Positions 1 to 64,000 of a stretch of DNA of 64,000 bases are shown here, piece after piece. Origin of the DNA: Acanthamoeba lenticulata (Eukaryota; Discosea; Longamoebia; Acanthamoebidae); the NCBI GenBank assembly GCA_002179805.1, contig NAVB01000036.1, forward strand, positions 62,001-126,000, written 5' to 3'. Position 1 is the stretch's first letter, and each line of letters begins with the position of its first letter. The position numbers were made by a program, and so were the translations under genes. The notes below the pieces were generated by a model, which had not been told where the DNA came from, made no database searches, and was given only the letters and a program-made list of their open reading frames with translations.

Positions 1-806
1 TGAAACCGCTGGGCACGGAAGTTCGACGTAAGGGGCGCGCCAAACAGCAGGTTCCAGCGGGTACGGGCATCCGCTTTCGTGAGACGTTTCGCCTGGCTCG
101 GCTCATCACACCTCCCCTACTGTGGCTTTTGACTGTGCAGGCAAGCCCAACCGTTTCGTGAACATGCACGGCCTTTTCTTTTATCCCCTTATGCGCGGTT
201 ACGACAGGTGTGTGCCATTCCTTCTCCTCGCTCTCGCTCTCGCTCTCGCTCTCGCTCTCTTGAAGTTGACGCGAGAGTCTCTCGACAGTGCGGACAACAC
301 GTTCAACCTGCTGGGAGAGGACAGCATCGTGCTCAGCAAATTGCTCCACGCGCTTTCGGTCTTCGTCGAGTGCATGGGCGCTGCCGCGCCGCCCTCGGCC
401 CTTTACCGCATGGTGAGGGCGTTGGTGGACTTTGTGTGGGCCGTGCGGTACCATCGCGAGGCCAACGTGCGACGCGCTGCCCTGCTGGCCGCCGCGCGCA
501 CCATCGCTGTCGTGCCCGTGGGGCTCCTCGTCTCGGACTTTCTCGATGACTTCAACGAGCTCCAGGCCTGGCTCGTGGCCGTTTACCGCGATGACCCCGA
601 CGAACAATCCCGGTGCGTGCCCCTCGTATGACCTCTCGATCTTCTCTGAACTTCTACTACTCGGTCTCACCTTCTTCTTCTTCATCCTCCTGTTCTGCCC
701 TCTTAGGACCCTGGCTTCGGCGAGCTTGCTCACATTGCGCAAAGTGGCCGAAGCGGTGACTGCGCAGCAGCTGAGCGACCCAACCAACGCCCTTGCTGGT
801 CTATGA
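1..806 (+). CDS. TELO2: TELO2 (Tel2) C-terminal part, 5' end outside the window
   Basis: Tel2 is the scaffold of the TTT (Tel2-Tti1-Tti2) co-chaperone complex that matures PIKK kinases such as ATM, ATR and mTOR. Exons in view: 1-60 (frame from base 3), 141-207, 289-612 and 707-806, stop TGA at 804-806. The introns keep the frame; the second (208-288) carries a CTCGCT repeat. The joined product reads KPNRFVNMHGLFFYPLMRGYD, then FNLLGEDSIVLSKLLHALSV, then DFVWAVRYHREANVRRAAL and ends after DDPDEQSR plus a short helical tail. These blocks match the conserved C-terminal domain of animal TELO2 in order (RF...FFFPL...D; LLG.D..VL..L.HTL; FVW.LRFH..AYVR; EKDPDE). The N-terminal half lies to the left. 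Family assignment is confident; the donor at 208 is inferred. Confidence 0.9.
208..288 (+). repeat. CTCGCT hexamer microsatellite in TELO2 intron
   Basis: About five tandem copies of a CTCGCT-type unit (roughly 228-260) fill the pyrimidine-rich part of this intron. It probably doubles as the polypyrimidine tract. The run is also open in frame, so it can look like coding sequence (a leucine-alanine stretch), but it is absent from the family alignment. Confidence 0.6.
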
Positions 807-937
807 TGGAAAAGGGGAATAGGGGCGGTGGAGCAGGTTTTTTCAGGATGTATGTACAAAAGAGATGGCTTTTTCGTTTCGGGTACTTTCTCGATGCAAC
901 TCTCCTCTCAGCATCTGCGTGGGGGAGTACATAACCT

Positions 938-1291
938 CTAGAGCTCGTCGACAGATCGTCGACCTCGTAGCCAATTGACCAGCAAGATGAGGAGTCCACG
1001 CATCGAGACGTACAGCGGCTGGAGAAGGATAGAATCGTTGTACATCTGCAGTAACTTGAGCCGCACCGGCTGGGCCTGCTCGAGTTGGAAGAGGAAGACA
1101 AGAGGCAGCAGTACGCAAGCTAAGATGAGGAGCCATCTCACGGCACTCGTAACCAGAGTTGTTACGAATCCACACACTTTCGCAAAGAGCCAGATCGCCA
1201 AGCAAAAGACGACAAAGACGACCATGTAGTCCAGCTCATTAAACGTCTCTGGTCTCCATTCGGGGTAGGGGCCTACTCCTGGTCTCGGCAT
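938..1291 (-). CDS. small integral membrane protein, 117 aa, unknown function
   Basis: A single open frame begins at ATG 1291 and stops at 938-940. The N-terminal 25 residues are polar and proline-rich. Two adjacent hydrophobic stretches follow (about residues 26-50 and 54-70, e.g. MVVFVVFCLAIWLFAKVCGF and WLLILACVLLPLVFLF), consistent with a two-pass or hairpin membrane protein. A third weakly hydrophobic amphipathic segment (about 90-106) precedes a basic tail ending RRSVDEL. The last four residues, VDEL, resemble an ER-retrieval signal, but that reading is weak for a membrane protein. No family was recognised. It lies between the 3' end of TELO2 (+) and an SBDS-like gene (-). Support is the long frame, ATG and strongly patterned hydrophobicity. 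Confidence 0.6.
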   Translation of the reverse strand: MPRPGVGPYPEWRPETFNELDYMVVFVVFCLAIWLFAKVCGFVTTLVTSAVRWLLILACVLLPLVFLFQLEQAQPVRLKLLQMYNDSILLQPLYVSMRGLLILLVNWLRGRRSVDEL

Positions 1292-1449
1292 CTTCTGTCG
1301 TTTGTTGTGGAAGCCGGCTTGTCTCCTTTTTATTCTTTATTTGTATTTTGATTTTAAACTGTGATTTCTGCGGAAACATCCCGGCCAAATTTCGCCCCAC
1401 GTGCTGCGTGTGTTAAAAAATCAAATGTATTTTCTGTGCTGGCTGACGC

Positions 1450-1857
1450 TTATTTCTCCTTCTTCATCGTCCGCTGGTTCTTGTGCTCCATGAAGTTGAG
1501 GCCGGCCTTCGAATTAGGGAACATGCCCTCGGATAGAATTTTCCTGATGACCGCTTCCTGGTCGGTGGTTCCAAACACCCGCCTGTGTGCATTCGCGCCA
1601 GATAGTGAGACAACACCAACTCCTACAGTTGGACACATCAAGCCGGTATGGTCATACAAGAGGTCAGCCTGCGGAGCTTGTCCAGACTTGCCGTGCCCCT
1701 TGAAGATATTGAATGACTGCAGCACGTCGGTGAGTGGGATGGTAGGGTCCTCCTTGAACTTCTCTGGCAAGCCAGGGTTGGCCACGACCCAATACTCTTC
1801 GGGGACGTGAGAGGAGTCCTCCTTGTAGGTGAACCTAACCTTCTGTCCTTCGGCCAT
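1450..1857 (-). CDS. SBDS N-terminal-domain protein (Rtc3/YHR087W-like), 135 aa
   Basis: The frame opens upstream, but the ATG at 1857 (MAEGQKVRFTYKEDSS) fits the start of single-domain SBDS-like proteins. Family blocks are recognisable: YWVVANPGLPEKFKEDPT (backbone of the SBDS FYSH fold), IPLTDVLQSFNIF, then HRRVFGTTDQEAVIRKILSE and an NSK...G tail. Yeast Rtc3 has the same size class and order and is linked to RNA metabolism and stress; full SBDS is a 60S maturation factor, but its C-terminal domains are absent here. The stretch between about residues 55 and 90 (QADLLYDHTG...LSGANAH) is less like the family and could hide a short unspliced intron, though it stays open. Confidence 0.75.
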   Translation of the reverse strand: MAEGQKVRFTYKEDSSHVPEEYWVVANPGLPEKFKEDPTIPLTDVLQSFNIFKGHGKSGQAPQADLLYDHTGLMCPTVGVGVVSLSGANAHRRVFGTTDQEAVIRKILSEGMFPNSKAGLNFMEHKNQRTMKKEK

Positions 1858-2206
1858 GTTGTTAAAGTGATCAAGAGAAAGAGGTGCTGTGCTGTTTGTG
1901 CTTGAGTTGAGGAGTGTTTGAATCCAACTGCCAGCTGTCTGCCCTTTTATCAAGGGAGCGTGCCGCGGCCTGGTAGAAAATCCGACCGCAACCCCTCTGG
2001 ACACCTCCCGCTCAACCGGCCCAACTCACAACTCGCTTGGTGGAGCGCGCGCCATCCCAGAAACGCACGCGGGGCTCCCGGGGCGCATGAGGTGATGGTC
2101 CATTTTACAAGGTCAAGCCCCAGAGCAAAGGAGCTCGATATGTCCAGTGGGTAACGCCGAGGAGTTGGACGTACACAAGGTCAACCTTTGTTTGTACTGA
2201 AGACGC
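1858..2206. other. 349-base gap between two minus-strand genes
   Basis: It holds the upstream region of the SBDS-like gene and the 3' flank of the HMG-box gene. No RNA gene, repeat or convincing exon was seen. An open frame continues upstream of the SBDS-like ATG but lacks family similarity. Confidence 0.5.
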
Positions 2207-4696
2207 TCAATCGCTTTCCTCCTCTTCATCGCTCTCCTCATCACTCTCTTCGCTGTCGTCTTCCTCCTCGCTAGGGTCTTCCTCTTCTTGGTCATGTTCT
2301 TCTTCGTCGTCTCCCACAGAGACCTGGCTGTCCCAGTGGATGTTCTCCGACTGGCGCTGCTCCACTTCCATCTCCTCCTTATCATCATCGCCGGACTTGT
2401 CTTTGCCCTTAGAGGGCTTGTCTTTGGATGCCTTGTCCTTGGAGGCCTGCTTGCCCTTCTTGGTGGACGTGCTGGTTGCAGCGGTCTGTTTAAAGTCACA
2501 CGCGTTAGGCACTGCAGCGTGCGTGTGGCCGACAGAGGCAGGAAGAACGAGAAAAGAAAGTGGACATAATAAAAACAAAATGGTACCTCAGCTGGCTTGG
2601 CAGCCTTGACACGGCGCTCCTCCTCGCGCGAGGGCCACTGGTCGAGGAGATAGCGCCGGAGCAGTTCGGCGGCCGCCAGGGGCTTGGTGTAGTCGTAGAC
2701 GTCGGTGCCTTCGTCGGCATCCAGCAGCACCAGCCGCTTGCCCTTTTCCAGGAGACGCTTCAAGTCCTCGACCTCCGTGCTCAAGCACTCCGTGAGGACT
2801 TTGCATCAGGAAGGAACACACAAAGGTCAGCAATACTAAAATAAAAATCAATGTCTTTCTAAAATTATAAAAAAATTAAATTAAATTAAATTAAAAGAAT
2901 GGGATTTGAGAGGCCGCACCATAGTGATAGGCCGGGAAGAGAATCTTCCAGCGGGCGGACTCGGCATTAAGCAGGGGCTCGCCGTCCGAGTGGCCCTTGA
3001 GGCCCTGGCTCCACCCGAGCAGCTTGCCGTTCTTCTTTTCCGTGCGGCGGATGCCCCGCATCTTCTGGTTGGCCAGCACGTCGCGGTCGACGCCAGCCTT
3101 CTCAAACACCTTCAAGCCCTCCCAGATGCCCTCCACCGACATGCCAAACTGCACGCCATAGCAGCACACAACGCGGGCGTAAAAAGTCAACATGAAAGGA
3201 AGGCACCTACGAGCGACTTGTACTCGTCAAATGAGTGGAGCAAAGGAGGGAGGGAGCGAGAGGGAGTCTACCCCGGCCTTGCGGCCAAGCGGAATGGGGA
3301 TGCCGCCGATTGGGTTGGCAAAGGCAAACTTGCGATGGGGCGTCGTGCTGTGTGCGTACGCGCGTGTGTCGAACCAGCAGAAACGTGTGTCAGACGAAAT
3401 GAAGCAACGACTCCAGAGAGAGAGAGAGAGAGAGAAGGCACGGGAAGGAGCCCGACGGACCTGTTGATGGTCAGATCGACCACCACGACGGACGGGAGGT
3501 TGGAAATGTTGGCCAGTGCGTCGGCGCGGAGGCGCTTCCTGCTGCGGATCACGATCTGGCCCTCGTCGTCAGAGAGCGTCCCGCTGATGAGGCGGTTCGT
3601 CTTGGAAAGAGTCTGAGCCTTCGACTTCGTCGCGCGCTTGCTCTTGACCAGCGCCGCCTGCAAAGGAGGCCCAGCCCAAGTGGACGAAGTGAGCTGCTGC
3701 CCACCGGAGAGAAACGCAAGTGATCGTACGGCAGTCTCGGTGTAGGCCTCCCTCTGCTCCGGGGTGAGCGCGTCCCACTCGGCTTGGAGTAACGCCTCCT
3801 GGTCGGCGGGGAGCATGTTGGGGTGGCTCTCTTGGACGCGTGCGATGTGCTCCTTCTTGTACTCTCTCCAGCCAGCACGCAACAGCATAGCGTCCTCTTC
3901 CGGGCCCGCGGCTTTCTGTAGGTCAGTCGCGTTGATCCTCGCACGTTAGGGCCAACAACGATCCAAGGCAGTGAAGGAAAGCCAAGTTAGGGCTAACGAG
4001 GCAAGGTACCACGGCCTGCTCGACGTAGGGCATCCGCTCCTCTTCGCTCAGTTCCTTCCACCTCTGGGCGATGGTACTCAGCAGCTCGCCCTGTTCAAAG
4101 CGGCGGTCGGGCTCCTTCTCTCGTATGCGAGCCGCTTCTTCCTTCATAAAGACCTGGTATGCCGTGGGTCGCCGCTTGGCGGTCGTCAAGCCCTTCTCCT
4201 TGAGAACGCTTTTAAGCTTCTTGTCCTTGGCCTGCTTCGAGAGTTCCTTTTTGAGAGGCGCAACGAGCATTCGCCTATCTGCCCGCCGGGCGTAGAACTC
4301 CTTGATGAACTGCTTGTACGTGCTCTTGTCAAGCTTGTCGATTTCGCTCTCGCCGGTCGGAGGGAATAGTAGGTGAGAGAGAGAATACATGAGGGCAGAG
4401 ATGCCGCTCAAATAATTGTGCTGGATGAACTCCAAGGCCTCTGCAAGATCAAGCTCGACTTCCGCTGGCTTTGCGGTGCTCTCCACGTCTTTGGCAGTAG
4501 AATCATCGGCAGTGATTGGGGCAGTGGCGATGTTGGTTGTGGTAACTCGAGACTTCTTCAGGGGCTGCAAGCCCAGCACATCCTGGGACATCAAGTCCCC
4601 GGACGCCTCGAGTGACGGTTCATCGGACTCGAGAACAGAACGTTTGCGCTTGACATTCTTGTTGCGCGTACTGTACCATTCCGAAGCCTCCGCCAT
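2207..4696 (-). CDS. two-HMG-box nuclear protein fused to a bacterial-type (DUF6939-like) domain
   Basis: Seven exons join in phase: 4696-4010, 3915-3730, 3657-3461, 3347-3272, 3148-2920, 2798-2587 and 2485-2207, giving 621 aa. HMG box 1 lies at about residues 175-228 (RRPTAYQVFMKEEAAR...WKELSEEERMPYVEQA). HMG box 2 lies at about 240-291 (GWREYKKEHIARVQESHP...ALTPEQREAYTETA). From about residue 330 to 530 comes a domain with VVVVDLTIN, PIGGIPIP, MSVEGIWEGLKVFEKAGVD, MRGIRRTEKKNGKLLGW, ARWKILFPAYHYVL, LVLLDADEGTDVYDYTKPL. I associate that order from memory with a bacterial family (DUF6939) of cyanobacteria and actinomycetes. The tail is lysine-rich, then very acidic (DEEEHDQEEEDPSEEE). HMG boxes bend DNA, so a chromatin role is inferred; the function of the second domain is unknown. 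Confidence 0.8.
3411..3436. repeat. AG dinucleotide run in an HMG-gene intron
   Basis: A short (AG)n run within the intron 3348-3460 supplies the polypyrimidine tract on the minus strand. Similar runs occur at about 6752-6774 (in the protease remnant) and 22314-22332 (MCM8 intron). Confidence 0.6.
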
Positions 4697-4771
4697 GCTG
4701 CCGGCAAAGATTAATGGCCGAGAGATTAGATTCTACCGCCTTTTTCTTCCCAAGACCGTTGGGCCGTCTTT

Positions 4772-4804
4772 TTTGCATTTTTTATTTTATTTTATTTTAT
4801 TTTC
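4772..4804. repeat. TTTTA pentamer repeat upstream of the HMG-box gene
   Basis: Tandem TTTTA units (TTTTATTTTATTTTATTTTA) sit about 80 bases upstream of the ATG at 4696, in the AT-rich 219-base gap before the deaminase stop. It may be a nucleosome-poor promoter element; no function is shown. Confidence 0.5.
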
Positions 4805-4915
4805 TAAGGTTCGCCTCTCTACACGACAGAAACGCACTCCTTCTTCTCCGTTTTGAGGAAAGGTATCGGTTCGTGGTTACATTGTGGGTGCTTGTACCTG
4901 GTGATGGTGTTGTTA

Positions 4916-5997
4916 TTAAAGTGGCAACGGACGAATGCGGGGATCAGCTATGTACCGGGAAAGGTCGTATCTGAGGCAGTCCTCCATCTTGTGCTTGAGG
5001 TCTTCCACCTTCTCTACCCACCAGCCTTCCCTCGATCCTTCCTGTTCCATACTCGCCAATTGCTCAAAATTGGCTGGAGGACCAGCAATCTCCTTCCCGT
5101 CCTCTCCCACCACCACCAGCTCGTCCATCTCCCTGCAAGTAGAGCGATGGCACAAACATGTTCAATGGTGCCGTTCAAACACTCATTGCTGCACGACAAG
5201 AGGAGACATTGATGAAAACTCGTACTCGTTCTCATTATCGGTAGCATCGACCATCGCAGCAGGAGCGTTTCGAAAATAACTGCTCGAGTGTGGTTTGAGA
5301 GGAGGAGGCGTTAACCATGATGCGTTGCTCACCGTTGATCAAAGGAAGAGCACAACGAGAGGTCACGCACCGATTGGTCTGCCGACCCACTGTGTAGTAG
5401 ACCCGCCGCACGCCGTATCTGTACATCCACTCCACACACACCGGGCAGGGTCTGTTGCGCAGAAGACACGCACGCGTGAGACTTTCTGCAGTTGAGGGCC
5501 AGCTGCTTAGAGAAAGGGGAAGCTGTCAGGGCACCTCGAGTTGCGGGACCAAATAGAGTCTAGGGGTTCGATGGCCCTGCCGCCTAATCGCACCACGAAG
5601 AGGTCGCTGCCCCGCGCGAGTTCTTTGCGTTCCTCATTCCTGCCGCTCTCCAACCCGTTCAACGCTGCCATCTCGGCATGCGTTGACATGCCTGCATGAT
5701 GATGGCTGTGTGTTGTAGTCTCGAGGAGGAGGTCGTGCTGCACGTGGCGGGGACGTACTGTGTGGTGTCCGTCGGTAGTGATTGAAACCCTTTGAGATGA
5801 TTCGGCCTCCACGGACGATTATGGCACCATGCCGGTATCTGCTCAGACCAGGCAACGCAGATCCCATCATGATGTGAGCGGATTTCCTCGAATTAATGCA
5901 AATCTGGGCGGACGTACTTCATTTCACTATCTAGGGCCTCTTTAGCCGCAAGGTAAAAATATCGTTTTATGCGGCCACTAGCTTCGTTGGCCGACAT
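4916..5997 (-). CDS. cytidine/dCMP-type zinc deaminase, 248 aa
   Basis: Six exons join without a phase clash: 5997-5918, 5886-5759, 5691-5535, 5481-5371, 5279-5226, 5132-4916 (747 bases). The start MSANEASGRIKRYFYLAAK is the typical N-terminal helix of the cytidine deaminase fold. It is followed by LSRYRHGAIIVRGGRIISKG (first strands), the zinc/catalytic motif STHAEMAAL (His ligand and catalytic Glu) and RNRPCPVCVEWM (PCxxC zinc cysteines), then VRRVYYTVGRQ. The order HAE-PCxxC defines the family, which hydrolyses the amino group of cytosine in nucleotides or nucleic acid; the exact substrate cannot be read off. The C-terminal 90 residues (EMDELVVVGEDGKEIAG...) are not conserved to my knowledge. 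The acceptor at 5482 is the least certain join. Bases 5969-5997 of exon 1 recur near VWA8 (see repeats). Confidence 0.85.
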
Positions 5998-6250
5998 AAT
6001 GCGTGCGACGATGGCCTATCTTCGTTCTTCCGGACGAACGCGTCTTGTTCTTCGAAGGGAAACAAGAAATGTGCCTTTTCACAAAGCACAGAGAAAGAGA
6101 AAAACAAGTGAATACGCCAGCAACACAAGAGAAACATTTGTCCTGCGTCCAGGTCCGGGAAGGCACGAACCGCGCTCGTGTGGCAGATGGTCACTCCGCT
6201 GGGTTGCGACAAGCTATGGTGGACGTAGACCGTGGCCAGCCGTCGTGCTG
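5969..6250. repeat. repeat cluster A: three blocks shared with 7906-8232
   Basis: Block 1 (5969-6011, 43 bp) is the start of deaminase exon 1 plus a few upstream bases; its perfect reverse complement is at 7906-7948. Block 2 (6054-6137) recurs in direct orientation at 7977-8054 with a few indels (shared core AAACAAGAAATGTGCCTTTT). Block 3 (6141-6250, 110 bp) is the reverse complement of 8123-8232 with 3 mismatches by eye. It contains most of VWA8 exon 1, its splice donor (GTACGT changed to GTTCGT) and part of intron 1. The block 3 copy here lacks the VWA8 start codon and has no following exon, so it is a fragment. Confidence 0.9.
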
Positions 6251-6354
6251 GGTTGACTTGTCTCACTCCACAAGGGAAACATACCTAGAACTAACTTGAA
6301 CACTTCCCCTTGACCTTCTCTTTCTTTTCTTATCTTTCTTGAAGTTGGAGAAGT

Positions 6355-6870
6355 TTACACGCTGGCAGACGTGGTCATGTTCGACACAAGGCAGGCGTTC
6401 TTGCCAAGCTCCAAGTAGAGGTAGCCCTTCATGCCTGCTCCCCACAACAACAAACAGCGTGGACATGATCAGCCCACCACCTCCACCGCTGCAAGAAAAG
6501 CAAAAGATCTCTCGCTCTCTCTACATACCCCAGTCAGTCCCCCACCACGAGTTGCGGATAATCTTACGTTGTGTTGTTGGGTGTTTTTTGGGTTTGGGTG
6601 AGCATCATTCCCTCCTTCTCCCGTGGGAATGGACCAGATGGCGTACCCAGTAGGGCGGGTTGGCATTCAGGTTGTACCCCACGGCCAGCACGCAGTGGAT
6701 GATGTAGGGGCTCGTACATTCTGATGCTGGGAACACGCCGTCTGAACACGAGACAAAGAGAGAGAGAGAGAGAGAGGAAGACAGCAACCTGGTCAATGTC
6801 AGAAGAAGGAAGCTTGGTCCAGGCCAAGAACGAGCACTTGGCGGCTGGCACCTCAAGCTCGGCTTCATTT
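6355..6870 (-). pseudogene. papain-family (C1A) cysteine protease, C-terminal remnant
   Basis: Three exons join in phase: 6741-6647, 6562-6529 and 6434-6355. They read DGVFPASECTSPYIIHCVL, AVGYNLNANPPYW, IIRNSWWGTDWG, then MKGYLYLELGKNACLV and a stop. This is the end of the papain fold. The catalytic His (in YIIHCVLAVGY) and Asn (NSW) are present, with an extra Trp in the NSWGT motif. A possible further exon at about 6791-6870 (KCSFLAWTKLPSSDIDQ) is in the wrong phase for the next one. The block before GVF that normally carries the sequence around GPVSV is missing, as is the whole N-terminal half with the CWAF active-site cysteine; neither was found up to 8095. It is probably a 5'-truncated copy that arrived with the rearrangement, though a partly missed gene is possible. 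Confidence 0.65.
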
Positions 6871-7093
6871 GACGGCAGTCGCGCACTGCTCTGAGATCTC
6901 CCCTCTTCTTCTCAGAGCGCTTTGTTCTCTCTTCTCCAACAAGTGACCCCACCCGGGCCTCAAGGTCGCGCCACAACAGACAAGAGAGGAAACGGTTTTC
7001 TTTAAGGAGGAGCTAAACGCTGGGTGGTACAACACTATCAGCTTGATGACAAGCCAATCTGTGGCGCAGCGTGAGATTAGGGCTCAGAGATGC

Positions 7094-7339
7094 TCACTGC
7101 GGCGTTGCCGGCTGTTCGCCCGAGGCAGGGACAAGCACGGGCGCACTGCCGCAGGTGCAGTTGACCGTCGGAGGGGCCGAACCGTGCCCCTGGCAATTGT
7201 AGGAGAAGGAGCTGCTTCCGCACTGCTTCATGCACGCCAGGGCGCACGCAGAGCCGCACGACGCACAGGAGAGCGAGAGCGAGAGTTCCACCAAGACGAG
7301 GAGGCAGCACAGAGCGAGCAGGAGACGCGTCATGGTCAT
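7094..7339 (-). CDS. small secreted cysteine-rich protein, 81 aa
   Basis: ATG at 7339 (a second at 7333) starts a clear signal peptide, MTRLLLALCCLLVLVELSLS, with a basic n-region, a leucine-rich core and small residues at the likely cut. The mature part of about 55 residues holds eight or so cysteines in a tight pattern, CASCGSACALACMKQC...YNC...NCTCG, followed by a Pro/Ala/Glu tail. The pattern suggests a disulfide-stabilised extracellular or vesicular peptide. No family was recognised, and no activity is claimed. The frame is open further upstream to 7486, but that part is unlike a secreted protein. It lies in the segment bounded by the repeat clusters at 5969-6250 and 7906-8232. Confidence 0.6.
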   Translation of the reverse strand: MTMTRLLLALCCLLVLVELSLSLSCASCGSACALACMKQCGSSSFSYNCQGHGSAPPTVNCTCGSAPVLVPASGEQPATPQ

Positions 7340-7526
7340 GGTTAAGTACGGTGAGTGCGTGCGTTGGGGAATGAACAACGGCAAGTGTCCTGTGCTTTCT
7401 GTTCCTGGAGAAGGAATCCGATAGGCTGCCCGAACAATGTAGATGTCGACATGCCCGATGATGGGACGAATGAGAAAAGACGACAAAGGATCGACGGTGT
7501 GATGCCTTCATGACCGGTGACATGTC

Positions 7527-7826
7527 TTAGGTCGCATGTGGGTGCGCAGGCCTCAGCAGGGCTGCCAAGCGCGTGACCATCGTCGTTGCCTTCGCCGTTG
7601 ATGCCACAATGGCATGGCGGAGCATGTCGTCGAGCCACAGCACCAGCTTGCTTCTCGTGGCCGGGCTGAGCCGTTCGAAACCGCAGGCGGCGATCTTCCT
7701 CACCACGTGGCGCTCGCGCAGCCACTCGCGTACCAGCAAACGTACCGCCATTCGTCGCTCCCTCGCGTCGTTCTTGGTGGTCCATCGGCTCGTCCTCCTC
7801 GCCTCCCAAGTCAGCGAGTAAATCAT
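7527..7826 (-). CDS. possible hypothetical ORF, 99 aa
   Basis: An ATG-initiated frame gives a basic, helix-prone product containing RMAVRLLVREWLRERHVVRK, LSPATRSKLVLWLDDMLRHA and MVTRLAALLRP. The amphipathic leucine/arginine pattern looks protein-like. An overlapping frame from 7848 (NPGQVLHDLLADLGGEEDEP) could be an upstream exon, but no clean splice joins them. No family similarity was seen. It may be residual exonic material from the rearranged region rather than a working gene. Confidence 0.3.
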   Translation of the reverse strand: MIYSLTWEARRTSRWTTKNDARERRMAVRLLVREWLRERHVVRKIAACGFERLSPATRSKLVLWLDDMLRHAIVASTAKATTMVTRLAALLRPAHPHAT

Positions 7827-7905
7827 GCAACACCTGGCCAGGATTCATACGCTGTTTCCCTATGCTTCCTCTCCCTACGTCAAGTCAGCGCCAGCAGCGG
7901 TAAGG

Positions 7906-8232
7906 TCGTCGCACGCATTATGTCGGCCAACGAAGCTAGTGGCCGCATTCAACGTTTTTTTTTAACCTTGTTTTTAGAAGGGAAACAAGAAATGTGCCTT
8001 TTCACAAAGAGAAAGAGAAAATAAGTTGAAACGCCAGCAACACAAGGGAAACATAAACCTCCCTTACCGCCGAGTCTTGTTGGCAAGTTGAGCGATGGAG
8101 GACCGTTGTGGACGCCGTAAGGCAGCACGACGGCTGGCCACGGTCTACGGCCACCATAGCTTGCCGCAACCCAGCGGAGTGACCATCTGCCACACGAGCG
8201 CGGTACGTGCCTTCCCGGACCTGGACGCAGGA
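7906..8232. repeat. repeat cluster B: partner of 5969-6250
   Basis: Order on the plus strand is block 1 inverted (7906-7948, reading MSANEASGRI, the deaminase N-terminus), block 2 direct (7977-8054), block 3 inverted relative to cluster A (8123-8232, the functional VWA8 exon 1 and start of intron 1). Both clusters keep the same block order, yet blocks 1 and 3 are flipped while block 2 is not. A single inverted duplication cannot give this. Block 2 lies just upstream of the start codon of each gene, so it may be promoter sequence. Confidence 0.9.
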
Positions 8233-11200
8233 CTTTCTAGATTCACTCCGTAGTCTTGGACGTGACCGTCTACGCAGGGCGGAGAGGCGGTGGTGAAAAT
8301 TGGAGACGTTAGTGTGCAGTTGCAGCCCTCCACCCGCCCCGAACTCGTCCCGTGGGGCGTGGCGCCGGTGGGCTCCCCGATCGCCCACCAGTCTCCTGAA
8401 GTGTTGGGTTGCTTCCCTTTCCTCCTCTTCCTTGGGGCGAGGTCACACGTCTCACCCGCTGTCCTCTTGGGTTGACCTGCAGCCCACCTTCGATGGATGA
8501 TGCAGAAGGACAAGCTTGGGCAAGACATGTTCCTCATTGGGTACCCAGCATCTGCCCCTGGTTCTATGCAATAGTTCCTCACCTCGTTGCAGGCCTCCCG
8601 GTCCCTCTCGTCGTTGGCTTGCGTTCCGCTACTGCGAAAGTACGTCTGAGCCAGCCCATAATCATCGTATGACTCCATCCGAAGCTTAACTCGCGTGTCG
8701 GTCGGCAGTTACTCGACGTGAGGCCGAGTATGTGGCTCTGTCGGCGGACACGACCGAGGGCGACCTCAAGCAGAGACGCGAGATCATCAACGGCACCGTG
8801 CAGCATTTAGATCAGCCTCCTGTGATTGCCGCCACGCAGGGCCGCATCCTCATCCTAGAAGGTGAGAACGTTCAGTCCTCCCATCAATTTTTTTTTTTTT
8901 TGTTTTTTTTGTTTTTTGCCACACTGTTGTGAGGATACTGAGCTGAGCCAGCGTGGGCACAGGCTTGGAGAAGTGCGAGCGCAATGTGTTGCCCGTTCTC
9001 AACAATCTGCTCGAGGTACAGCACGCCCCACCAGTTTGTTTGTGTGGCGGGACTGCCAGCGCCGACAAAAAGTGCTGTACCTTCTCCACACAGAATCGGG
9101 AGATGTCACTTGAGGACGGGAGGATGCTCATCAGCGCCGCTCGATACGAGGAGCTGAGGAAGACCCACTCCAAGCACGTGCTCCTCTATGTGTGAGCAAC
9201 TGGCAAGTAGAGGCCAACGATTAACGCTCCTCTTCTTGCCTGTTCACCAAAACAGGGAGGACTTTCAGCGCCTGGGCCTGGTCAAAGTGCACTCCAACTT
9301 TAGGGTCATTGCCCTGGGCCTTCCGGTACGCCCGCGTTGTACCAACCAGCACGCACTGGCTTTACGAGACGCACAATAGTTAACACTATCATCCCGCCAC
9401 ACAATACCACAGGTGCCCAAGTACCCGGGCAGCGCGCTGGATCCGCCCCTGCGCAGCCGCTTCCAGGCGCGTGAGGTGTCTGGCTACTCGGTGGGCGCGC
9501 AATACGCCGCGCTGCGGAGCTTCGTGCCGGACATGACCACTCATCTCCTGCGCCGCCTCCTCTCGGCTGTGGAGGCCCTGCGTGCGCTTGAGAACACGGG
9601 TACCCACATGGCTCCTCCTCTTTCCTCGTCGCTCTTCTCTTCTCCAAAGTTGCCAACGACCCAGCGGTGCGTGGGACAGACGGCGTGATGGGCGTGCCGC
9701 ACATGGGCGAGAGCGGTGTCATCTCGATTGCGACCCTTTTGTCGCAGTTCCCTAGTGTCGACCTTAGCAAATGCCTGCCTCGCGTGTTCCCGTACCGCCT
9801 GCTCCTGGTAACGTCACTCACGTCGATGCTGCAACCAACAGTTGCTCCGTGCAACCTCACTTTCATCGACTGATGATGCGATGCAGGAAAAAGAGGATCA
9901 GGAGACCATAGAGGTCGCGCTGCGCAAGTTTGGGCTCGTGCAGCAACCGGCGCAATCGCTACCGTCGGTAACCGACAAGGCGAATTCCAAGAAAGGCGCT
10001 GGTACGACCTCGCTCGAGTTGGCCTTCTTTCCTCTGTAGACCACTCATTCTGCTGCAGCAGAGCCTCTTCCCCTCGTGGCCGCATCGGTGCCGGCCGAGG
10101 TGGACTACGATGACAGCTACGAGTTTGTTGGCGTGAGCCTCAGCAGCGAGGGAGCATCGACGGCGAAGCTGCTTCAATTCAAGCACAGGCTGACGGGTCA
10201 TGCCGTTGAGGTGGCAGCGGCGGTGGGACCTCACGTGGACCGCGCCGACGCCGAGTTGCAGCAACGCGGCGCGAAAGGCCGGCCTTCGTCTTTCGTGATG
10301 ACGGCGTACAACGACTTCCTGATCACGAGCATGATCCAAGACCATGCCATTGGCAAGGACATCTGCATCGTGGGCGAGAAGGGCATGGGGAAAACCGCCC
10401 TCGTCAAGGCGTTTGCAGGTATCCTGTGGCCAGGCAGCTGCTGCTCGCGCTTTTCCCCTCAAAGCGTGGCTCACGCTCGCGTTCTTCGGCCAACACAGAG
10501 CGCCTGGGCTATGCGGCCAACGTGCAGATCGTGAACTGCTACAAGGACATGACCTCGCGCGACCTCCTGCAGCGGCGCATCACCAAGCCCAACGGTATGT
10601 GATCCTCGAGCACGTGGCAGCCCCCTTCCTGGTGGTGGTGGTGAGGCTCATGCTGATGACGCTATGCTCCCAGGGGACACGGACTGGGCTCACTCGCCCC
10701 TGGTTCATGCGGCGTTGATCGGGCTTGTTTGCCTTCTCGACGGTATCTCTCGGCTTTCTCTACGCTAACCTCTCTGCCTTTGCACTTACCCGTGAACTCG
10801 CTTTTTTTGCAGGTGCGCACAGGCTTCCAGCCACAACGCTGAGCATGCTCCAGCGTCTGGTCTCTGACAGGTGAACATTCGCCACCGGTCTTCTTGGCTG
10901 CCGTTTCTCTATTTGACGTTGGGTCTGCTTGGTGCAGGGAGATCACACTGTTCGACGGCACACGGCTGGTGCGTGTGGACCGCTATCATCGCATGGTGCA
11001 GGTCCTGCTCGACCAAATGACCAACGTATGTCAGTCCACCAATTTATTTTTCATGTTGAAGCATTTTATTTGTTTTTTTAAAAAAATAATAAAATTAATA
11101 ATAATATATAAGCAGGTCAATAACGCTGCTGCAGAAGAGGGCGATGAGGAGACCGAAATGGAGCGCCGTATGGGAGTCGACCGGCTAAGGCAGACCGAAG

Positions 11201-14200
11201 AGGCCGCGTCAGGGCAGGGATGGGACAGGGCCAAGGTCGAGCGCGAGCTTAGGCGGCGAAAGATCGTTCCCATCGCCCCCGCCTTCCGCATCATCGTCCT
11301 TGCCAACCCTCCCACGCTCAAGCAAGGCACACTTGTCTCCACAACCACTTCGTTCCTTCACGTCGAGCTCACCATGTATGTGGTTCTGGCCCACTAGGCG
11401 TGAACTGGCTGACGTCGGAGGTGATCTCGCTGTTCCACTTCCACTACTTGGCCTTCAACGATGTGTCCTTCTTCCACCAAAAGGCCGACATCTTGCGCAG
11501 CCTCTTCCGTGATTTGCCCAACGGGCTGGACGTGCTCGAGAAGGCCCTCCGGTACGCCCGGCCCGAGCTGGCCGCTCACGCCCGATGCGCCGTCAAGTCT
11601 CAACAGCCTCAAATCGTATGTCTTTATGTGTGTACGTGCGCATCGTCTACAGCTTTGACCGCTCCCTGTATGGCAACAAGATCGGGGGCGTCCCCAATTG
11701 CCTGTCCCTGCGCCAGCTGATCCGCACCGTCCGCTTGTCGAGGTATCGTACCACCGCCCATCAAGTGCACGTTCTGAAGGTTGTGCTTAACTGGACGGTC
11801 TTTGGTGTCGCGATGCAGCCGCAGCCCTGGAGACCTGTTCAACAACATCGAGAGCGTGCTGCTGCTCCACTTCCTTCCGCCGGACACGAGGGAGGCCGTG
11901 CACCAGCTGCTCCAGGAGGCGGGCATCCACCCTCCGCCGCCGCCAACGACCAGCGAAGGTAAGGCAAAGGCCATTGGGCCGCTGTCTGAGCGTGTGCGTC
12001 TCGTCGTCTCATCTCTAGCGCCCCTTGGCCAGAGAACCTGCGAGTGGAGTTTGTCCAGGTGGATGGCCGTGAGCTGGTCAAGATTGGCGACGTCACTGCC
12101 GAGATCGAGAAGCCCGAGGTGCGCTTCCTCTCCCTCCCCTCCTCAGGCTAGATAGCTGTCTCGCCGCTGCTGAGCTGATGCTGGACTGGGCTGCAGCAAC
12201 CGGCGCTGGTGCCGCATGTCCTCTTCTACGATGTGCCCAAGCACCGTACGTGCACATACACACACACACGAGCATTTGAGGCGGTGAAGACCTCACATTC
12301 AGCCTTGGGGCAGTGGTGGTGCTGCGGGACCTCATCCGCCATTTCCAGCTCGGCGAGCACCTGCTTCTCATCGGCAACCAAGGCGTGGGCAAGAACAAGC
12401 TGGCCGATCGACTGCTGGAGCTTCTGGGCAAGGAGCGCGAGTACATGCAGCTCCACAGGGACACCACCGTGCAATCGCTCACGTCGGCGCCCTCACTTGC
12501 CGACGGTCGCATCGTGTGGCTCGACTCTCCGCTCGTGCGGGCGGTCGTTCACGGCCGCATCCTCGTGCTGGTTCGTCCCGTTGGCCTCGTACAATGTCGA
12601 TGTGATTCGGCTCTTGAGCGTCAACCAACGTCAACCAACGCCTTTCCTGTCTTGTGTGTGCAGGACGAGGCGGACAAGGCGCCGCTGGAAGTTGTGTGCG
12701 TGTTGAAGGGCCTCATCGAGGACCGCTACATGCTGCTCGCCGATGGCCGACGGTACCTCGCATCTCTCTCGTGCGGCAGGTCCTGAACGCTGTCGTGGCG
12801 CGCCTTGACAGCATTGCTTGTCCACCAGGATCATGGGCCGGGAGACCGCCCGCGAGGAGGAGGCCGGCGTGGTGTTCATACACCCCAAGTTCCGCATCAT
12901 CGCCCTTGCCAACAGGTTCGCCTCTTTGCTTCATAGGCTGCTGTCCTCCTGTGTTCTCTGATCGTCACGAGCACGAACCTGGTGCGCAGGCCGGGCTATC
13001 CGTTCCTGGGCAACGATTTCTTCCGTGAGATTGGGGACTGTTTCTCCTGGTATGATCACCTCCCTCTTCTTCAAGAGAGGTCGCTCACGTTCCTGTTTGG
13101 CTTGACTGCAGCCACGCCATCGACAACCCGGACACGGCATCGGAGCTGGCTCTGCTCCAGTCCTACGGGCCCAACGTCGACTCAGGTGCCCTCCTTTCTC
13201 TTTCCTTTTTTTTTTGTTTGATCATTTTGATTATTCTTTTTATTGGTACTGTTAACACATCATTTCTTATTCTTATTTTCTTACCACATGTAACTCCGAA
13301 TCACAGACATATTGCAGAGGCTGACGCGCCTGTTCAACGATTTGCGCAAGTCTGTCGATGAAGTACAGACTACATCCTTCTCCTCCCCACCAACTACTTG
13401 GACCAACCCCTCTTTTGTATCTTGCCTTCCGTCCCCTTCATCATCAGGGCCAGCTGTCGTATCCCTACTCGACGCGCGAGCTCGTGAACCTGATCCGCCA
13501 CCTGCAGCACTACCCGAAGGACTCGCTCCTCCAAATCCTCGAAAACGTCTTCTCGTTTGACATCTTCAACCCACAGCTGCGCGAGCACTTGGCCCAGACC
13601 TTCCACAGGTCCGTTGCTTCCAACCTCTGCTCCACACAGCCGAAGCGCGTCCGTGTGTGGAGAGACTGACCGCTCCCTTCCCTTCCCCCTTCGATGGCGT
13701 GGTCCAGGCACGGCATCCCGCTGGGCCTCCTCGACCGGTCGCAGTTCAAGGTCAGCGTCGGCGGCGTTGCACCGCTCCCGCCGCCTGTGGCCCATGAGCT
13801 GTGGACCATTGCCGGCGGGGCCTATCTCGAGGTCGAGGCCACCAAGGTGCCGCTGAAGGTGACCAAGGGCTGGACGTGGCCGCCGCCGCACGTGCTCGAG
13901 CTGCGGAGCCGCCGCGAGGCCCGCGTGCACGCCTTCACCGAGGCCAAGTACTCGTGGAGCGTGGTCACCCCGGGCCTGCCGCTGAGCATGGTGAGCGGCA
14001 AGCGGGGCGAGCTCCACGTGCTGGTCGACCACCCGTTTGGGATCCACTCCTACACGGGCGATCACGCCTCCTACTCGGTCACCCCGCTCGGTGCGCGCTG
14101 GGCTCCTTGGCCTGTATCGCTTCTCATCAGCTGACTCACGTCGCCTCGCAGGGGATAACATGCCGTTCTTCTCGCCCTCGTCGACCAACCCGAGGCTTGT

Positions 14201-17069
14201 CTATCTGCCTGCGACCGACCGCCTTGTGGTATGTCCGTTATTTATTATTTGTAATGTTTTTATTAAATTTTTTAAAAAATAAATAACAACTTTTTCTTTT
14301 TGCAGGTGTTCTTGCCGTCCCACAACGTCCTGCTTCTTGTCGATACCAACCGGCGGGAGGCTCTTCCCATCAACATCCCCGCGCCCGACAGCCAGCAGTT
14401 CTCCCTCTTTGGTTCGACCACCGCCTCATACGGAATCATGATGATGCGTGCGATGAGCTGAAGGTCACTTCCAGGGAACAAGCTCTACTTGTCGTCCCAC
14501 CGGCCCGCCCGGTCGACGTCGCTCACCCTGTGCGATGCGCTCACGCTCAACGGCCGCGACGTGCTGGTCTTCTACCAGAAGGACGGCCGGCTGCTTCTCT
14601 TTGTCGACTTGGCCGACATGAGCGCCCACCGCTACGTGCTGCCGCACCAGTTCCGCCTCCGCCGCGTGTTCTTGCCCCGCCACGACGTCGTGCTCGTCGA
14701 GGACGCCGGGCAGCGCGACCGCCTCTTTGTCGGGCGCTGGCCCCTGCCGCCCCGCAGCAGCAGCAACACCGCGCGGCTCCGCTGGGCCTGCGTCCTGCGC
14801 TCGCCGCTCCCGATCGAGGCGCCGCCGTCGCCCCGTCGGGGACAGCAGGCCGGGCCGGCCTTGCCCACGAGCCCGTCGAGCTTCCCGGCCCAGTACGATT
14901 TCGTGTCGACCGAAGCGACCGACGCCACGCTCCTGTCGTCGGCCGACCCGCACCGCCCGCTTCCGGCCTACGCCGACTTTATCGCGGACGCGCCGGCCGT
15001 CTGGGCCGGCCTCGGCGCCGAGGGCCGTGGAGCTCCGGTCGCGCTCGCTGTCCAGTGCTTCCCGCGTGGACTCGAGGACGTGCCTGCCGGCGCCGACCAG
15101 GCCAGGCCGGCCACAACGACCGTGGTCGTCAACGAACGAGCGCTCTACCTGCGCCGCTCCGGGCAGCTGCTCACGGTGGCCCGCACGCGCCTCCCCAAAG
15201 GCACGTTTTTCTATACCGGCGCGTTGGAGCCAAATGGGACTCACCAGCCGGCGCCACAGGGGCGGCGCTGGGCGAGCCGGACGAGGGCCAGCTCGAGGTG
15301 GTCCACCCGCAGGCGAGGAGCGTGCGGAGCATCCCGCTGTCGCACGCGCATCTCCTGGGCCTCGACGCCGCCAAGGAGTCCGAGGCTCTCCGCCACCGCA
15401 AGCGGCTCTCGCGGCCGGACCACCCCATGGCGAGGGTACGCGGCTGCCCCGGCCTGTCCTCAACTTGTGCATTCACTCTTTCTCACACGGTGGTGCGTAT
15501 GGTGTCTGACACCAGTATCGCAGCACGACCAACGACGTACTGAGCTTGTGCGAGCTGGAGAACGGCGACGTGGCCCTCCTGTGGGAGGACGGCACGGTCG
15601 CCGTGCTCCAGGTCGACCCGGCCGCGATCGAGGACAGCCTCCAGCGGTCAAACGCCCCTGCCTTAGCTACCTTTGCCGCGCCGCTGGCTGACCTTGTGGG
15701 CGGGCGCAACACAAACACGCAAACAGGTGGAAGTCCATTGTCGGGCTGTCGCAGCCTGTGCTTAATGAGGACGGCTCGACGGGGCTGGAGATCGAGTACG
15801 AGCACAACGGGAAGGAGGCCCAAGGCCCCAAGCATGGCAAGATCGACCCCGAAAACACGCCGCACGTGGGCGGCAACACGTGGGCCGGCGGGACGGGCGG
15901 CCGCGACACGGCCGGACTAGGCGGCAAGGGCGGCGCCTACCGCTCGGACAGTGGCCACGACATCCACCAGCTCTCCGACGCCGAGAAGGAGGCCGTCTCC
16001 GCCGAGGTCAAGGCCGCCGCCAAGGAGATGGCTCAGGTACGCCAGTGGCCGCTCGTCATCGGCCTTGAACGGCATGCGGCCTAAGCTGGCCATGTGGAAT
16101 CTTATTCGTTCTGCAGAAAGCACTGGAGAAGAAGCTCAAGGAGATCGACATGACTGAAGGCGACCTGCAGCTCTACGCCAACTACCTCCAGGCGGTCTCG
16201 CAGCAGGTGAGCCAGTTGCGCGTGATCCTCGCCGCCGTCGACGCCAAGGCCAAGGAGCGCCAGTGGCTCAAGCTCAAGACGTCGGGCGACCTCGACGACA
16301 TGTGCGTTGTCAAGACTCTCACCTCCCTCTCGCGCTTGACACCCACAAGCAAGTGACCTCACTCGCTCGCGCGCGCGGACCTGCCCCCGATGACAGGCGC
16401 TTGGTGGAGGGCATCACGGGCCAGAAGACCATCTACAAGCATCGAGGCGAGCACGATCCGACCCCGGGCGGCCCGCAGGAGAAGCCCAAGCGGCTGGTGT
16501 TTGCCTTTGACGTCTCTGCGTCCATGTACCGCTTCAACCAGGCCGACCGGCGGCTGGAGCGCATGCTCGAGACGGTGGTGATGATCATGGAGTCCTTCAA
16601 GGGCTTCGAGCACAAGTACGCGTACGCAATTGTGGGCCACGCCGGGGACGGGCCCGAGATCCCCTTCGTCGAGTTTGGAAAGCCGCCCAAGAACGAGAAG
16701 GAAGCCCTCAAGGTGCTGCGCCGGATGCACGCCCACACCGAGTACTGCCCCAGCGGCGACTCCACGGTGGAGGCGCTGGAGGTGGCCATCGACCGCGTGC
16801 TGGCCGAGGAGGGTGACGACTACTTTGTGTTCCTCCTGTCCGACGCCAACCTGGGCCGCTACGGCATCCCGCCCAAGGAGATTGGGCGGCTCATCAACGG
16901 GGCCACGGAGAAGAAGGTCAACAGCTACGTCATCTTCATCGCTTCCTTCCACGACGAGGCCGACCGGTGGCGCCGCGACCTGCCCGTGGGCCGCAGCTAT
17001 CTGTGCCTCGACACGGCCAAGCTGCCCTACATCATGAAGCAGATCTTCACCACCAACCTCATGCCATGA
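8095..17069 (+). CDS. VWA8: VWA8: dynein-related multi-AAA ATPase with C-terminal VWA domain
   Basis: More than 35 exons. Phase-checked 5' exons: 8095-8202, 8278-8407, 8483-8540, 8593-8639, 8709-8861, 8963-9015, 9094-9191, 9256-9325, 9413-9599, 9650-9807, 9887-10001, 10059-10418. The N-terminus MEDRCGRRKAARRLATVYGH is Arg-rich, fitting the mitochondrial location known for VWA8. Next come VKIGDVSVQLQPSTRPELVP, HLRWMMQKDKLGQDMFLIG, a first AAA with degenerate Walker A (GPPGPSRRW), LEDGRMLIS, and DPPLRSRFQAR. A second AAA has GEKGMGKT and a third GNQGVGKNK with LVLDEADKAP. A glycine-rich stretch includes HVGGNTWAGGTGGRDTAGLG, and the VWA MIDAS is DVSASMYRF, near the C-terminus NLMP. Order and motifs match animal VWA8. 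Unclear joins: about 11320-11400, 11616-11655, and an intron of about 110 bases starting near 15175 needed to restore frame. The protein's exact function is unsettled in general. Confidence 0.93.
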
Positions 17070-17270
17070 ACCCGAGCTCTTGTTTGCAAGAAGTTCTTGA
17101 ACAAGTAAAACTGAACCACAACATGTCTTTTCCTCTACTCAAACAACCGGAAACCAGCAGCCGCGTCGTCGCACGACCACCGCTGTGTGAAAGCACATTA
17201 CAACAACAAACGCAGCACAATGTGACCCGCCCCAATGTGGGGGAGCCCGCCTCCTCTGGTGCACAAGCTC

Positions 17271-20200
17271 TTACTTGCCCTTTCCCCTTCCGCGACCACC
17301 GCCGCCGCCAGCGCTCTTGCCACCACGGCCTGCGTAGAACATCGCGAACAGGTGAGTACACGACACGCGGGAACATTGGGCGAACAAAGGGGAGAAGAAT
17401 ACCTCTGGCGGCAGCAGCGGCGGCGAGGCTGCCCATCATGCCGGCCATCATGCCGCCTCCCGACGCGGCGGCCATGCGCTTGGCCTTCTCGACCTTCTCC
17501 TTCTTCTCCTGCTCCTCGCTCGCCGACGGAGCGGCGGCAGCGGCAGCGGCAGGGGCGGCGGGTTTCGCCGGCTCCTCCTCAGCCTCCTTGCCAAACGGCC
17601 CGACAAGCTTCTCACGCTTCTCCTCGAGCAGACGCGCCGCAGTCTGGCTCGTGTGCGCACGCTTCCTGGCGATCGGGCGATCGGACGTCGGCTACGCACA
17701 CATACACACACCCAGGTTGGTCATGCAAGCGCCCACGTGCGCACGGGGACGGACGACTCTACGTACGTGAACCAGCTTGGGGCCGGCGACAGGGACGGCA
17801 TCCACGGCGGCCGCGATCACGCTGCCCGAGCCTGTGTGCCGCGCCACACGCACACACACACGTCCAGACCGTGAGACAACGGAGCCCTTGGGGAAGGGAG
17901 GAGCCCGGGGGGAGAGGCTCGCACCAGCGGCGGGGGCTGAGGGACGCTGCTGGGCAGCGGCGGCGAGCCGGTGCTTGAGCTCCTCGACCTCCTTGACCAG
18001 GCGCGCGTTCTCGGCCTCGAGCTTGGCCTGGTCGGGCGCATTGTTGGTGGCCTGCGGCTGCTGTGCGGCCGACTTCTTGAGGGCCTCGACCTGCTCACGC
18101 AGCTGCTTCTTCTCGGCCTCGGCCTGGCGGAGCTGCTCGTCCTTGGCCTTGACCTGGGAGGCGAGGCCCTCGCCCTCGGCCGCGGCCGACTTGGCCTGGG
18201 CGCTGCCCTGGGCCTCGGCCGCCTGGAGCTTGGCGCGGAGACCGTCGAGCTCGGCCTTGAGGTCGGCCTGGGCCTTGGCGTGCTCGGCCGTGGCCGCCTG
18301 GAGCTTGGCCCGCTGCGCCTCGACCTCGCGCTGCAGCTCCTGCTCGCGCGCATGGGCCCGCTTGTCGGTCTCGCTGGCGTTGGCGCTCTGGGCCTTGTTG
18401 CTGTCGGCGAGCTGGGCCTCGAGCCGCTTGACCTTGTCGGCCAAGTCGCGGGCCTGCCCGGCGAGGTCCTCCTTCTCGTGCAGGGCGAGGGCCTTCTCCT
18501 TCTCGAGCCGCTCGGCCTTGCGCTGGAGCTCGTCGGTCTGCTCCTTGAGCGTCTGCCCGGCGGCGTCGCGCGCGCGCTCGGCCCCGCGCAGAGACTCGCG
18601 GACCTGCGCGAGCTGGCCCTCGAGCTCGGCCTTGTCCTTGGCCAGGTTGGCCTTCTCTCGCTCAAACTTGGCCTGGAGGGCCTGGACCTGGGCCTCGTGC
18701 TGCTTCGCGACGTCGCCCGCCGTCTGGCCGGCGCTGGAGGCGGCCTTGAGGCGGGCCTCGAGCGCGCGGACGTCCTCGTCAAGCTCCTCCTTCTCGAGCT
18801 GCAGGACCTTGTTATCCTTGGTCAGCTTGGCGTTGGCAAGCCGCAGATCCTCGAGGTCCTCGTCGAGCTTGGCCAGGTCGTCAGTCAGCTTCTTGGCCTT
18901 GGCGTCAGCCTCGCGCGCGCGCTCGGTCTCGCGCTTGAGCTTCTCGGCCGTCTGGGCGAGCTCGCCCTTGAGCGCGTCCGTCGCGCCGCTGGCCGAGGTC
19001 GCGCTGGCCTTGCACTTGCGCTCCCACTCGCGCGCCGCATTGTCGGCGGCAGCGGCCTGCTCCTCGACCTTCTCGCGCCGCGCGCGCTCGGCCTCGACCT
19101 CCCGGCGCAGCTTGTCGGCCTGCGCGCGGGACTCTTCGAGCTCGCGGGCCACTCTCTTCTCGCGCGCCGACACGGCGCTCTTCTCGCGGCTCTGAGTCTC
19201 CCCCTGCTTGCTCTCGAGCTCGGTCACGAGGTCCTTGAGCCGCCGCACCTCGCGGTCGCGCTCGTCCCGCTGCCGGCGCTCGTTCTCGCAGCGCTTCTCG
19301 AGCTCACGCAAGCGCCGCTCGGCGTCGACCCCGACGCTCCCGTTCGAGCCGTCGGCCTTGGCGCCGGCGCCCTGCTGCAGCTCGAGGGTCTTGTGGTGGG
19401 CCTCGTCGAGCTCGAGTTCGAGCCGCTTGACATCGCGCTCCAGCTCGACGCGCCTCTGGCGCTCCGACTCGGCCTCGTGCTCGCAGTCCTTGAGCTCGCG
19501 CTGCAGCCGGTCGCGCTCGCGCTGGACGCGGTCGGTCTCTTTCTCCAGGGCCTCGCGCTCGCGCGTGAGCTCGCCCAGGCGCGCCACGGCCGACTCCTCG
19601 CTGACGACGGCGTGGCTTAGGCGGACCTCGAGCGCCTCCTTCTCGCGCAGCGCCCGACGCAGCTGGTCCTCGGCGCCGCCATCCTGTGCGTGAGCCGAGC
19701 TCCGGGCCTCGAGCTCGTCCAGGTGGCCGCGCACAACCCGGAGCTCCTCCTCGAGCCTTCGGCGCGCGTCGCGCTCCTCCTTGCGGTCGGCCTCGGCCCG
19801 CTCAAGCTGCTCACGCAGAGCCTTGAGCTCTGTCTGGAGCCTCTGGGCGGTCCGCGTCGACACGGCGTGCTCGTGCTCGAGCTCTGCCGCACGCGAGGCC
19901 GAGGCGTCGAGCTTGCGTACTTCGGATTCCAGGCGAGCCCTGGCTGCTCCGCGCCACACGACAGCGTGAGCCTCAGGAAAAAGTAATGAAAAAAGAAGAG
20001 GAAAAGAGGCGCACCATCGCGCAGCTTGGCGACTTGCTCCTTGGCGTCCCTGAGGTTGCGCTCCAGCTTCAGCCGCTCGGTCGTGGAGTGAGTCTGGACC
20101 CGACGCAGTTCCGAGTCCACGGCGTCCTTCTCGGACTGCAGCGTGTTCCTGTTTTCAAGGGTTGTGTGCGCCGAGATGGGGCGTGTGAGGCTCGCGACGA

Positions 20201-20989
20201 CCAACCGTGTAGAGATGATGTGCAGAAGAGAAGAAGGAATCGCGTTACCTCGCGTTGCGTTCGTATTGCAGCATCTCGTTGGCCTGCTCGAGCCGCCGCT
20301 GCAACGTGTTCTGCACTCGCTCAAGTCGCGCCTCGGCTGTGGTTTACGTAATGACAACCGCGGTTGAGTTGAACCAGCAAGCCAGGAGCGCTTTGTGGGG
20401 GAGGAGGGAGGAGAGGATGCGAACCGCGCTCACGGTGTTCGGCAAGGAGGCGCTTTAGCTCGGCGGCCTCGTGCTGGTGGCGACGAGCGTAGTCGTCGGC
20501 CTGACGCTGGAGGCGCGTCAGCTCGGCCCGAACGGAGGCGAGCTCTCGCTCGCGCTCGGCCAGGGCTTCGGCCGTGCGAGCCCAGCGCCCGTTGCGCTCC
20601 TGCTCATAGCGGGCCTTGAGCTCCTCATAGCGCTGGGCGACCCGCGCATGCTGCTCGTCGATGTGGGCCGCGCGGCGCTTCTCCTCGCGCAGCTCTTCGC
20701 CAAGTCGATCCATCTCCCGACGCGAGGCTCGCACCTCGGCGTTGGCCTCCGCCCGCTGGTCGTTTACGCGCCGCTGGGCAGCGTCGTGGGCGAGGCTCAA
20801 CCGTTCGTACTCGGCCTCGCGCGCTTGGCACTCCTTGAGGTGGGCGTCGAGGGCAGCCGTATCGGCTTTCACCCGCTGTTCGAGATCTCGAACCTGAGAC
20901 ATGAGCTCTCGATTGAGGCGTTCAAGCTCAACGGCTTGTTGGCGTGCATTTCCTCCGGACGACGAATTCAAACTACTCGAATCGGCCAT
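17271..20989 (-). CDS. long coiled-coil protein, unknown function
   Basis: Exon 1 runs from ATG 20989 to about 20430. Short exons follow at about 20340-20262 and 20146-20030, then a very long one (about 19955-17925) and three or four short 3' exons ending at TAA 17271. From residue 15 on the protein is almost all heptad sequence, very rich in Glu, Lys, Arg, Ala and Leu (LERLNRELMSQVRDLEQRV at the start, AKLEAENARLVKEVEELKHR near the end). That predicts a rod of over 800 residues with no motor or membrane segment. The tail is different: Ala/Pro-rich (EEEPAKPAAPAAAAAAAPSA), then KRMAAASGGGMMAGMMGS and a basic Gly-rich end GGGGGRGRGKGK. Low-complexity coiled coils give unreliable similarity, so no family is named. 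A cytoskeletal or scaffold role is only a guess. It is convergent with VWA8, 200 bases away. Confidence 0.8.
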
Positions 20990-21800
20990 CTTTTTCTTCC
21001 TCGTCAGCCTTCCAACTTAGGGAGGGAAGGGAGTGTTATTGGTTGTTTCTTGATCGCGAGATAATGCAAGCTAACTTCTCTTGCCGATCTGAGACCACGA
21101 CACTTCGAAGAGGGAGAAGGAAGTGGTTGTCCCTTGAGCGGCCACTTGTGCTTCGCTTGGTGGTAGGTCGACCAGAAACGACCGTTTATTCAGGATAAGG
21201 TAAAGAAAATGGTATTTTCCTTTTCGCTCTGGGTGCCGGGAACATGCCCTCAGCGACGGCAATAGCGTCGGCCACCTCCCCGGCCCCAAGGTCCCCTCCT
21301 CCGTCCTGATGTACTTTGATCAACACTGGAATGAGAAACGAACAACTACGGACTCTGTACCGTAACCGCAGCCTGGCGGAGCGTGGTGGTGATGGTGGTG
21401 TCGGTGGCGGCTGAACAAACTGCCCATGTTCTTGTTGGCTTAGCTTAGAAGTAGTGTAGTTAGAGCTTGTTGTGAGTGAGTTGTGAGCCGAAGAGCTCTT
21501 CGGTGGCGTTTGAAAGGACTCACCTGCCAAACAGTTCTGCTGGAGACACCAAGAGAGACGACTACGCGAAACACACCCCACCCTTCGTCCACCGCCCGCT
21601 GACCTTCTCCCGTCATCTGGGTGTGACCTGCACGTCTCGGGTGGAGCCATAGCAGTCTACTCACTCGCCCCTGTGTTGCGGGGCAGTTCACGGCGCGTGC
21701 CTTGACCTCAAATGGCTGTAAATTTGTTTGTTGCGTATGTACAGACAGATCATGTTGGCGTTCCGCAGGAACACGGCCACGCCAACACACAACAGCCCTC
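20990..21800. other. 811-base gap upstream of the coiled-coil gene
   Basis: It contains the 5' flank of the coiled-coil gene and the 3' flank of MCM8 (both minus). A 154-codon minus-strand frame at 21186-21650 is Ser/Pro-rich with no recognisable domain; I do not call it. No RNA gene was seen. Confidence 0.4.
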
Positions 21801-24800
21801 TCAGGCGGCCATGAGGCGGTAGGCATTCGGCCCACTCTTGAGGAGGTAGCCCTGTGTGTTGAGCCGATCGATAAAGTCGTCGAAGCTGACGTCCAGCCGC
21901 AAGTTGATGTCATTCAGCACACGGTTGAGCTCCTGTCCGTGCCCCAGGGGGAAGTGAGCACCTTGGAAGAGGGAACGCGTTGGTGCGTGAACGACGTACC
22001 GCCTTGTTGAAGAGTGAGTTGCTTTCCCGCGCCGCAATCTTCGAGAGGGCCTGCACAAACATCTTCACCTGGCCCGCCTTGCTCACGCCCGTCGTTCGGC
22101 TGCCATCATCGCGCGTTGCTGTTGGTATCAGTGCCCGTCCTCGTGTGGCAAAAAGCCCACCAAATGGCCCCCAAAGGAGGAAAAGAAGCGGATGAAGCAA
22201 GTACCGGAAGTCTAGATTGCCGTACTCGTCCTCAAACAGGTCAAACAGCGAACTCTGCATCAGCTCGACCACGTCCTGAGGCACAAGGCGGGCCAGGCTC
22301 AGCAAAACGATCTCGAGAGAGAGAGAGAGAGGGAAGTGTGGTCGTTGGGAAAGGAGGGAGAGAGTACGAGGGCATCTTCTTCGGTGACCACCTCGCGCAG
22401 CTCGGACTTGGCCTTGGCCTCCGACAGTCGGATGAGAGACTCCAGCTGGCGCGTGGTGATCGGCGTCGAGTCCGTCGCGCGGTGCTTCTTGCGCAGCGAA
22501 ATGTAAAAGTTCTTCAACACCGTGGCCGCCTCCTTGCTCAGCTTGGGCGACACGTATTTCTTGGCGTAGCCGATGTACTTGCGCAGCAGCAGTGGAGGGA
22601 TGAGCGTGTCGGCCGGGATGAGCGAAGCGTCGAGTCGCTGCAGCAGCGTCTTGCGCTTGCCGCTCTCCTCCTCTTCCTCGTCCACTGCGAGAAAAAAAAA
22701 AAAGAAAGAAGCCAGTCAGCCACAACACACGAGCGAGGCCACCGTGATGAGGGCGTGCGTTTCACCTTTCTTCCTCTTCTTCTGGACCTTCTTTTGCGCT
22801 GAATGGAGCTGAAGAAAGAAACACAAACACACAGTGGAGGGACGGGTCCGTCGTCAGTATCTGCCTGCCCTCGAGAGGACGACGCAGTGGACATGATGAA
22901 GGGAGAGGAGGTTGATAAGGCCGCGCGTACCGCCATGACGTGGTCAGAAATCAGTTCGTCGCGCTGCTCGTCGGGCTTGTCCAACAGGATGAAGACCAGA
23001 TCGAAGCGCGACAACACGGCTTCGCTCATCTTCAAGTTCTCCGCCACGGTCTTGGCCCGACTGCACATCCCGCCGGCGGTCGATGAGTGCTTGACTTGAG
23101 CCCAGAAGAAGAAGAAGAAGGGGGATCGTACTTGTAGTGGCCGCCCACCGGGTTGGCGGCAGCGATGACGGCCGTGCGAGCGGGAAGGGAGCACACGATG
23201 CCGGCCTTGGCGATGGAGATGGACTGCTGCTCCATGGCCTCCAGCAGCGACTGATGCTCATTGGGCATCTTATCAAACTCGTCAATGCAGCAAACGCCCT
23301 GATCGCCTGTGCGCTCAGCGGTCAGGGAGTGGTCTGGCGCGTGGGGAAGCTTCATAGAAAAAGCCGCTGGCGTACCGAGGATGAGCGCACCGGCCTCGAG
23401 TGCGTAGTCGCCCGAACCCTTTTCCTTGAACAGGGTGACCGTCAGGCCAGACGATGACGAGTAGGACCCGCACACGTAGACGCCACGGGGCGCGACGTTG
23501 CTCACGGCCTGCAGGAGCTGCGACTTGCCCAAGCCTTCCCGTCGGAGGCACCCAGGGCACGGGGGTTAGCGAGGAGGGCGAAAGCGGGAAAATGCAAGGC
23601 CGTCGCGTACCGGGATCGCCCACCACAAGCACGTGCGAGTCACTACGGATGGGCAGCGTGTCCTTGTCATGGCCGCGCCTCGTGCCGCCGAACAAAGCCA
23701 GCATGAGTCCGGCTGTGTGGCACATCGGTCACTCGCATTAGTGCGCCATAACAAGACAAGATGAGTCCGAAGGATCATGACGAGGTAGAGTGCCTTTCAC
23801 CAGCTGGTGGCCGTAGATGGTGGGACAGAGCGAGTTCACAATGAGCGAAAAGAGGTTGTCCTGCGAGGCGATGTCCGTGATCATCTGCAAATCAACCATC
23901 GAAAAGTCCACGGCCTCGAGCTTGTCCATCTGCTTGCAGTTCTCCACCACATTGGCGTCAAGATAGATCACGAACATGGCCTTTTCCTTCTGCTGCTTGG
24001 ACCCACGGCCTGTGGCAGGCAGACATGACACAATCCACACACAGGCACCGGTCAGACTTGTACAAACAATCGTCCGCCGCACGGCCTATGGCCCCGTCGT
24101 CTGAACACCTACCAGGCTTGTCGAGTTCCGGGTTCATGACCTTCACGATGCCGGTCACGGTGACCACGTCTCCCGGCACGCCGGCGTCGACCATGTCGTC
24201 CGTGAGCTCGCACTCGATTGTTCGCGGCACTCGCCCAGCGTCGGTGCCCGCGGCCATTAGCTCTTGCACTCTGCCATTCGAAAAATAATGTAAATGGGCG
24301 ATCAACCAAATGGGCGCTGCAGGACGACCGAGCAAGGGGCGATGGCCGCGCACCTGATCTTTTGCCAGTCGACAGTGATGGCCGACCCTCGGATGGGGTC
24401 GAACACGCGGCCTCGACAGTGAGTGGTCACGCACTTCTCCGGCGCGTTGAAGCGGCCGTCCTCGAAGATTCGCGTGATGGTGACGCCGCACCGACCGCAG
24501 AGGAAGTCCATCTGCCGCACGATAGGCTTGATGTTGCCCACGCGCACGATGGTGCCCCGCACGCAAGTGAATTTACCTGGCGTTGGAACGACAAAAGCAG
24601 TGAGCAAGCAAGTCATAGGTGGTGGGTCTTGCGATCGTACACAGACCGCCCGCAGACCCAGACCGGAAAGCATACCAATGTAGTTGGACTTGATCTTCTT
24701 GATGGCAGTCACTCGATCAAAGTGCGCAAAGCGCACATTGATCTTATCCTTGATGCCAGGCTCCACGTCATGCAAGTCCGCATAGACGACCTGAGAAAGA

Positions 24801-25241
24801 AGTGCCCGGGGGTGAGACAAAGGGAAATACAGCGTAACAAAAGAGCTGCATACCTCGAAGACGGCCACGCTAACGGAGCCAATGCAAAGCTCAGGTTCGC
24901 CCATAAGCGCGGGCACGAAGATGGTTTTAGTCTCTTCGTCGAGCTCCTTGACGAGAAGGCTGTAGTCGAGTGTCAGGCTCCTTGTTTGACGAACTGTCTC
25001 CTGCACCCTCCCCACGTATGGATGAATGTGCCGTTCACTTGCACTTCCGGCTTATGAGGTGGCAATGTTGGACACTCACCTTTTGCGCTGGTGTGGTAAT
25101 GGGCGACAGATATCTAATGAAGCCATCAATGAGAGTTGCGCGGCTCTGCATATCTGCCGCCGAGAACTCCTCAAACGGAAAATAGATGCTCCAACCGCGG
25201 TATCCGGCGGGGGCAGTGGTACCCCCTTGGCTCTGCTTCAT
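21801..25241 (-). CDS. MCM8: MCM8 AAA+ helicase
   Basis: MCM8 is the recombination-associated MCM that pairs with MCM9 and acts in homologous recombination and interstrand crosslink repair. Many exons. N-terminal part: [11 protein letters not shown], then [20 protein letters not shown] with a zinc motif (FLCGRCG...CVTTHCRGR), [26 protein letters not shown] and [22 protein letters not shown] core: [19 protein letters not shown], Walker [29 protein letters not shown] (Walker B), [29 protein letters not shown] and arginine finger [21 protein letters not shown]-terminal: [38 protein letters not shown] and a winged helix ending [16 protein letters not shown]. These are specific to MCM8 rather than MCM2-7. 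Start taken at ATG 25241 (MKQSQGG); an upstream in-frame ATG at 25343 is possible. Stop at 21801-21803. Confidence 0.93.
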
Positions 25242-25436
25242 CAGATGCTCTCGCTGTCGATTTTGTATATTTTGTTGTTTTGCAGACAAAATTTTATAAG
25301 AATACTTTGGAATGCGGAAAAGGCAGACTTTTCTGTATTGCATTCCACCGAAGTGCGAAGACGAGCTGACAACCGGTTTTTGTTATTGTTGCGAAGGCCT
25401 TTTACCTTGCCCCATCGATCCTTCTCTCAAGTCGCC
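25242..25436. promoter_or_regulatory. short divergent intergenic region, MCM8 / vWA gene
   Basis: Only 195 bases separate the two start codons (93 if MCM8 starts at 25343). The region includes an AT-rich stretch around 25258-25310 in a GC-rich neighbourhood. A shared bidirectional promoter is inferred from the spacing alone. Confidence 0.45.
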
Positions 25437-26708
25437 ATGGACAGACGTGTGGATACACCAATCCCTACGGCCTTGCCGAGGAACAGTACCACCACATCAG
25501 CAACAAATATGTCAGATTTACACGATGAAGCGGCCCAATTAAGGGCTCAGATTGAAGCGATGAAGGCGGCTATCGCAGCTGCCGCAGTAGGTCCCACTTC
25601 CGGGTCATCCTCACCCTCTTCCTCTCGGTCATCCTCGACTTCGTCTCTGGCCCCCGCTTCAGGCACGGCGATGTACGCAGTTGATGGCCTCACATCGTCG
25701 GACCTCTCCTTGGACAGCATGCGCGTGCTCAAACAAGCCCAAGAGACAGCCGAAGAAAACAAGCGTTTAAACGAAGAGATGGCACAGATGAGGCGCATGA
25801 TGGAGGCCCTCTTGGCTAAAAATGCTGTTCCTCCTCCTGCTTCATCCTCTTCGGAAAGGAGCTTACCACCCATCGCTTCGGGTCCGATATCCCCCTCACT
25901 CTCCGTGCACTCGTCCATTTCGCGAGGGACGTCGTCGCGTTCGGCGAGGCGCGAGAAGGAGGAGCTCGAGGCGCAGATCGCCACGCTTAAGAACGCCATC
26001 GCCGCCGCCAAAGCCCCGAAGAAGTACGAGCACCACGCTGACGTGGTGTTCCTGGTCGACTGCACGGGCTCCATGGGCAAGTGGATCGAGGAGACCAAGG
26101 CCAAGATGCAGGAGATTCTAAACGAGGTCAAGAGGCAGTACCCTAACGTGCTCACGCGCGTTGGCTTTGTGGGTTACCGCGACTTTGATGGCATTAGCAC
26201 GGCCTCTCGGGACGACCAGTTCGAGGGCCTGATAAAGCCTTTAACAGAGGAGATCGAGCACCTGCGCGACTTCATCGGCGGCGTCAAGGCGACGGGCGGC
26301 GGCGACGCGGCCGAGGACGTGTTTGGCGGCCTTGAGCGCTGCCTCGCGCTCGGCTGGCAGGGGGAGGCGCGCGTCATCATCCACTTTGCCGACGCGCCCG
26401 GCCACGGCAAGCACTGGAACGGCGGCTGCGGGGACAACCACGCCAATTTTGACGCCGACGGCTCGCTGGGCAAGCAGCTCGTGGACAAGCTCATCAAACA
26501 GCGCATCAACTACTACTTCGGCCAGATCACCAGCCGCACCAAGTCCATGACCGACAGGCTGGAGGAACATTACAAACGCGACGAGTTCAGGCAGAGCACG
26601 ATGGAGGTGCTCGAGATGGGCGCCGAACCCACCAAGTTCCTCGAGAAGTGTGTCTACGCCATCACCTCCTCCATTTCCTCGTCCATCCCCTCTGGCCGAC
26701 GCATTTGA
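25437..26708 (+). CDS. vWA-domain protein with N-terminal coiled coil, 423 aa, intronless
   Basis: The start at 25437 (GCCATGG context, MDRRVDTPIPTALP) is the first ATG that gives a protein-like sequence; the frame is open further upstream through the promoter. Residues 25-60 and 95-120 are short coiled coils (DEAAQLRAQIEAMKAAIAAA; KQAQETAEENKRLNEEMAQM), separated by Ser-rich linkers. From about residue 200 a complete von Willebrand A domain follows: ADVVFLVDCTGSMGKWIEET (MIDAS DxTxS), RVGFVGYRDFDG, VKATGGGDAAEDVFGGLERC, RVIIHFADAPGHGKHWNGG and YYFGQITSRTKSMTDRLEEH. This is the vWA type found in the alpha-kinase VwkA of Dictyostelium and relatives, but the frame stops right after it and no kinase domain follows. 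It may be an adaptor or metal-binding protein. It is convergent with the MOSC gene, 59 bases away. Confidence 0.85.
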   Translation: MDRRVDTPIPTALPRNSTTTSATNMSDLHDEAAQLRAQIEAMKAAIAAAAVGPTSGSSSPSSSRSSSTSSLAPASGTAMYAVDGLTSSDLSLDSMRVLKQAQETAEENKRLNEEMAQMRRMMEALLAKNAVPPPASSSSERSLPPIASGPISPSLSVHSSISRGTSSRSARREKEELEAQIATLKNAIAAAKAPKKYEHHADVVFLVDCTGSMGKWIEETKAKMQEILNEVKRQYPNVLTRVGFVGYRDFDGISTASRDDQFEGLIKPLTEEIEHLRDFIGGVKATGGGDAAEDVFGGLERCLALGWQGEARVIIHFADAPGHGKHWNGGCGDNHANFDADGSLGKQLVDKLIKQRINYYFGQITSRTKSMTDRLEEHYKRDEFRQSTMEVLEMGAEPTKFLEKCVYAITSSISSSIPSGRRI

Positions 26709-26767
26709 CAGCTGTCCTCTTCCCTCAGCGCCCAACACACTTTGTTTAATACTGTTTAAGAAATCGA

Positions 26768-28109
26768 TCATAGCGTGTCCAGGTTGGACTCCTCCGCCTG
26801 CTTCATAACCTCCACCTCTTGGCCCACCTTGATGACACCTGCCCAAGAAGAGGGACTCGTGAGAAAGGTAGGGGCCGAGCTCGGAACTGCAGCTCCGAGA
26901 GTTGGGAAGACAGCGGTACCGCTGGGGGCTGTGTGCGAAAGGTACTGCCCAAAGTAGTGCTTGCCCTTGCGTGACCGGAAGGAGACCAGCGTGGTTGTGG
27001 GCTCGCCCTTCTCGAGTATGCCCACCTCGGGGTTCACGCGCGGCAGCATGCAGCGATCACACGGCTGCACCACGTGCAGCTCCACCCTGCGTGCCCCACA
27101 CCACCACCACCACCGTCCTTGATCATGATGCGCCACCTGGGGATGATGATGCGGACGGGGAAGATCCAAACCCGCCAATCTTGATTGTACGCCAGTAGTC
27201 CTCGGCGAACGGCTTTCCGGCGCCACGCACCACGCTGGCGGGATCGGTGACGATGTGAGCGACATGTCGAACGCGCACGTAACGTACAGCGAGGGAGAAA
27301 GCGCAAGGTCCACGCACATGTTAGGCCGGAAGCGTGCCATGGTGATGCTCACTGGCTCCTCGCCCTTCTCCCGCGCCGTTTTCTCTGCTCGCGCTACGAG
27401 GTCTGGAGGCACGCGTCAAAAAACTTGGTGGCCGAACCAGAGCCTCAGCTAGTGAACATACCTTCAAGCGACTCCTGCGAAATGAGGAGGTACTGCTGGC
27501 AGTCAACAAGCGAGACGACGTTGTCGAGGCCCGGCACGGCCCAAACCGGGTCGATCGGTCTCGCGAAAGATTTGATCATCCGCACGAGCCTTTGGGGGGG
27601 AGGTGAGGAGGTCAGAGAGCGAGGCGACGCCGGTGCTTTGTGGAGGTGCAAGTCCTTCCGAACCTGAGCGGCTTGTTCAGAAAGGTCGACAGCCACTGCG
27701 CGGCCTGAGGGCCTTGGTCCACAACCGGCACCGACTCGGGCCACAGTCGCGCCTCCTCCGGGACTGTCTCCTCAGCGTACGCCAGCGGGATGCGGAGCGT
27801 CTCCATCCCGGGGGCGTCCAGGCACAGGTGCTCCCCCTGCGCGAGCGCTCAACAAAAGGACCGGGAACGGAGCGGAGAGGCGGGAGAAGCGCGTACGTCG
27901 AAGCGCGGCGCGATGAGGGTCATGCGTGGGATTTGCCGGATGGTGACGAAGGAGCGGCGGTTGTCCCGGGCCTGCTCCATGACCACCATCCACTCGCGGT
28001 CATGCACAAACCCATACCGGCCCACCTCCGCCTCCTCAAGCTTGATCCCTCGGCAGGACTTGACCGGATAAACCCACAAACCGGTCACCACGACTTGTTG
28101 CCTCTCCAT
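26768..28109 (-). CDS. MOSC-domain molybdenum enzyme, mARC type
   Basis: mARC proteins are outer-mitochondrial-membrane molybdenum-cofactor enzymes that reduce N-hydroxylated substrates. Several exons from ATG 28109 to stop 26768-26770. The N-terminal beta-barrel begins VVVTGLWVYPVKSCRGIKLE, then GRYGFVHDREWMVVMEQARD and IRQIPRMTLIAPRFD, the classic MOSC_N pattern. Later blocks are PVWAVPGLDNVVSLVDCQQYLLIS, EPVSITMARFRPNM, VRGAGKPFAEDYWRTIKIG and VVQPCDRCMLPRVNPEVGIL; the last carries the conserved C.RC....V.P cysteine region, and the RPN...PF.ED.W motif is diagnostic. The end reads GVIKVGQEVEVMKQ, matching the usual C-terminus. No N-terminal membrane anchor is seen, so the location may differ from animal mARC, unless an upstream exon was missed. 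Confidence 0.88.
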
Positions 28110-28311
28110 CTAGTGCGCACGAAGAAACGGTGATTATTGTTTATTGTCTGGTTTCTTTTTATCTTCCCCGATGCATTTCAGCTAGTTAGCAAACGCCGGG
28201 GAAACCAACACCGCCAATTGGCTGGTTCTTCTTCCAATCGAAAAATCCGCTACGAAAACTCTTCTTTTAAACAACTCCTTCCTTTCGGGGTGTAAACGTC
28301 TATGATCAGCC

Positions 28312-29589
28312 TCATTTCCTTCGATTGCCGGACTTGGTCGTCGTGGCCTTTTTCTTGTTGTTGGTCGCCTTTCGGGCCTCCAATCGTTGTCTCGCGCGCT
28401 CAAACTCTTCTTCCGTGGGCTGGTTGTTGTCCTCCTGTTCTTCCTCTTCGTCTTCTACATCTACTCGCCTCTTCTTTCGGCTCCTTGCCTTGCCGTCGGA
28501 GGCGGCACTGCTCTTCTTCCTCTCCTCGACCTTCTTGCGCAGTGCGAGGAACTCCTCCTCTGTGGGCTCATCTGTACCACGGTTGTCGTCTTCCTCTTCA
28601 TCCTCTTCTTCCTGGGGCTTGGCCTTCTTGCCCTTACGGCCACCCGTGTCCTTCTTGGCCTCCTTTCCGCCGTACTTGGCCTCCAAACTGCACAAGTGGA
28701 GAGGGCCAAAAAAGTGTCAAACACAACGTGTCAACATGAGATCACAGTTGGCAAAGCGTACTTAGAGATGACCGAGTTGAAGCGTGAGGCTGACTTATTC
28801 TTGTTCTTGAGAATCATTTGCTTCAGGGCGTCCTCTCCGCTGGCATCATTGCCCTTCTTCTTTTTGAGGCCCAGCTTCTCTGCGAGCTCCTCGGCCTCCT
28901 TAGCCTCCTGCTCCTCTTGGGCCTTGCGCCGCTTGGCCGCAGCCGAGGTGCGCTTGTTCTGTTTCTTCCTGCTCGCTTCATACGCGGGGAATGTGGGCAC
29001 CTCCTTAGCCTTGATTGCAGCGTCGATGATGGCACGGAATCGCTCCTCGTCATCCCAAGAACTCAGCACGACATGGTCGATGATGCTCTCCATATCACCT
29101 GTTCACGCGACCGTAAGGATGCTTATTGGCTCAGAGCACCAAAAAGAGGAAAAGCGGTGTACCTTCGTGGTCGACATAGGCCTTCTTCACGTCAGCCACC
29201 TCAAGCTCGGAACCCCTGAACGACTTGGCGTAGGACTCGATATCTTCTGTGGTAACCTGCTTGAACAACAGGCGCCAGTACTCATCCCAATCTCTGTTCT
29301 CGCTGCTGGCAAGGAAGTCGTCGTGCTCAATTGATCCCGTTTCATCATAAAATTTGCGCTTTTCCTCGACGCTCAGAGTTTCGTAGATGCGCCCCAGAGT
29401 TTGGAACTCGTCTTTGGATTTCGCCTTGGCTTCATCGTCGCCCTGCGCCCGATCAGGGTGGAATTGCAAGGCCAATTTATAGTAAGCTTTCCTGATTTCA
29501 GCCGTTGCGGCATCCTTCTTCACGCCTAGGATCGCGTAGAAGCATTCGCCCTCATCAAAGCGCTCCCTGATCGTTTTGGTGCTCTCCAT
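28312..29589 (-). CDS. DNAJC9: DNAJC9-like J-domain protein
   Basis: DNAJC9 is a nuclear co-chaperone that binds histones H3-H4 and recruits Hsp70. Three exons: about 29589-29160, 29095-28760 and 28690-28312. The J domain is at residues 12-80: FYAILGVKKDAATAEIRKAY, LALQFHPDRA (HPD motif), FQTLGRIYETLSVEEKRKFY. It is followed by DWDEYWRLLFKQVTTEDIES and YAKSFRGSELEVADVKKAY, blocks specific to DNAJC9, then MESIIDHVVLSSWDDEERFR. The C-terminal third is charged and Lys/Glu-rich with two TEEEF(L/E) repeats (EPTEEEFLALRKKVEERK; QPTEEEFERARQRLEARK), a likely nuclear localisation and histone-contact tail. It lies 78 bases downstream of mL52 on the same strand. Confidence 0.9.
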
Positions 29590-29667
29590 GGAGGCAGAGG
29601 TGCGTTTGAAAAAAGGCGCGAACGAAACGTTTCTTTTCTGCCGCCCAAAAAAAAAAATAAAAAAAAA

Positions 29668-30080
29668 TCAGTGCTCGGGCTGCTGGGCCGCGTAGAAGGC
29701 CTGGCGATCCAATTCCTTCTGCTCCATCTCCATAACTTCCTCACGAAGACGCTGAATTCGGTCTTCCGTCTCCTCGCGCCTGATTTGCCATCTGATTTGT
29801 TTTTTGGTCTCAGGGGCCGGCGTACCATCTGGCACGGCACAGATGAAATCAATAAATTGTCCTTATAAAACCCTCTAAGAGCTAGAAAGAAAGTAGCGGT
29901 ACCTGCATATTCCCAATCGGGGGCGTCGTGGAAGTCGCCGTCCTCATTGCCGCTTCGGCCTAGACCCCGCATAAGTCGATGCCTCTGGCCAGCTCGCAAT
30001 GGCAAGCTTGCTGAGGCTACGCCTCGCACGCCTCCCGAAAGAGATCGCCTCCAGATGGCCTGCACTCCGCGACTCGACAT
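29668..30080 (-). CDS. MRPL52: mitochondrial large ribosomal subunit protein mL52
   Basis: Two exons, 30080-29903 and 29828-29668, join in phase to 112 aa. The start is the ATG at 30080 (MSSRGVQAIWRRSLSGGVRG), an Arg/Ser-rich presequence suited to mitochondrial import. The core GQRHRLMRGLGRSGNEDGDF, DAPDWEYADGTPAP and KKQIRWQIRREETEDR aligns block for block with animal MRPL52 (WRL.QGLA...; LPDWSYADGRPAP; KGQLRRK.ERE). The C-terminus is a short helix ending AAQQPEH. Size fits the family. The intron falls inside the DWEYADG codons, so the motif is visible only after splicing. Confidence 0.88.
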
Positions 30081-30185
30081 GTTCGTTGTCAATTGTAATC
30101 GGCAACAATCACTTTGGGAAACAAAAAGAAACAGAAAAACCACAAGAAAAAAAAATCAAAAAATGACTAATTACATTTGTGTTGA

Positions 30186-33100
30186 TCAGAAGTCCTTCAT
30201 GCTGGCGGCGATTGCCTGCGCCAACAGCGCTTGCTCCAAGTCGTGCTCTTCTGCGACCCGCTTGCGCTTCTTCGTATCCAGTTGGTTCGCGCTCTCGCCA
30301 CTTCCCTTGTTCTTTTCCACTTCAGCCTGCTCCTCGTTTTGGTCTTCTTCCCCATCATCTTTTGCTTCGTCTTCCTCTTCATCATCTTCATCATCCTCTT
30401 CCACTTGAACCTCGTCGTCCTTGGTGTCCTGAGCTCCCCAAACGATGCCCGAGAAGAATTTGCGCTCGTCTAGAGCCCGTTGCAGTTCATCCTCGGACAG
30501 GTTCATGGCCTGTCGTAACTGCTCACGCTCGGCCGCCCGCGTTGCCGGCTGCAGCGCGAAAGCGGGCTCTTCTGCTGCATCTGCGCCTTGACCTTGTTGT
30601 TGCTGCCCTTCTGGCGCTTGCTGAAGGTCGACACCATTCCGATGCGCTCGCCGTGCCTCCATGAGCCGTGCCCGAGCGTCGTCATCGCGCTTGCGCTCGA
30701 TCTTGGCCACCGGGCTGTTAAGTCCCACTGCCAGTGGCTTCTCCTTCGTGTCAGCAGCGGCCGCAGGTGCTGCCGTTGATGACGCCGTCGACGACGATGA
30801 AGTAGTCGACGTTGTCGTGCTGGACGGAAGTCGTAATCGTTCTTGGATGTCTGCACCGAAGGACAAGAACAAATCAGACAATCGCCGTTTGAAGAGCAGG
30901 CAACGCAAGGGGAGTGGCCGTACAGTGGAAGGAGCTGAGCTCGAGCGAGAAGGAGTAGCCAGAGACGTCGAAGCCGTAGGCGCCCTTGGCCACGATGTCC
31001 GTAAGGATAATATCATACAGACCCTTGCACCGCCGCTCTGCCAACACGGTAATGTTCATGATGTCCAGGTGTAGATCTTATGACGCGGACCCACCCCACT
31101 TCCTCATGAGTTCATCATGGCCGAGCCGCATGGCATCCATTTTAAGAGAAGAGACGCACCGCGATCCATTTCCTGAGGTGGAGTCTCGAGCTTCTTGGAG
31201 AGAATCTCGGTCGTGATTTCAAGTTGCTCTTGATGGTCCTCAAAGAGCATCTTATGCGCCTCGTTGGCCTTCTGATCGACCATCTTCTTGCCCTCCGGCC
31301 CAAAAATGAAGTAGGCCAACACGTACGACCACTTTAGCACCCGTCGGCACTACACCAATGCACCCGCAGCAAGCAACGTTGATGAGAAGTTGCTTCCCAA
31401 AAATTACGTGCATGAAACTGACGGTTGGAGGTGCTCCGAGCTTGACGAACCTCAAAAAGCATGTCGAGGGCGCGTGCGAGCCACTTCTCCTCGTAAGAGG
31501 TGAAGGTGCCGTTTTTCTCGTGGAGCACCGAAACCTTCTCCACCAGTTGCACCCGCATTTGCGCTTCCAGCATCGACGAGTCCATGTGCGCCTTGTACCT
31601 GTGAATCAACATTCGCCACTCTGCTCATCAGAGCCCCGCGAGGGCGGGACACGAAAAGCAGAGGAGGGTGTAAAGAGAAGACAGTACCGTTCGTAGTAGT
31701 GCATGTATCGCTGGAGAGAGACGCGGGCCTCGTCGGCGCTCTTGGTCTTGTCCTCCAAATATTTGCCACACGAATGGCCGGCGATCTTCTCCCACGTGTG
31801 CGACTGGCCCGTCTGCGCTCCACACAGCTGCACGCGCAACGTACCATTGGAGCACCGACGCCGTCTTAGGTCGCGAGGAAGAGGGAAGAGCGAAGCTAGA
31901 GAAGGAGCTACACACCCAGCAAAAGAAGGTGCCGCAGCGACAGGTCATCAGGTTGCAGCCGCCGTTCTTCTCCACCGGCGAGTGGCATTTGGGGCAGTCC
32001 TTGGTGTTGGCCGAAATGTACTTGAACGTTTCGCCTTCGCCCTGGCACTTCTCCAGCCAGAGGTTGACCATCGTGCAAGGAACAGGGCTGTGCGGATCCT
32101 TCAAGCAGTTGAAACAAAACCGGTGATGGCAATCGCACTGCACCTCGACCTGCTTGCCCCATAGGACCTCGGCTGCTCGCTCTCATGAGTGCTTGGGCGA
32201 GCCACGAGGCACAGTTGAGATTAGAAGAAGGGGAAGTAGAAACCTGCATTGCCGCAGTGCGGCGTCGAGGTACACCACTTGACCAGCGGGTTATCATTGA
32301 CGTAGGATTCGGCCAGAGTCTGCTGGTACTTCTTTAACACCACTGGGTCATCCACCAACCTTAAAGGGGGGGGGAGCGAGGGCGTCAGTCAAAGTGCTCG
32401 ATTTCAAAGAACGATCGTTGTGACGCACTTAGGGATCAGAGTTTCATCAAGTTTGGTGTTGCACTTGTAAGCCATGCAGGTGATGGCGTTGGCCTGTCCC
32501 TCATTGATCTTCATGGCCACGTAGGTCTACCCTCAACCGTGTTCAAACCTCCACGTCAACAGCCAGTCATCACGCATGGAATGGTGAAGAGAGCGGCACC
32601 TGATAGCAGTCATTGCAGAAACGGTGGCCGCAGTTGAGGCGCGTAGTATTGTCCTCCGGCACGTCATCCATGCAGCTGAGTGAGGGCCGGCGTGAGTTCG
32701 AATCGAGCAAAAACGGGTGGAGTAGGTGGCGCATACCTCTCGCAGCTCACTTCCTTCTTGCGGCACTTGGCCTTGGGTCCGGCCTGATCGGTGTCATCAT
32801 CTCGCTCGTCGGGGTGCTCTTCTTCATCTTCCTCCTTGGGCGCCACCACGCCGGCGCTCTTGTAGACAAACTCAATGCCCCGCTCAAAGAAGTCGCTGAG
32901 GAGAGCTTGCTCATCCCACGAGTAGTGCACGAGCAAGATGCGCGCGAAGGAGAGAGCAATGCCCTGCACGACAAAGACAGACACAACTTGACATAAGCAG
33001 GCAGGCAGGCGGAGACAGAAGCGACGTATGCAAAAGAAGCTGCGTCGCAGCAACAATTGATGACACACACCAGCACTTCGTGAATCTTTTCAGTCTTTGC

Positions 33101-33292
33101 TTGTTGGCGTGCGATGATGTCTTCAAAAGAGATTATCTTGTAGGCCTTCATGCTGGCTTGCTGAGCAAGATGTTCATCCACGTCGTCATCAGCAAGCAAG
33201 GACGGGTTCATAGGCTCGCTGGCATCCTCGTCAAAATCGAAATCCTCCTCTTCGTCGAACCCATTAAATTCATCTTCATCACTTCCTTCCAT
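30186..33292 (-). CDS. ariadne-type RBR E3 ubiquitin ligase with UIM-like tail
   Basis: Ariadne ligases take ubiquitin from E2 onto a RING2 cysteine and often work with neddylated cullin-RING ligases. Start ATG 33292: MEGSDEDEFNGFDEEEDFDF, the acidic N-terminus of the family; stop at 30186-30188. Order: YKIISFEDIIARQQAKTEKI (UBA-like), a RING1 with LNCGHRFCNDCY, IBR with VEVQCDCHHRFCFNC, RING2 with DCPKCHSPVEKNGGCNLMTC (catalytic Cys in GGCN), then the ariadne domain: QRYMHYYERYKAHMDSS, LARALDMLFEVRQARSVLKW, YVLAYFIFGPEGKKM, CKGLYDIILTDIVAKGA. Beyond the usual end is an extra 200-residue tail with poly-Ser/Ala and acidic segments and two UIM-like helices (LSEDELQRALDERKFF; EEHDLEQALLAQAIAASMKD). 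The tail is odd for HHARI-type proteins and may bind ubiquitin. Confidence 0.92.
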
Positions 33293-34124
33293 TCCGAGAG
33301 GCACCAGCGTGAGCTCACCAGGTGCGTGTTGGTGGGGAGTGCGAACGGTTGGCGAGAAGGAAAAAGCCCGACATTCATTTTTCCCATTTTTGCTGTTGTT
33401 TTCTACGAACATTTTTAAACGTTGCTCTTTGTGTTGCGCGTGTCAGTGCGGCCTGGGTGGCCGGTTTCTTCTTGCCGTCACCGCTTCCGACGGTGGCTAC
33501 GCCGCCATGTGATCAGCTGCGAATTGCCAACTGCATAGTTTTCGCGGTTGTGTCGTGGCTTAACACAGGTCACGATGACCACCACGTGGTGTTGCAGTAC
33601 CAAGCCACGAGACATTCAAGCACCTCTTCTTTTCCGCCTCTTTTCTCTTCCTGGCTTGGCGGCCCCTCTGGGCAACGCCGCAGTTGACGCCACGCAGAGG
33701 CCAGTGCTGCCACCATCTCCTCTCTACTGTACTTTAAGCCAAGAGCCCCCGCACGCAGTTTGTTCCTGAGACACACAGGACCGCCAGAAGCCTCCCGCCT
33801 GCCTACGGTGCGCAAGCCTTGGTAGAGGCACCAACTCAAGAGCTGCAAGCAAGAGTCTGTTGGCCGCACTAGGTACGGCCTTCCTGGCTTTGTGTTTTCT
33901 TTCTCCCGCAAGGCGCAACAAGGATAGTGGAGAATGCAACAGCTTTTGCAAAACAGGGGTTGCTGAGAGACTTGTGGAGTATGTCGCTGGGTTGGAGTTT
34001 GTTGGAACCATTCTGCTCTCCCTGTGGGCTCCCCGGCTGCAACTGACAGCCGCTGCGTGCAACAGCTCGACGATCTAACGGTGTTGGCTCTCTGCCTGGG
34101 TAGGAAGACAACGCGCGCTCAAGA
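33293..34124. other. 832-base divergent intergenic region (RBR ligase / RasGEF)
   Basis: It separates divergent start codons and so must hold the promoters of both genes. Several short frames (e.g. 33860-34078 plus) lack an ATG or recognisable sequence. No repeat or RNA gene was noticed. Confidence 0.45.
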
Positions 34125-37100
34125 ATGAAAGCGAAATCGGCAAGCAAATTCTTCCTCGATCTGGAAAGTGAAGTTTTCCTGCGGGAAGAGGAAGGAGGCT
34201 CCTGGGGTTACGGGTCACGGAGTCAAATCACCAGCGATGTGAAGGAGGCAGAGGCGAACAACAACTTGCCACGAGCCCCCTTGAGTGCACGAGCCCACTC
34301 CTCTCGCGGCCCATCCTCATCTTCTTCTTCTTCTTCTTCCTCCTCAGGGAGCATCACCTATCGCCCCCACATGCGCCCCTTCGTGGAGGAGAACCAACGC
34401 CTGCGCCTCCTTCTGCAAAATCACATCGAACGCTTAAAGGAGAAGGAGGAAGGTGAGGAGGAGGTCCCCGCGTCAGAAAGCGAGCCAACGCAGCCACTGT
34501 ATGCTCCTCGTCCTCGGCATCGCTACAATCTGACGCCAGATGAAAGTCCAACCCGCCAGCCGCCAGCGCGTAGCCGCAGGCGAGCCAAAAGCGCGCCAAA
34601 GCGGGCCACGGACCACCTGTGCCTCGAAATTCAAAGAATTCGAGACGCCAAGATCGCCAAGGCCCTGAACAGCGCCGAGAGCGGCACAACAGGCGTGTGC
34701 GAAGATGCTCGAAGCCCTGCACGGCGAAGCCAGCGCGCCAATAGCTCATCGAGCAGCTCCTCATCCAGCCTGCAGCGACTATACAGCAGTCCGCTGCCCG
34801 AGAGCGACGACATGGAAGAGGAGGCAGGCAGCGAAGAGGCCGACGAATCAGAGGAGCAGGACGATGATCTAGTGGTGGTGAGAAGGAGGAGACCAGGCTC
34901 GATGATTCAACTTCGACCGTCGAGGAAGAGGACCGGAGTTCACAGCGACCAGACCTCTACAAGCGACGACGAAGGCGGCAGCTATGTTGACTACTCATCG
35001 GCATCGAGCCTGCGAACCAGAGACTATAGCGCCGTGTCCAGTGGCGATAACAGCGAGCAAGGCGAGCTTGGCAGCGACTCCACCAGTGACTCCTATGAGG
35101 GCCACAGCAGTGACGACGATGGTGATACAGGGGACGAGCAAGAGCAGCAGAAGCAGGAGCGCAGCAAGAGGGCAAAGGATCGAAAAAAGAAGCTGAAGCA
35201 AGAGGAGCAGCCGCGCAAGGGCAGCTTCAAGGAGCGCATCAACAACTTTTACAGCAAGAGCCTCTTCCGTGAACAGCAGCGACTCAGCAGCGGGCTCATC
35301 ACCCCTCGCTTGTACATCACCCACCAATGGCAATTGGCCACGTCAACATGGCGTTACCGACTCACTCAACTCATGGCGCGCGGCTACAGGGACGACCGGC
35401 GGTCGCGGACAGCCGAGCTGCCCCAGCGGCGCTCCATGTTGGTTACGGCCACGCCCGACTGGTTCGTCCATCCCACGACGTCACGGTCTGCGGCCAGCGG
35501 CTGCTAAACATCCTTCCCCAATCCGCACAGGGGTGATGCGCGAACGACGTACGAATACCGGCCACTGTACTGGCACTCGGCTGAGTGGCGCGCCCAGCAG
35601 CGCCAGCAGGGACAGCTCGAGCGCTCGCCCAAGTGGAAGCTCTTGCAGGCCTCTGGTACCGTTCTACCGTCTTGTCATGCGTGCAGGCCGCCGCATTGCA
35701 TCGCGCCTGACCAATGGAACGCACCGTGCAGACTACGAGCTGTTCAACGAGTTCCGCAGCTTCAAGGCCATCGTCCAAACGCCTCGCGGCGGCTACAAGG
35801 CCGAGGCGGTGGCCTTTGGGCAAGCGGCCGCAGCGAAGACCGAGGCCGAGCCTGCGGCTGTCGCACAGGCTCCTGCTTCCTCCTCCTCTGACGAGAAGAG
35901 TGCGGTGAGCACCATAGTTGGCGACGGCCCGCGAGGCTCCACGTCCAGCACGGTACCGCTCTACGACTCGCTGGGCTTCAAGGCCCTCCTCCGGAAGGAG
36001 AGCCAGCGCATCGACAAGCATCGGCAGCTCGACGCCAAACGAGAGACCACAGGGCCAGTCGTGGTTGATCTCGAGCAGCTTGCCAACGACGACTGGAAAC
36101 GAGGCCTCAAGGTCGTCCTCAAGGAGGGCAAGGAGACCATCCTCGGCGGTGAGGTCGACCGCCTCATGTCGCATCTGGCCGACTGCAGCGTGCAAGGTGC
36201 GTTGAACCCTCTTCATACTGCTTTTACATGTGACGATGATGATGCTGACGATGTTCTTGTCCATCACGCAGACCGCCAGTTTGTCGAGGACTTTCTCTGT
36301 TCATTCCGCTCGTTCGTGGAGCCGGAAGAGCTGCTCGACTTCTTGATCAGCCGCTACAACATGCCACCCCCGGATGGTGGCAGTGCAGTAACGAGCGAGG
36401 CATCAGTCGGGCCCGTGTCACCGACACTCTACGAGAAGCACTTGCCGCTGCTGCAGCTGCGCGTGCTCAATGTGCTGCGCAAGTGGCTGGCCGCCCACTT
36501 CTACGATTTTGAGGAGGAGCCGCGCCTGCTGGCTCGCCTCCTTCACTTTGTGGAAAACACGCTGCGCGTGCATCAACCCAACGAGCAGCACTACGAGGCC
36601 ATCAAGTCCCTCATCCTCGAACAGGTACATGAGCCTCTCCATGATCCCTCTCCAAATCTATGCTTCGGCCGCGCTTTTTACTGACTTGGTTTTGGGCTCA
36701 GGCGCAAGAGGTGCTGGTGAACAAGGACTCGCCGCTCTCTGAAATCGTGGTGGTCATGGAGCGCGAGGATCTCGGCGTCAACACCCAGATCTTCCACAAA
36801 AAGGCCAAGAAATACGTTCGCTCTTTCAACGGTTCGCAGCTCCTCGTCTTTCGTCGCTTTTCGTTCTTCGTCGCTTTCGGCTATTGACCCCCGGAGGGGC
36901 GCAGGGATGGACTTTGTGGACTGGTGCCGCGACAAGCTCGGGGTCGAGACGACTGCCGACGCCATCGCGCTGGGTAACAAAATGATCCAGCAGGGCATCA
37001 TACGCACCCTCGAGAAGCGGGACCGCCGCTCTGCCTTCAACGTCGCCAACGACCTCTTCTATCGTTTCTCTCGAGGAGGCCAACTGACGCGCAGCCCACC

Positions 37101-38628
37101 CGTGCCGCGCATTCCGAGTCGACTCCCCACGGCCGATGCTCTGGAGCTGATGGACGTCGACGCCATTGAACTCGCGCGGCAGTTCACCCTCTACTCGGAG
37201 CTGCTCTACCGGTTCGTCCTCCCTCTTCCCTCCTCTCCTCCGCTGCGACGGCTCACACGCGGACGGCTCATGTGGACGCACAGACAAATCACGCCGACGC
37301 GGCTGGTGGGGTACATGCTGGCCCATCGGAAGATGGCCATCACGCCCTCCTTCCTGGGCATCTTCAACTTCCTTAACCGCTGGGACGAGGTGGCCAAGTG
37401 GGCCACGCGCGAGGTGCTGAGTTACAGCACGCTGGCTCAACGCGCGGCCGCCCTCCGCAAGCTCATCCACGTCGCCAAGGTGCGGCCCATGATCGTCCCA
37501 TTCCACCAAACGAGCGCTCTTTTGCTCACGTGCCCGAACCTCGCCCACGCAGGCCTGCTTTGGGTACAACAACTTCTTCGATATGTCGGCGATCCTGTGC
37601 GGCCTCAACCACAGTTCCATCAACCGCCTCAAGAAGACCTGGAAGGTCAGTTCTTCTTCTTCTTCTTCTTCACGTGTGTTGGTGATGATGCTGATGAGGG
37701 AAGGAACAGGTCGTGCACAAGAAGGAGAGGAAGGTCTTTGACGAGCTCAGCACCCTCATCTCCCCCGACAACTCCTACAAGCTCCTCCGCGAGATGCAGC
37801 GGTGCGCAGCATCATCACGCTGGCCCTTCTCTTCCTCCTCGCTCACGAAGCGCGATGGTGATGACGGCTGCAGGGAGGCCTGGAGCGAGAACTTCAACCG
37901 GGCTGAGCGCTACACGGTCGGTCTGGGCCACGACGATGACAGCGGCGACGAGGCTCACAGCAAGAGGCGGCGGGGCGCCGAGGACGAGGACGTCTACGGC
38001 CTCATTCCCTACATCGCCATCTACATCATCGACCTCGAGCACTTGTCGCAGGTGCCCGAGACCATCGAAGGCGGGCTGGTCAACTTTGCCAAACGGCGCA
38101 TCGAGGTACAGCTCCTTCCCCCCCTCCCCCTTGGCGTCCCAGCCGCGGCTGACGACCGTAATGATGATGGTGATGATGTTGCTGTTGCGCGCACAGGCGT
38201 CGATCTTTGCCGAGATGATCAAGTTCCGGGAGCACAAGTACAACTTTGTGCCGATCGAACCCTACCGCCAATGGGTGGAGAACATCCCCCAGCGCGGTTA
38301 CTCCATCTTTGTCGAGCCGCAGCCTGGCGCGGACGGCGGCGAGACGTCGCCGAGCGGTGGCAAGGGCAGGAAGGGCAGCTGGATAGGCCGGCGAGGATCT
38401 CCAAATGCCATCCAGCAAACACCACCTTGGACCGACCCCAAGGCAGAGGGCGCTGTGGCCGTCGGCGAGGAGGCCGCCCAGCGCCGCCAAGACAACAACG
38501 ACGGCTCCGGGGTGCACGAGCGTGGTGGCGATGCCATCCCGTCTGCGGCCGCGCCGCCGCAGGTAGTCCCTTACGACGACAAGCACCTCTGGCAAGTGTC
38601 CCTGCGCCTTGAGCCACGAGACCCCTAA
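34125..38628 (+). CDS. Ras guanine nucleotide exchange factor with REM, DEP and RasGEF domains
   Basis: It activates a Ras-family GTPase by exchanging GDP for GTP. Start ATG 34125 (MKAKSASKFFLDLESEVFLR), stop 38626-38628, with about ten introns. The first 400 residues are low-complexity: poly-Ser, an Arg/Lys-rich patch, and acidic Ser-rich stretches. The REM (RasGEF_N) domain at about 36240-36630 reads QFVEDFLCSFRSFVEPEELL, LRVLNVLRKWLAAHFYDFEE. A DEP domain at about 36700-37080 reads GMDFVDWCRDKLGVETTADA, IALGNKMIQQGII. The catalytic domain (37140-38270) has DVDAIELARQFTLYSELLYR, ITPTRLVGYMLAHRKMAITP, FLNRWDEVAKWATREVL, GYNNFFDMSAILCGLNHSSI, RLKKTWKV, IPYIAIYIIDLEHLSQVPET, EHKYNFVPIEPYRQWVENIP. 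A Ser/Gly-rich tail closes the protein. DEP domains target membranes or GPCR complexes, fitting chemotaxis signalling by analogy with Dictyostelium Gef proteins (inference). Confidence 0.92.
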
Positions 38629-38946
38629 GGGTGTGTGTAGAGAAACACTGAAAATAGACGTGCCTGATGTTGCACAAAAGGAACGTTTTTTTTTTTTTTT
38701 GCATGCCAAAACGATGAATGGGTCCCTGTCATTGCAGCAGTCCCTGGTTGTACGGCGTGCGAGTGGTGCTTTTTCTCACACCCCTTGAGTGGATGGATCA
38801 TGCTCCAAGCCTCTAACTTCCAGATTGGTTTTCATAAGTTTACTAAAATCATCGATTTCGTGCAAGTAATGGCTAAAGAGAGGTGGAAACGCTCGTAGAG
38901 CGAGAGGAGGAAGCAGCAACTGAACCCCGAAGGCGTAGTTGCAGGC
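38629..38946. other. 318-base convergent intergenic region
   Basis: Tail-to-tail gap between the RasGEF and the CsbD-like gene. It has a T homopolymer near 38686-38700 and AT-rich 3' flank sequence. Nothing else was seen. Confidence 0.45.
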
Positions 38947-40053
38947 TTAGAGGTGAGTGATGGCCGTGCTCTGACGGGCGTTGAGATCCACGCCGTGGGT
39001 CTCCTTGAGCTGTTCCATCGACTCCAGGTGGGCCAGCTGCTTGTGCACCTGATCGAATCCGTTCTTCTCAAAGAACGCCTCCGGCGAGGCCTTATCGTCG
39101 ATCTCAGCGATGTGGATGAGGTTCTGCCTCTGCTGGCGGCCGTGCATGCCCACGATGTCGCGGAGCACGCCCTGTCGGCTCTCGTCGGCGGCGTGCAGGC
39201 CGTGAAGCAGCTCCATCCTTACCTCGGACCTGTCGCGGATCTGGGAGTAGGGCACACGGCGCAGCTTGCCGACGTCACTGCGGCGGATGGAGGCCAGGAG
39301 GTCGATCCGGCGGGTGTCGGTGGTGATGCGCTTGAGGCCGGCGAGCTCCTTCTTGCTCCACTGGTTTGGCGCCCTCACGAAGTCGCTCTCACGAGGCACC
39401 ACGAAGACCATAGGCCGGGCCAGGCGGCGCTCACGAATGTCCTTGAGCAGCGGCTGCACGTCCCAGCGCTTGAGCGCAAAGGCAGGCGCGCCGCGCGGGA
39501 AAAGGTTGGCGAAGAGATCAGTCTCGGGCAGCTCGACGTGTCGCATGGAGGCGCGGCGGCCCTCGAGTCCGCCGGTGAAGACGACCTGGTTGAGGAGCGT
39601 CTCGCGGTGGAGCAGCGTGGTGACCGTGCGGGCGCGAATCTTCTGGCGCTTCTTTTCCTCAGCGAGCGACTTCTGGAGGTCGACCTCTGACTTGCCAGCG
39701 ACCACCTGGCGATGGCCCTTTCGCTGGAGGTCGTTATCGCCGAGCAGGTGGCCAAGGGTCTCCTTGACGCCACCCACGAACTGGTCCTTGACGCCGACGG
39801 CGTAGGCCGCCTCAGTCTCGATCGAGTCCTTGATGGTGTCGAGGGTGCGGGCGCTGAAGAGGCGGTCAGCGTTGGTGCCGATCGAGTCCAACAGGCGGTC
39901 TGGGTGGGAAAGCGACTCCTTCGCGGAGGTCACCGCTTCGTCTGTGCGTTGCTTGAGCTCATCGAGCAGGTTGTCGATGGCGTCCACAACCGCCTGCTTG
40001 TACTCGGTGAGGCGCTCCTGGGCGTGCAGCTTGGCGGTGTCGACCTTGTACAT
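38947..40053 (-). CDS. CsbD-like-domain protein, 368 aa, intronless
   Basis: One uninterrupted frame from ATG 40053 (MYKVDTAKLHAQERLTEYKQ) to stop 38947. Residues 1-80 are amphipathic helices of the LEA/apolipoprotein kind. Residues 85-125 read VGVKDQFVGGVKETLGHLLG then DNDLQRKGHRQVVAGKSEVD. This is the CsbD pattern (GxxKExxGxLxGDxxLxxxGxxQxxxGK) of small bacterial general-stress proteins. Residues 140-368 match nothing I recognise; they are rich in charged helices and include RRASMRHVELPETDLFANLF and FEKNGFDQVHKQLAHLESME. The first half suggests a desiccation- or stress-related protein, useful in an encysting amoeba, but that is inference. Codon use looks like its neighbours. Confidence 0.75.
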   Translation of the reverse strand: MYKVDTAKLHAQERLTEYKQAVVDAIDNLLDELKQRTDEAVTSAKESLSHPDRLLDSIGTNADRLFSARTLDTIKDSIETEAAYAVGVKDQFVGGVKETLGHLLGDNDLQRKGHRQVVAGKSEVDLQKSLAEEKKRQKIRARTVTTLLHRETLLNQVVFTGGLEGRRASMRHVELPETDLFANLFPRGAPAFALKRWDVQPLLKDIRERRLARPMVFVVPRESDFVRAPNQWSKKELAGLKRITTDTRRIDLLASIRRSDVGKLRRVPYSQIRDRSEVRMELLHGLHAADESRQGVLRDIVGMHGRQQRQNLIHIAEIDDKASPEAFFEKNGFDQVHKQLAHLESMEQLKETHGVDLNARQSTAITHL

Positions 40054-40920
40054 GGCTGAAGTGTGTGATTTCAGAAACTGAAGGAGGATGGGGCTCTATG
40101 CGGTTTAGCTAAAGGCAGCTGTTGTTGTTGAGGATGAGGTGATGAAGGGAAAGGCAGGGAGCGCAAGGCTTTTGACGCCGTCAGCGGAGAGGCAAACGAG
40201 GAATCGAGCGAAATTTCTCCTAAGCAGCGCTCAAATCGGCGGATCCTCAACATGACGGCACACTACGACCAGGGCAAGCGCTGGAGTTTTCCAGGCAATG
40301 ATGTGCTACCTACCTCGGTGGACCGCCGTGTGTGGATAAACGGCTTCATGTCAACTCGGTCAATCGTTGCACTGCTACTGCCGTCAAGGTGGACATGCCA
40401 ACAATAAAGAAAAAGGGGATAAACAAAATTAACTAAAAAAGGGGACGGGGAGAAGGTGGCGTGGCGTGTATGATCCTGCTCTGGGTCGGTGTCTGGTTGC
40501 AGGCTGCGGTAGTGGTGGGTACGACGGGTGTTAGAAGGCACGAAGTGCCCCCTATGCCCTACGAAGTTCTGGGTGGTGGAGGGGCCGCGTCGACGAAGTC
40601 GGGCACGGCAAGCGAATTCGTAGCGTGAGCTATCAATCTTGTTTGGCATGAGTAGTTGCTGTTTGCATTCGAAGTAACACGCCTACTTGCGGAGCTCTTC
40701 CTAGTGGATATGACGGAAGTCAAGGGCGAGAGCCGCCGGCGAAGCGGTCAATCCCCAGCTGCGAGCTTCTCGGGGCCGGTCCCCGCTCCTCCTTGTGCAC
40801 TCGCGCCCCTTTGTGTGGGCGAGACGTACCCGACGCCTCCACTTATGGCTCGAAACGTTTGTCTTCACTTATTGAAGCCGGAAATAAGCAAGAAATTCCT
40901 ATTTTGGCAACTATTTGAAA
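40054..40920. other. 867-base gap upstream of the CsbD-like gene
   Basis: Two weak frames overlap here: a 128-codon minus frame (40263-40649, from MPNKIDSSRYEF) and a 52-codon plus frame starting at 40252 (MTAHYDQGKRW, ending TCQQ). Neither has a domain or clear splice context, so neither is called. The rest is 5' flank of the CsbD-like gene and 3' flank of the PIP kinase gene. Confidence 0.4.
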
Positions 40921-43900
40921 CTACACCAGCTTGCTCGCCAAGTAGTGGAGGAAGCGCTCCGCGTAGGCGGTTGGCTCGACTGCCGAAAGCTGCGTCTGGA
41001 CCGCGGCAAAGGCAAGCTTATTGTCAGGTTTTGGTAGCCAGCAAGAAATGCAGTTGTTTGTGTTTGGGGAGGAGGGACCTGGGCCAAGAGGACTCGCTTG
41101 ATCGAGGCTTCACAGACCTTACGAAGCGTCCATGGCTGCATTAGGTCGATGATGCCAAAGTAGTACAGCTCTTTGGAGTCGTGCAGACGGCCATCTTCAC
41201 TCCGCGCCAACACGCCGCCGTCGTAAACGTGTACTTGCTCGCCTGCGTCCTCCCGCCTGACATCGACCAACACTCAGTCAAAGATGCCCAGCTTCGCCTG
41301 GTGTAGTGGTCGTACTGCTGCAGAGCCAAAAGCTCGTCGTCAGACAGCTTGTGGATGCCCACAAAGAAGCTGTAGTCCATGACGCCGCACGCCTCCAAGA
41401 ACTGTGAGCGCAGCACAGCCCAGCCCCCACTATGAGTTTGTAGCTTCGGCCGAGCCGAGTCGAGCCGACAGTGTGGCTTGTGCGCACCTTGCAGTCGAGC
41501 GCCAGTTGCTTCAAGTAGCGGTCGCGGAGCGGCCCCAAGTACAGATGTTGCTTCAAGTCCTGGTCCCTGTAGGGAGGTGCGATGAGAGCGGTCCGGCGGG
41601 CCACTCGCGGGGTCGATGGGGCATCACGCACCGGAGCGTCTGGGCGGAATCTGTTCGGTGCGAGGAACGGCCCTCCAAGGCGCCCTGCATGCACACAGTC
41701 ATCGAACGCCCCACCCAAGCAAGTCAGTTCGCCGAGTCACGGACGCTGCGGCATCACGACCTGGCCTGGAGCGGTGTAGGATATAAGTAAACCTTGAGAT
41801 CGTAGCGAAGATGAATGGGCCGCTCGGGGGACGAGAAAACGTGGGCCATCACCACGAAGAACTCTCGCCCCTCGTCCGTCCGCACCGAATGCAGGCCCAG
41901 GAACTTACACAGCATCGACTCATGCGCACGCACGTGCTATGCCATCCCACCCCCCAAACCCCCAAATGATCGCCCTTCAGGGTCAGCGGCCGAGCTCAGC
42001 TTCGTCTTCCTGGCCTGCGCACCTCAAAGTAGAGAGGCAAGATCGACCGCAGAAATCGCCACTCGCCGTGAGTGATGGTCTTCACCACAAATCGTCTGCT
42101 CGTTTGCGGTCGGGGTTGGGTGAGCGTTCTCGGGCCAGGAAGAGGAGGGAGCGAGAGAGGAGGGAGGACCGGTCACGGGAAACGAAGAAGGAGCTGCCGC
42201 TCTTGCCCTCCGACGGCATCTGGCGCAGGTGCTGGAGCGAGTCCTGTTTTGTTGGGCAGAGGTCAGCCGCAACAAGCAACAAAAGAGCTGTTGGTGCGAA
42301 CCACGAGCTGTGGGTAGCGGATGCCGTGGTGGGTCGCGAGTTGCGCAAAGGCCGACGGCGCAAACGAGAGAAACCGAAACGTGGAGCCGTTGACCTGTCC
42401 TTTGTGCTTGAAAACAGGGTGGCGGTGGTGTGGTGTGTCGTGGTCGCTACGCCGCTCCAGGCTCTCGTACTGCGTGGGCCAGCCCGCATGAACACACACA
42501 CACACACACAAAGACAGGGCGCTCGTCAGCCTCAAAACAAGTTCTCAAAGGGGCATGCGCGTACGGTCGCTCGCAGGCCGGCGTGGATGAAGGGCGGGAG
42601 CGCGAGATGGTCCACCGACAGCAGCGACGAACTGTGTTCCCAGTCAACTACCGCCCGAATGGCGACGACAATAGAGAGGCGCGTACTCGATGGGTCCCTT
42701 TTGGATGTCCTCGCTGCTGGGCAGCAGTTCAGCGAGCACGAGATTCTGGTGTGTGTGTGTGTGTGTGGAACGCCAACGCCACCATCAGATGACCCGCACA
42801 TTGGCGCACAGGAGGAGAAGAGGGGCGTACGCAAGCGTCGACTTGAAGGATGCGGTCAGAGTTGTGTTTGTAGTGCAGCTGCAATGAGTGCGGAGCCTCC
42901 AAGAGCGACATCACGTTCATGTAGAGTGACTTGATCACTGGATGGACGTCTGCACCATGAGACCACCAGAACGTGAGAAGCTTTGAGCGTGTTCGCTGGG
43001 CCAAGAGGAGGATGTGAGACAGGCAGGAGCCACGCACCGGGCTGAGTCACGACGTTGCGTACGACCGTGGTGATGCACTTGCGCGCCTTGTTGGCCTGGT
43101 GCGGCTCCACCGTCTGCCGATCACGCCACGACCGTGACGTCAGAGCGTGGCTTCGTCCATCGTCACCTATAGGAGCGCGCATCCCGAGGGGCCACGCACC
43201 TGGAGAAGGTCGGCCAGCTGGATGTGCGCTTCGCTGTGGCGCAGCAGCGAGACCCACGGTAGCAGCCAGCTGAGCTGCTCGCCCAGCGTTCCGAACGCGC
43301 TGGTGGGGTCCTTGAAGATCTTGAGGAGCGACTTGCGAAAGGCCACATCTAGCTCCACTCGATGCCCGTTGATCATCGACCTGGCGTGGATGGTCACCAC
43401 CAGAAGACATGCAAAGGCTCGTGAGGAAAATCGGTTTTTTGGTACCGGAGAAACGGGCCCTTGCTCCCGGCGTAGTGCTTGAGGCCCTCGCCCTCGACCT
43501 TGACGTGAAGCTCCTCGAGCGACGACAAGAGCGTGTGGAGTTCCTTTTGCACGGTCGCGTGTTCGAATCCGAGCACGAGCACAAACAGCCGCTTGCCGTC
43601 GGCCCCACGCGCGAGTTTCACTGTGCGCACACAACCCCAAATGAGGCCACGAGCCAAGCGAGAAAGGCAAGGACGGCATGGGAGGGAGGGTCTCGCGCCG
43701 CACCCTTGTGTGAGCACCGCACGCTCTTGCCCGCCACAGACAAGATGTCGCGCAAACAGCCTGAGAGCTCGCCCAGCGCAAAGTCTGGCCTCCGCCCCCG
43801 CACATGTACACGAGTTGAGGCCGAGCACGCGAGGGCAGGCCTTGGGTGGGGGGGAGCAGCGCACCGTCGACCCCATCCTTGATGACAAAGGAGAGGGAGC

Positions 43901-44539
43901 ACAGCACGGCGTCGGGGCTAGCCTTGGGCACGTCCTTGCGCAGCTGCGCCACTGCTCCCGCAGGAGAGCGTCAACGTCAGGCAGCCATCCCGCACCTCTC
44001 AATTGAGCCCATGGCTGCACGCACCGGCGTCGGGTGCCTGCACGAGGCGGATGGCGAGCGAGGCGGTAGTCGCTGGTGCCCCGATGGTCAGCCGACCGCG
44101 TATGTTGACGAGCTCAGGGCCGGACAGGGTCAGCTCTCTGATGTTCAAGCCACGTTGAGTGCAAATGTGTTCAGCGGTGGGTGGAGGCGAGGGGGCAGCA
44201 CCTGCGTAGGGGCCGAGAGGAAGAGAGCAGGCTTGCAGGCGAGGACGACCCAAAAGAAAGGGCCTTGTCGTGAAGCTTGCCAAAGAGAAAGTGTACCGCG
44301 CGGAAGAACTCCCGGGCCGAGGCGTGCATCTTCTGCAAGCCCTGGTCCTTCACTTTTTTGACTGGTTGCCTCGGCCAAAGCACCTCTTCGGAGCCCTCTG
44401 CCCCCGGCCCCGCGATATGATTCGTGCGAGAGAGGGGGTCGATTTGAGGGTCGCCGCTCTGGAGTCGAGCCAGTAGTGCCCTGAGCTCTTCGACCTCCTG
44501 ACGCAGCCTCCCATTCTCCACCACCAACCTCTCCTCCAT
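40921..44539 (-). CDS. phosphatidylinositol phosphate kinase (PIPK) with long N-terminal extension
   Basis: PIPKs phosphorylate phosphatidylinositol monophosphates to PIP2 at membranes. Stop at 40921-40923, start ATG 44539, about a dozen introns. Kinase region (about 42750-40921): STFRFLSFAPSAFAQLATHH, PSEGKSGSSFF (G-loop), RRFVVKTITHGEW (ATP lysine), FLGLHSVRT, MAHVFSSPERPIHLRYDLK, FLEACGVMDYSFFVGIHKL (catalytic MDYS), LYYFGIIDLMQPWTLRK and a C-terminus PTAYAERFLHYLASKL. The upstream half (44539-42840) begins with a coiled coil (MEERLVVENGRLRQEVEELR). It continues with unrecognised blocks such as NIRELTLSGPELVNIRGRLT, GKRLFVLVLGFEHATVQKEL and MINGHRVELDVAFRKSLLKI. I place it in the same gene because no start or stop was seen between the parts. 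A separate gene there cannot be excluded; the kinase itself is sure. Confidence 0.8.
42747..42770. repeat. GT/CA dinucleotide run in a PIPK intron
   Basis: About ten GT units on the plus strand, at the 3' end of a minus-strand intron just before the acceptor CAG. A second CA run lies at 42493-42511. Confidence 0.6.
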
Positions 44540-44641
44540 TGCACGAACTGTCAGACAGACCACCCTGTCTTAAAGTTCGCCGAACACGAGACCGTGGAGA
44601 GAAGAAATAAAAGAAAAAAGGAGCCCAACTGCAACCAGAAG
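44540..44641. promoter_or_regulatory. 102-base divergent promoter region (PIPK / hydrolase)
   Basis: The two ATGs (44539 minus, 44642 plus) are 102 bases apart, so 5' UTRs and core promoters of both genes must share this stretch. A purine-rich AAGAAATAAAAG lies in it. Function is inferred from spacing. Confidence 0.45.
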
Positions 44642-46131
44642 ATGGAAGCACAATTTGTGGAGGAGCACATCGAAGTCAGACCCGGCAGAGTGCTGCACAT
44701 ATGTCGCCACGTGAGTCAGAACGAAAGTGGCGACAACGTTGGCTCCAGTGGCAGGCCCGTCATGCTTTTCGTGCATGGAGCGGGTGGGAGGAAGGAGGTG
44801 CGTCCCTTGTGGGCTCCCCATGCCAAACATGATGCATCATCATGATGGTGGTCGTGGCGGGCGTGCAGCAATGGCAAGCACAGTTGGAGCACTTCAGGGA
44901 GACACACGACGTGCTTGGTACACCCCGCCCCTCCACACACTTGCATGCACCTCTGACGCTTGTCGCCGCGTTGGCGCAGCGTTCGACATGGTGGGCCATG
45001 GCCAAAGCGACAAGTCCGGACAGAAGGTGGACTGGTACGGCTATGGCACTACCCACCTGCGCCAAGACCTTCTGGCCATCGTCCGCCGCTTCGTCGGTCC
45101 GCGTTATTCCCCTCCTCCCACCAAGTTCACCTCAACCTTCAAACCGCGGCACTCAACGGCTTCTCGAGCAGACCCGAAGCAAAAAGAGGCCAACGTGCTC
45201 GTCGCGCACTCCTACGGAACGGTCATCTCGGTCAAGCTGCTCGCCCACCTCCAAGCCCAGACCAGTGGCGACGACGACAGCAGCGCGAAAGAGGAAGACC
45301 AAGCTGAGGACCACGGCTACGGCGGCTACTTTGGGAAGGTGGTCCTCATCGGAGCCGCCAACGATCGGCCCGAGGGAACCGCTCACCCCATCTGGTCTGT
45401 GGACCGCGAGTCCTTGTTGTATCGCACATCACCCCACGTACCTCGTGCGCTCATCGTCATCATCTGCACTGCTGGCGCGCGACAGGTACCTGCCCGCGTT
45501 CGTCCTGGAGTGGATCCGGCCGGCCCTGGGCAAGGGCTTTGTCGACAAGGCCTGGCATCCGACCACGGACCGCGAGCTGGTCCTTCGTGAGGCCAACATC
45601 GCAGCCACCAACCCCATGCATGTACGCCTCCTCACCCTCTTCCCCTTCATCCTCTCTCCTCTTCCCCATTTGTACCTTCCTGTGGTCCAGCATGTGACTC
45701 ATCCCCATCATACTCTGCGCAGGTGATGGTATCGTATACACCTTGTCGTCCATCCCCTTCCCTTTAGGGCCATGACGTGAGGGAGGGGCTGTTTGCTTCT
45801 TTAGCGGCCACTGTTTCGCGAGATGGACTGGACGCTCGAGGAAGTGTCTCACATCGCCGACGTGCGGTTCCTTCTGATCTCTGGCGTGCGCGACGGTGCG
45901 CCAACCATGACCCCATTTCTTCCCAGTCCGTCCCTTGAGCTCAAGCCCTTCCCCGGCCACTCGACAGGGCTCACGCCGGCTGAGTCGGCGGAGGCGCTCG
46001 CTCAGCGGCTGAAGGAGAAGAACTTAGTGTCTGTGGAGGTGTTGGACGATGCGGCTCACATGCCCCACATGGAGGTCCCGCATGCGGTCAATTCGCTCAT
46101 TCGGGCCTTCATCGACGCCGCTGTGGAGTGA
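44642..46131 (+). CDS. alpha/beta hydrolase, ABHD8-like
   Basis: Five or so exons. It starts MEAQFVEEHIEVRPGRVLHI, CRHVSQ, then RPVMLFVHGAGGRKE (HGxGG oxyanion-hole loop), QWQAQLEHFRE, AFDMVGHGQSDKS, YGYGTTHLRQDLLAIVRRF, the nucleophile elbow NVLVAHSYGTVISVKLLAHL (Ser in xHSYG) and GKVVLIGAANDRPEG. Then come FVLEWIRPALGKGFVDKAWH, TTDRELVLREANIAATNPMH (an ABHD8-type block) and RFLLISGVRD. A final VEVLDDAAHMPHMEVPHAVN carries the catalytic His, and the product ends DAAVE. The first elbow residue is Ala instead of Gly, as tolerated in the fold. A charged insert (DDDSSAKEEDQAEDH) follows the elbow. Start 44642 is preferred over an upstream GTG. Substrate is unknown; ABHD8 itself is poorly characterised. 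Confidence 0.85.
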
Positions 46132-46289
46132 AGACTTATCTTTTTTTTTTTTCCATTGTGTGCTGTAGGGAGCTCGTTCTCTCGGTTGATGCACTCTTGC
46201 TCGTCCTCTCTCGAGCACTTTCTCCTTCTTCCGCCCCCACATCCATCACCTCCCGACCCCCTCTAGCGGATGACCATCATCAGCGCAGT

Positions 46290-47003
46290 TCAGCTGCGCG
46301 TGAACCTTGTTGTCTGTCGCTCACTGATGAACTGCTGGAGGTGGCTCCTTTTCGAATGTTCAAGACTGGCGTCCTCCGAGCAGTCCGCCCCAAGCCAGCC
46401 GTTGTCACACACGCACGTGTCCTCCTCGACACACGTGCCGTGGCCACTGCAGTAGTTCACGTTGAAGCAAGTGATGGCCTGCGCACCCGTCGGCACGGCG
46501 AACGAGGTAAGAGGAGTGTACAGGTTGCGCTCACGCAGCAGAGGATTCCTGAGGAGGGGCCACGTACGGTGCGAATGACCCGCAGGCTGCCGGAGGAGAT
46601 GAGAAGCTTTGCGCCGCTCTTGATGGCAAGCGAGGAGATGCGGGCTGAGCTGTCAAGCTCGGTGAACGCGTCCTCATCCAAGACGACATCTGTAGTCTTG
46701 TCGGGTACCTCTCCTTGGACCCAGTTCTCAGCATCGTCCCAATATGATGATGTGGCGTTGTCCAAGAAAGTCGCAAGGTCAAAGGGGCATATCTCTTCGG
46801 TAGGTTCCACTTCTGTAAAATACAACGTCAATTTTGAGGCCTTCTGTTGAAGGAACGATGAACAGTACCTCCCACCGTCCTCCCGATTAGCCCCGTCAAA
46901 CAGGCCGCCAGCACGACTAGCAAGCAGACTGCACGACAGTAAAAAGGATGATCAATTCCTACGCCTGAAGGAAATCGAAAGCAAAAAGCTTACCCCTATC
47001 CAT
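46290..47003 (-). CDS. secreted or surface protein with an EGF-like module
   Basis: ATG 47003 (MDR) is split by an intron from a hydrophobic run, VCLLVVLAACLTGLIGRTVG, together a signal peptide or anchor. The next exon, EVEPTEEICPFDLATFLDNA, SSYWDDAENWVQGEVPDKTT and DVVLDEDAFTELDSSARISS, LAIKSGAKLLISSGSLRVIR, resembles the start of a beta-helix (W..A.NW..G.VP...D.V) of secreted adhesion or polysaccharide-binding proteins. The last exon has a six-cysteine EGF-like unit, CFNVNYCSGHGTCVEEDTC, VCDNGWLGADCSEDAS, then a basic Ser/Thr tail. Size is about 180 aa. Function is unknown; extracellular matrix or food recognition would fit. It is divergent from the SH3 gene (291 bases). Confidence 0.75.
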
Positions 47004-47294
47004 CTTGTGGGTCTCGAACGACGTTGGTTATTTCTCTTCTCATTTTCCCGCCCGCCTTTGTCGCGAGAAAGGTAAAGGGTGTTTGTTTAAGTAATTCATC
47101 AAATTCCACAACATGTGCGCCAAGCCAAGCAGGCTAGGTGAGGAATGCGGCTCACAAAAAAAGAACATTTTGGGCTATTGCTGAAAAAGGACAGGCAATA
47201 CTTGAAAAGGAAACAACTCCTTAGCCCAACTGGCAACCTGCTAGACATCAACCACCTCGACCTTCACTACAAATCTTGGCAAGTGTGGTTGAGT

Positions 47295-48218
47295 ATGTCT
47301 GCGCCACCTACAAGAACGATCTGGCGAGCAAAGGCTCTCTATGACTTCGCTGGCGATCCAGCTCAACATCAGTTGAGCTTCAAGGCTCATGATGTCATTA
47401 CAATTACTCACCAGCACCCAACTGGTTGGTGGGCCGGTGAGTTCAACGGGAAGCCAGGATATGTGCCAGCTACCTACGTTCAACTCATCGCTACTCCCGT
47501 CCCAGGTCTCTCAACTTCTTTTTTTCCGAATATCTTGCGATGATGTGCTCACTTGATTCCTCCACAGGAAGCTCCGCTGCTGCTGCTGCTCCAAGTCCCT
47601 CACCCATCGGTACCTGTTGTACTCCGACAACCACTCTTTCTTTGTCCCACAGAAACAAGATTGTAACCTGGCCATCTCTTTTTCTTCTCCGCGCAGCTGC
47701 TCGCCCACAACAGGGCTCAGGGATTCAAGGTCACTCCAGCGGCTTGTCCCTGCCGCCAGCTACGCCTTCGACTGCAGGCCGGGCGGTGCTATCTCCACGA
47801 GGAGCACCAGTTCAAGCGCAAGCGGGCCATAGCGCGCCAACGGCGGTCAGGCAGCCATCTCCCGCTGTCGCCGCAGCACCCGTTACCGCTAGTGCGGCGT
47901 ACGCAACCCTTTCTCGTCCTTCGTGTATCGCTTTAGCCCTAAACTCTGTCATACATCAGGTATTCGTCACCACCTGTAGCGAGTCGCTCTCGCACTCCAA
48001 CGCTCACAAGGGCTGGTATGCTCCTCACATGGCTCCTATCTGTTCCCACATGGTGAGCTGATCTGGCCTTGGTACCGGCAACAGACCGAGGTCGGGCCGC
48101 CACGCTGAGGCCAGGGGCAACCGAAGTGTCCAATGTCAGTGACGCTGACATCGTGGAGCTCGACAAGCTGCTTGTCCAGCTCCAGAACGACGTCAGCGAG
48201 CTCAAGAGGCTCATGTAA
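47295..48218 (+). CDS. SH3-domain protein A (paralogue of 48543-50119)
   Basis: Start ATG 47295; exon 1 is 47295-47505, followed by short exons and stop 48216-48218. One SH3 domain at about residues 9-68: RAKALYDFAGDPAQHQLSFK (ALYDF), AHDVITITHQHPTGWWAGEF (WW), NGKPGYVPATYVQLI (PGYVPxxYV). A Ser/Ala/Pro/Gln-rich linker follows (RPQQGSGIQGHSSGLSLPPA; SPRGAPVQAQAGHSAP). A short C-terminal helix reads EVSNVSDADIVELDKLLVQL then QNDVSELKRLM. SH3 domains bind proline-rich ligands, so a cortical actin adaptor role is likely by analogy. The linker lacks the GGGAPPP repeats of its partner gene. The C-terminal helix is shared between the two. Confidence 0.85.
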
Positions 48219-48542
48219 CACTACCCTGAACGTCGGGTCGGATTGTAAGGCAGCGGCGACTGCGGGAGATGGGGAGAGGGAGCTGTAAAAAGCAAAGGCG
48301 TCGTGGGGATGTAACGGCAGAACAGCGGCTGGCGCAAGAAGCGTGTTTTGTTTGTGTTGAAATCAGTTTATTACTGTTTTTGTTGCTGCTTGTTGTTCTT
48401 CTCTCCCTCTCACTCTCCCTCGTTGACTTCCCCCACGAGTCATCCTGCTGCTGGCAGCTACAACCGGCCGGAGTACTTTACAAGGCGGCTCTCTTCACTG
48501 TTCTCTTCTTCTTCTTCAACTTCAGGCGGCACGGTTCACTCC
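48219..48542. other. 324-base convergent region between the SH3 paralogues
   Basis: Tail-to-tail 3' flanks. It includes a T/C-rich stretch (about 48370-48425), and nothing else was recognised. The two flanks do not look repeated by eye. Confidence 0.4.
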
Positions 48543-50119
48543 TCACAGGAGCTTCTTGAGGTCGGTGACGTCGCCCTGGAGTTTGGACATGAGCTGATCG
48601 AGCTCCTTGAAGTCAGCGTCGCTCACGTCGGGCTCCTCGGCTGCCACGGCCCTCGCCGGCCTGGCTCGGCCTGAGCGCGATTCATGAGCTCATGCGTGAG
48701 TCAAAGCCGCGCAGCACAGGATGGGCGCACGAGGACACGTACTCGCCGGGGTGCCGGATACCGGGCTTGGGATGGACGACACCGGGCTGGGTTGACTGTC
48801 AACACCACCGCCACCACGGAAACGCCACAAGACGTCAACACAACGTGCGGGAGGTCCTTTGAAATACCTCAAATAACAAAATAGAAACAAAAAGAAAGAG
48901 AGAGAGAGAGAAAAGCACGACGTACCTGGAGAGCGGGGGCCTGCCGGCCGCGGGCGGCGGCGCGGCCGGTCGGTACGGCGAACCGGCGGCACCAGCACCG
49001 GCACCAGCACTGCCTCCGAGTGGCGGCCGTCCTGCGGTGGGCGGCGGAGCGCCGCCGCCGGGCGCGGGCTTGGGGCCTGGCGAGGCCGTCACCGAGGGCG
49101 GGGGAGCGCCGCCGCCGGCGAGGGGCGGCCGGCCTACTGTGGGTGGCGGGGCGCCGCCACCGGCGAGAGGCGGCCGACCTGCAGTGGGCGGCGGGGCGCC
49201 GCCGCCGGGCGCGGGCCTGAACCCTGCCGAGGTCGGGGCAGGCGAGTTGCTGCCGTTTGTGCCGCTGGAGGCCGACGAGAGGGGCGATGGGCCGCCGTAG
49301 CCAGACACGGGCCTCGCGCCAGAGGCGGGCGAGCCCAGCGCGGGGCGACCGGCAGCAACGGGAGGCGGGGGGCCGCCGCTTGCATTCAGGGATGGCCGGC
49401 TGACCGGCGACGGGGCGGAGGGAGGCACGCGCGTGGCGCCTGTTGTGGGGAAGCTGGTCAGCCAACACAGGAATGTGAAGTATGCGGGGGCGAGAGCCAC
49501 ATGCAGAGAGCGAGAGAAAGAAGGAGGAGCGCGTACCGGGCGACTGAGCAGCAGGGGCTGTGGTGGTGGAATGGCCAAAGTCAAGAAAAAGAAAGAGAGG
49601 CGGACGGGGAGTTAAAACAACAAGCCGCAAAAAATGAAGACTTGAAAGAACGAAAACGATAACGAAGCAAAGGGGACGCACAGTAGGCAGACGGAGGCCG
49701 GTTGCTTCCGGGGACTCCATTAGGCCGGGCGGCTGCGTGACGCAGATCCACGCAAAACACCGGGCCACAGAATAAATCAATTGAAAGCTCCTGATGGTGA
49801 GATCAAAGAAGATGAAGCGCCATCAGTGGAGGAACGTACTCCCAACAGCGCCAGGAGCGCCGCTGCCGCTCGAGGCAGCTGATGGGGGAGCAGCCGGGGC
49901 GGGAGCAGCGGCGGGGGTGGCGTTGATCAGCTGAACGTAGGAGGCGGGCAGGTAACCCAAGGTGCCGTTGAGCTCGCCAGCCCACCAACCGTTGTCATAC
50001 TGGTTGGTGATGTTGATTATGTCGCCCGCCTTGAAGGACAGCTGTCGCTGCTCCGCATTGCCCGCGAAATCATAGAGGGCGCGGCCCTTTGAAATTACTC
50101 TACCTGCGATCTGGCTCAT
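48543..50119 (-). CDS. SH3-domain protein B with GGGAPPP repeats
   Basis: ATG 50119, stop 48543-48545. The SH3 domain at residues 10-68 reads SKGRALYDFAGNAEQRQLSF, AGDIINITNQYDNGWWAGEL, NGTLGYLPASYVQLI, close to protein A. The central 170 residues are Pro/Gly/Ala-rich with three to four near-copies of GGGAPPPTxGRPPL (about 49020-49220), potential profilin, SH3 or WW ligands. The end mirrors protein A: DVSDADFKELDQLMSKLQGD VTDLKKLL. A domain that binds proline-rich motifs plus its own proline-rich repeats suggests self-assembly or competition, as in actin-nucleation adaptors. Function is inferred from architecture only. The exon encoding the repeats is GC-rich and could expand by slippage. Confidence 0.85.
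49022..49225 (-). repeat. GGGAPPP coding minisatellite
   Basis: Imperfect tandem units of about 42 bases encode GGGAPPPTAGRPPLA-like peptides inside SH3 protein B. Units differ at silent and conservative positions, so the array is not a recent expansion. Confidence 0.7.
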
Positions 50120-50532
50120 CTTTTAAAGTCGATTGTGTGAAGAATCGTTGTAGTGTGTAAAGGAGGAAGAGTTCGAGGAGGGAAGGAGCCGCGCTAGATG
50201 AGGTCGAAGAGGAAAGCTGGGGCGCAGTTGCGAAGATGTTCACGAGGGCAACCACAAAACAATAAAAATCAAGAATCGTTCGCGTGTGTTCGGGACTTGA
50301 TTGAAAGCGCTGGTGGGTGCCCAAGGGGAGGCCAAAAAGTACTTGCACCCCACTGACACCCTGCCAAGCAACTGCGGGAGCAAAACGGCCACGGGTGTGA
50401 AAAATCGAGAAATTAATGAGTGGTTTCGCCATTGGGCGAGAACGGGAAATTTCGAAGTCGAAGAATGTCAAAAACGCTGACGAGAAATATTTTGCATTCA
50501 CCCGGTAAGTGGCGAGTGCCAACCAGGGTGGC
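50120..50532. other. 413-base gap between SH3 protein B and DHX8
   Basis: It holds the upstream region of SH3 protein B and the 3' flank of the helicase. It is less GC-rich than the genes. No coding or RNA signal was seen. Confidence 0.45.
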
Positions 50533-53500
50533 TCAGCCACGGCGCTTGGAGAGACGCCAGGCGTTGGGCTCGCGATACTTGTCAAAGAGAGGCTCGATCT
50601 TCTCCATGCGCTTGCGCTTGGAGAGCTTGGTCGGGTCGGAGACGCGGTAGAACTTGGGGGCGAACTCGACGAGCCACTTGGGCTCGATCATGAGGACCTC
50701 GCGCATGTACTCCTTGGTGGTGAGGACGAGCTCGTGGTAGATGACCCACTCGGGGTTCTTCTGGAAGAGGGCCGACGACGGGTGGATATATACAGGCTGG
50801 CCTTCGGTGAGGGTCTTGTAGCCCTCCTGCGGGTCCTTGCGAGCGGCGTGGGCGAAGAAGCCGCTCACGATGGCCTTGCGCACGGCGCTGTAGTTCTTGC
50901 CCGCCGAGGAGACCTCCATCTTGTAGCGGTCCATGATGGCGAGGAGCTGCTTGCGGATGTCCTGCGCGCGGCGCATGGAGCGGGCCTGGATGAAGTTCTC
51001 GTAGCACCACGGGTTGGAGAAGTTGTTGGACTTCCAGGCCTCGTAGACGGCGAGCAGGGTCAAGTGGTCGCCCTCGACCTGGTGGAACTTGGCCTTCTTC
51101 TGGTCGGCCTGCGCCTGCTTCTCCTTAGGCCGGTAGAACACGTTCTGCACGGAGAGCATGGCCACGATCGTGAGGATCTCGTCGGCGCAGCCCAGCTCGA
51201 CCGACGTGATGAGCATCTTGGACAGCTGCGGCTCCAGCGGGAACTCGGCCATCTTGCGGCCGAGCCGCGTGAGCAGGCCCTCCTCGTCGAGCGCGCCCAG
51301 CGAGTAGAGCTGCTCCATGGCCACAATCAGGGTCTGCACCGGCGGCGGGTCCATGAAGTCGAACCCGAGCAGATCGTTGATACCCATCGCCTTGAGCGTG
51401 AGCACCGTGTTGGCCAAGTTGGTACGCTGGATCTCGGGCACCGACGTGGGCAGCATCTCATTCTTGTAGGCCGACTCCGTGTACAGGCGGTAGCACTTGC
51501 CCGGGCCCGTGCGGCCGGCGCGGCCGGCGCGCTGACGGGCGGCAGCCTGCGAGATGGGGCACACGACGAGCGAGTCCATTCCCATCTTCGGGTTGTAGAC
51601 CTTCTGCTTGACAAAGCCCGGGTCCACGACGTAGTAGATGCCGTCGATGGTGACCGAGGTCTCGGCGATGTTGGTCGCCACGACGACCTTACGCGAGCCC
51701 TTGGCCGCCGGCTCGAAGATACGCGTCTGCATCTCCGACGGGAGGGCCGAGTAGACCGGCAGGATGACGAGCTCGGGCACCATGGGGCCGAGCGACTTCA
51801 TGCGTTCGTAGAGGATCTGGCACGCCGTGTCGATCTCCTCCTGGCCCGTGAGGAAGAGGAGGACGTCGCCGGGCGGCTCCGAGAGGTGGATCTGCATGAC
51901 CGTGATAAGAGCGGCGTCCAGGTAGTCGGTCTCCGGCGTCTTGGTGTAGAGGATCTCCACGGGGAAGGTGCGTCCGGGGATGGTAAAGATCGGGCAGTTG
52001 TTGAAGTAAGTCGAGAACTTCTCGGCGTCGAGCGTGGCCGACGTGATGATGAGCTTGAGGTCCTTCCGGTTGGTGGTGGCCTGCTTGAGCAGACCGAAGA
52101 GGACGTCGGTGTGAATCGTGCGCTCGTGGGCCTCATCGAGCATGAGCACCGAGTACTTGGACAGGTCCGGGTCGAGCAGGCACTCGCGGAGGAGCATGCC
52201 GTCGGTCATGTACTTGATCTTGGTCTCCGGGCTCGTGCAGTCCTCGAAACGGATGGCGTAGCCCACCTCCTGGCCCAGGCGACAACCAAACTCCTCAGCC
52301 ACGCGCTTGGCCACGGACATGGCGGCCACACGACGGGGCTGCGTGCAGCCGATCATGCCGCGCGAGGCGTAGCCAGCCTCGGCCAGGTACTGGGTCATCT
52401 GTGTGGTCTTGCCGGAGCCGGTCTCGCCGATGACGACGAGGAGCTGGTTGTCGTGCATGGCCTTGAGCAGCTCCTCGCGGAGCTTGAAGATGGGCAGGCT
52501 CTCGCGCTGCTCGATGATGGAGGCCTTGGTGGCCTGGCCGTAACGCGCGTTGGAACCGCCCAAATAATTCTTCTTCCACTCGGGCAGCTCATACGTGGGC
52601 GCGCCGATGCCGCGCAGCTCCTGCGCGATGTGCCGCTCGCCGGGCTCCGGCATGGGGTCCTCCCACGGCCGGTTGAGGTCCTTCGGGATCGAGTCTAGCA
52701 TTTGCTTGCGCTGCTCCTCACGCAGCTCGCGCCGCTCCTTGGACAGCGCCGACTGCGTCATGGCCGCCCGCTGCAATGAGCCGTCCGGGTTGCGCACGAC
52801 CTTGATGGGCGACAGCTGCACGTGGCTGAAGCGCGTCTGTCCGCGCAGGAAGGGCGCCTCAACCTCGCTCAGCTCGACCTCGAGCTCCTCTTCGTTCTCC
52901 TCCACGTTGTTGAGCACGCCGTTGGCCTCGTCGAACCCGGGCATCTCGCGCGCGTCGACCACGCCCGACGCCGCCAGCTGCTTCCACTCCCACCTCTCCG
53001 GCGACGACATGCGCTTGACCGGCCGGTGTGGCGTCGAGTCGTCCAGCGCCGCCGCCGATCGCAGCTTGGCGCTGGGCGCGCTCGGGTTGTGGCTGGCGTC
53101 CTCGTCCTCGCTCTTGCGCGGCATCAGGTCCTTGCCCGTCTCCTGGTCGACTTCGCGCATAGACAAACTGATCTTCTCGCCCGCTACGCCCAGCACCTTG
53201 ACCTTAACCCGCTGGCCGCGCTTGACGGCGTCGTTGGCGTTGGTCAGCCGTCCACCCGCCCGGATCTCGGTGACGTGCACGAGGCCCTCCTTGCGCCCGC
53301 GGACGCCCTCGAGCGACACGAAGCAGCCAAAGTCTTTCACCGTCCGCACAGCACCCTCGTAGATCTTGTACTTGACGGGTTCGTCGTCCTCGCGCGGCGG
53401 CGCCTTGAACGAGCGACTCTCGCGCTCTCGGCCTCGGTCCCGGTCGCGTCCATAGCGGTCCCCAGGGCTGCGGCTGCGACTCCTGCGGCTTCGGTGGTCC

Positions 53501-54078
53501 CTCCGGTCTCTGTCGTAGTCATAATCTCGATCCCGCCTGTCGCGGTCGTAGTCTCTGCTCCTGCCATCTCTGTCTCGCTCACCACCATCTCTATCCCTCT
53601 CCCTGCCATAGTCCCTCTCGCGAGCAGCTCGGTCGTTCGGTGGAGAGTCATCACGCTTTCGCTTCCTGTCGTCCAATGCGGGCGCCGCGGGTTCCTCCTC
53701 TTCCTCGACGAGCTTCATCGTACGTGCCTCGTAATTGTCAGGCACAGCCAATCCAGGAAATTGAGCAGCCAGGACGTTTGAATGAGGCTTGGCTGCTTGG
53801 CTCGATGATGATGACGAGGAACCCATCCCGCTGTGCGCCTTGGAGGGCTTCATTCGTTGGATGATGTGAAAGAGTTTTTCGACCAGCACCTCAGGGAAAT
53901 CAGCTCCATTCTCAGACAGCGCTCCCGAAAAAGCCGGGAGGGTGGGGTTCTTCTCAGCGATGTCGACGATGAATTCAGCGAGCACCTTGTCGCTCATGCC
54001 AGCACCCAAATGATTTTCCAACTCAGTGCATATTTTAGAAACGAGCGAGAGAAGCTGCAATTTCTCGATTTCCTCCAT
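50533..54078 (-). CDS. DHX8: DHX8/Prp22 DEAH-box spliceosomal helicase, 1181 aa, intronless
   Basis: Prp22/DHX8 releases spliced mRNA from the spliceosome by pulling on the 3' exon. Start taken at ATG 54078 ([20 protein letters not shown]), which matches the family N-terminus; the frame stays open to 54279. Order: N-terminal helical domain ([20 protein letters not shown]), an Arg/Asp/Ser-rich RS-like region (residues 140-230), an S1 RNA-binding domain ([40 protein letters not shown]), EWEKxx-type linker blocks ([20 protein letters not shown]), then the helicase. Motifs: [32 protein letters not shown] (DEAH), [44 protein letters not shown]. Then winged-helix, ratchet and OB-fold end ([40 protein letters not shown]). 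Every block is intact. It is unusual here in having no intron at all. Confidence 0.96.
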
Positions 54079-55518
54079 GTTCGAAGTCAATCTGTGGGGC
54101 GATGAGGAAGCCTTTTGCTTCAGATGCTGCGGCCAGCAAAAATATCGGGTGCCGGAAAACGTAAGGAAAAAGGCGGAGAGCAGGAAAAAAGTCTCGCTAT
54201 TTCCGCCGCACCCGGAATTAACCAAGTTGAGCGGCATGCCCTGCAGCTGGTGAGAGTTTCTTGATATCATCATCGTCAATCAGGGGTTCTTGCTGGCCGT
54301 GAGCTTGTGACGCAGCTTTGTCCAAGCTCGCCAGGCCGGCAGTCAATTTCGTAGTGATATTCCATCAGTGTCATCAGCCTTCGCGCTCACGAGTATCTCT
54401 CACCTTTTGTGTCTTCGCCTGCTGCCGCATTTAAAAATCAAGATGATCAGTGGCAGCACATGCCCCTCTCACGTGACGGTACGAGACCCAGTTTGATGTT
54501 CGACTCCCGACAGGACAAAGTCAAGCTGAGGTAAGGTGAGGTTGAAAGAGGTGCAGTGACACTGGAAAGAATACAGCAAGAAACATTAGTTGAGACCTTA
54601 TGAAGACATTTCGGTCTTTTTTGGCCAGTAAGCTGGACGCTGCAAGCTGCCCGCGGTCTTTCCACGCCAATCAACGGAGCTTAAGATGATCGGCATCTTA
54701 TCCATGGTATGCAAGGTAAGGCCAGGATTGACCCTTTTTCAAATTCTTGTGAGGTTGTTTGCGTGGCCATTCGCCGCGGCTGACTACAGCGGAGAGCTGG
54801 TTACTCACGTGCAAGGGCGAGCAGAGGAACCCCTTGCTTTCGGCTTGACGCCAGTAGCGCCAACCCGTTTGCATGCCGCACCTCAGACCTCCCTCCTGCG
54901 CAGCACTGTGACTCAGGGGCACACCCATCATGATGGATCTTCTAGGGGCGCTCGCAACGCCCGTCTTCCTTCTGGTCTTCCCTCTAATCACCCTCCTGGT
55001 CGGGGTGCTGTTCTACTTCACTCCGACTGCTATGAGGGCCCATCTTGCCACTACGATGCTGAGCTTCGCGCCCATCCTGGTCTCTCTCGCTATCTTTTGC
55101 CTTGACACCGACCTACACAACGCTGCCCAATACTCGCCCGCTCCGTCGTCGTGACTGCGCGACCCCGAAAACCTCAAGAGGAGAAGTAGCGAAGCGCGAT
55201 GCGCCTCCCTCTTCCACCACAGCTGCCAAACACGACCACGACCCAGAAGTTCTGTTTTTTGTGCTGAAAACAGCCGCGCTCGGTGAGCGCCAGATGTGGC
55301 CTCGGGCATAGCGGGTGACCCAAGCGTCGCTACCGACCCTCATGTAACACCACCCACCAAGGTCCTCGTGTAGGAGAAGAAAGAAGAAAGGACCAGTTTT
55401 CATTTTCTTAAAATTTTGTGGAATATATTCACATCTAAGGCTTCTAGCTTCTCACGTAGTGGTGGTGTGGCGACACCACAACTCCGCGGGCCGACAAGCT
55501 GGGTTGCGCGTGCTCTGC
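54079..55518. other. 1.44-kb region between DHX8 and the FHA gene
   Basis: It contains the DHX8 upstream region, one weak hydrophobic ORF (54930-55154, listed separately) and the 3' flank of the FHA gene. I found no tRNA: a GTTCGACTC string near 54494 has no pairing stem. Confidence 0.4.
54930..55154 (+). CDS. possible small two-pass membrane protein, 74 aa
   Basis: ATG 54930 to TGA 55154. The frame is strongly hydrophobic in two blocks: LLGALATPVFLLVFPLITLL plus VGVLFYFT, and TTMLSFAPILVSLAIFCLD. The product ends polar, YSPAPSS. The clean division into two membrane segments with a short polar loop (PTAMRAHLA) argues against a chance frame. There is no family match, and no splice or expression signal was seen. 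Confidence 0.35.
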   Translation: MMDLLGALATPVFLLVFPLITLLVGVLFYFTPTAMRAHLATTMLSFAPILVSLAIFCLDTDLHNAAQYSPAPSS

Positions 55519-58500
55519 TTAGGGCTCGTACCGGTAGGCGATCAGCTCTAATTGCGCGTCTGTTGCAGCGCGCACCGCGGGTCAGCCCTCAGCCTCTTGG
55601 CGGAGCTCCGCATGCCGCGGCGATGAAAAGCAGTCTCGAAAGCGTACCAACAGGTCGTTCCATCACGCTCATGACGAGGGAGAGCTCCTGCCCGGGCATC
55701 AGCTTGCGCTTCTTGTTTTTGCCGATCAAAGTATCGTTGATGAAAGTCCCGTTCGTGCTATGTTGTTGTGTTTTTGTTGTGTTTTTTGGTGTAAGGCTTG
55801 GGCAAAGTCACCACCACGACAGCGAGCTCACAGCCGCACCTGAGGTCCAGCACTACCAGATCGAACTCGGCGGCCGGGGCAGCAGCGGGCGGCGGCCGCG
55901 GATGCCGGTACTGCTGCAGGTGCTGCGGGTTCTTCCGATAGCACGTGGCCCCATACCTGTCCGCCGCGCGCACGTGGGGTGACGTGTGAGGACAGCGCCA
56001 GGCACATTAAGCAGAACTTTGTTGTTATCGTCGTCGATGTTAACGTACCGGCACAAAGGGGCGTCGGCGGGCGCCGGGTCGAGCGAAGGCGACGCGCTGT
56101 TGCTCTCGTCGCCCTGCGCGGCCGCCGCACGGCGGCGCACGACGGAGACCCGGCAGTGCCTGGTGCTGATGTGCGAGCCCTTGTAGCGACACTTGGGATG
56201 GCACTCGGTAGTGTGCCGACCCATCAACACACCTGTGCCGTGCGGCGTCAACATCAACAGACGTCAGTTGGGCCGAGGTCAGAGCTGGACGAGAGAGTTT
56301 CGCGAGACGGACCCGATTCGGGGATGGCCACGTTCGGGTACTTGGGGTTGAGCGACATGAGCCGGCCGAACGGGGCCTCCGCCTCATCCTCGTCATCAGG
56401 CGAGGGACGCTCGCCTGGCCACCACAGGCGTCGATAAGCAAGGCAAGATAAGGTAAGACCGCCGTCTCCACACATGGCGGGGCTCGGGGCTGGATGTACC
56501 CGTGCCGGGGCGGCTTTGTGTGCTCGAGTCCGCGACCCGAGACTTCTTCCTCTGCTGGCTGCCGCCCTCCTGCAGCGGCTCTTCTTCTTCCTCGGCCTCG
56601 TCCTCGTCCTGTTCGGAGCACCTGCGGTTTCTGCCGCCGCCCCGAGAAGAGGTGGTCGCCTCCTCCTTGGATCTTCGCCGTTTAGGCGCGGGGCCGCCGC
56701 TGGCGGAGGTCGTCGACCTCTCCTCCGCCTCCTCCTCGTCAGGATCTTCTCGAGCGCCCGTCGACCTCTTTCTCGACTTTGACTTGGGCCCTTCGAACCC
56801 TGAAAATCCTCGAAGCCCGCGCGACCCTGGCGGTCAGCGGCTTGTCTGGCACGCGCGGGGAGGAGGAGCCGGGCGGGGGCGGGTACCGGGCGACTCGCCC
56901 TCCAGGTCGAGGGGCGGCGTGGGGTCGTAGTGGAGGGCCTCGACCAGCGTGGGCGCCTCGGCCATCGCCATCACAGCAGCCGCATCGGCGTCGTCCGCGC
57001 TCCGCCTCTTCTTCAGCTGTTGTTGCTTTCGCTGCTGTGATCTGGCGTCGGCCTTCTGCTTACGCTTGCGGTTTGGCGTCGACGCCGACAACGTGTCGAC
57101 ATCAAGCTGCGTGGGCAGGCTGTCGATCTGGGTCGGCTGGCCGTGCACGGCGTCGATCTGCGTTGGGTCTTCCTCCGCCTCCTCTTCGTCATGACGAAGA
57201 TGAGAGTAGCGGCTCCCCTGCCGAAGGTCGTCAGCCTGCGTGGGCGCGCTGCCCATGAGCGCAAAGCCATCGATCTGCGTCGGGATCGAGCCGAGGCTCT
57301 CGGCCTCCATGGAGTCGGACAGGATGAGCAGGGACTGGTCCAGCTGCGTCGCCGCCGTTGAGCTTGCCAAGTCGGGCTGCGTCGCCGCGCGGAGCAGCTG
57401 CGATGCCGCCGAGGACCCCGACAGCGGGCTGTCGGTCTGCGTGGGGCCCAGCACGAAGGACGCATCGAACTGCCGGGGCTTGGCCGCGGCCCGCCGCGAC
57501 CGCGCGTTGACGGGCGAGGCGTCACTGTCACTCTCGTCCTCCTCGCCATTGTGGTCTTCGGCATCGCTGTCGCCGCCGCGCTGCTGGAACGGGCTGCAGT
57601 CTGCGTCGTCGACGTCGTCCTCCTGCGTTGACGCGTCCAGCAGCAGAAGCGAGGTCTCCAGCGAGTCCTCGGGCCCACCAGCCTTGACGCCCAGGGGCGA
57701 GGGCTGCGGCGTGGCGCGGGCGCCCGCTCGGCCCCGCGGCCGAATCGGGCTGAGGCCGCCTGTACAGCCGTCGGCCTGCGTGGGCCGGCCGAGCAGGTCG
57801 ACCGGGCTGCACGTGTCCTCGGTCTGCGTGGGCCGGCCCAGGACAGCATCGAGGTCCTCGTCATCGTCGTAGACCACCGACGAGTCGCCCTGCGATGCCG
57901 ACGGCGATGCAAACAGGTCAGGCTGCGTCGCCTGCGACATCAGTCGTCGCCGCTGCTGGGACGACGGCGTTATTGTGGTGGAGGTGACTACTGGACTTGA
58001 GGACACAGCGGCCGCGGCGATGATGGACGTGAGAAGCTTCTTGTGCTTCCTCCCCTGCGCGGTGGGCCGATTTGCGTCCCTCTTGCCCCGCCGCACCGGC
58101 GAGGGCACGGGAGAGAGGCTGAAGGGCGAGCGCGGCGGGCCGTCAAATTGCGTGGGTGCCTCCAGCATGTGCGCGCCGCTGAGCGGTGACCGCGGCGGCG
58201 TGGCCAGCGGCGAGGGCACGGCCGACGACGAGGGCGACGACTGCAGCGGCGACAAAAAGGCTGACGAGTCCGGCTGCGTGGCCTCTTCGAGCAGGTCCAG
58301 GTAGTGCGAGACGGGGTTGGGGCTGAGCGACGGCGAGCGGGAGCGCGAGCGCGAGCGCGACGAGGGGCGGGTCTTGGCGCGGCCGCGCGACGGCGGCGCG
58401 GGGGAGTCAGCCTGCGTGGGCGCCTCTACGATGTCCAGCTGCGTGGCGGTGGTGGCCAGCAGTGGAACGTCGGTCTGTGTCGGCAGTTCGTCGAGGGCTA

Positions 58501-59065
58501 GTGCGCCGCCACGTGAGGGCGGTGTTGCGAAAGCCTCGTCCCGGTCCTCGTCCTCCTCGACTGTCCTTGCAACCTTCGTGGCCTCCACGGCTTTTGCCTT
58601 GGCGGCAGCGACGGTTCGACGACCTTTCGGGAGCGCCCTCGCCGGCTCATCCACAGTGGCGCACGACGCCTTGCCCTCGAGGGCCTTGATCATGTTCTCC
58701 GCCTTTCGCTTCGTGACCGCCTTCTTTCTTGTTTCTGTTGGCGATTCCTTCCCTGACGTTGCTGGTGACACCGCCTCTGCCTCGGGCTGTGGCTGCGCCG
58801 GAGCTGCTTGCTCCTCGTGTTCTTCTTCGCTCTTCCCTTTCTCCTCTTCCTCACCATCTTCTCTGTAACTGTCGTCATCTTTTGGCTTCGTCTTGGTCGC
58901 TCTTGTCTTGGCCCTTTTTGCTGCGGGGCGAGAGGTTTTGGTAGCCGCTGCCTTGGTGGTGCCCGCAGGCGCCTCTTCTCCGCCGCGCTTCTTAGACACT
59001 GCACTCTTCATCCAAGGCAGCTTGCGCCCTGCTGGACGAGGCGCTGTGGCCAGCTTGTCATCCAT
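55519..59065 (-). CDS. TQ-cluster protein with C-terminal FHA domain (MDC1/Rad53-substrate-like)
   Basis: ATG 59065; exon 1 runs to about 56892, then shorter exons to stop 55519-55521. Residues 1-185 are basic/acidic, nuclear-type (SKKRGGEEAP; RPAAKRAKTRATKTKP). Residues 196-655 carry 17 copies of TQx(D/E), usually (A/P)TQx(D), with Ser/Pro, acidic and RS linkers (RSRSRSRSPSLSPN) between. Then comes a charged linker (KSRKRSTGAREDPDEEEAEE). The FHA domain lies at about 56390-55519: FGRLMSLNPKYPN, VLMGRHTTE (GR), SHISTRHCRVSV (SxxH), a disordered insert, FDLVVLDLSTNGTFINDTL (NG) and GQELSLVMSVMERPV, LELIAYRYEP. All three phosphothreonine-reading motifs are intact. TQ is the site of ATM/ATR-type kinases, and an Asp at +3 from pThr is preferred by Rad53/Chk2-class FHA domains. 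So the protein may bind its own phosphorylated repeats. No kinase or BRCT domain follows. Confidence 0.85.
57101..58480 (-). repeat. coding array of 17 spaced TQx(D/E) motifs
   Basis: Motif forms in order: TQTD, TQLD, TQAD, TQPD, TQFD, TQPD, TQTE, TQAD, TQED, TQTD, TQPD, TQLD, TQID, TQAD, TQID, TQID, TQLD. Spacing varies from 3 to more than 60 residues. On the plus strand it shows as recurring CTGCGT(G/C)GG. A decayed APTLVEA sits just after the last copy. Variable x and spacing mean conservation of motif, not slippage. Confidence 0.9.
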
Positions 59066-59472
59066 AGTATCAAGTTGTAATTATCTCAAATAATTGCCTT
59101 CAATTTCGTCCTCAGGTCTCGTGCCTAGTAGTCGGAAAGATAGATGCTCATCTCAGAGCGACAGCTGTGTGGCATCAAAATACAAAATTCACTGTGCGTG
59201 TTTGTCGGGTGCAATTCCTATTTTTGCCGACACAATTTTTCGCGCCAAAGAGCGCAGTTTTTGCGGGCAGCGCTGAGCCCGAGATGGCTGCCCCGCCACC
59301 CCACACGCCAACGCAACGCGAGGCGCCTCGCTTGGGGAGAAAACAACCGTTATTCGTCGGTGTCCATGTTGATGGGCCTGTACACCGAGCCATCGCTTGA
59401 TCTGGTAAACTCCAAATACCTTCCTTGTCTGCGAGTGAGAGGCACTGTGAGTTGGCGCCATCCATCGCGTGC
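59066..59472. other. 407-base gap upstream of the FHA gene
   Basis: It holds the upstream region of the FHA gene and the 3' flank of the CD36-like gene, with local AT-rich patches. No coding, repeat or RNA signal was seen. Confidence 0.45.
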
Positions 59473-62400
59473 TTAAGTCGAAGGAGGAACATAGATGTAC
59501 CGGTCCGTCTTGAGACATCGCACTAGAATGAAGAAGCTGGGCAGGGTGAAAAGCAGCAAAAAGCTGCCCAGGCCAATTAGCGCCCAGAAAATGATTACCT
59601 CCGCCTTGAATCCCAGGTAGAGGGAATCTGCAGAGAAAAAAGCCAAGTCAGCGGATGTTAAGCGATCAGCGAGCCTCACTGGACCATACGGCGGCAGGAA
59701 TAACGTGCCTTTGACTTGGTCGGCGTTGGCCTCGGTGAGAGCCGCGTACATGTGTATGTACACCACCGGGTAGATTACGTCCATCTTGACCTGAAGATGG
59801 TGTTAGGAAATTATGGCGTCTTACTTGCGTTGTTCGTTTAAACCTCGAACCTTGGGATTGTAGGTGGTCATCTGGAAATAGGTCTTCGTTGGGTCCAGAT
59901 AGATGTTGATCTGGAGCGACTCGTCGTACCACACAACTACGCAACGCAACAGACGTGGTGAGACAGAGCGATACGATGATTCAAGCAAGTTGGTGGCTCT
60001 ACGCATACCATTGCCAGTGTTCGGCTCAACGTCAATGCGGGTGATGTCGGCTGCCGGATCCGGCACCTGGCCCTCGATCAGGCTCGTGTACTTGGGGTCC
60101 GCCAGGTACATGTGCGGGTTGCTCAGCATAAGCGACGTTCCGTTGTGGAAGTTGGTCAAGTTGCAGAACCCTACGGAATAACACAAGCGGTTAACTACAA
60201 TAACAACAGTGGCTTGTGTATCTTCTACGCAGTTCGGCTCACCTTGGATGGTCTGGTACAGGGAAGCATTGACCGCCCAGGTGTTGTTCGACAGTGTGTA
60301 GCGTATAGTCTTCACTCCTCTATCAACATGACCGCCCCCGCACAGTCCGCTGCAGCGTCAGCAGCCGCGACTAGTCGGCAACATAGGAATCAAGAGTACC
60401 TGTGATCGACGTAGCCCAAGGGAACGAGGTGCATGTTGCGCACGTAGTTCGAGTCCCTGCGCGTGCCATGTCTTAGTGATTGATATGGGCAGTTCAAGAT
60501 GGACCCACGAAAAAGAACCCGTACCAGGACCAGAGCTCAGTGTCAAGGTCGAGGAACGGAGCGAAGAAGCCCAGGTCATTGACGCCCTCCACCGGCATCG
60601 GATCTCTGCGCGTTGTTCCCCACAAGGCGCCTTATATAAGCGGCCTTGATGACCGCAGGAGTGAAGGTGAGATGATTGCGTACACGTAAACGTCCTCCAC
60701 AACGGTCTGACCAAACCACTGGGTGTAGACCTGCACTTGACTGACGTCTTCCTTGCCGGTGTAAACGATGTTGGGCCCGTGCTTCTTTCTCGCCTTCTCC
60801 GGGGTCGTTTCGTTGCCTGCCGTCAGCAACACAAAAACGTGCGTCAGTCACGATCGCATCGCAGTGGAGGAGGACGGGAGTTGAGCGCACCGAGGATGGA
60901 AGAGTCGGGATTCTCGGGCGAGAGCAGTACGAGGAGAGGGTCTGTGTTCGCCATGAGCCTGAACGACCACAAACACGCATGTTAAGAACGAGTGAACCTT
61001 TTACATTGAGATCAAGGAGAGATCAAGCTCGGACGTACCACTGGTCGACCGTGCGAGCGGTGAACAAACCACCACCTTGCTCGATGACATCTGCCATCAC
61101 CTTGGGCGAATACTCGACCCACATGTAGAGGAGATACACGTAGAACTGAACACAACAACGACACAATGCCACGCAAAAGGGTCAAAATCAACCAAAGGCA
61201 CTGCACGCGTGGAGCTGAATCGGGCACATACCGCGTCAGCTTGACCCTGAATAAGCCCCACATATGAAGCGCACAAGAAGGAAGTCAGTCGAGTGTCCTT
61301 TACTACAATTTCAAAGTAAATTAGTCTTGTGGGGACAAACCCTGTTGACGCCCCAGGTTTCGCGGACGTAGGTATCGTTGTAGGTGATCGGGTTGACCGT
61401 GGCTAGTAGGCGAATTAGGTGAGCAAAGCCTGCACGCACCATCACAGCACACTAAGTAGACATAGATGATGACGCACTCTTTACGAACTCGCCCAGCGCC
61501 TGAGCAGAGAAGAGACCCATCGGCCCATTAAGTAAGAGCTTGCTCTGCACTCACGTTCGTGTGTGGTACGTGAACGTCGTCACAGCGGGATGTGAGGTGA
61601 GCGAGAACAACTGCACCAGAGCGAAAAACACAAATAATCAAGTACTTACCGTGTTGGTAGAAATGCGAGCGGCCTCGTTATTGCTCCAGTAGACACCCAG
61701 CTCGGACGAAGCCGGGAACTGAGTCCCAGGATAGAGCGTCGTGACCGACACTCCGCCGGTGACCTGGGCTGTGCCCCACTGCAGGTAGGCTGGAAGACAG
61801 TCGCAGCAACAAAAAGATAGGGAGGGCACAATCAGGAAGGCAAAGAGGAGAGTGAAGCACATCCTGCGCCAGGTCTGGTCTGTGAGAAGGCTTACCGAGG
61901 TCATTCAGTTCAGCCACGTTCCACTTCTGTAGAACCGTAGGCACGACGAGGCCGTCTTGCGCACGCTTGTACCACACCAGCAGTGCCCGCGTCTGTAATA
62001 GTCGGTTGTCTCACGCTGTGAGTCACAAGCCACGCGACGGGTGAAACTGATCTCCATAAATCAAAAAGAACCAAAATAAACGTGCCTGATCAGTCGTGAG
62101 ATTGAATGCGCCGCGAATTTGCTCGGTGGCGTTGGCATTTCCTTGAGGGATCCACACCACCATCACACCAATGTCAGCTAAAAGGAGGTGAGAGCAAGAA
62201 GGCTTTGAGAAAGGTTACCCTCGAGCGCTTGTCGCCAGGCAGTGGTGGAACGGGAGTCAGTGGACAGGAGAGAATACAGATGCGTGGGATCAAAGAGCGA
62301 CTCAGCGCTGGCTAGCGAGATGCCACTGTTGTGGTTATGTTATGGGCCAACACACTTAGTCGCAAACCCTAACAAGATGCCCTGCGCGCAATATGTATGA

Positions 62401-63444
62401 GAGGGAATACCTGGGCGCTGGAGCGTCAAGCGAGACCTGCATAAAGGCCCACTCGGAGCCAATGAGGTCTGTGCGGTTGGCCCAGTTGTTGAAGAATTCA
62501 AGCGGGTTGGACGTGTTGGTGAGCTGCAACTTCTTATATGCCAGCACGCCTACCTCGGCCTGTCCAACCACGCCCGCGAATAGACGTTAAGCGGCTATGT
62601 TCGAAGCGTCTATTGGTAGAGGAGTCTTACCTGAACGACGAGGTCAGGAATCCACACTTCCCACATGAACTCGAAGAAGGTCCGGATTGCGGGCCCCGTG
62701 AGGGCGAACACGAGGAGGCCCTCTCCACCGGCCTGCGACAGCGCAGCAGGATAGGCTTTATGCGCAACAACATACACCAGCAGTCAATCGATAAGTGAGT
62801 GCACTAGTGCAGGCGAAAGCCTGTCGAAAGACGCGCACCGGGGTTGACGTTGACAATGACGTCCTGGTCTGAGCCGACAGACTCGTCTGGCAGGAAGACA
62901 TAACGTGTCATCGTGTTATACTTGGCCTTGTTGCCTCCCTCCAACCACTCGATGTCGATTAGGTCTTTCTTGTTCCTATGTTAACAGGAAAAGACGCACA
63001 CAAGTGGTGAGCAAGCAGCGTTACAAGAGCTGAAGGGAGAGGCTTCGCTGTGTACCAATAAACATAGGGACCGACCTCCTTGACGATGGGCAGCGCTCCA
63101 TTGCGCACGTCATCGAGGTTCGTGATGTTATAGAAGTGCGCTGCAATGCGCAGCATGGGAGCGTCGCTCGCGTAGGTGTTTTGCCAGTGTTTGTAGTTGG
63201 TGGCGTGCTAGAACGTCGGCAACAAGCGCCAAAAAGTGGCAATAGTCAGGGCAACACCTTGACAAGGCGACAGGGGAGGAGGTGAATGTACATCTGAATC
63301 GATTATGACTTGATCATAGATTCCCTGCTTGATGAACTGCTGGACACCGTACTGCGCCAGCCAAGCACCGCCGAAGAGCGCAGCGCCGAGCACCAACGCA
63401 AGGGCGGTCGCTACGACGCAGCACCAGGTTCTCTTGCGCAGCAT
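59473..63444 (-). CDS. CD36/LIMP-2 family scavenger receptor-like protein
   Basis: Class B scavenger receptors are two-pass membrane proteins with a large lumenal or extracellular loop that binds lipids, lipoproteins or enzymes. ATG 63444, stop 59473-59475, many short exons. The N-terminal anchor is RTWCCVVATALALVLGAALF; then VQQFIKQGIYDQVIIDSD, HFYNITNLDDVRNGALPIVK, EVGPYVYWY (the family's N..N...G..P...E.GPY.Y block), IEWLEGGNKAKYNTMTRYVF, GFCNLTNFHNGTSLMLSNPH, MYLADPKYTSLIEGQVPDPA, ITRIDVEPNTGN, LQINIYLDPTKTYFQMTTYN, MDVIYPVVYIHMYAALTE. The C-terminal anchor is VIIFWALIGLGSFLLLFTLP. The cytoplasmic end is LVRCLKTDRYIYVPPST. Several N-glycosylation sequons are present. In amoebae such receptors serve phagocytosis or lysosomal sorting. 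The exons between 60700 and 62900 were read only in part. Confidence 0.88.
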
Positions 63445-63674
63445 CGCTGGTATGTGTGATGCGAACGGCTTAGACTTAGACTTGTCACAGACGGTGACTA
63501 ATTGCAAACTCACGCCACTGCTGACGGCGCTGTGCTCCAACGATGAATGATGAAGATTTGAGACCAAAATGGATAAGCAGCGCAATCTTCCTTGGCCCCC
63601 GAGTGCACGAGAAAAACCGCGAGAAAACAACAGCAATCCTCCGCCATCTGGGCTTCTTCTTCTCGTCCACCCCT

Positions 63675-64000
63675 TCACACGTCCGAGGTCGGCTCAAACA
63701 CGCCAACTTCTTCCAGCAGCTTTCGTCGCCAGGGCAGCAGCGAGTTGGATCTCTCGCGAACCAGTTGCTCATCGCACCACCTGACACGGACGCAAGGGGT
63801 AAGAGGCAGGCTGTGCACACAGTGCGCCACACATCCGGCTCACGCACCTGCCAAGTGAGGGGTGCTGTTTTCGGTTGGGTCGCTTGAGCTTGGTCCGCTG
63901 TTGCCAGGCCTTGAGGGCAGCTAGCCGCTCGAACCATTTCTTGTTGACGCTGTTGTCCGGAATCTCCTCGTCGCCTTCTTCGCGGTCGGGAGCGTCTTGC
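63675..64000 (-). CDS. helicase-associated-domain protein, C-terminal part, 5' end outside the window
   Basis: Two exons in view: (64000)-63848 and 63780-63675, joined in phase 2. The product reads DAPDREEGDEEIPDNSVNKK, WFERLAALKAWQQRTKLKRP, NRKQHPSLGR, then WCDEQLVRERSNSLLPWRRK, LLEEVGVFEPTSDV and a stop. This is the helicase-associated (HA) repeat, W...L..LK.........P.LG.W...QR......L...R...LE.IG, found in tandem in many protist, algal and bacterial proteins and sometimes after helicases. It binds nucleic acid by inference. The rest of the gene lies to the right, so the number of repeats and any helicase part are unknown. Confidence 0.75.

Follow-up and report, generated by a model that had tools for sequence, protein, structure and literature searches.

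Acanthamoeba lenticulata encodes a protein of 1010 amino acids in which a long array of TQx(D/E) motifs is joined to a C-terminal FHA domain that carries a PBZ-type zinc finger nested inside it. Its gene lies in a stretch of 64,000 nucleotides, hereafter the window, and the whole layout, that is, the TQ array and the FHA domain with nested PBZ, is kept in two relatives, P0001 and P0002. Recurrence of the layout in both suggests, as far as sequence can indicate, a self-assembling damage hub, and we see about an even chance that the protein is a DNA-damage mediator or scaffold under two damage signals, recruited by PAR, switched by ATM/ATR and equipped with an FHA domain that binds pTQxD in trans. 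The union of motif and reader in one protein had been proposed in a first-pass annotation of this DNA and is borne out here.

The gene occupies positions 55519..59065 of the minus strand, from a start codon at 59065 to a stop codon ending at 55519; these limits, as given by the first-pass annotation, agree exactly with the start and stop codons of our gene model. Seven exons (59065-56887, 56799-56500, 56414-56313, 56232-56049, 55956-55840, 55757-55648 and 55559-55519) are separated in the model by six introns of 80-92 bp, all of them GT-AG. The gene is duplicated on another contig of the same genome (C1594) as a copy 97% identical to it and with an intact reading frame, where all six donors and six acceptors are kept, and P0001 and P0002, which were compared as protein sequences only, continue across the positions matching the exon joins. 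The last exon ends in ...ELIAYRYEP, likely the closing strand of the FHA domain; both relatives stop at about the same point as the window protein, and therefore no kinase or BRCT lies beyond the FHA. The nearest large open reading frame downstream encodes a helicase (50533-54279, minus strand; a single open frame of 1248 amino acids with an S1 domain), which we take to be DHX8/Prp22-like. In intron 4 (55957-56048 of the window, compared with L024) the alignment of the two gene copies has a 30-base gap, although the exons on either side of it show one base difference each. An actophorin-like exon of this genome agrees with PDB 1ahq, an Acanthamoeba protein, in 80 of 84 residues.

The relatives were identified with the FHA-PBZ part as query in a word-based search, which covered 5.8 billion proteins and gave P0001 (E 2e-54) and P0002 (E 9e-23); the FHA-PBZ part of one relative that shares the layout is only 29% identical. 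Their contigs are short (longest 3562 and 3348 bases), and both sequences may be transcript-derived. A third protein search, which scored only the 8000 candidates with the most common words, recovered P0002, together with an FHA-containing protein of diaphanous-like type, and missed P0001, and further relatives can therefore have escaped. When viral contigs and genome contigs were scanned with the FHA-PBZ module, 376 and 167 pattern matches respectively were obtained, of which none was confirmed, and these scans gave no sign of a viral or prokaryotic relative. Our conservation sample consists of three sequences and one near-identical second copy.

The TQ cluster spans residues 196-655 (57101..58480, minus strand), and our recount of 17 TQx(D/E) in these 460 residues matches the number first reported. 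An SQ/TQ cluster domain is understood as several SQ/TQ within about 100 residues, and at this density the window protein has one. In total there are 18 TQ, of which 16 are TQxD and one is TQTE; the single exception, at residue 820, is without an acid at +3. The excess over shuffled sequence is pronounced, since 20,000 shuffles of the same composition contained on average 0.54 TQx(D/E) and never more than 5, while an acid at +3 in 17 of 18 TQ has a binomial p of 2e-13. Successive motifs are 7-75 residues apart, and the rules of the array are Thr over Ser, Gln at +1 and an acid at +3, with a varied +2 position. Ser is commoner than Thr, yet the motifs use Thr: TQx(D/E) outnumbers SQx(D/E) by 17 to 1 in the window protein, 15 to 2 in P0001 and 12 to 0 in P0002, as expected for a reader of pThr only. 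The residue preceding TQ is Pro, Ala or Ser throughout the window protein (18/18) and P0001 (16/16); P0002 has Ser, Gly, Pro or Ala at this place and, in one motif, Arg. The restriction to Thr fits an FHA reader, the Gln fits ATM/ATR-family kinases and the Asp at +3 fits a code of the Rad53-FHA1 type. A tandem-repeat artefact was rejected: Tandem Repeats Finder (score 30, 57000-58600) detected three short arrays of 6 or 11 bases, at 58333-58360, 58380-58400 and 58534-58555, which cover no TQ motif, and the flanks of the 17 motifs differ, so the array is not a recent DNA repeat.

The same rules hold in the relatives, where TQx(D/E) accounts for 15 of the 16 TQ in P0001 and all 12 in P0002; relatives that lack the excess, which the first-pass annotation had held to count against its reading, did not appear among the three sequences. 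Against P0001, the T, Q and D cells of the motifs are identical at 47 of 48 places and the rest of the cluster at 174 of 351; against P0002, the corresponding figures are 23 of 39 and 64 of 244. In P0002, then, the TQ sites have moved and the rule is unchanged. The two copies within the A. lenticulata genome differ in the cluster (residues 191-657) by 11 synonymous and no nonsynonymous substitutions, compared with 13 and 13 in the N-terminus and linker (Fisher p 0.003) and two and one in the FHA-PBZ part. The TQ cluster is under purifying selection, and a chance reading frame was rejected on this account. Outside any domain, a linear motif YDPTPPxDL..SP (residues 713-726; 56888..56929, minus strand) is recognisable in all three proteins with the consensus Y(D/E)PTPP(L/F)(D/E)(L/F)..SP, and is possibly a proline-directed kinase site or docking site. 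A basic motif near the N-terminus, RKLPWM(K/R)SAVxKKR (residues 14-27; 58985..59026, minus strand), occurs in P0001 and not in the P0002 sequence compared; to our eye it faintly resembles the APLF-type Ku-binding motif, the spacing of which it does not match.

The FHA domain is interrupted between its SxxH half and its NGTF half. The first half (residues 842-892; 56138..56370, minus strand), with GR at 865-866 and SxxH at 883-886, is split by intron 3; the second (residues 956-1010; 55522..55856, minus strand), with T962 and N963-G964, spans introns 5 and 6; and the PBZ between them (residues 919-942; 55896..56059, minus strand) is split by intron 4. Assignment to the FHA family is based on a Pfam FHA match together with the pThr-binding residues GR, SxxH and NG (963-964); the first-pass annotation was right to describe a complete C-terminal FHA domain with these motifs, but it overlooked the nested finger. 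With the PBZ in place, the Pfam FHA match reaches 29 bits and concerns the second half only, whereas after excision of the PBZ it reaches 38 bits over positions 2-66 of 67, and the excised sequences of all three proteins hit Pfam FHA. Compared with the PDB, the profile of the PBZ-excised FHA domain matched CHFR best (E 3.5e-9), followed by Chk2 (5.6e-9) and Rad53 (1e-7). The finger itself is Pfam PF10283 (E 4e-11 in the whole protein, 4e-12 in a 169-residue piece); it shows the zf-CCHH pattern Cx(F/Y)GxxC...H...(F/Y)xH, scores 43.1 bits against a Pfam cut-off of 22.7 and aligns without gaps to the PBZs of APLF. The Lys/Arg that the PBZ consensus carries three places ahead of the first Cys (PMC4030884) is absent from the window finger. 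Across all 1010 residues, Pfam listed only PBZ and FHA at E up to 1, with no BRCT, kinase, RING or macrodomain. In FHA domains the beta5-beta6 hairpin is the end opposite the pThr loops. The PBZ follows the strand with SxxH and precedes the strand that leads to STNGTF; from this topology it would sit in that hairpin, away from the pThr pocket, and it likely adds PAR as a second input, which goes beyond the first-pass reading.

R866, H881, S883, H886, T962 and N963 are invariant in the three proteins, and both relatives retain the nested PBZ; the pThr-pocket residues, the substitution of which had been raised as an objection, are thus kept in all three. Past a short gap, SRLSNKH of Rad53 pairs residue by residue with SHISTRH of the window protein and THISTKH of P0001, which puts the invariant His881 (56171..56173, minus strand) at the place of Rad53 Arg83. 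In Chk2, the FHA domain prefers Ile at +3. Of the preference for Asp at +3 that the first-pass annotation ascribed to both kinases, the Rad53 FHA1 part is documented (PMC4037201) and the Chk2 part was not confirmed; Arg83 is the residue credited in that source with reading Asp+3. A His in its place is a weaker Asp reader than Arg, and could have a structural role.

The genome encodes PARP and PIKK domains, candidate sources of the two signals that such a protein would sense. An exon-by-exon search gave 47 matches to the PARP domain and 10 to FATC, and one of the FATC ends has ATR, Mec1 and ATM as its closest matches. There are also 14 PBZ matches (L009-L022), which by equal scores form six pairs and two singles, or about eight genes, and agree with the known expansion of PBZ proteins in Dictyostelium, where seven proteins are described and Ku70, Chk2 and Rad17 are among those named (PMC8529158, PMC5087659). 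By eye, a BRCT-like stretch follows the PBZ of L013, and an FHA fragment of APLF/aprataxin-like type is found close to the PBZ of L011/L064. A gene for an RNF8-like protein with FHA, coiled coil and RING (L006/L007, on C1414 and C557), for which RNF8 is the best PDB match, has L-M-V ahead of the SxxH serine, close to the Leu-Met-Ile of RNF8 that is said to give a Tyr/Phe preference at +3 (PMC4037201). Hence, its product looks a poor TQxD reader, and as a candidate for that role it was rejected. Elsewhere there are Chk2-like proteins that have a PBZ at the C-terminus in addition to FHA and kinase domains (P0003, P0004), and a Chk2-type FHA kinase was not found in the A. lenticulata genome by a weak search, exon-wise with small flanks and partial scoring, in which the Pfam FHA search overlooked even the window's own exon-split FHA. 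With P0004 as query, 85 matches were obtained with 83 of 680 candidates scored, all of them from query residue 96 on and so none in its FHA part; the FHA of P0003 hit two loci, both weakly (E 0.02 and 0.07) and both with a stop codon in the aligned stretch. In the examined flanks of 11 FHA loci, a set that leaves aside the locus C652/C1001 and second copies of other loci, neither of two kinase patterns was matched. An FHA-like stretch, LDDVSTNGTF, occurs in two copies (L065, L066) with a stop inside the match and may represent the end of an exon or a gene in decay.

Several known systems share parts of this architecture. Metazoan MDC1 likewise combines an FHA domain and an ATM-type TQ cluster in one large mediator, but its FHA is at the other end of the protein, its motif is TQxF where the window protein has TQxD (with Phe at +3 in 0 of 18 TQ), and it has tandem BRCT where the window protein has a PBZ and, by Pfam, no BRCT. 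FHA-dependent oligomerisation has been reported for MDC1 (PMC6858307), and the window protein is best read as analogous to MDC1 and not as a member of its family. Chk2, Rad53 and Cds1 also have an SQ/TQ cluster ahead of the FHA, the PDB matches of our FHA include Chk2 and Rad53, and oligomerisation linked to the FHA is described for Chk2 (PMC2811157); however, Chk2 and Rad53 have a kinase after the FHA and the window protein has none, its cluster is much longer and consists almost entirely of TQxD, and its PBZ is nested in the FHA, unlike the C-terminal PBZ of the Chk2-like P0003 and P0004. APLF and Dictyostelium APL unite FHA and PBZ in one DNA-damage protein (PMC5087659), but there the FHA is N-terminal, of the aprataxin/APLF/PNKP kind, and the PBZ separate, whereas the window protein has its PBZ within an FHA at the C-terminus and possesses a TQ array as well; furthermore, APLF has tandem PBZs as opposed to one, and APL a macrodomain (PMC5087659), for which Pfam gave no match in the window protein. 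CHFR, the best PDB match, shares FHA and PBZ but has a RING, which Pfam does not find here, and differs from the window protein in the nested PBZ and the TQ array. ASCIZ/ATMIN resembles the window protein in having a disordered region rich in TQ motifs, but it is an LC8 client and the window motifs break the LC8 binding rules. In the available passages of the open-access literature (PMC) we found no description of an FHA domain with a nested PBZ or of a protein uniting a TQxD array with an FHA domain.

Could the array be something other than a set of kinase sites read by an FHA domain? The CK2 consensus is S/T-x-x-D/E, and every TQx(D/E) complies with it, as would acidic phosphosites of any generic kind in disordered sequence, to which the FHA would be unrelated; but CK2 would neither fix Gln at +1 nor favour Thr over Ser. 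Gln stands at +1 in 17 of 20 T-x-x-(D/E) of the window protein, 15 of 23 in P0001 and 12 of 18 in P0002, and an acid at +3 follows only 3 of 52 non-TQ Thr of the window protein. This enrichment led us to reject a CK2-only array, and we regard the CK2 explanation as quite improbable. Even less credible, to a degree that we would barely entertain, is an LC8/DYNLL docking array in the style of ASCIZ, with TQ as an LC8 anchor instead of a kinase site. The TQT anchor and the favoured Pro, Asp or Glu two places after Gln do reproduce the TQxD register (PMC6607443), but a buried Thr-like residue is needed right after Gln and prolines before the anchor limit binding, according to the same source. T, V, I or C after Gln with no Pro before Thr is found in 0 of 17 window motifs, 1 of 15 in P0001 and 0 of 12 in P0002; an LC8 array was rejected, since no window motif fits a TQT-type anchor without a preceding proline, and it would leave the FHA in the same protein unexplained. 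Preference for Thr over Ser, a fixed Gln and an acid at +3 are better fitted by a PIKK writer and a pT-x-x-D FHA reader than by CK2 alone or LC8.

Granted such a writer and reader, the FHA domain probably reads the phosphorylated array of its own protein, but it may read a partner instead. Possible, though somewhat improbable, is an array that is a docking platform only, recruiting another FHA protein, a Chk2-like kinase or other, when phosphorylated, while the window FHA has some unrelated pThr protein as its partner. In this manner, phosphorylated TQXF of MDC1 recruits RNF8 (PMC6858307), an RNF8-like gene is present in the same genome and FHA-kinase-PBZ proteins are known in P0003 and P0004; against this, the L-M-V of the RNF8-like FHA, in its likeness to RNF8, suggests a poor reader of TQxD, and the search of the genome for an FHA-kinase, weak and exon-wise as it was, found none. 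A cis switch, in which the FHA folds back onto its own phosphorylated TQxD and closes the molecule for autoinhibition or reset, is sterically possible across the roughly 186 residues between the last motif and the FHA; we think it unlikely, since 17 redundant sites exceed the needs of a simple switch and the FHA domains of Chk2 (PMC2811157) and MDC1 (PMC6858307) are described as promoting oligomerisation.

The mediator or scaffold reading would operate as follows. At a lesion, PARP activity would recruit the protein by way of its PBZ finger, which the beta5-beta6 hairpin of the FHA would present on the side opposite the pThr pocket, and ATM/ATR-type kinases would then phosphorylate as many as 17 of its TQxD sites. 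In trans, pTQxD would be bound by the C-terminal FHA of a neighbouring molecule, with His at the +3-reading position; where the protein is dilute, binding would also occur in cis. Damage would thereby make a multivalent assembly out of a long, flexible chain. Other FHA proteins may dock on this assembly, and PAR chains could cross-link it by binding several of its PBZs. As each chain has a single reader but up to 17 sites, a hyperbranched product is expected, and we infer growth of this kind in place of the head-to-tail polymer envisaged in the first-pass annotation. The precedent of MDC1, whose TQXF sites recruit RNF8 once phosphorylated by ATM and whose FHA promotes oligomerisation (PMC6858307), counts in favour of a mediator or scaffold; the His as a weaker Asp reader, the missing consensus Lys/Arg before the Cys, the TQ at residue 820 and the 23 of 39 identical cells in P0002 count against it. 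More tentatively, and with more doubt than confidence, we propose that one composite domain acts as an AND gate, sensing PAR and PIKK phosphorylation together, with the FHA reading its own 17 pTQxD in a one-protein focus on damaged chromatin.

In animal damage foci, the scaffold (MDC1), the readers (RNF8, Chk2) and the PAR sensors (APLF, CHFR) are separate proteins. The window protein fuses the mark array, the reader and the PAR-type finger, the latter two as one nested domain, with a +3 code that is apparently set differently from that of the RNF8-like protein of the same genome, and it offers a compact, testable system for possible cooperation between phospho-multivalency and PAR. If the AND-gate reading is true, this would be an amoebal damage focus made by one protein, without the need of an MDC1-type BRCT contact.
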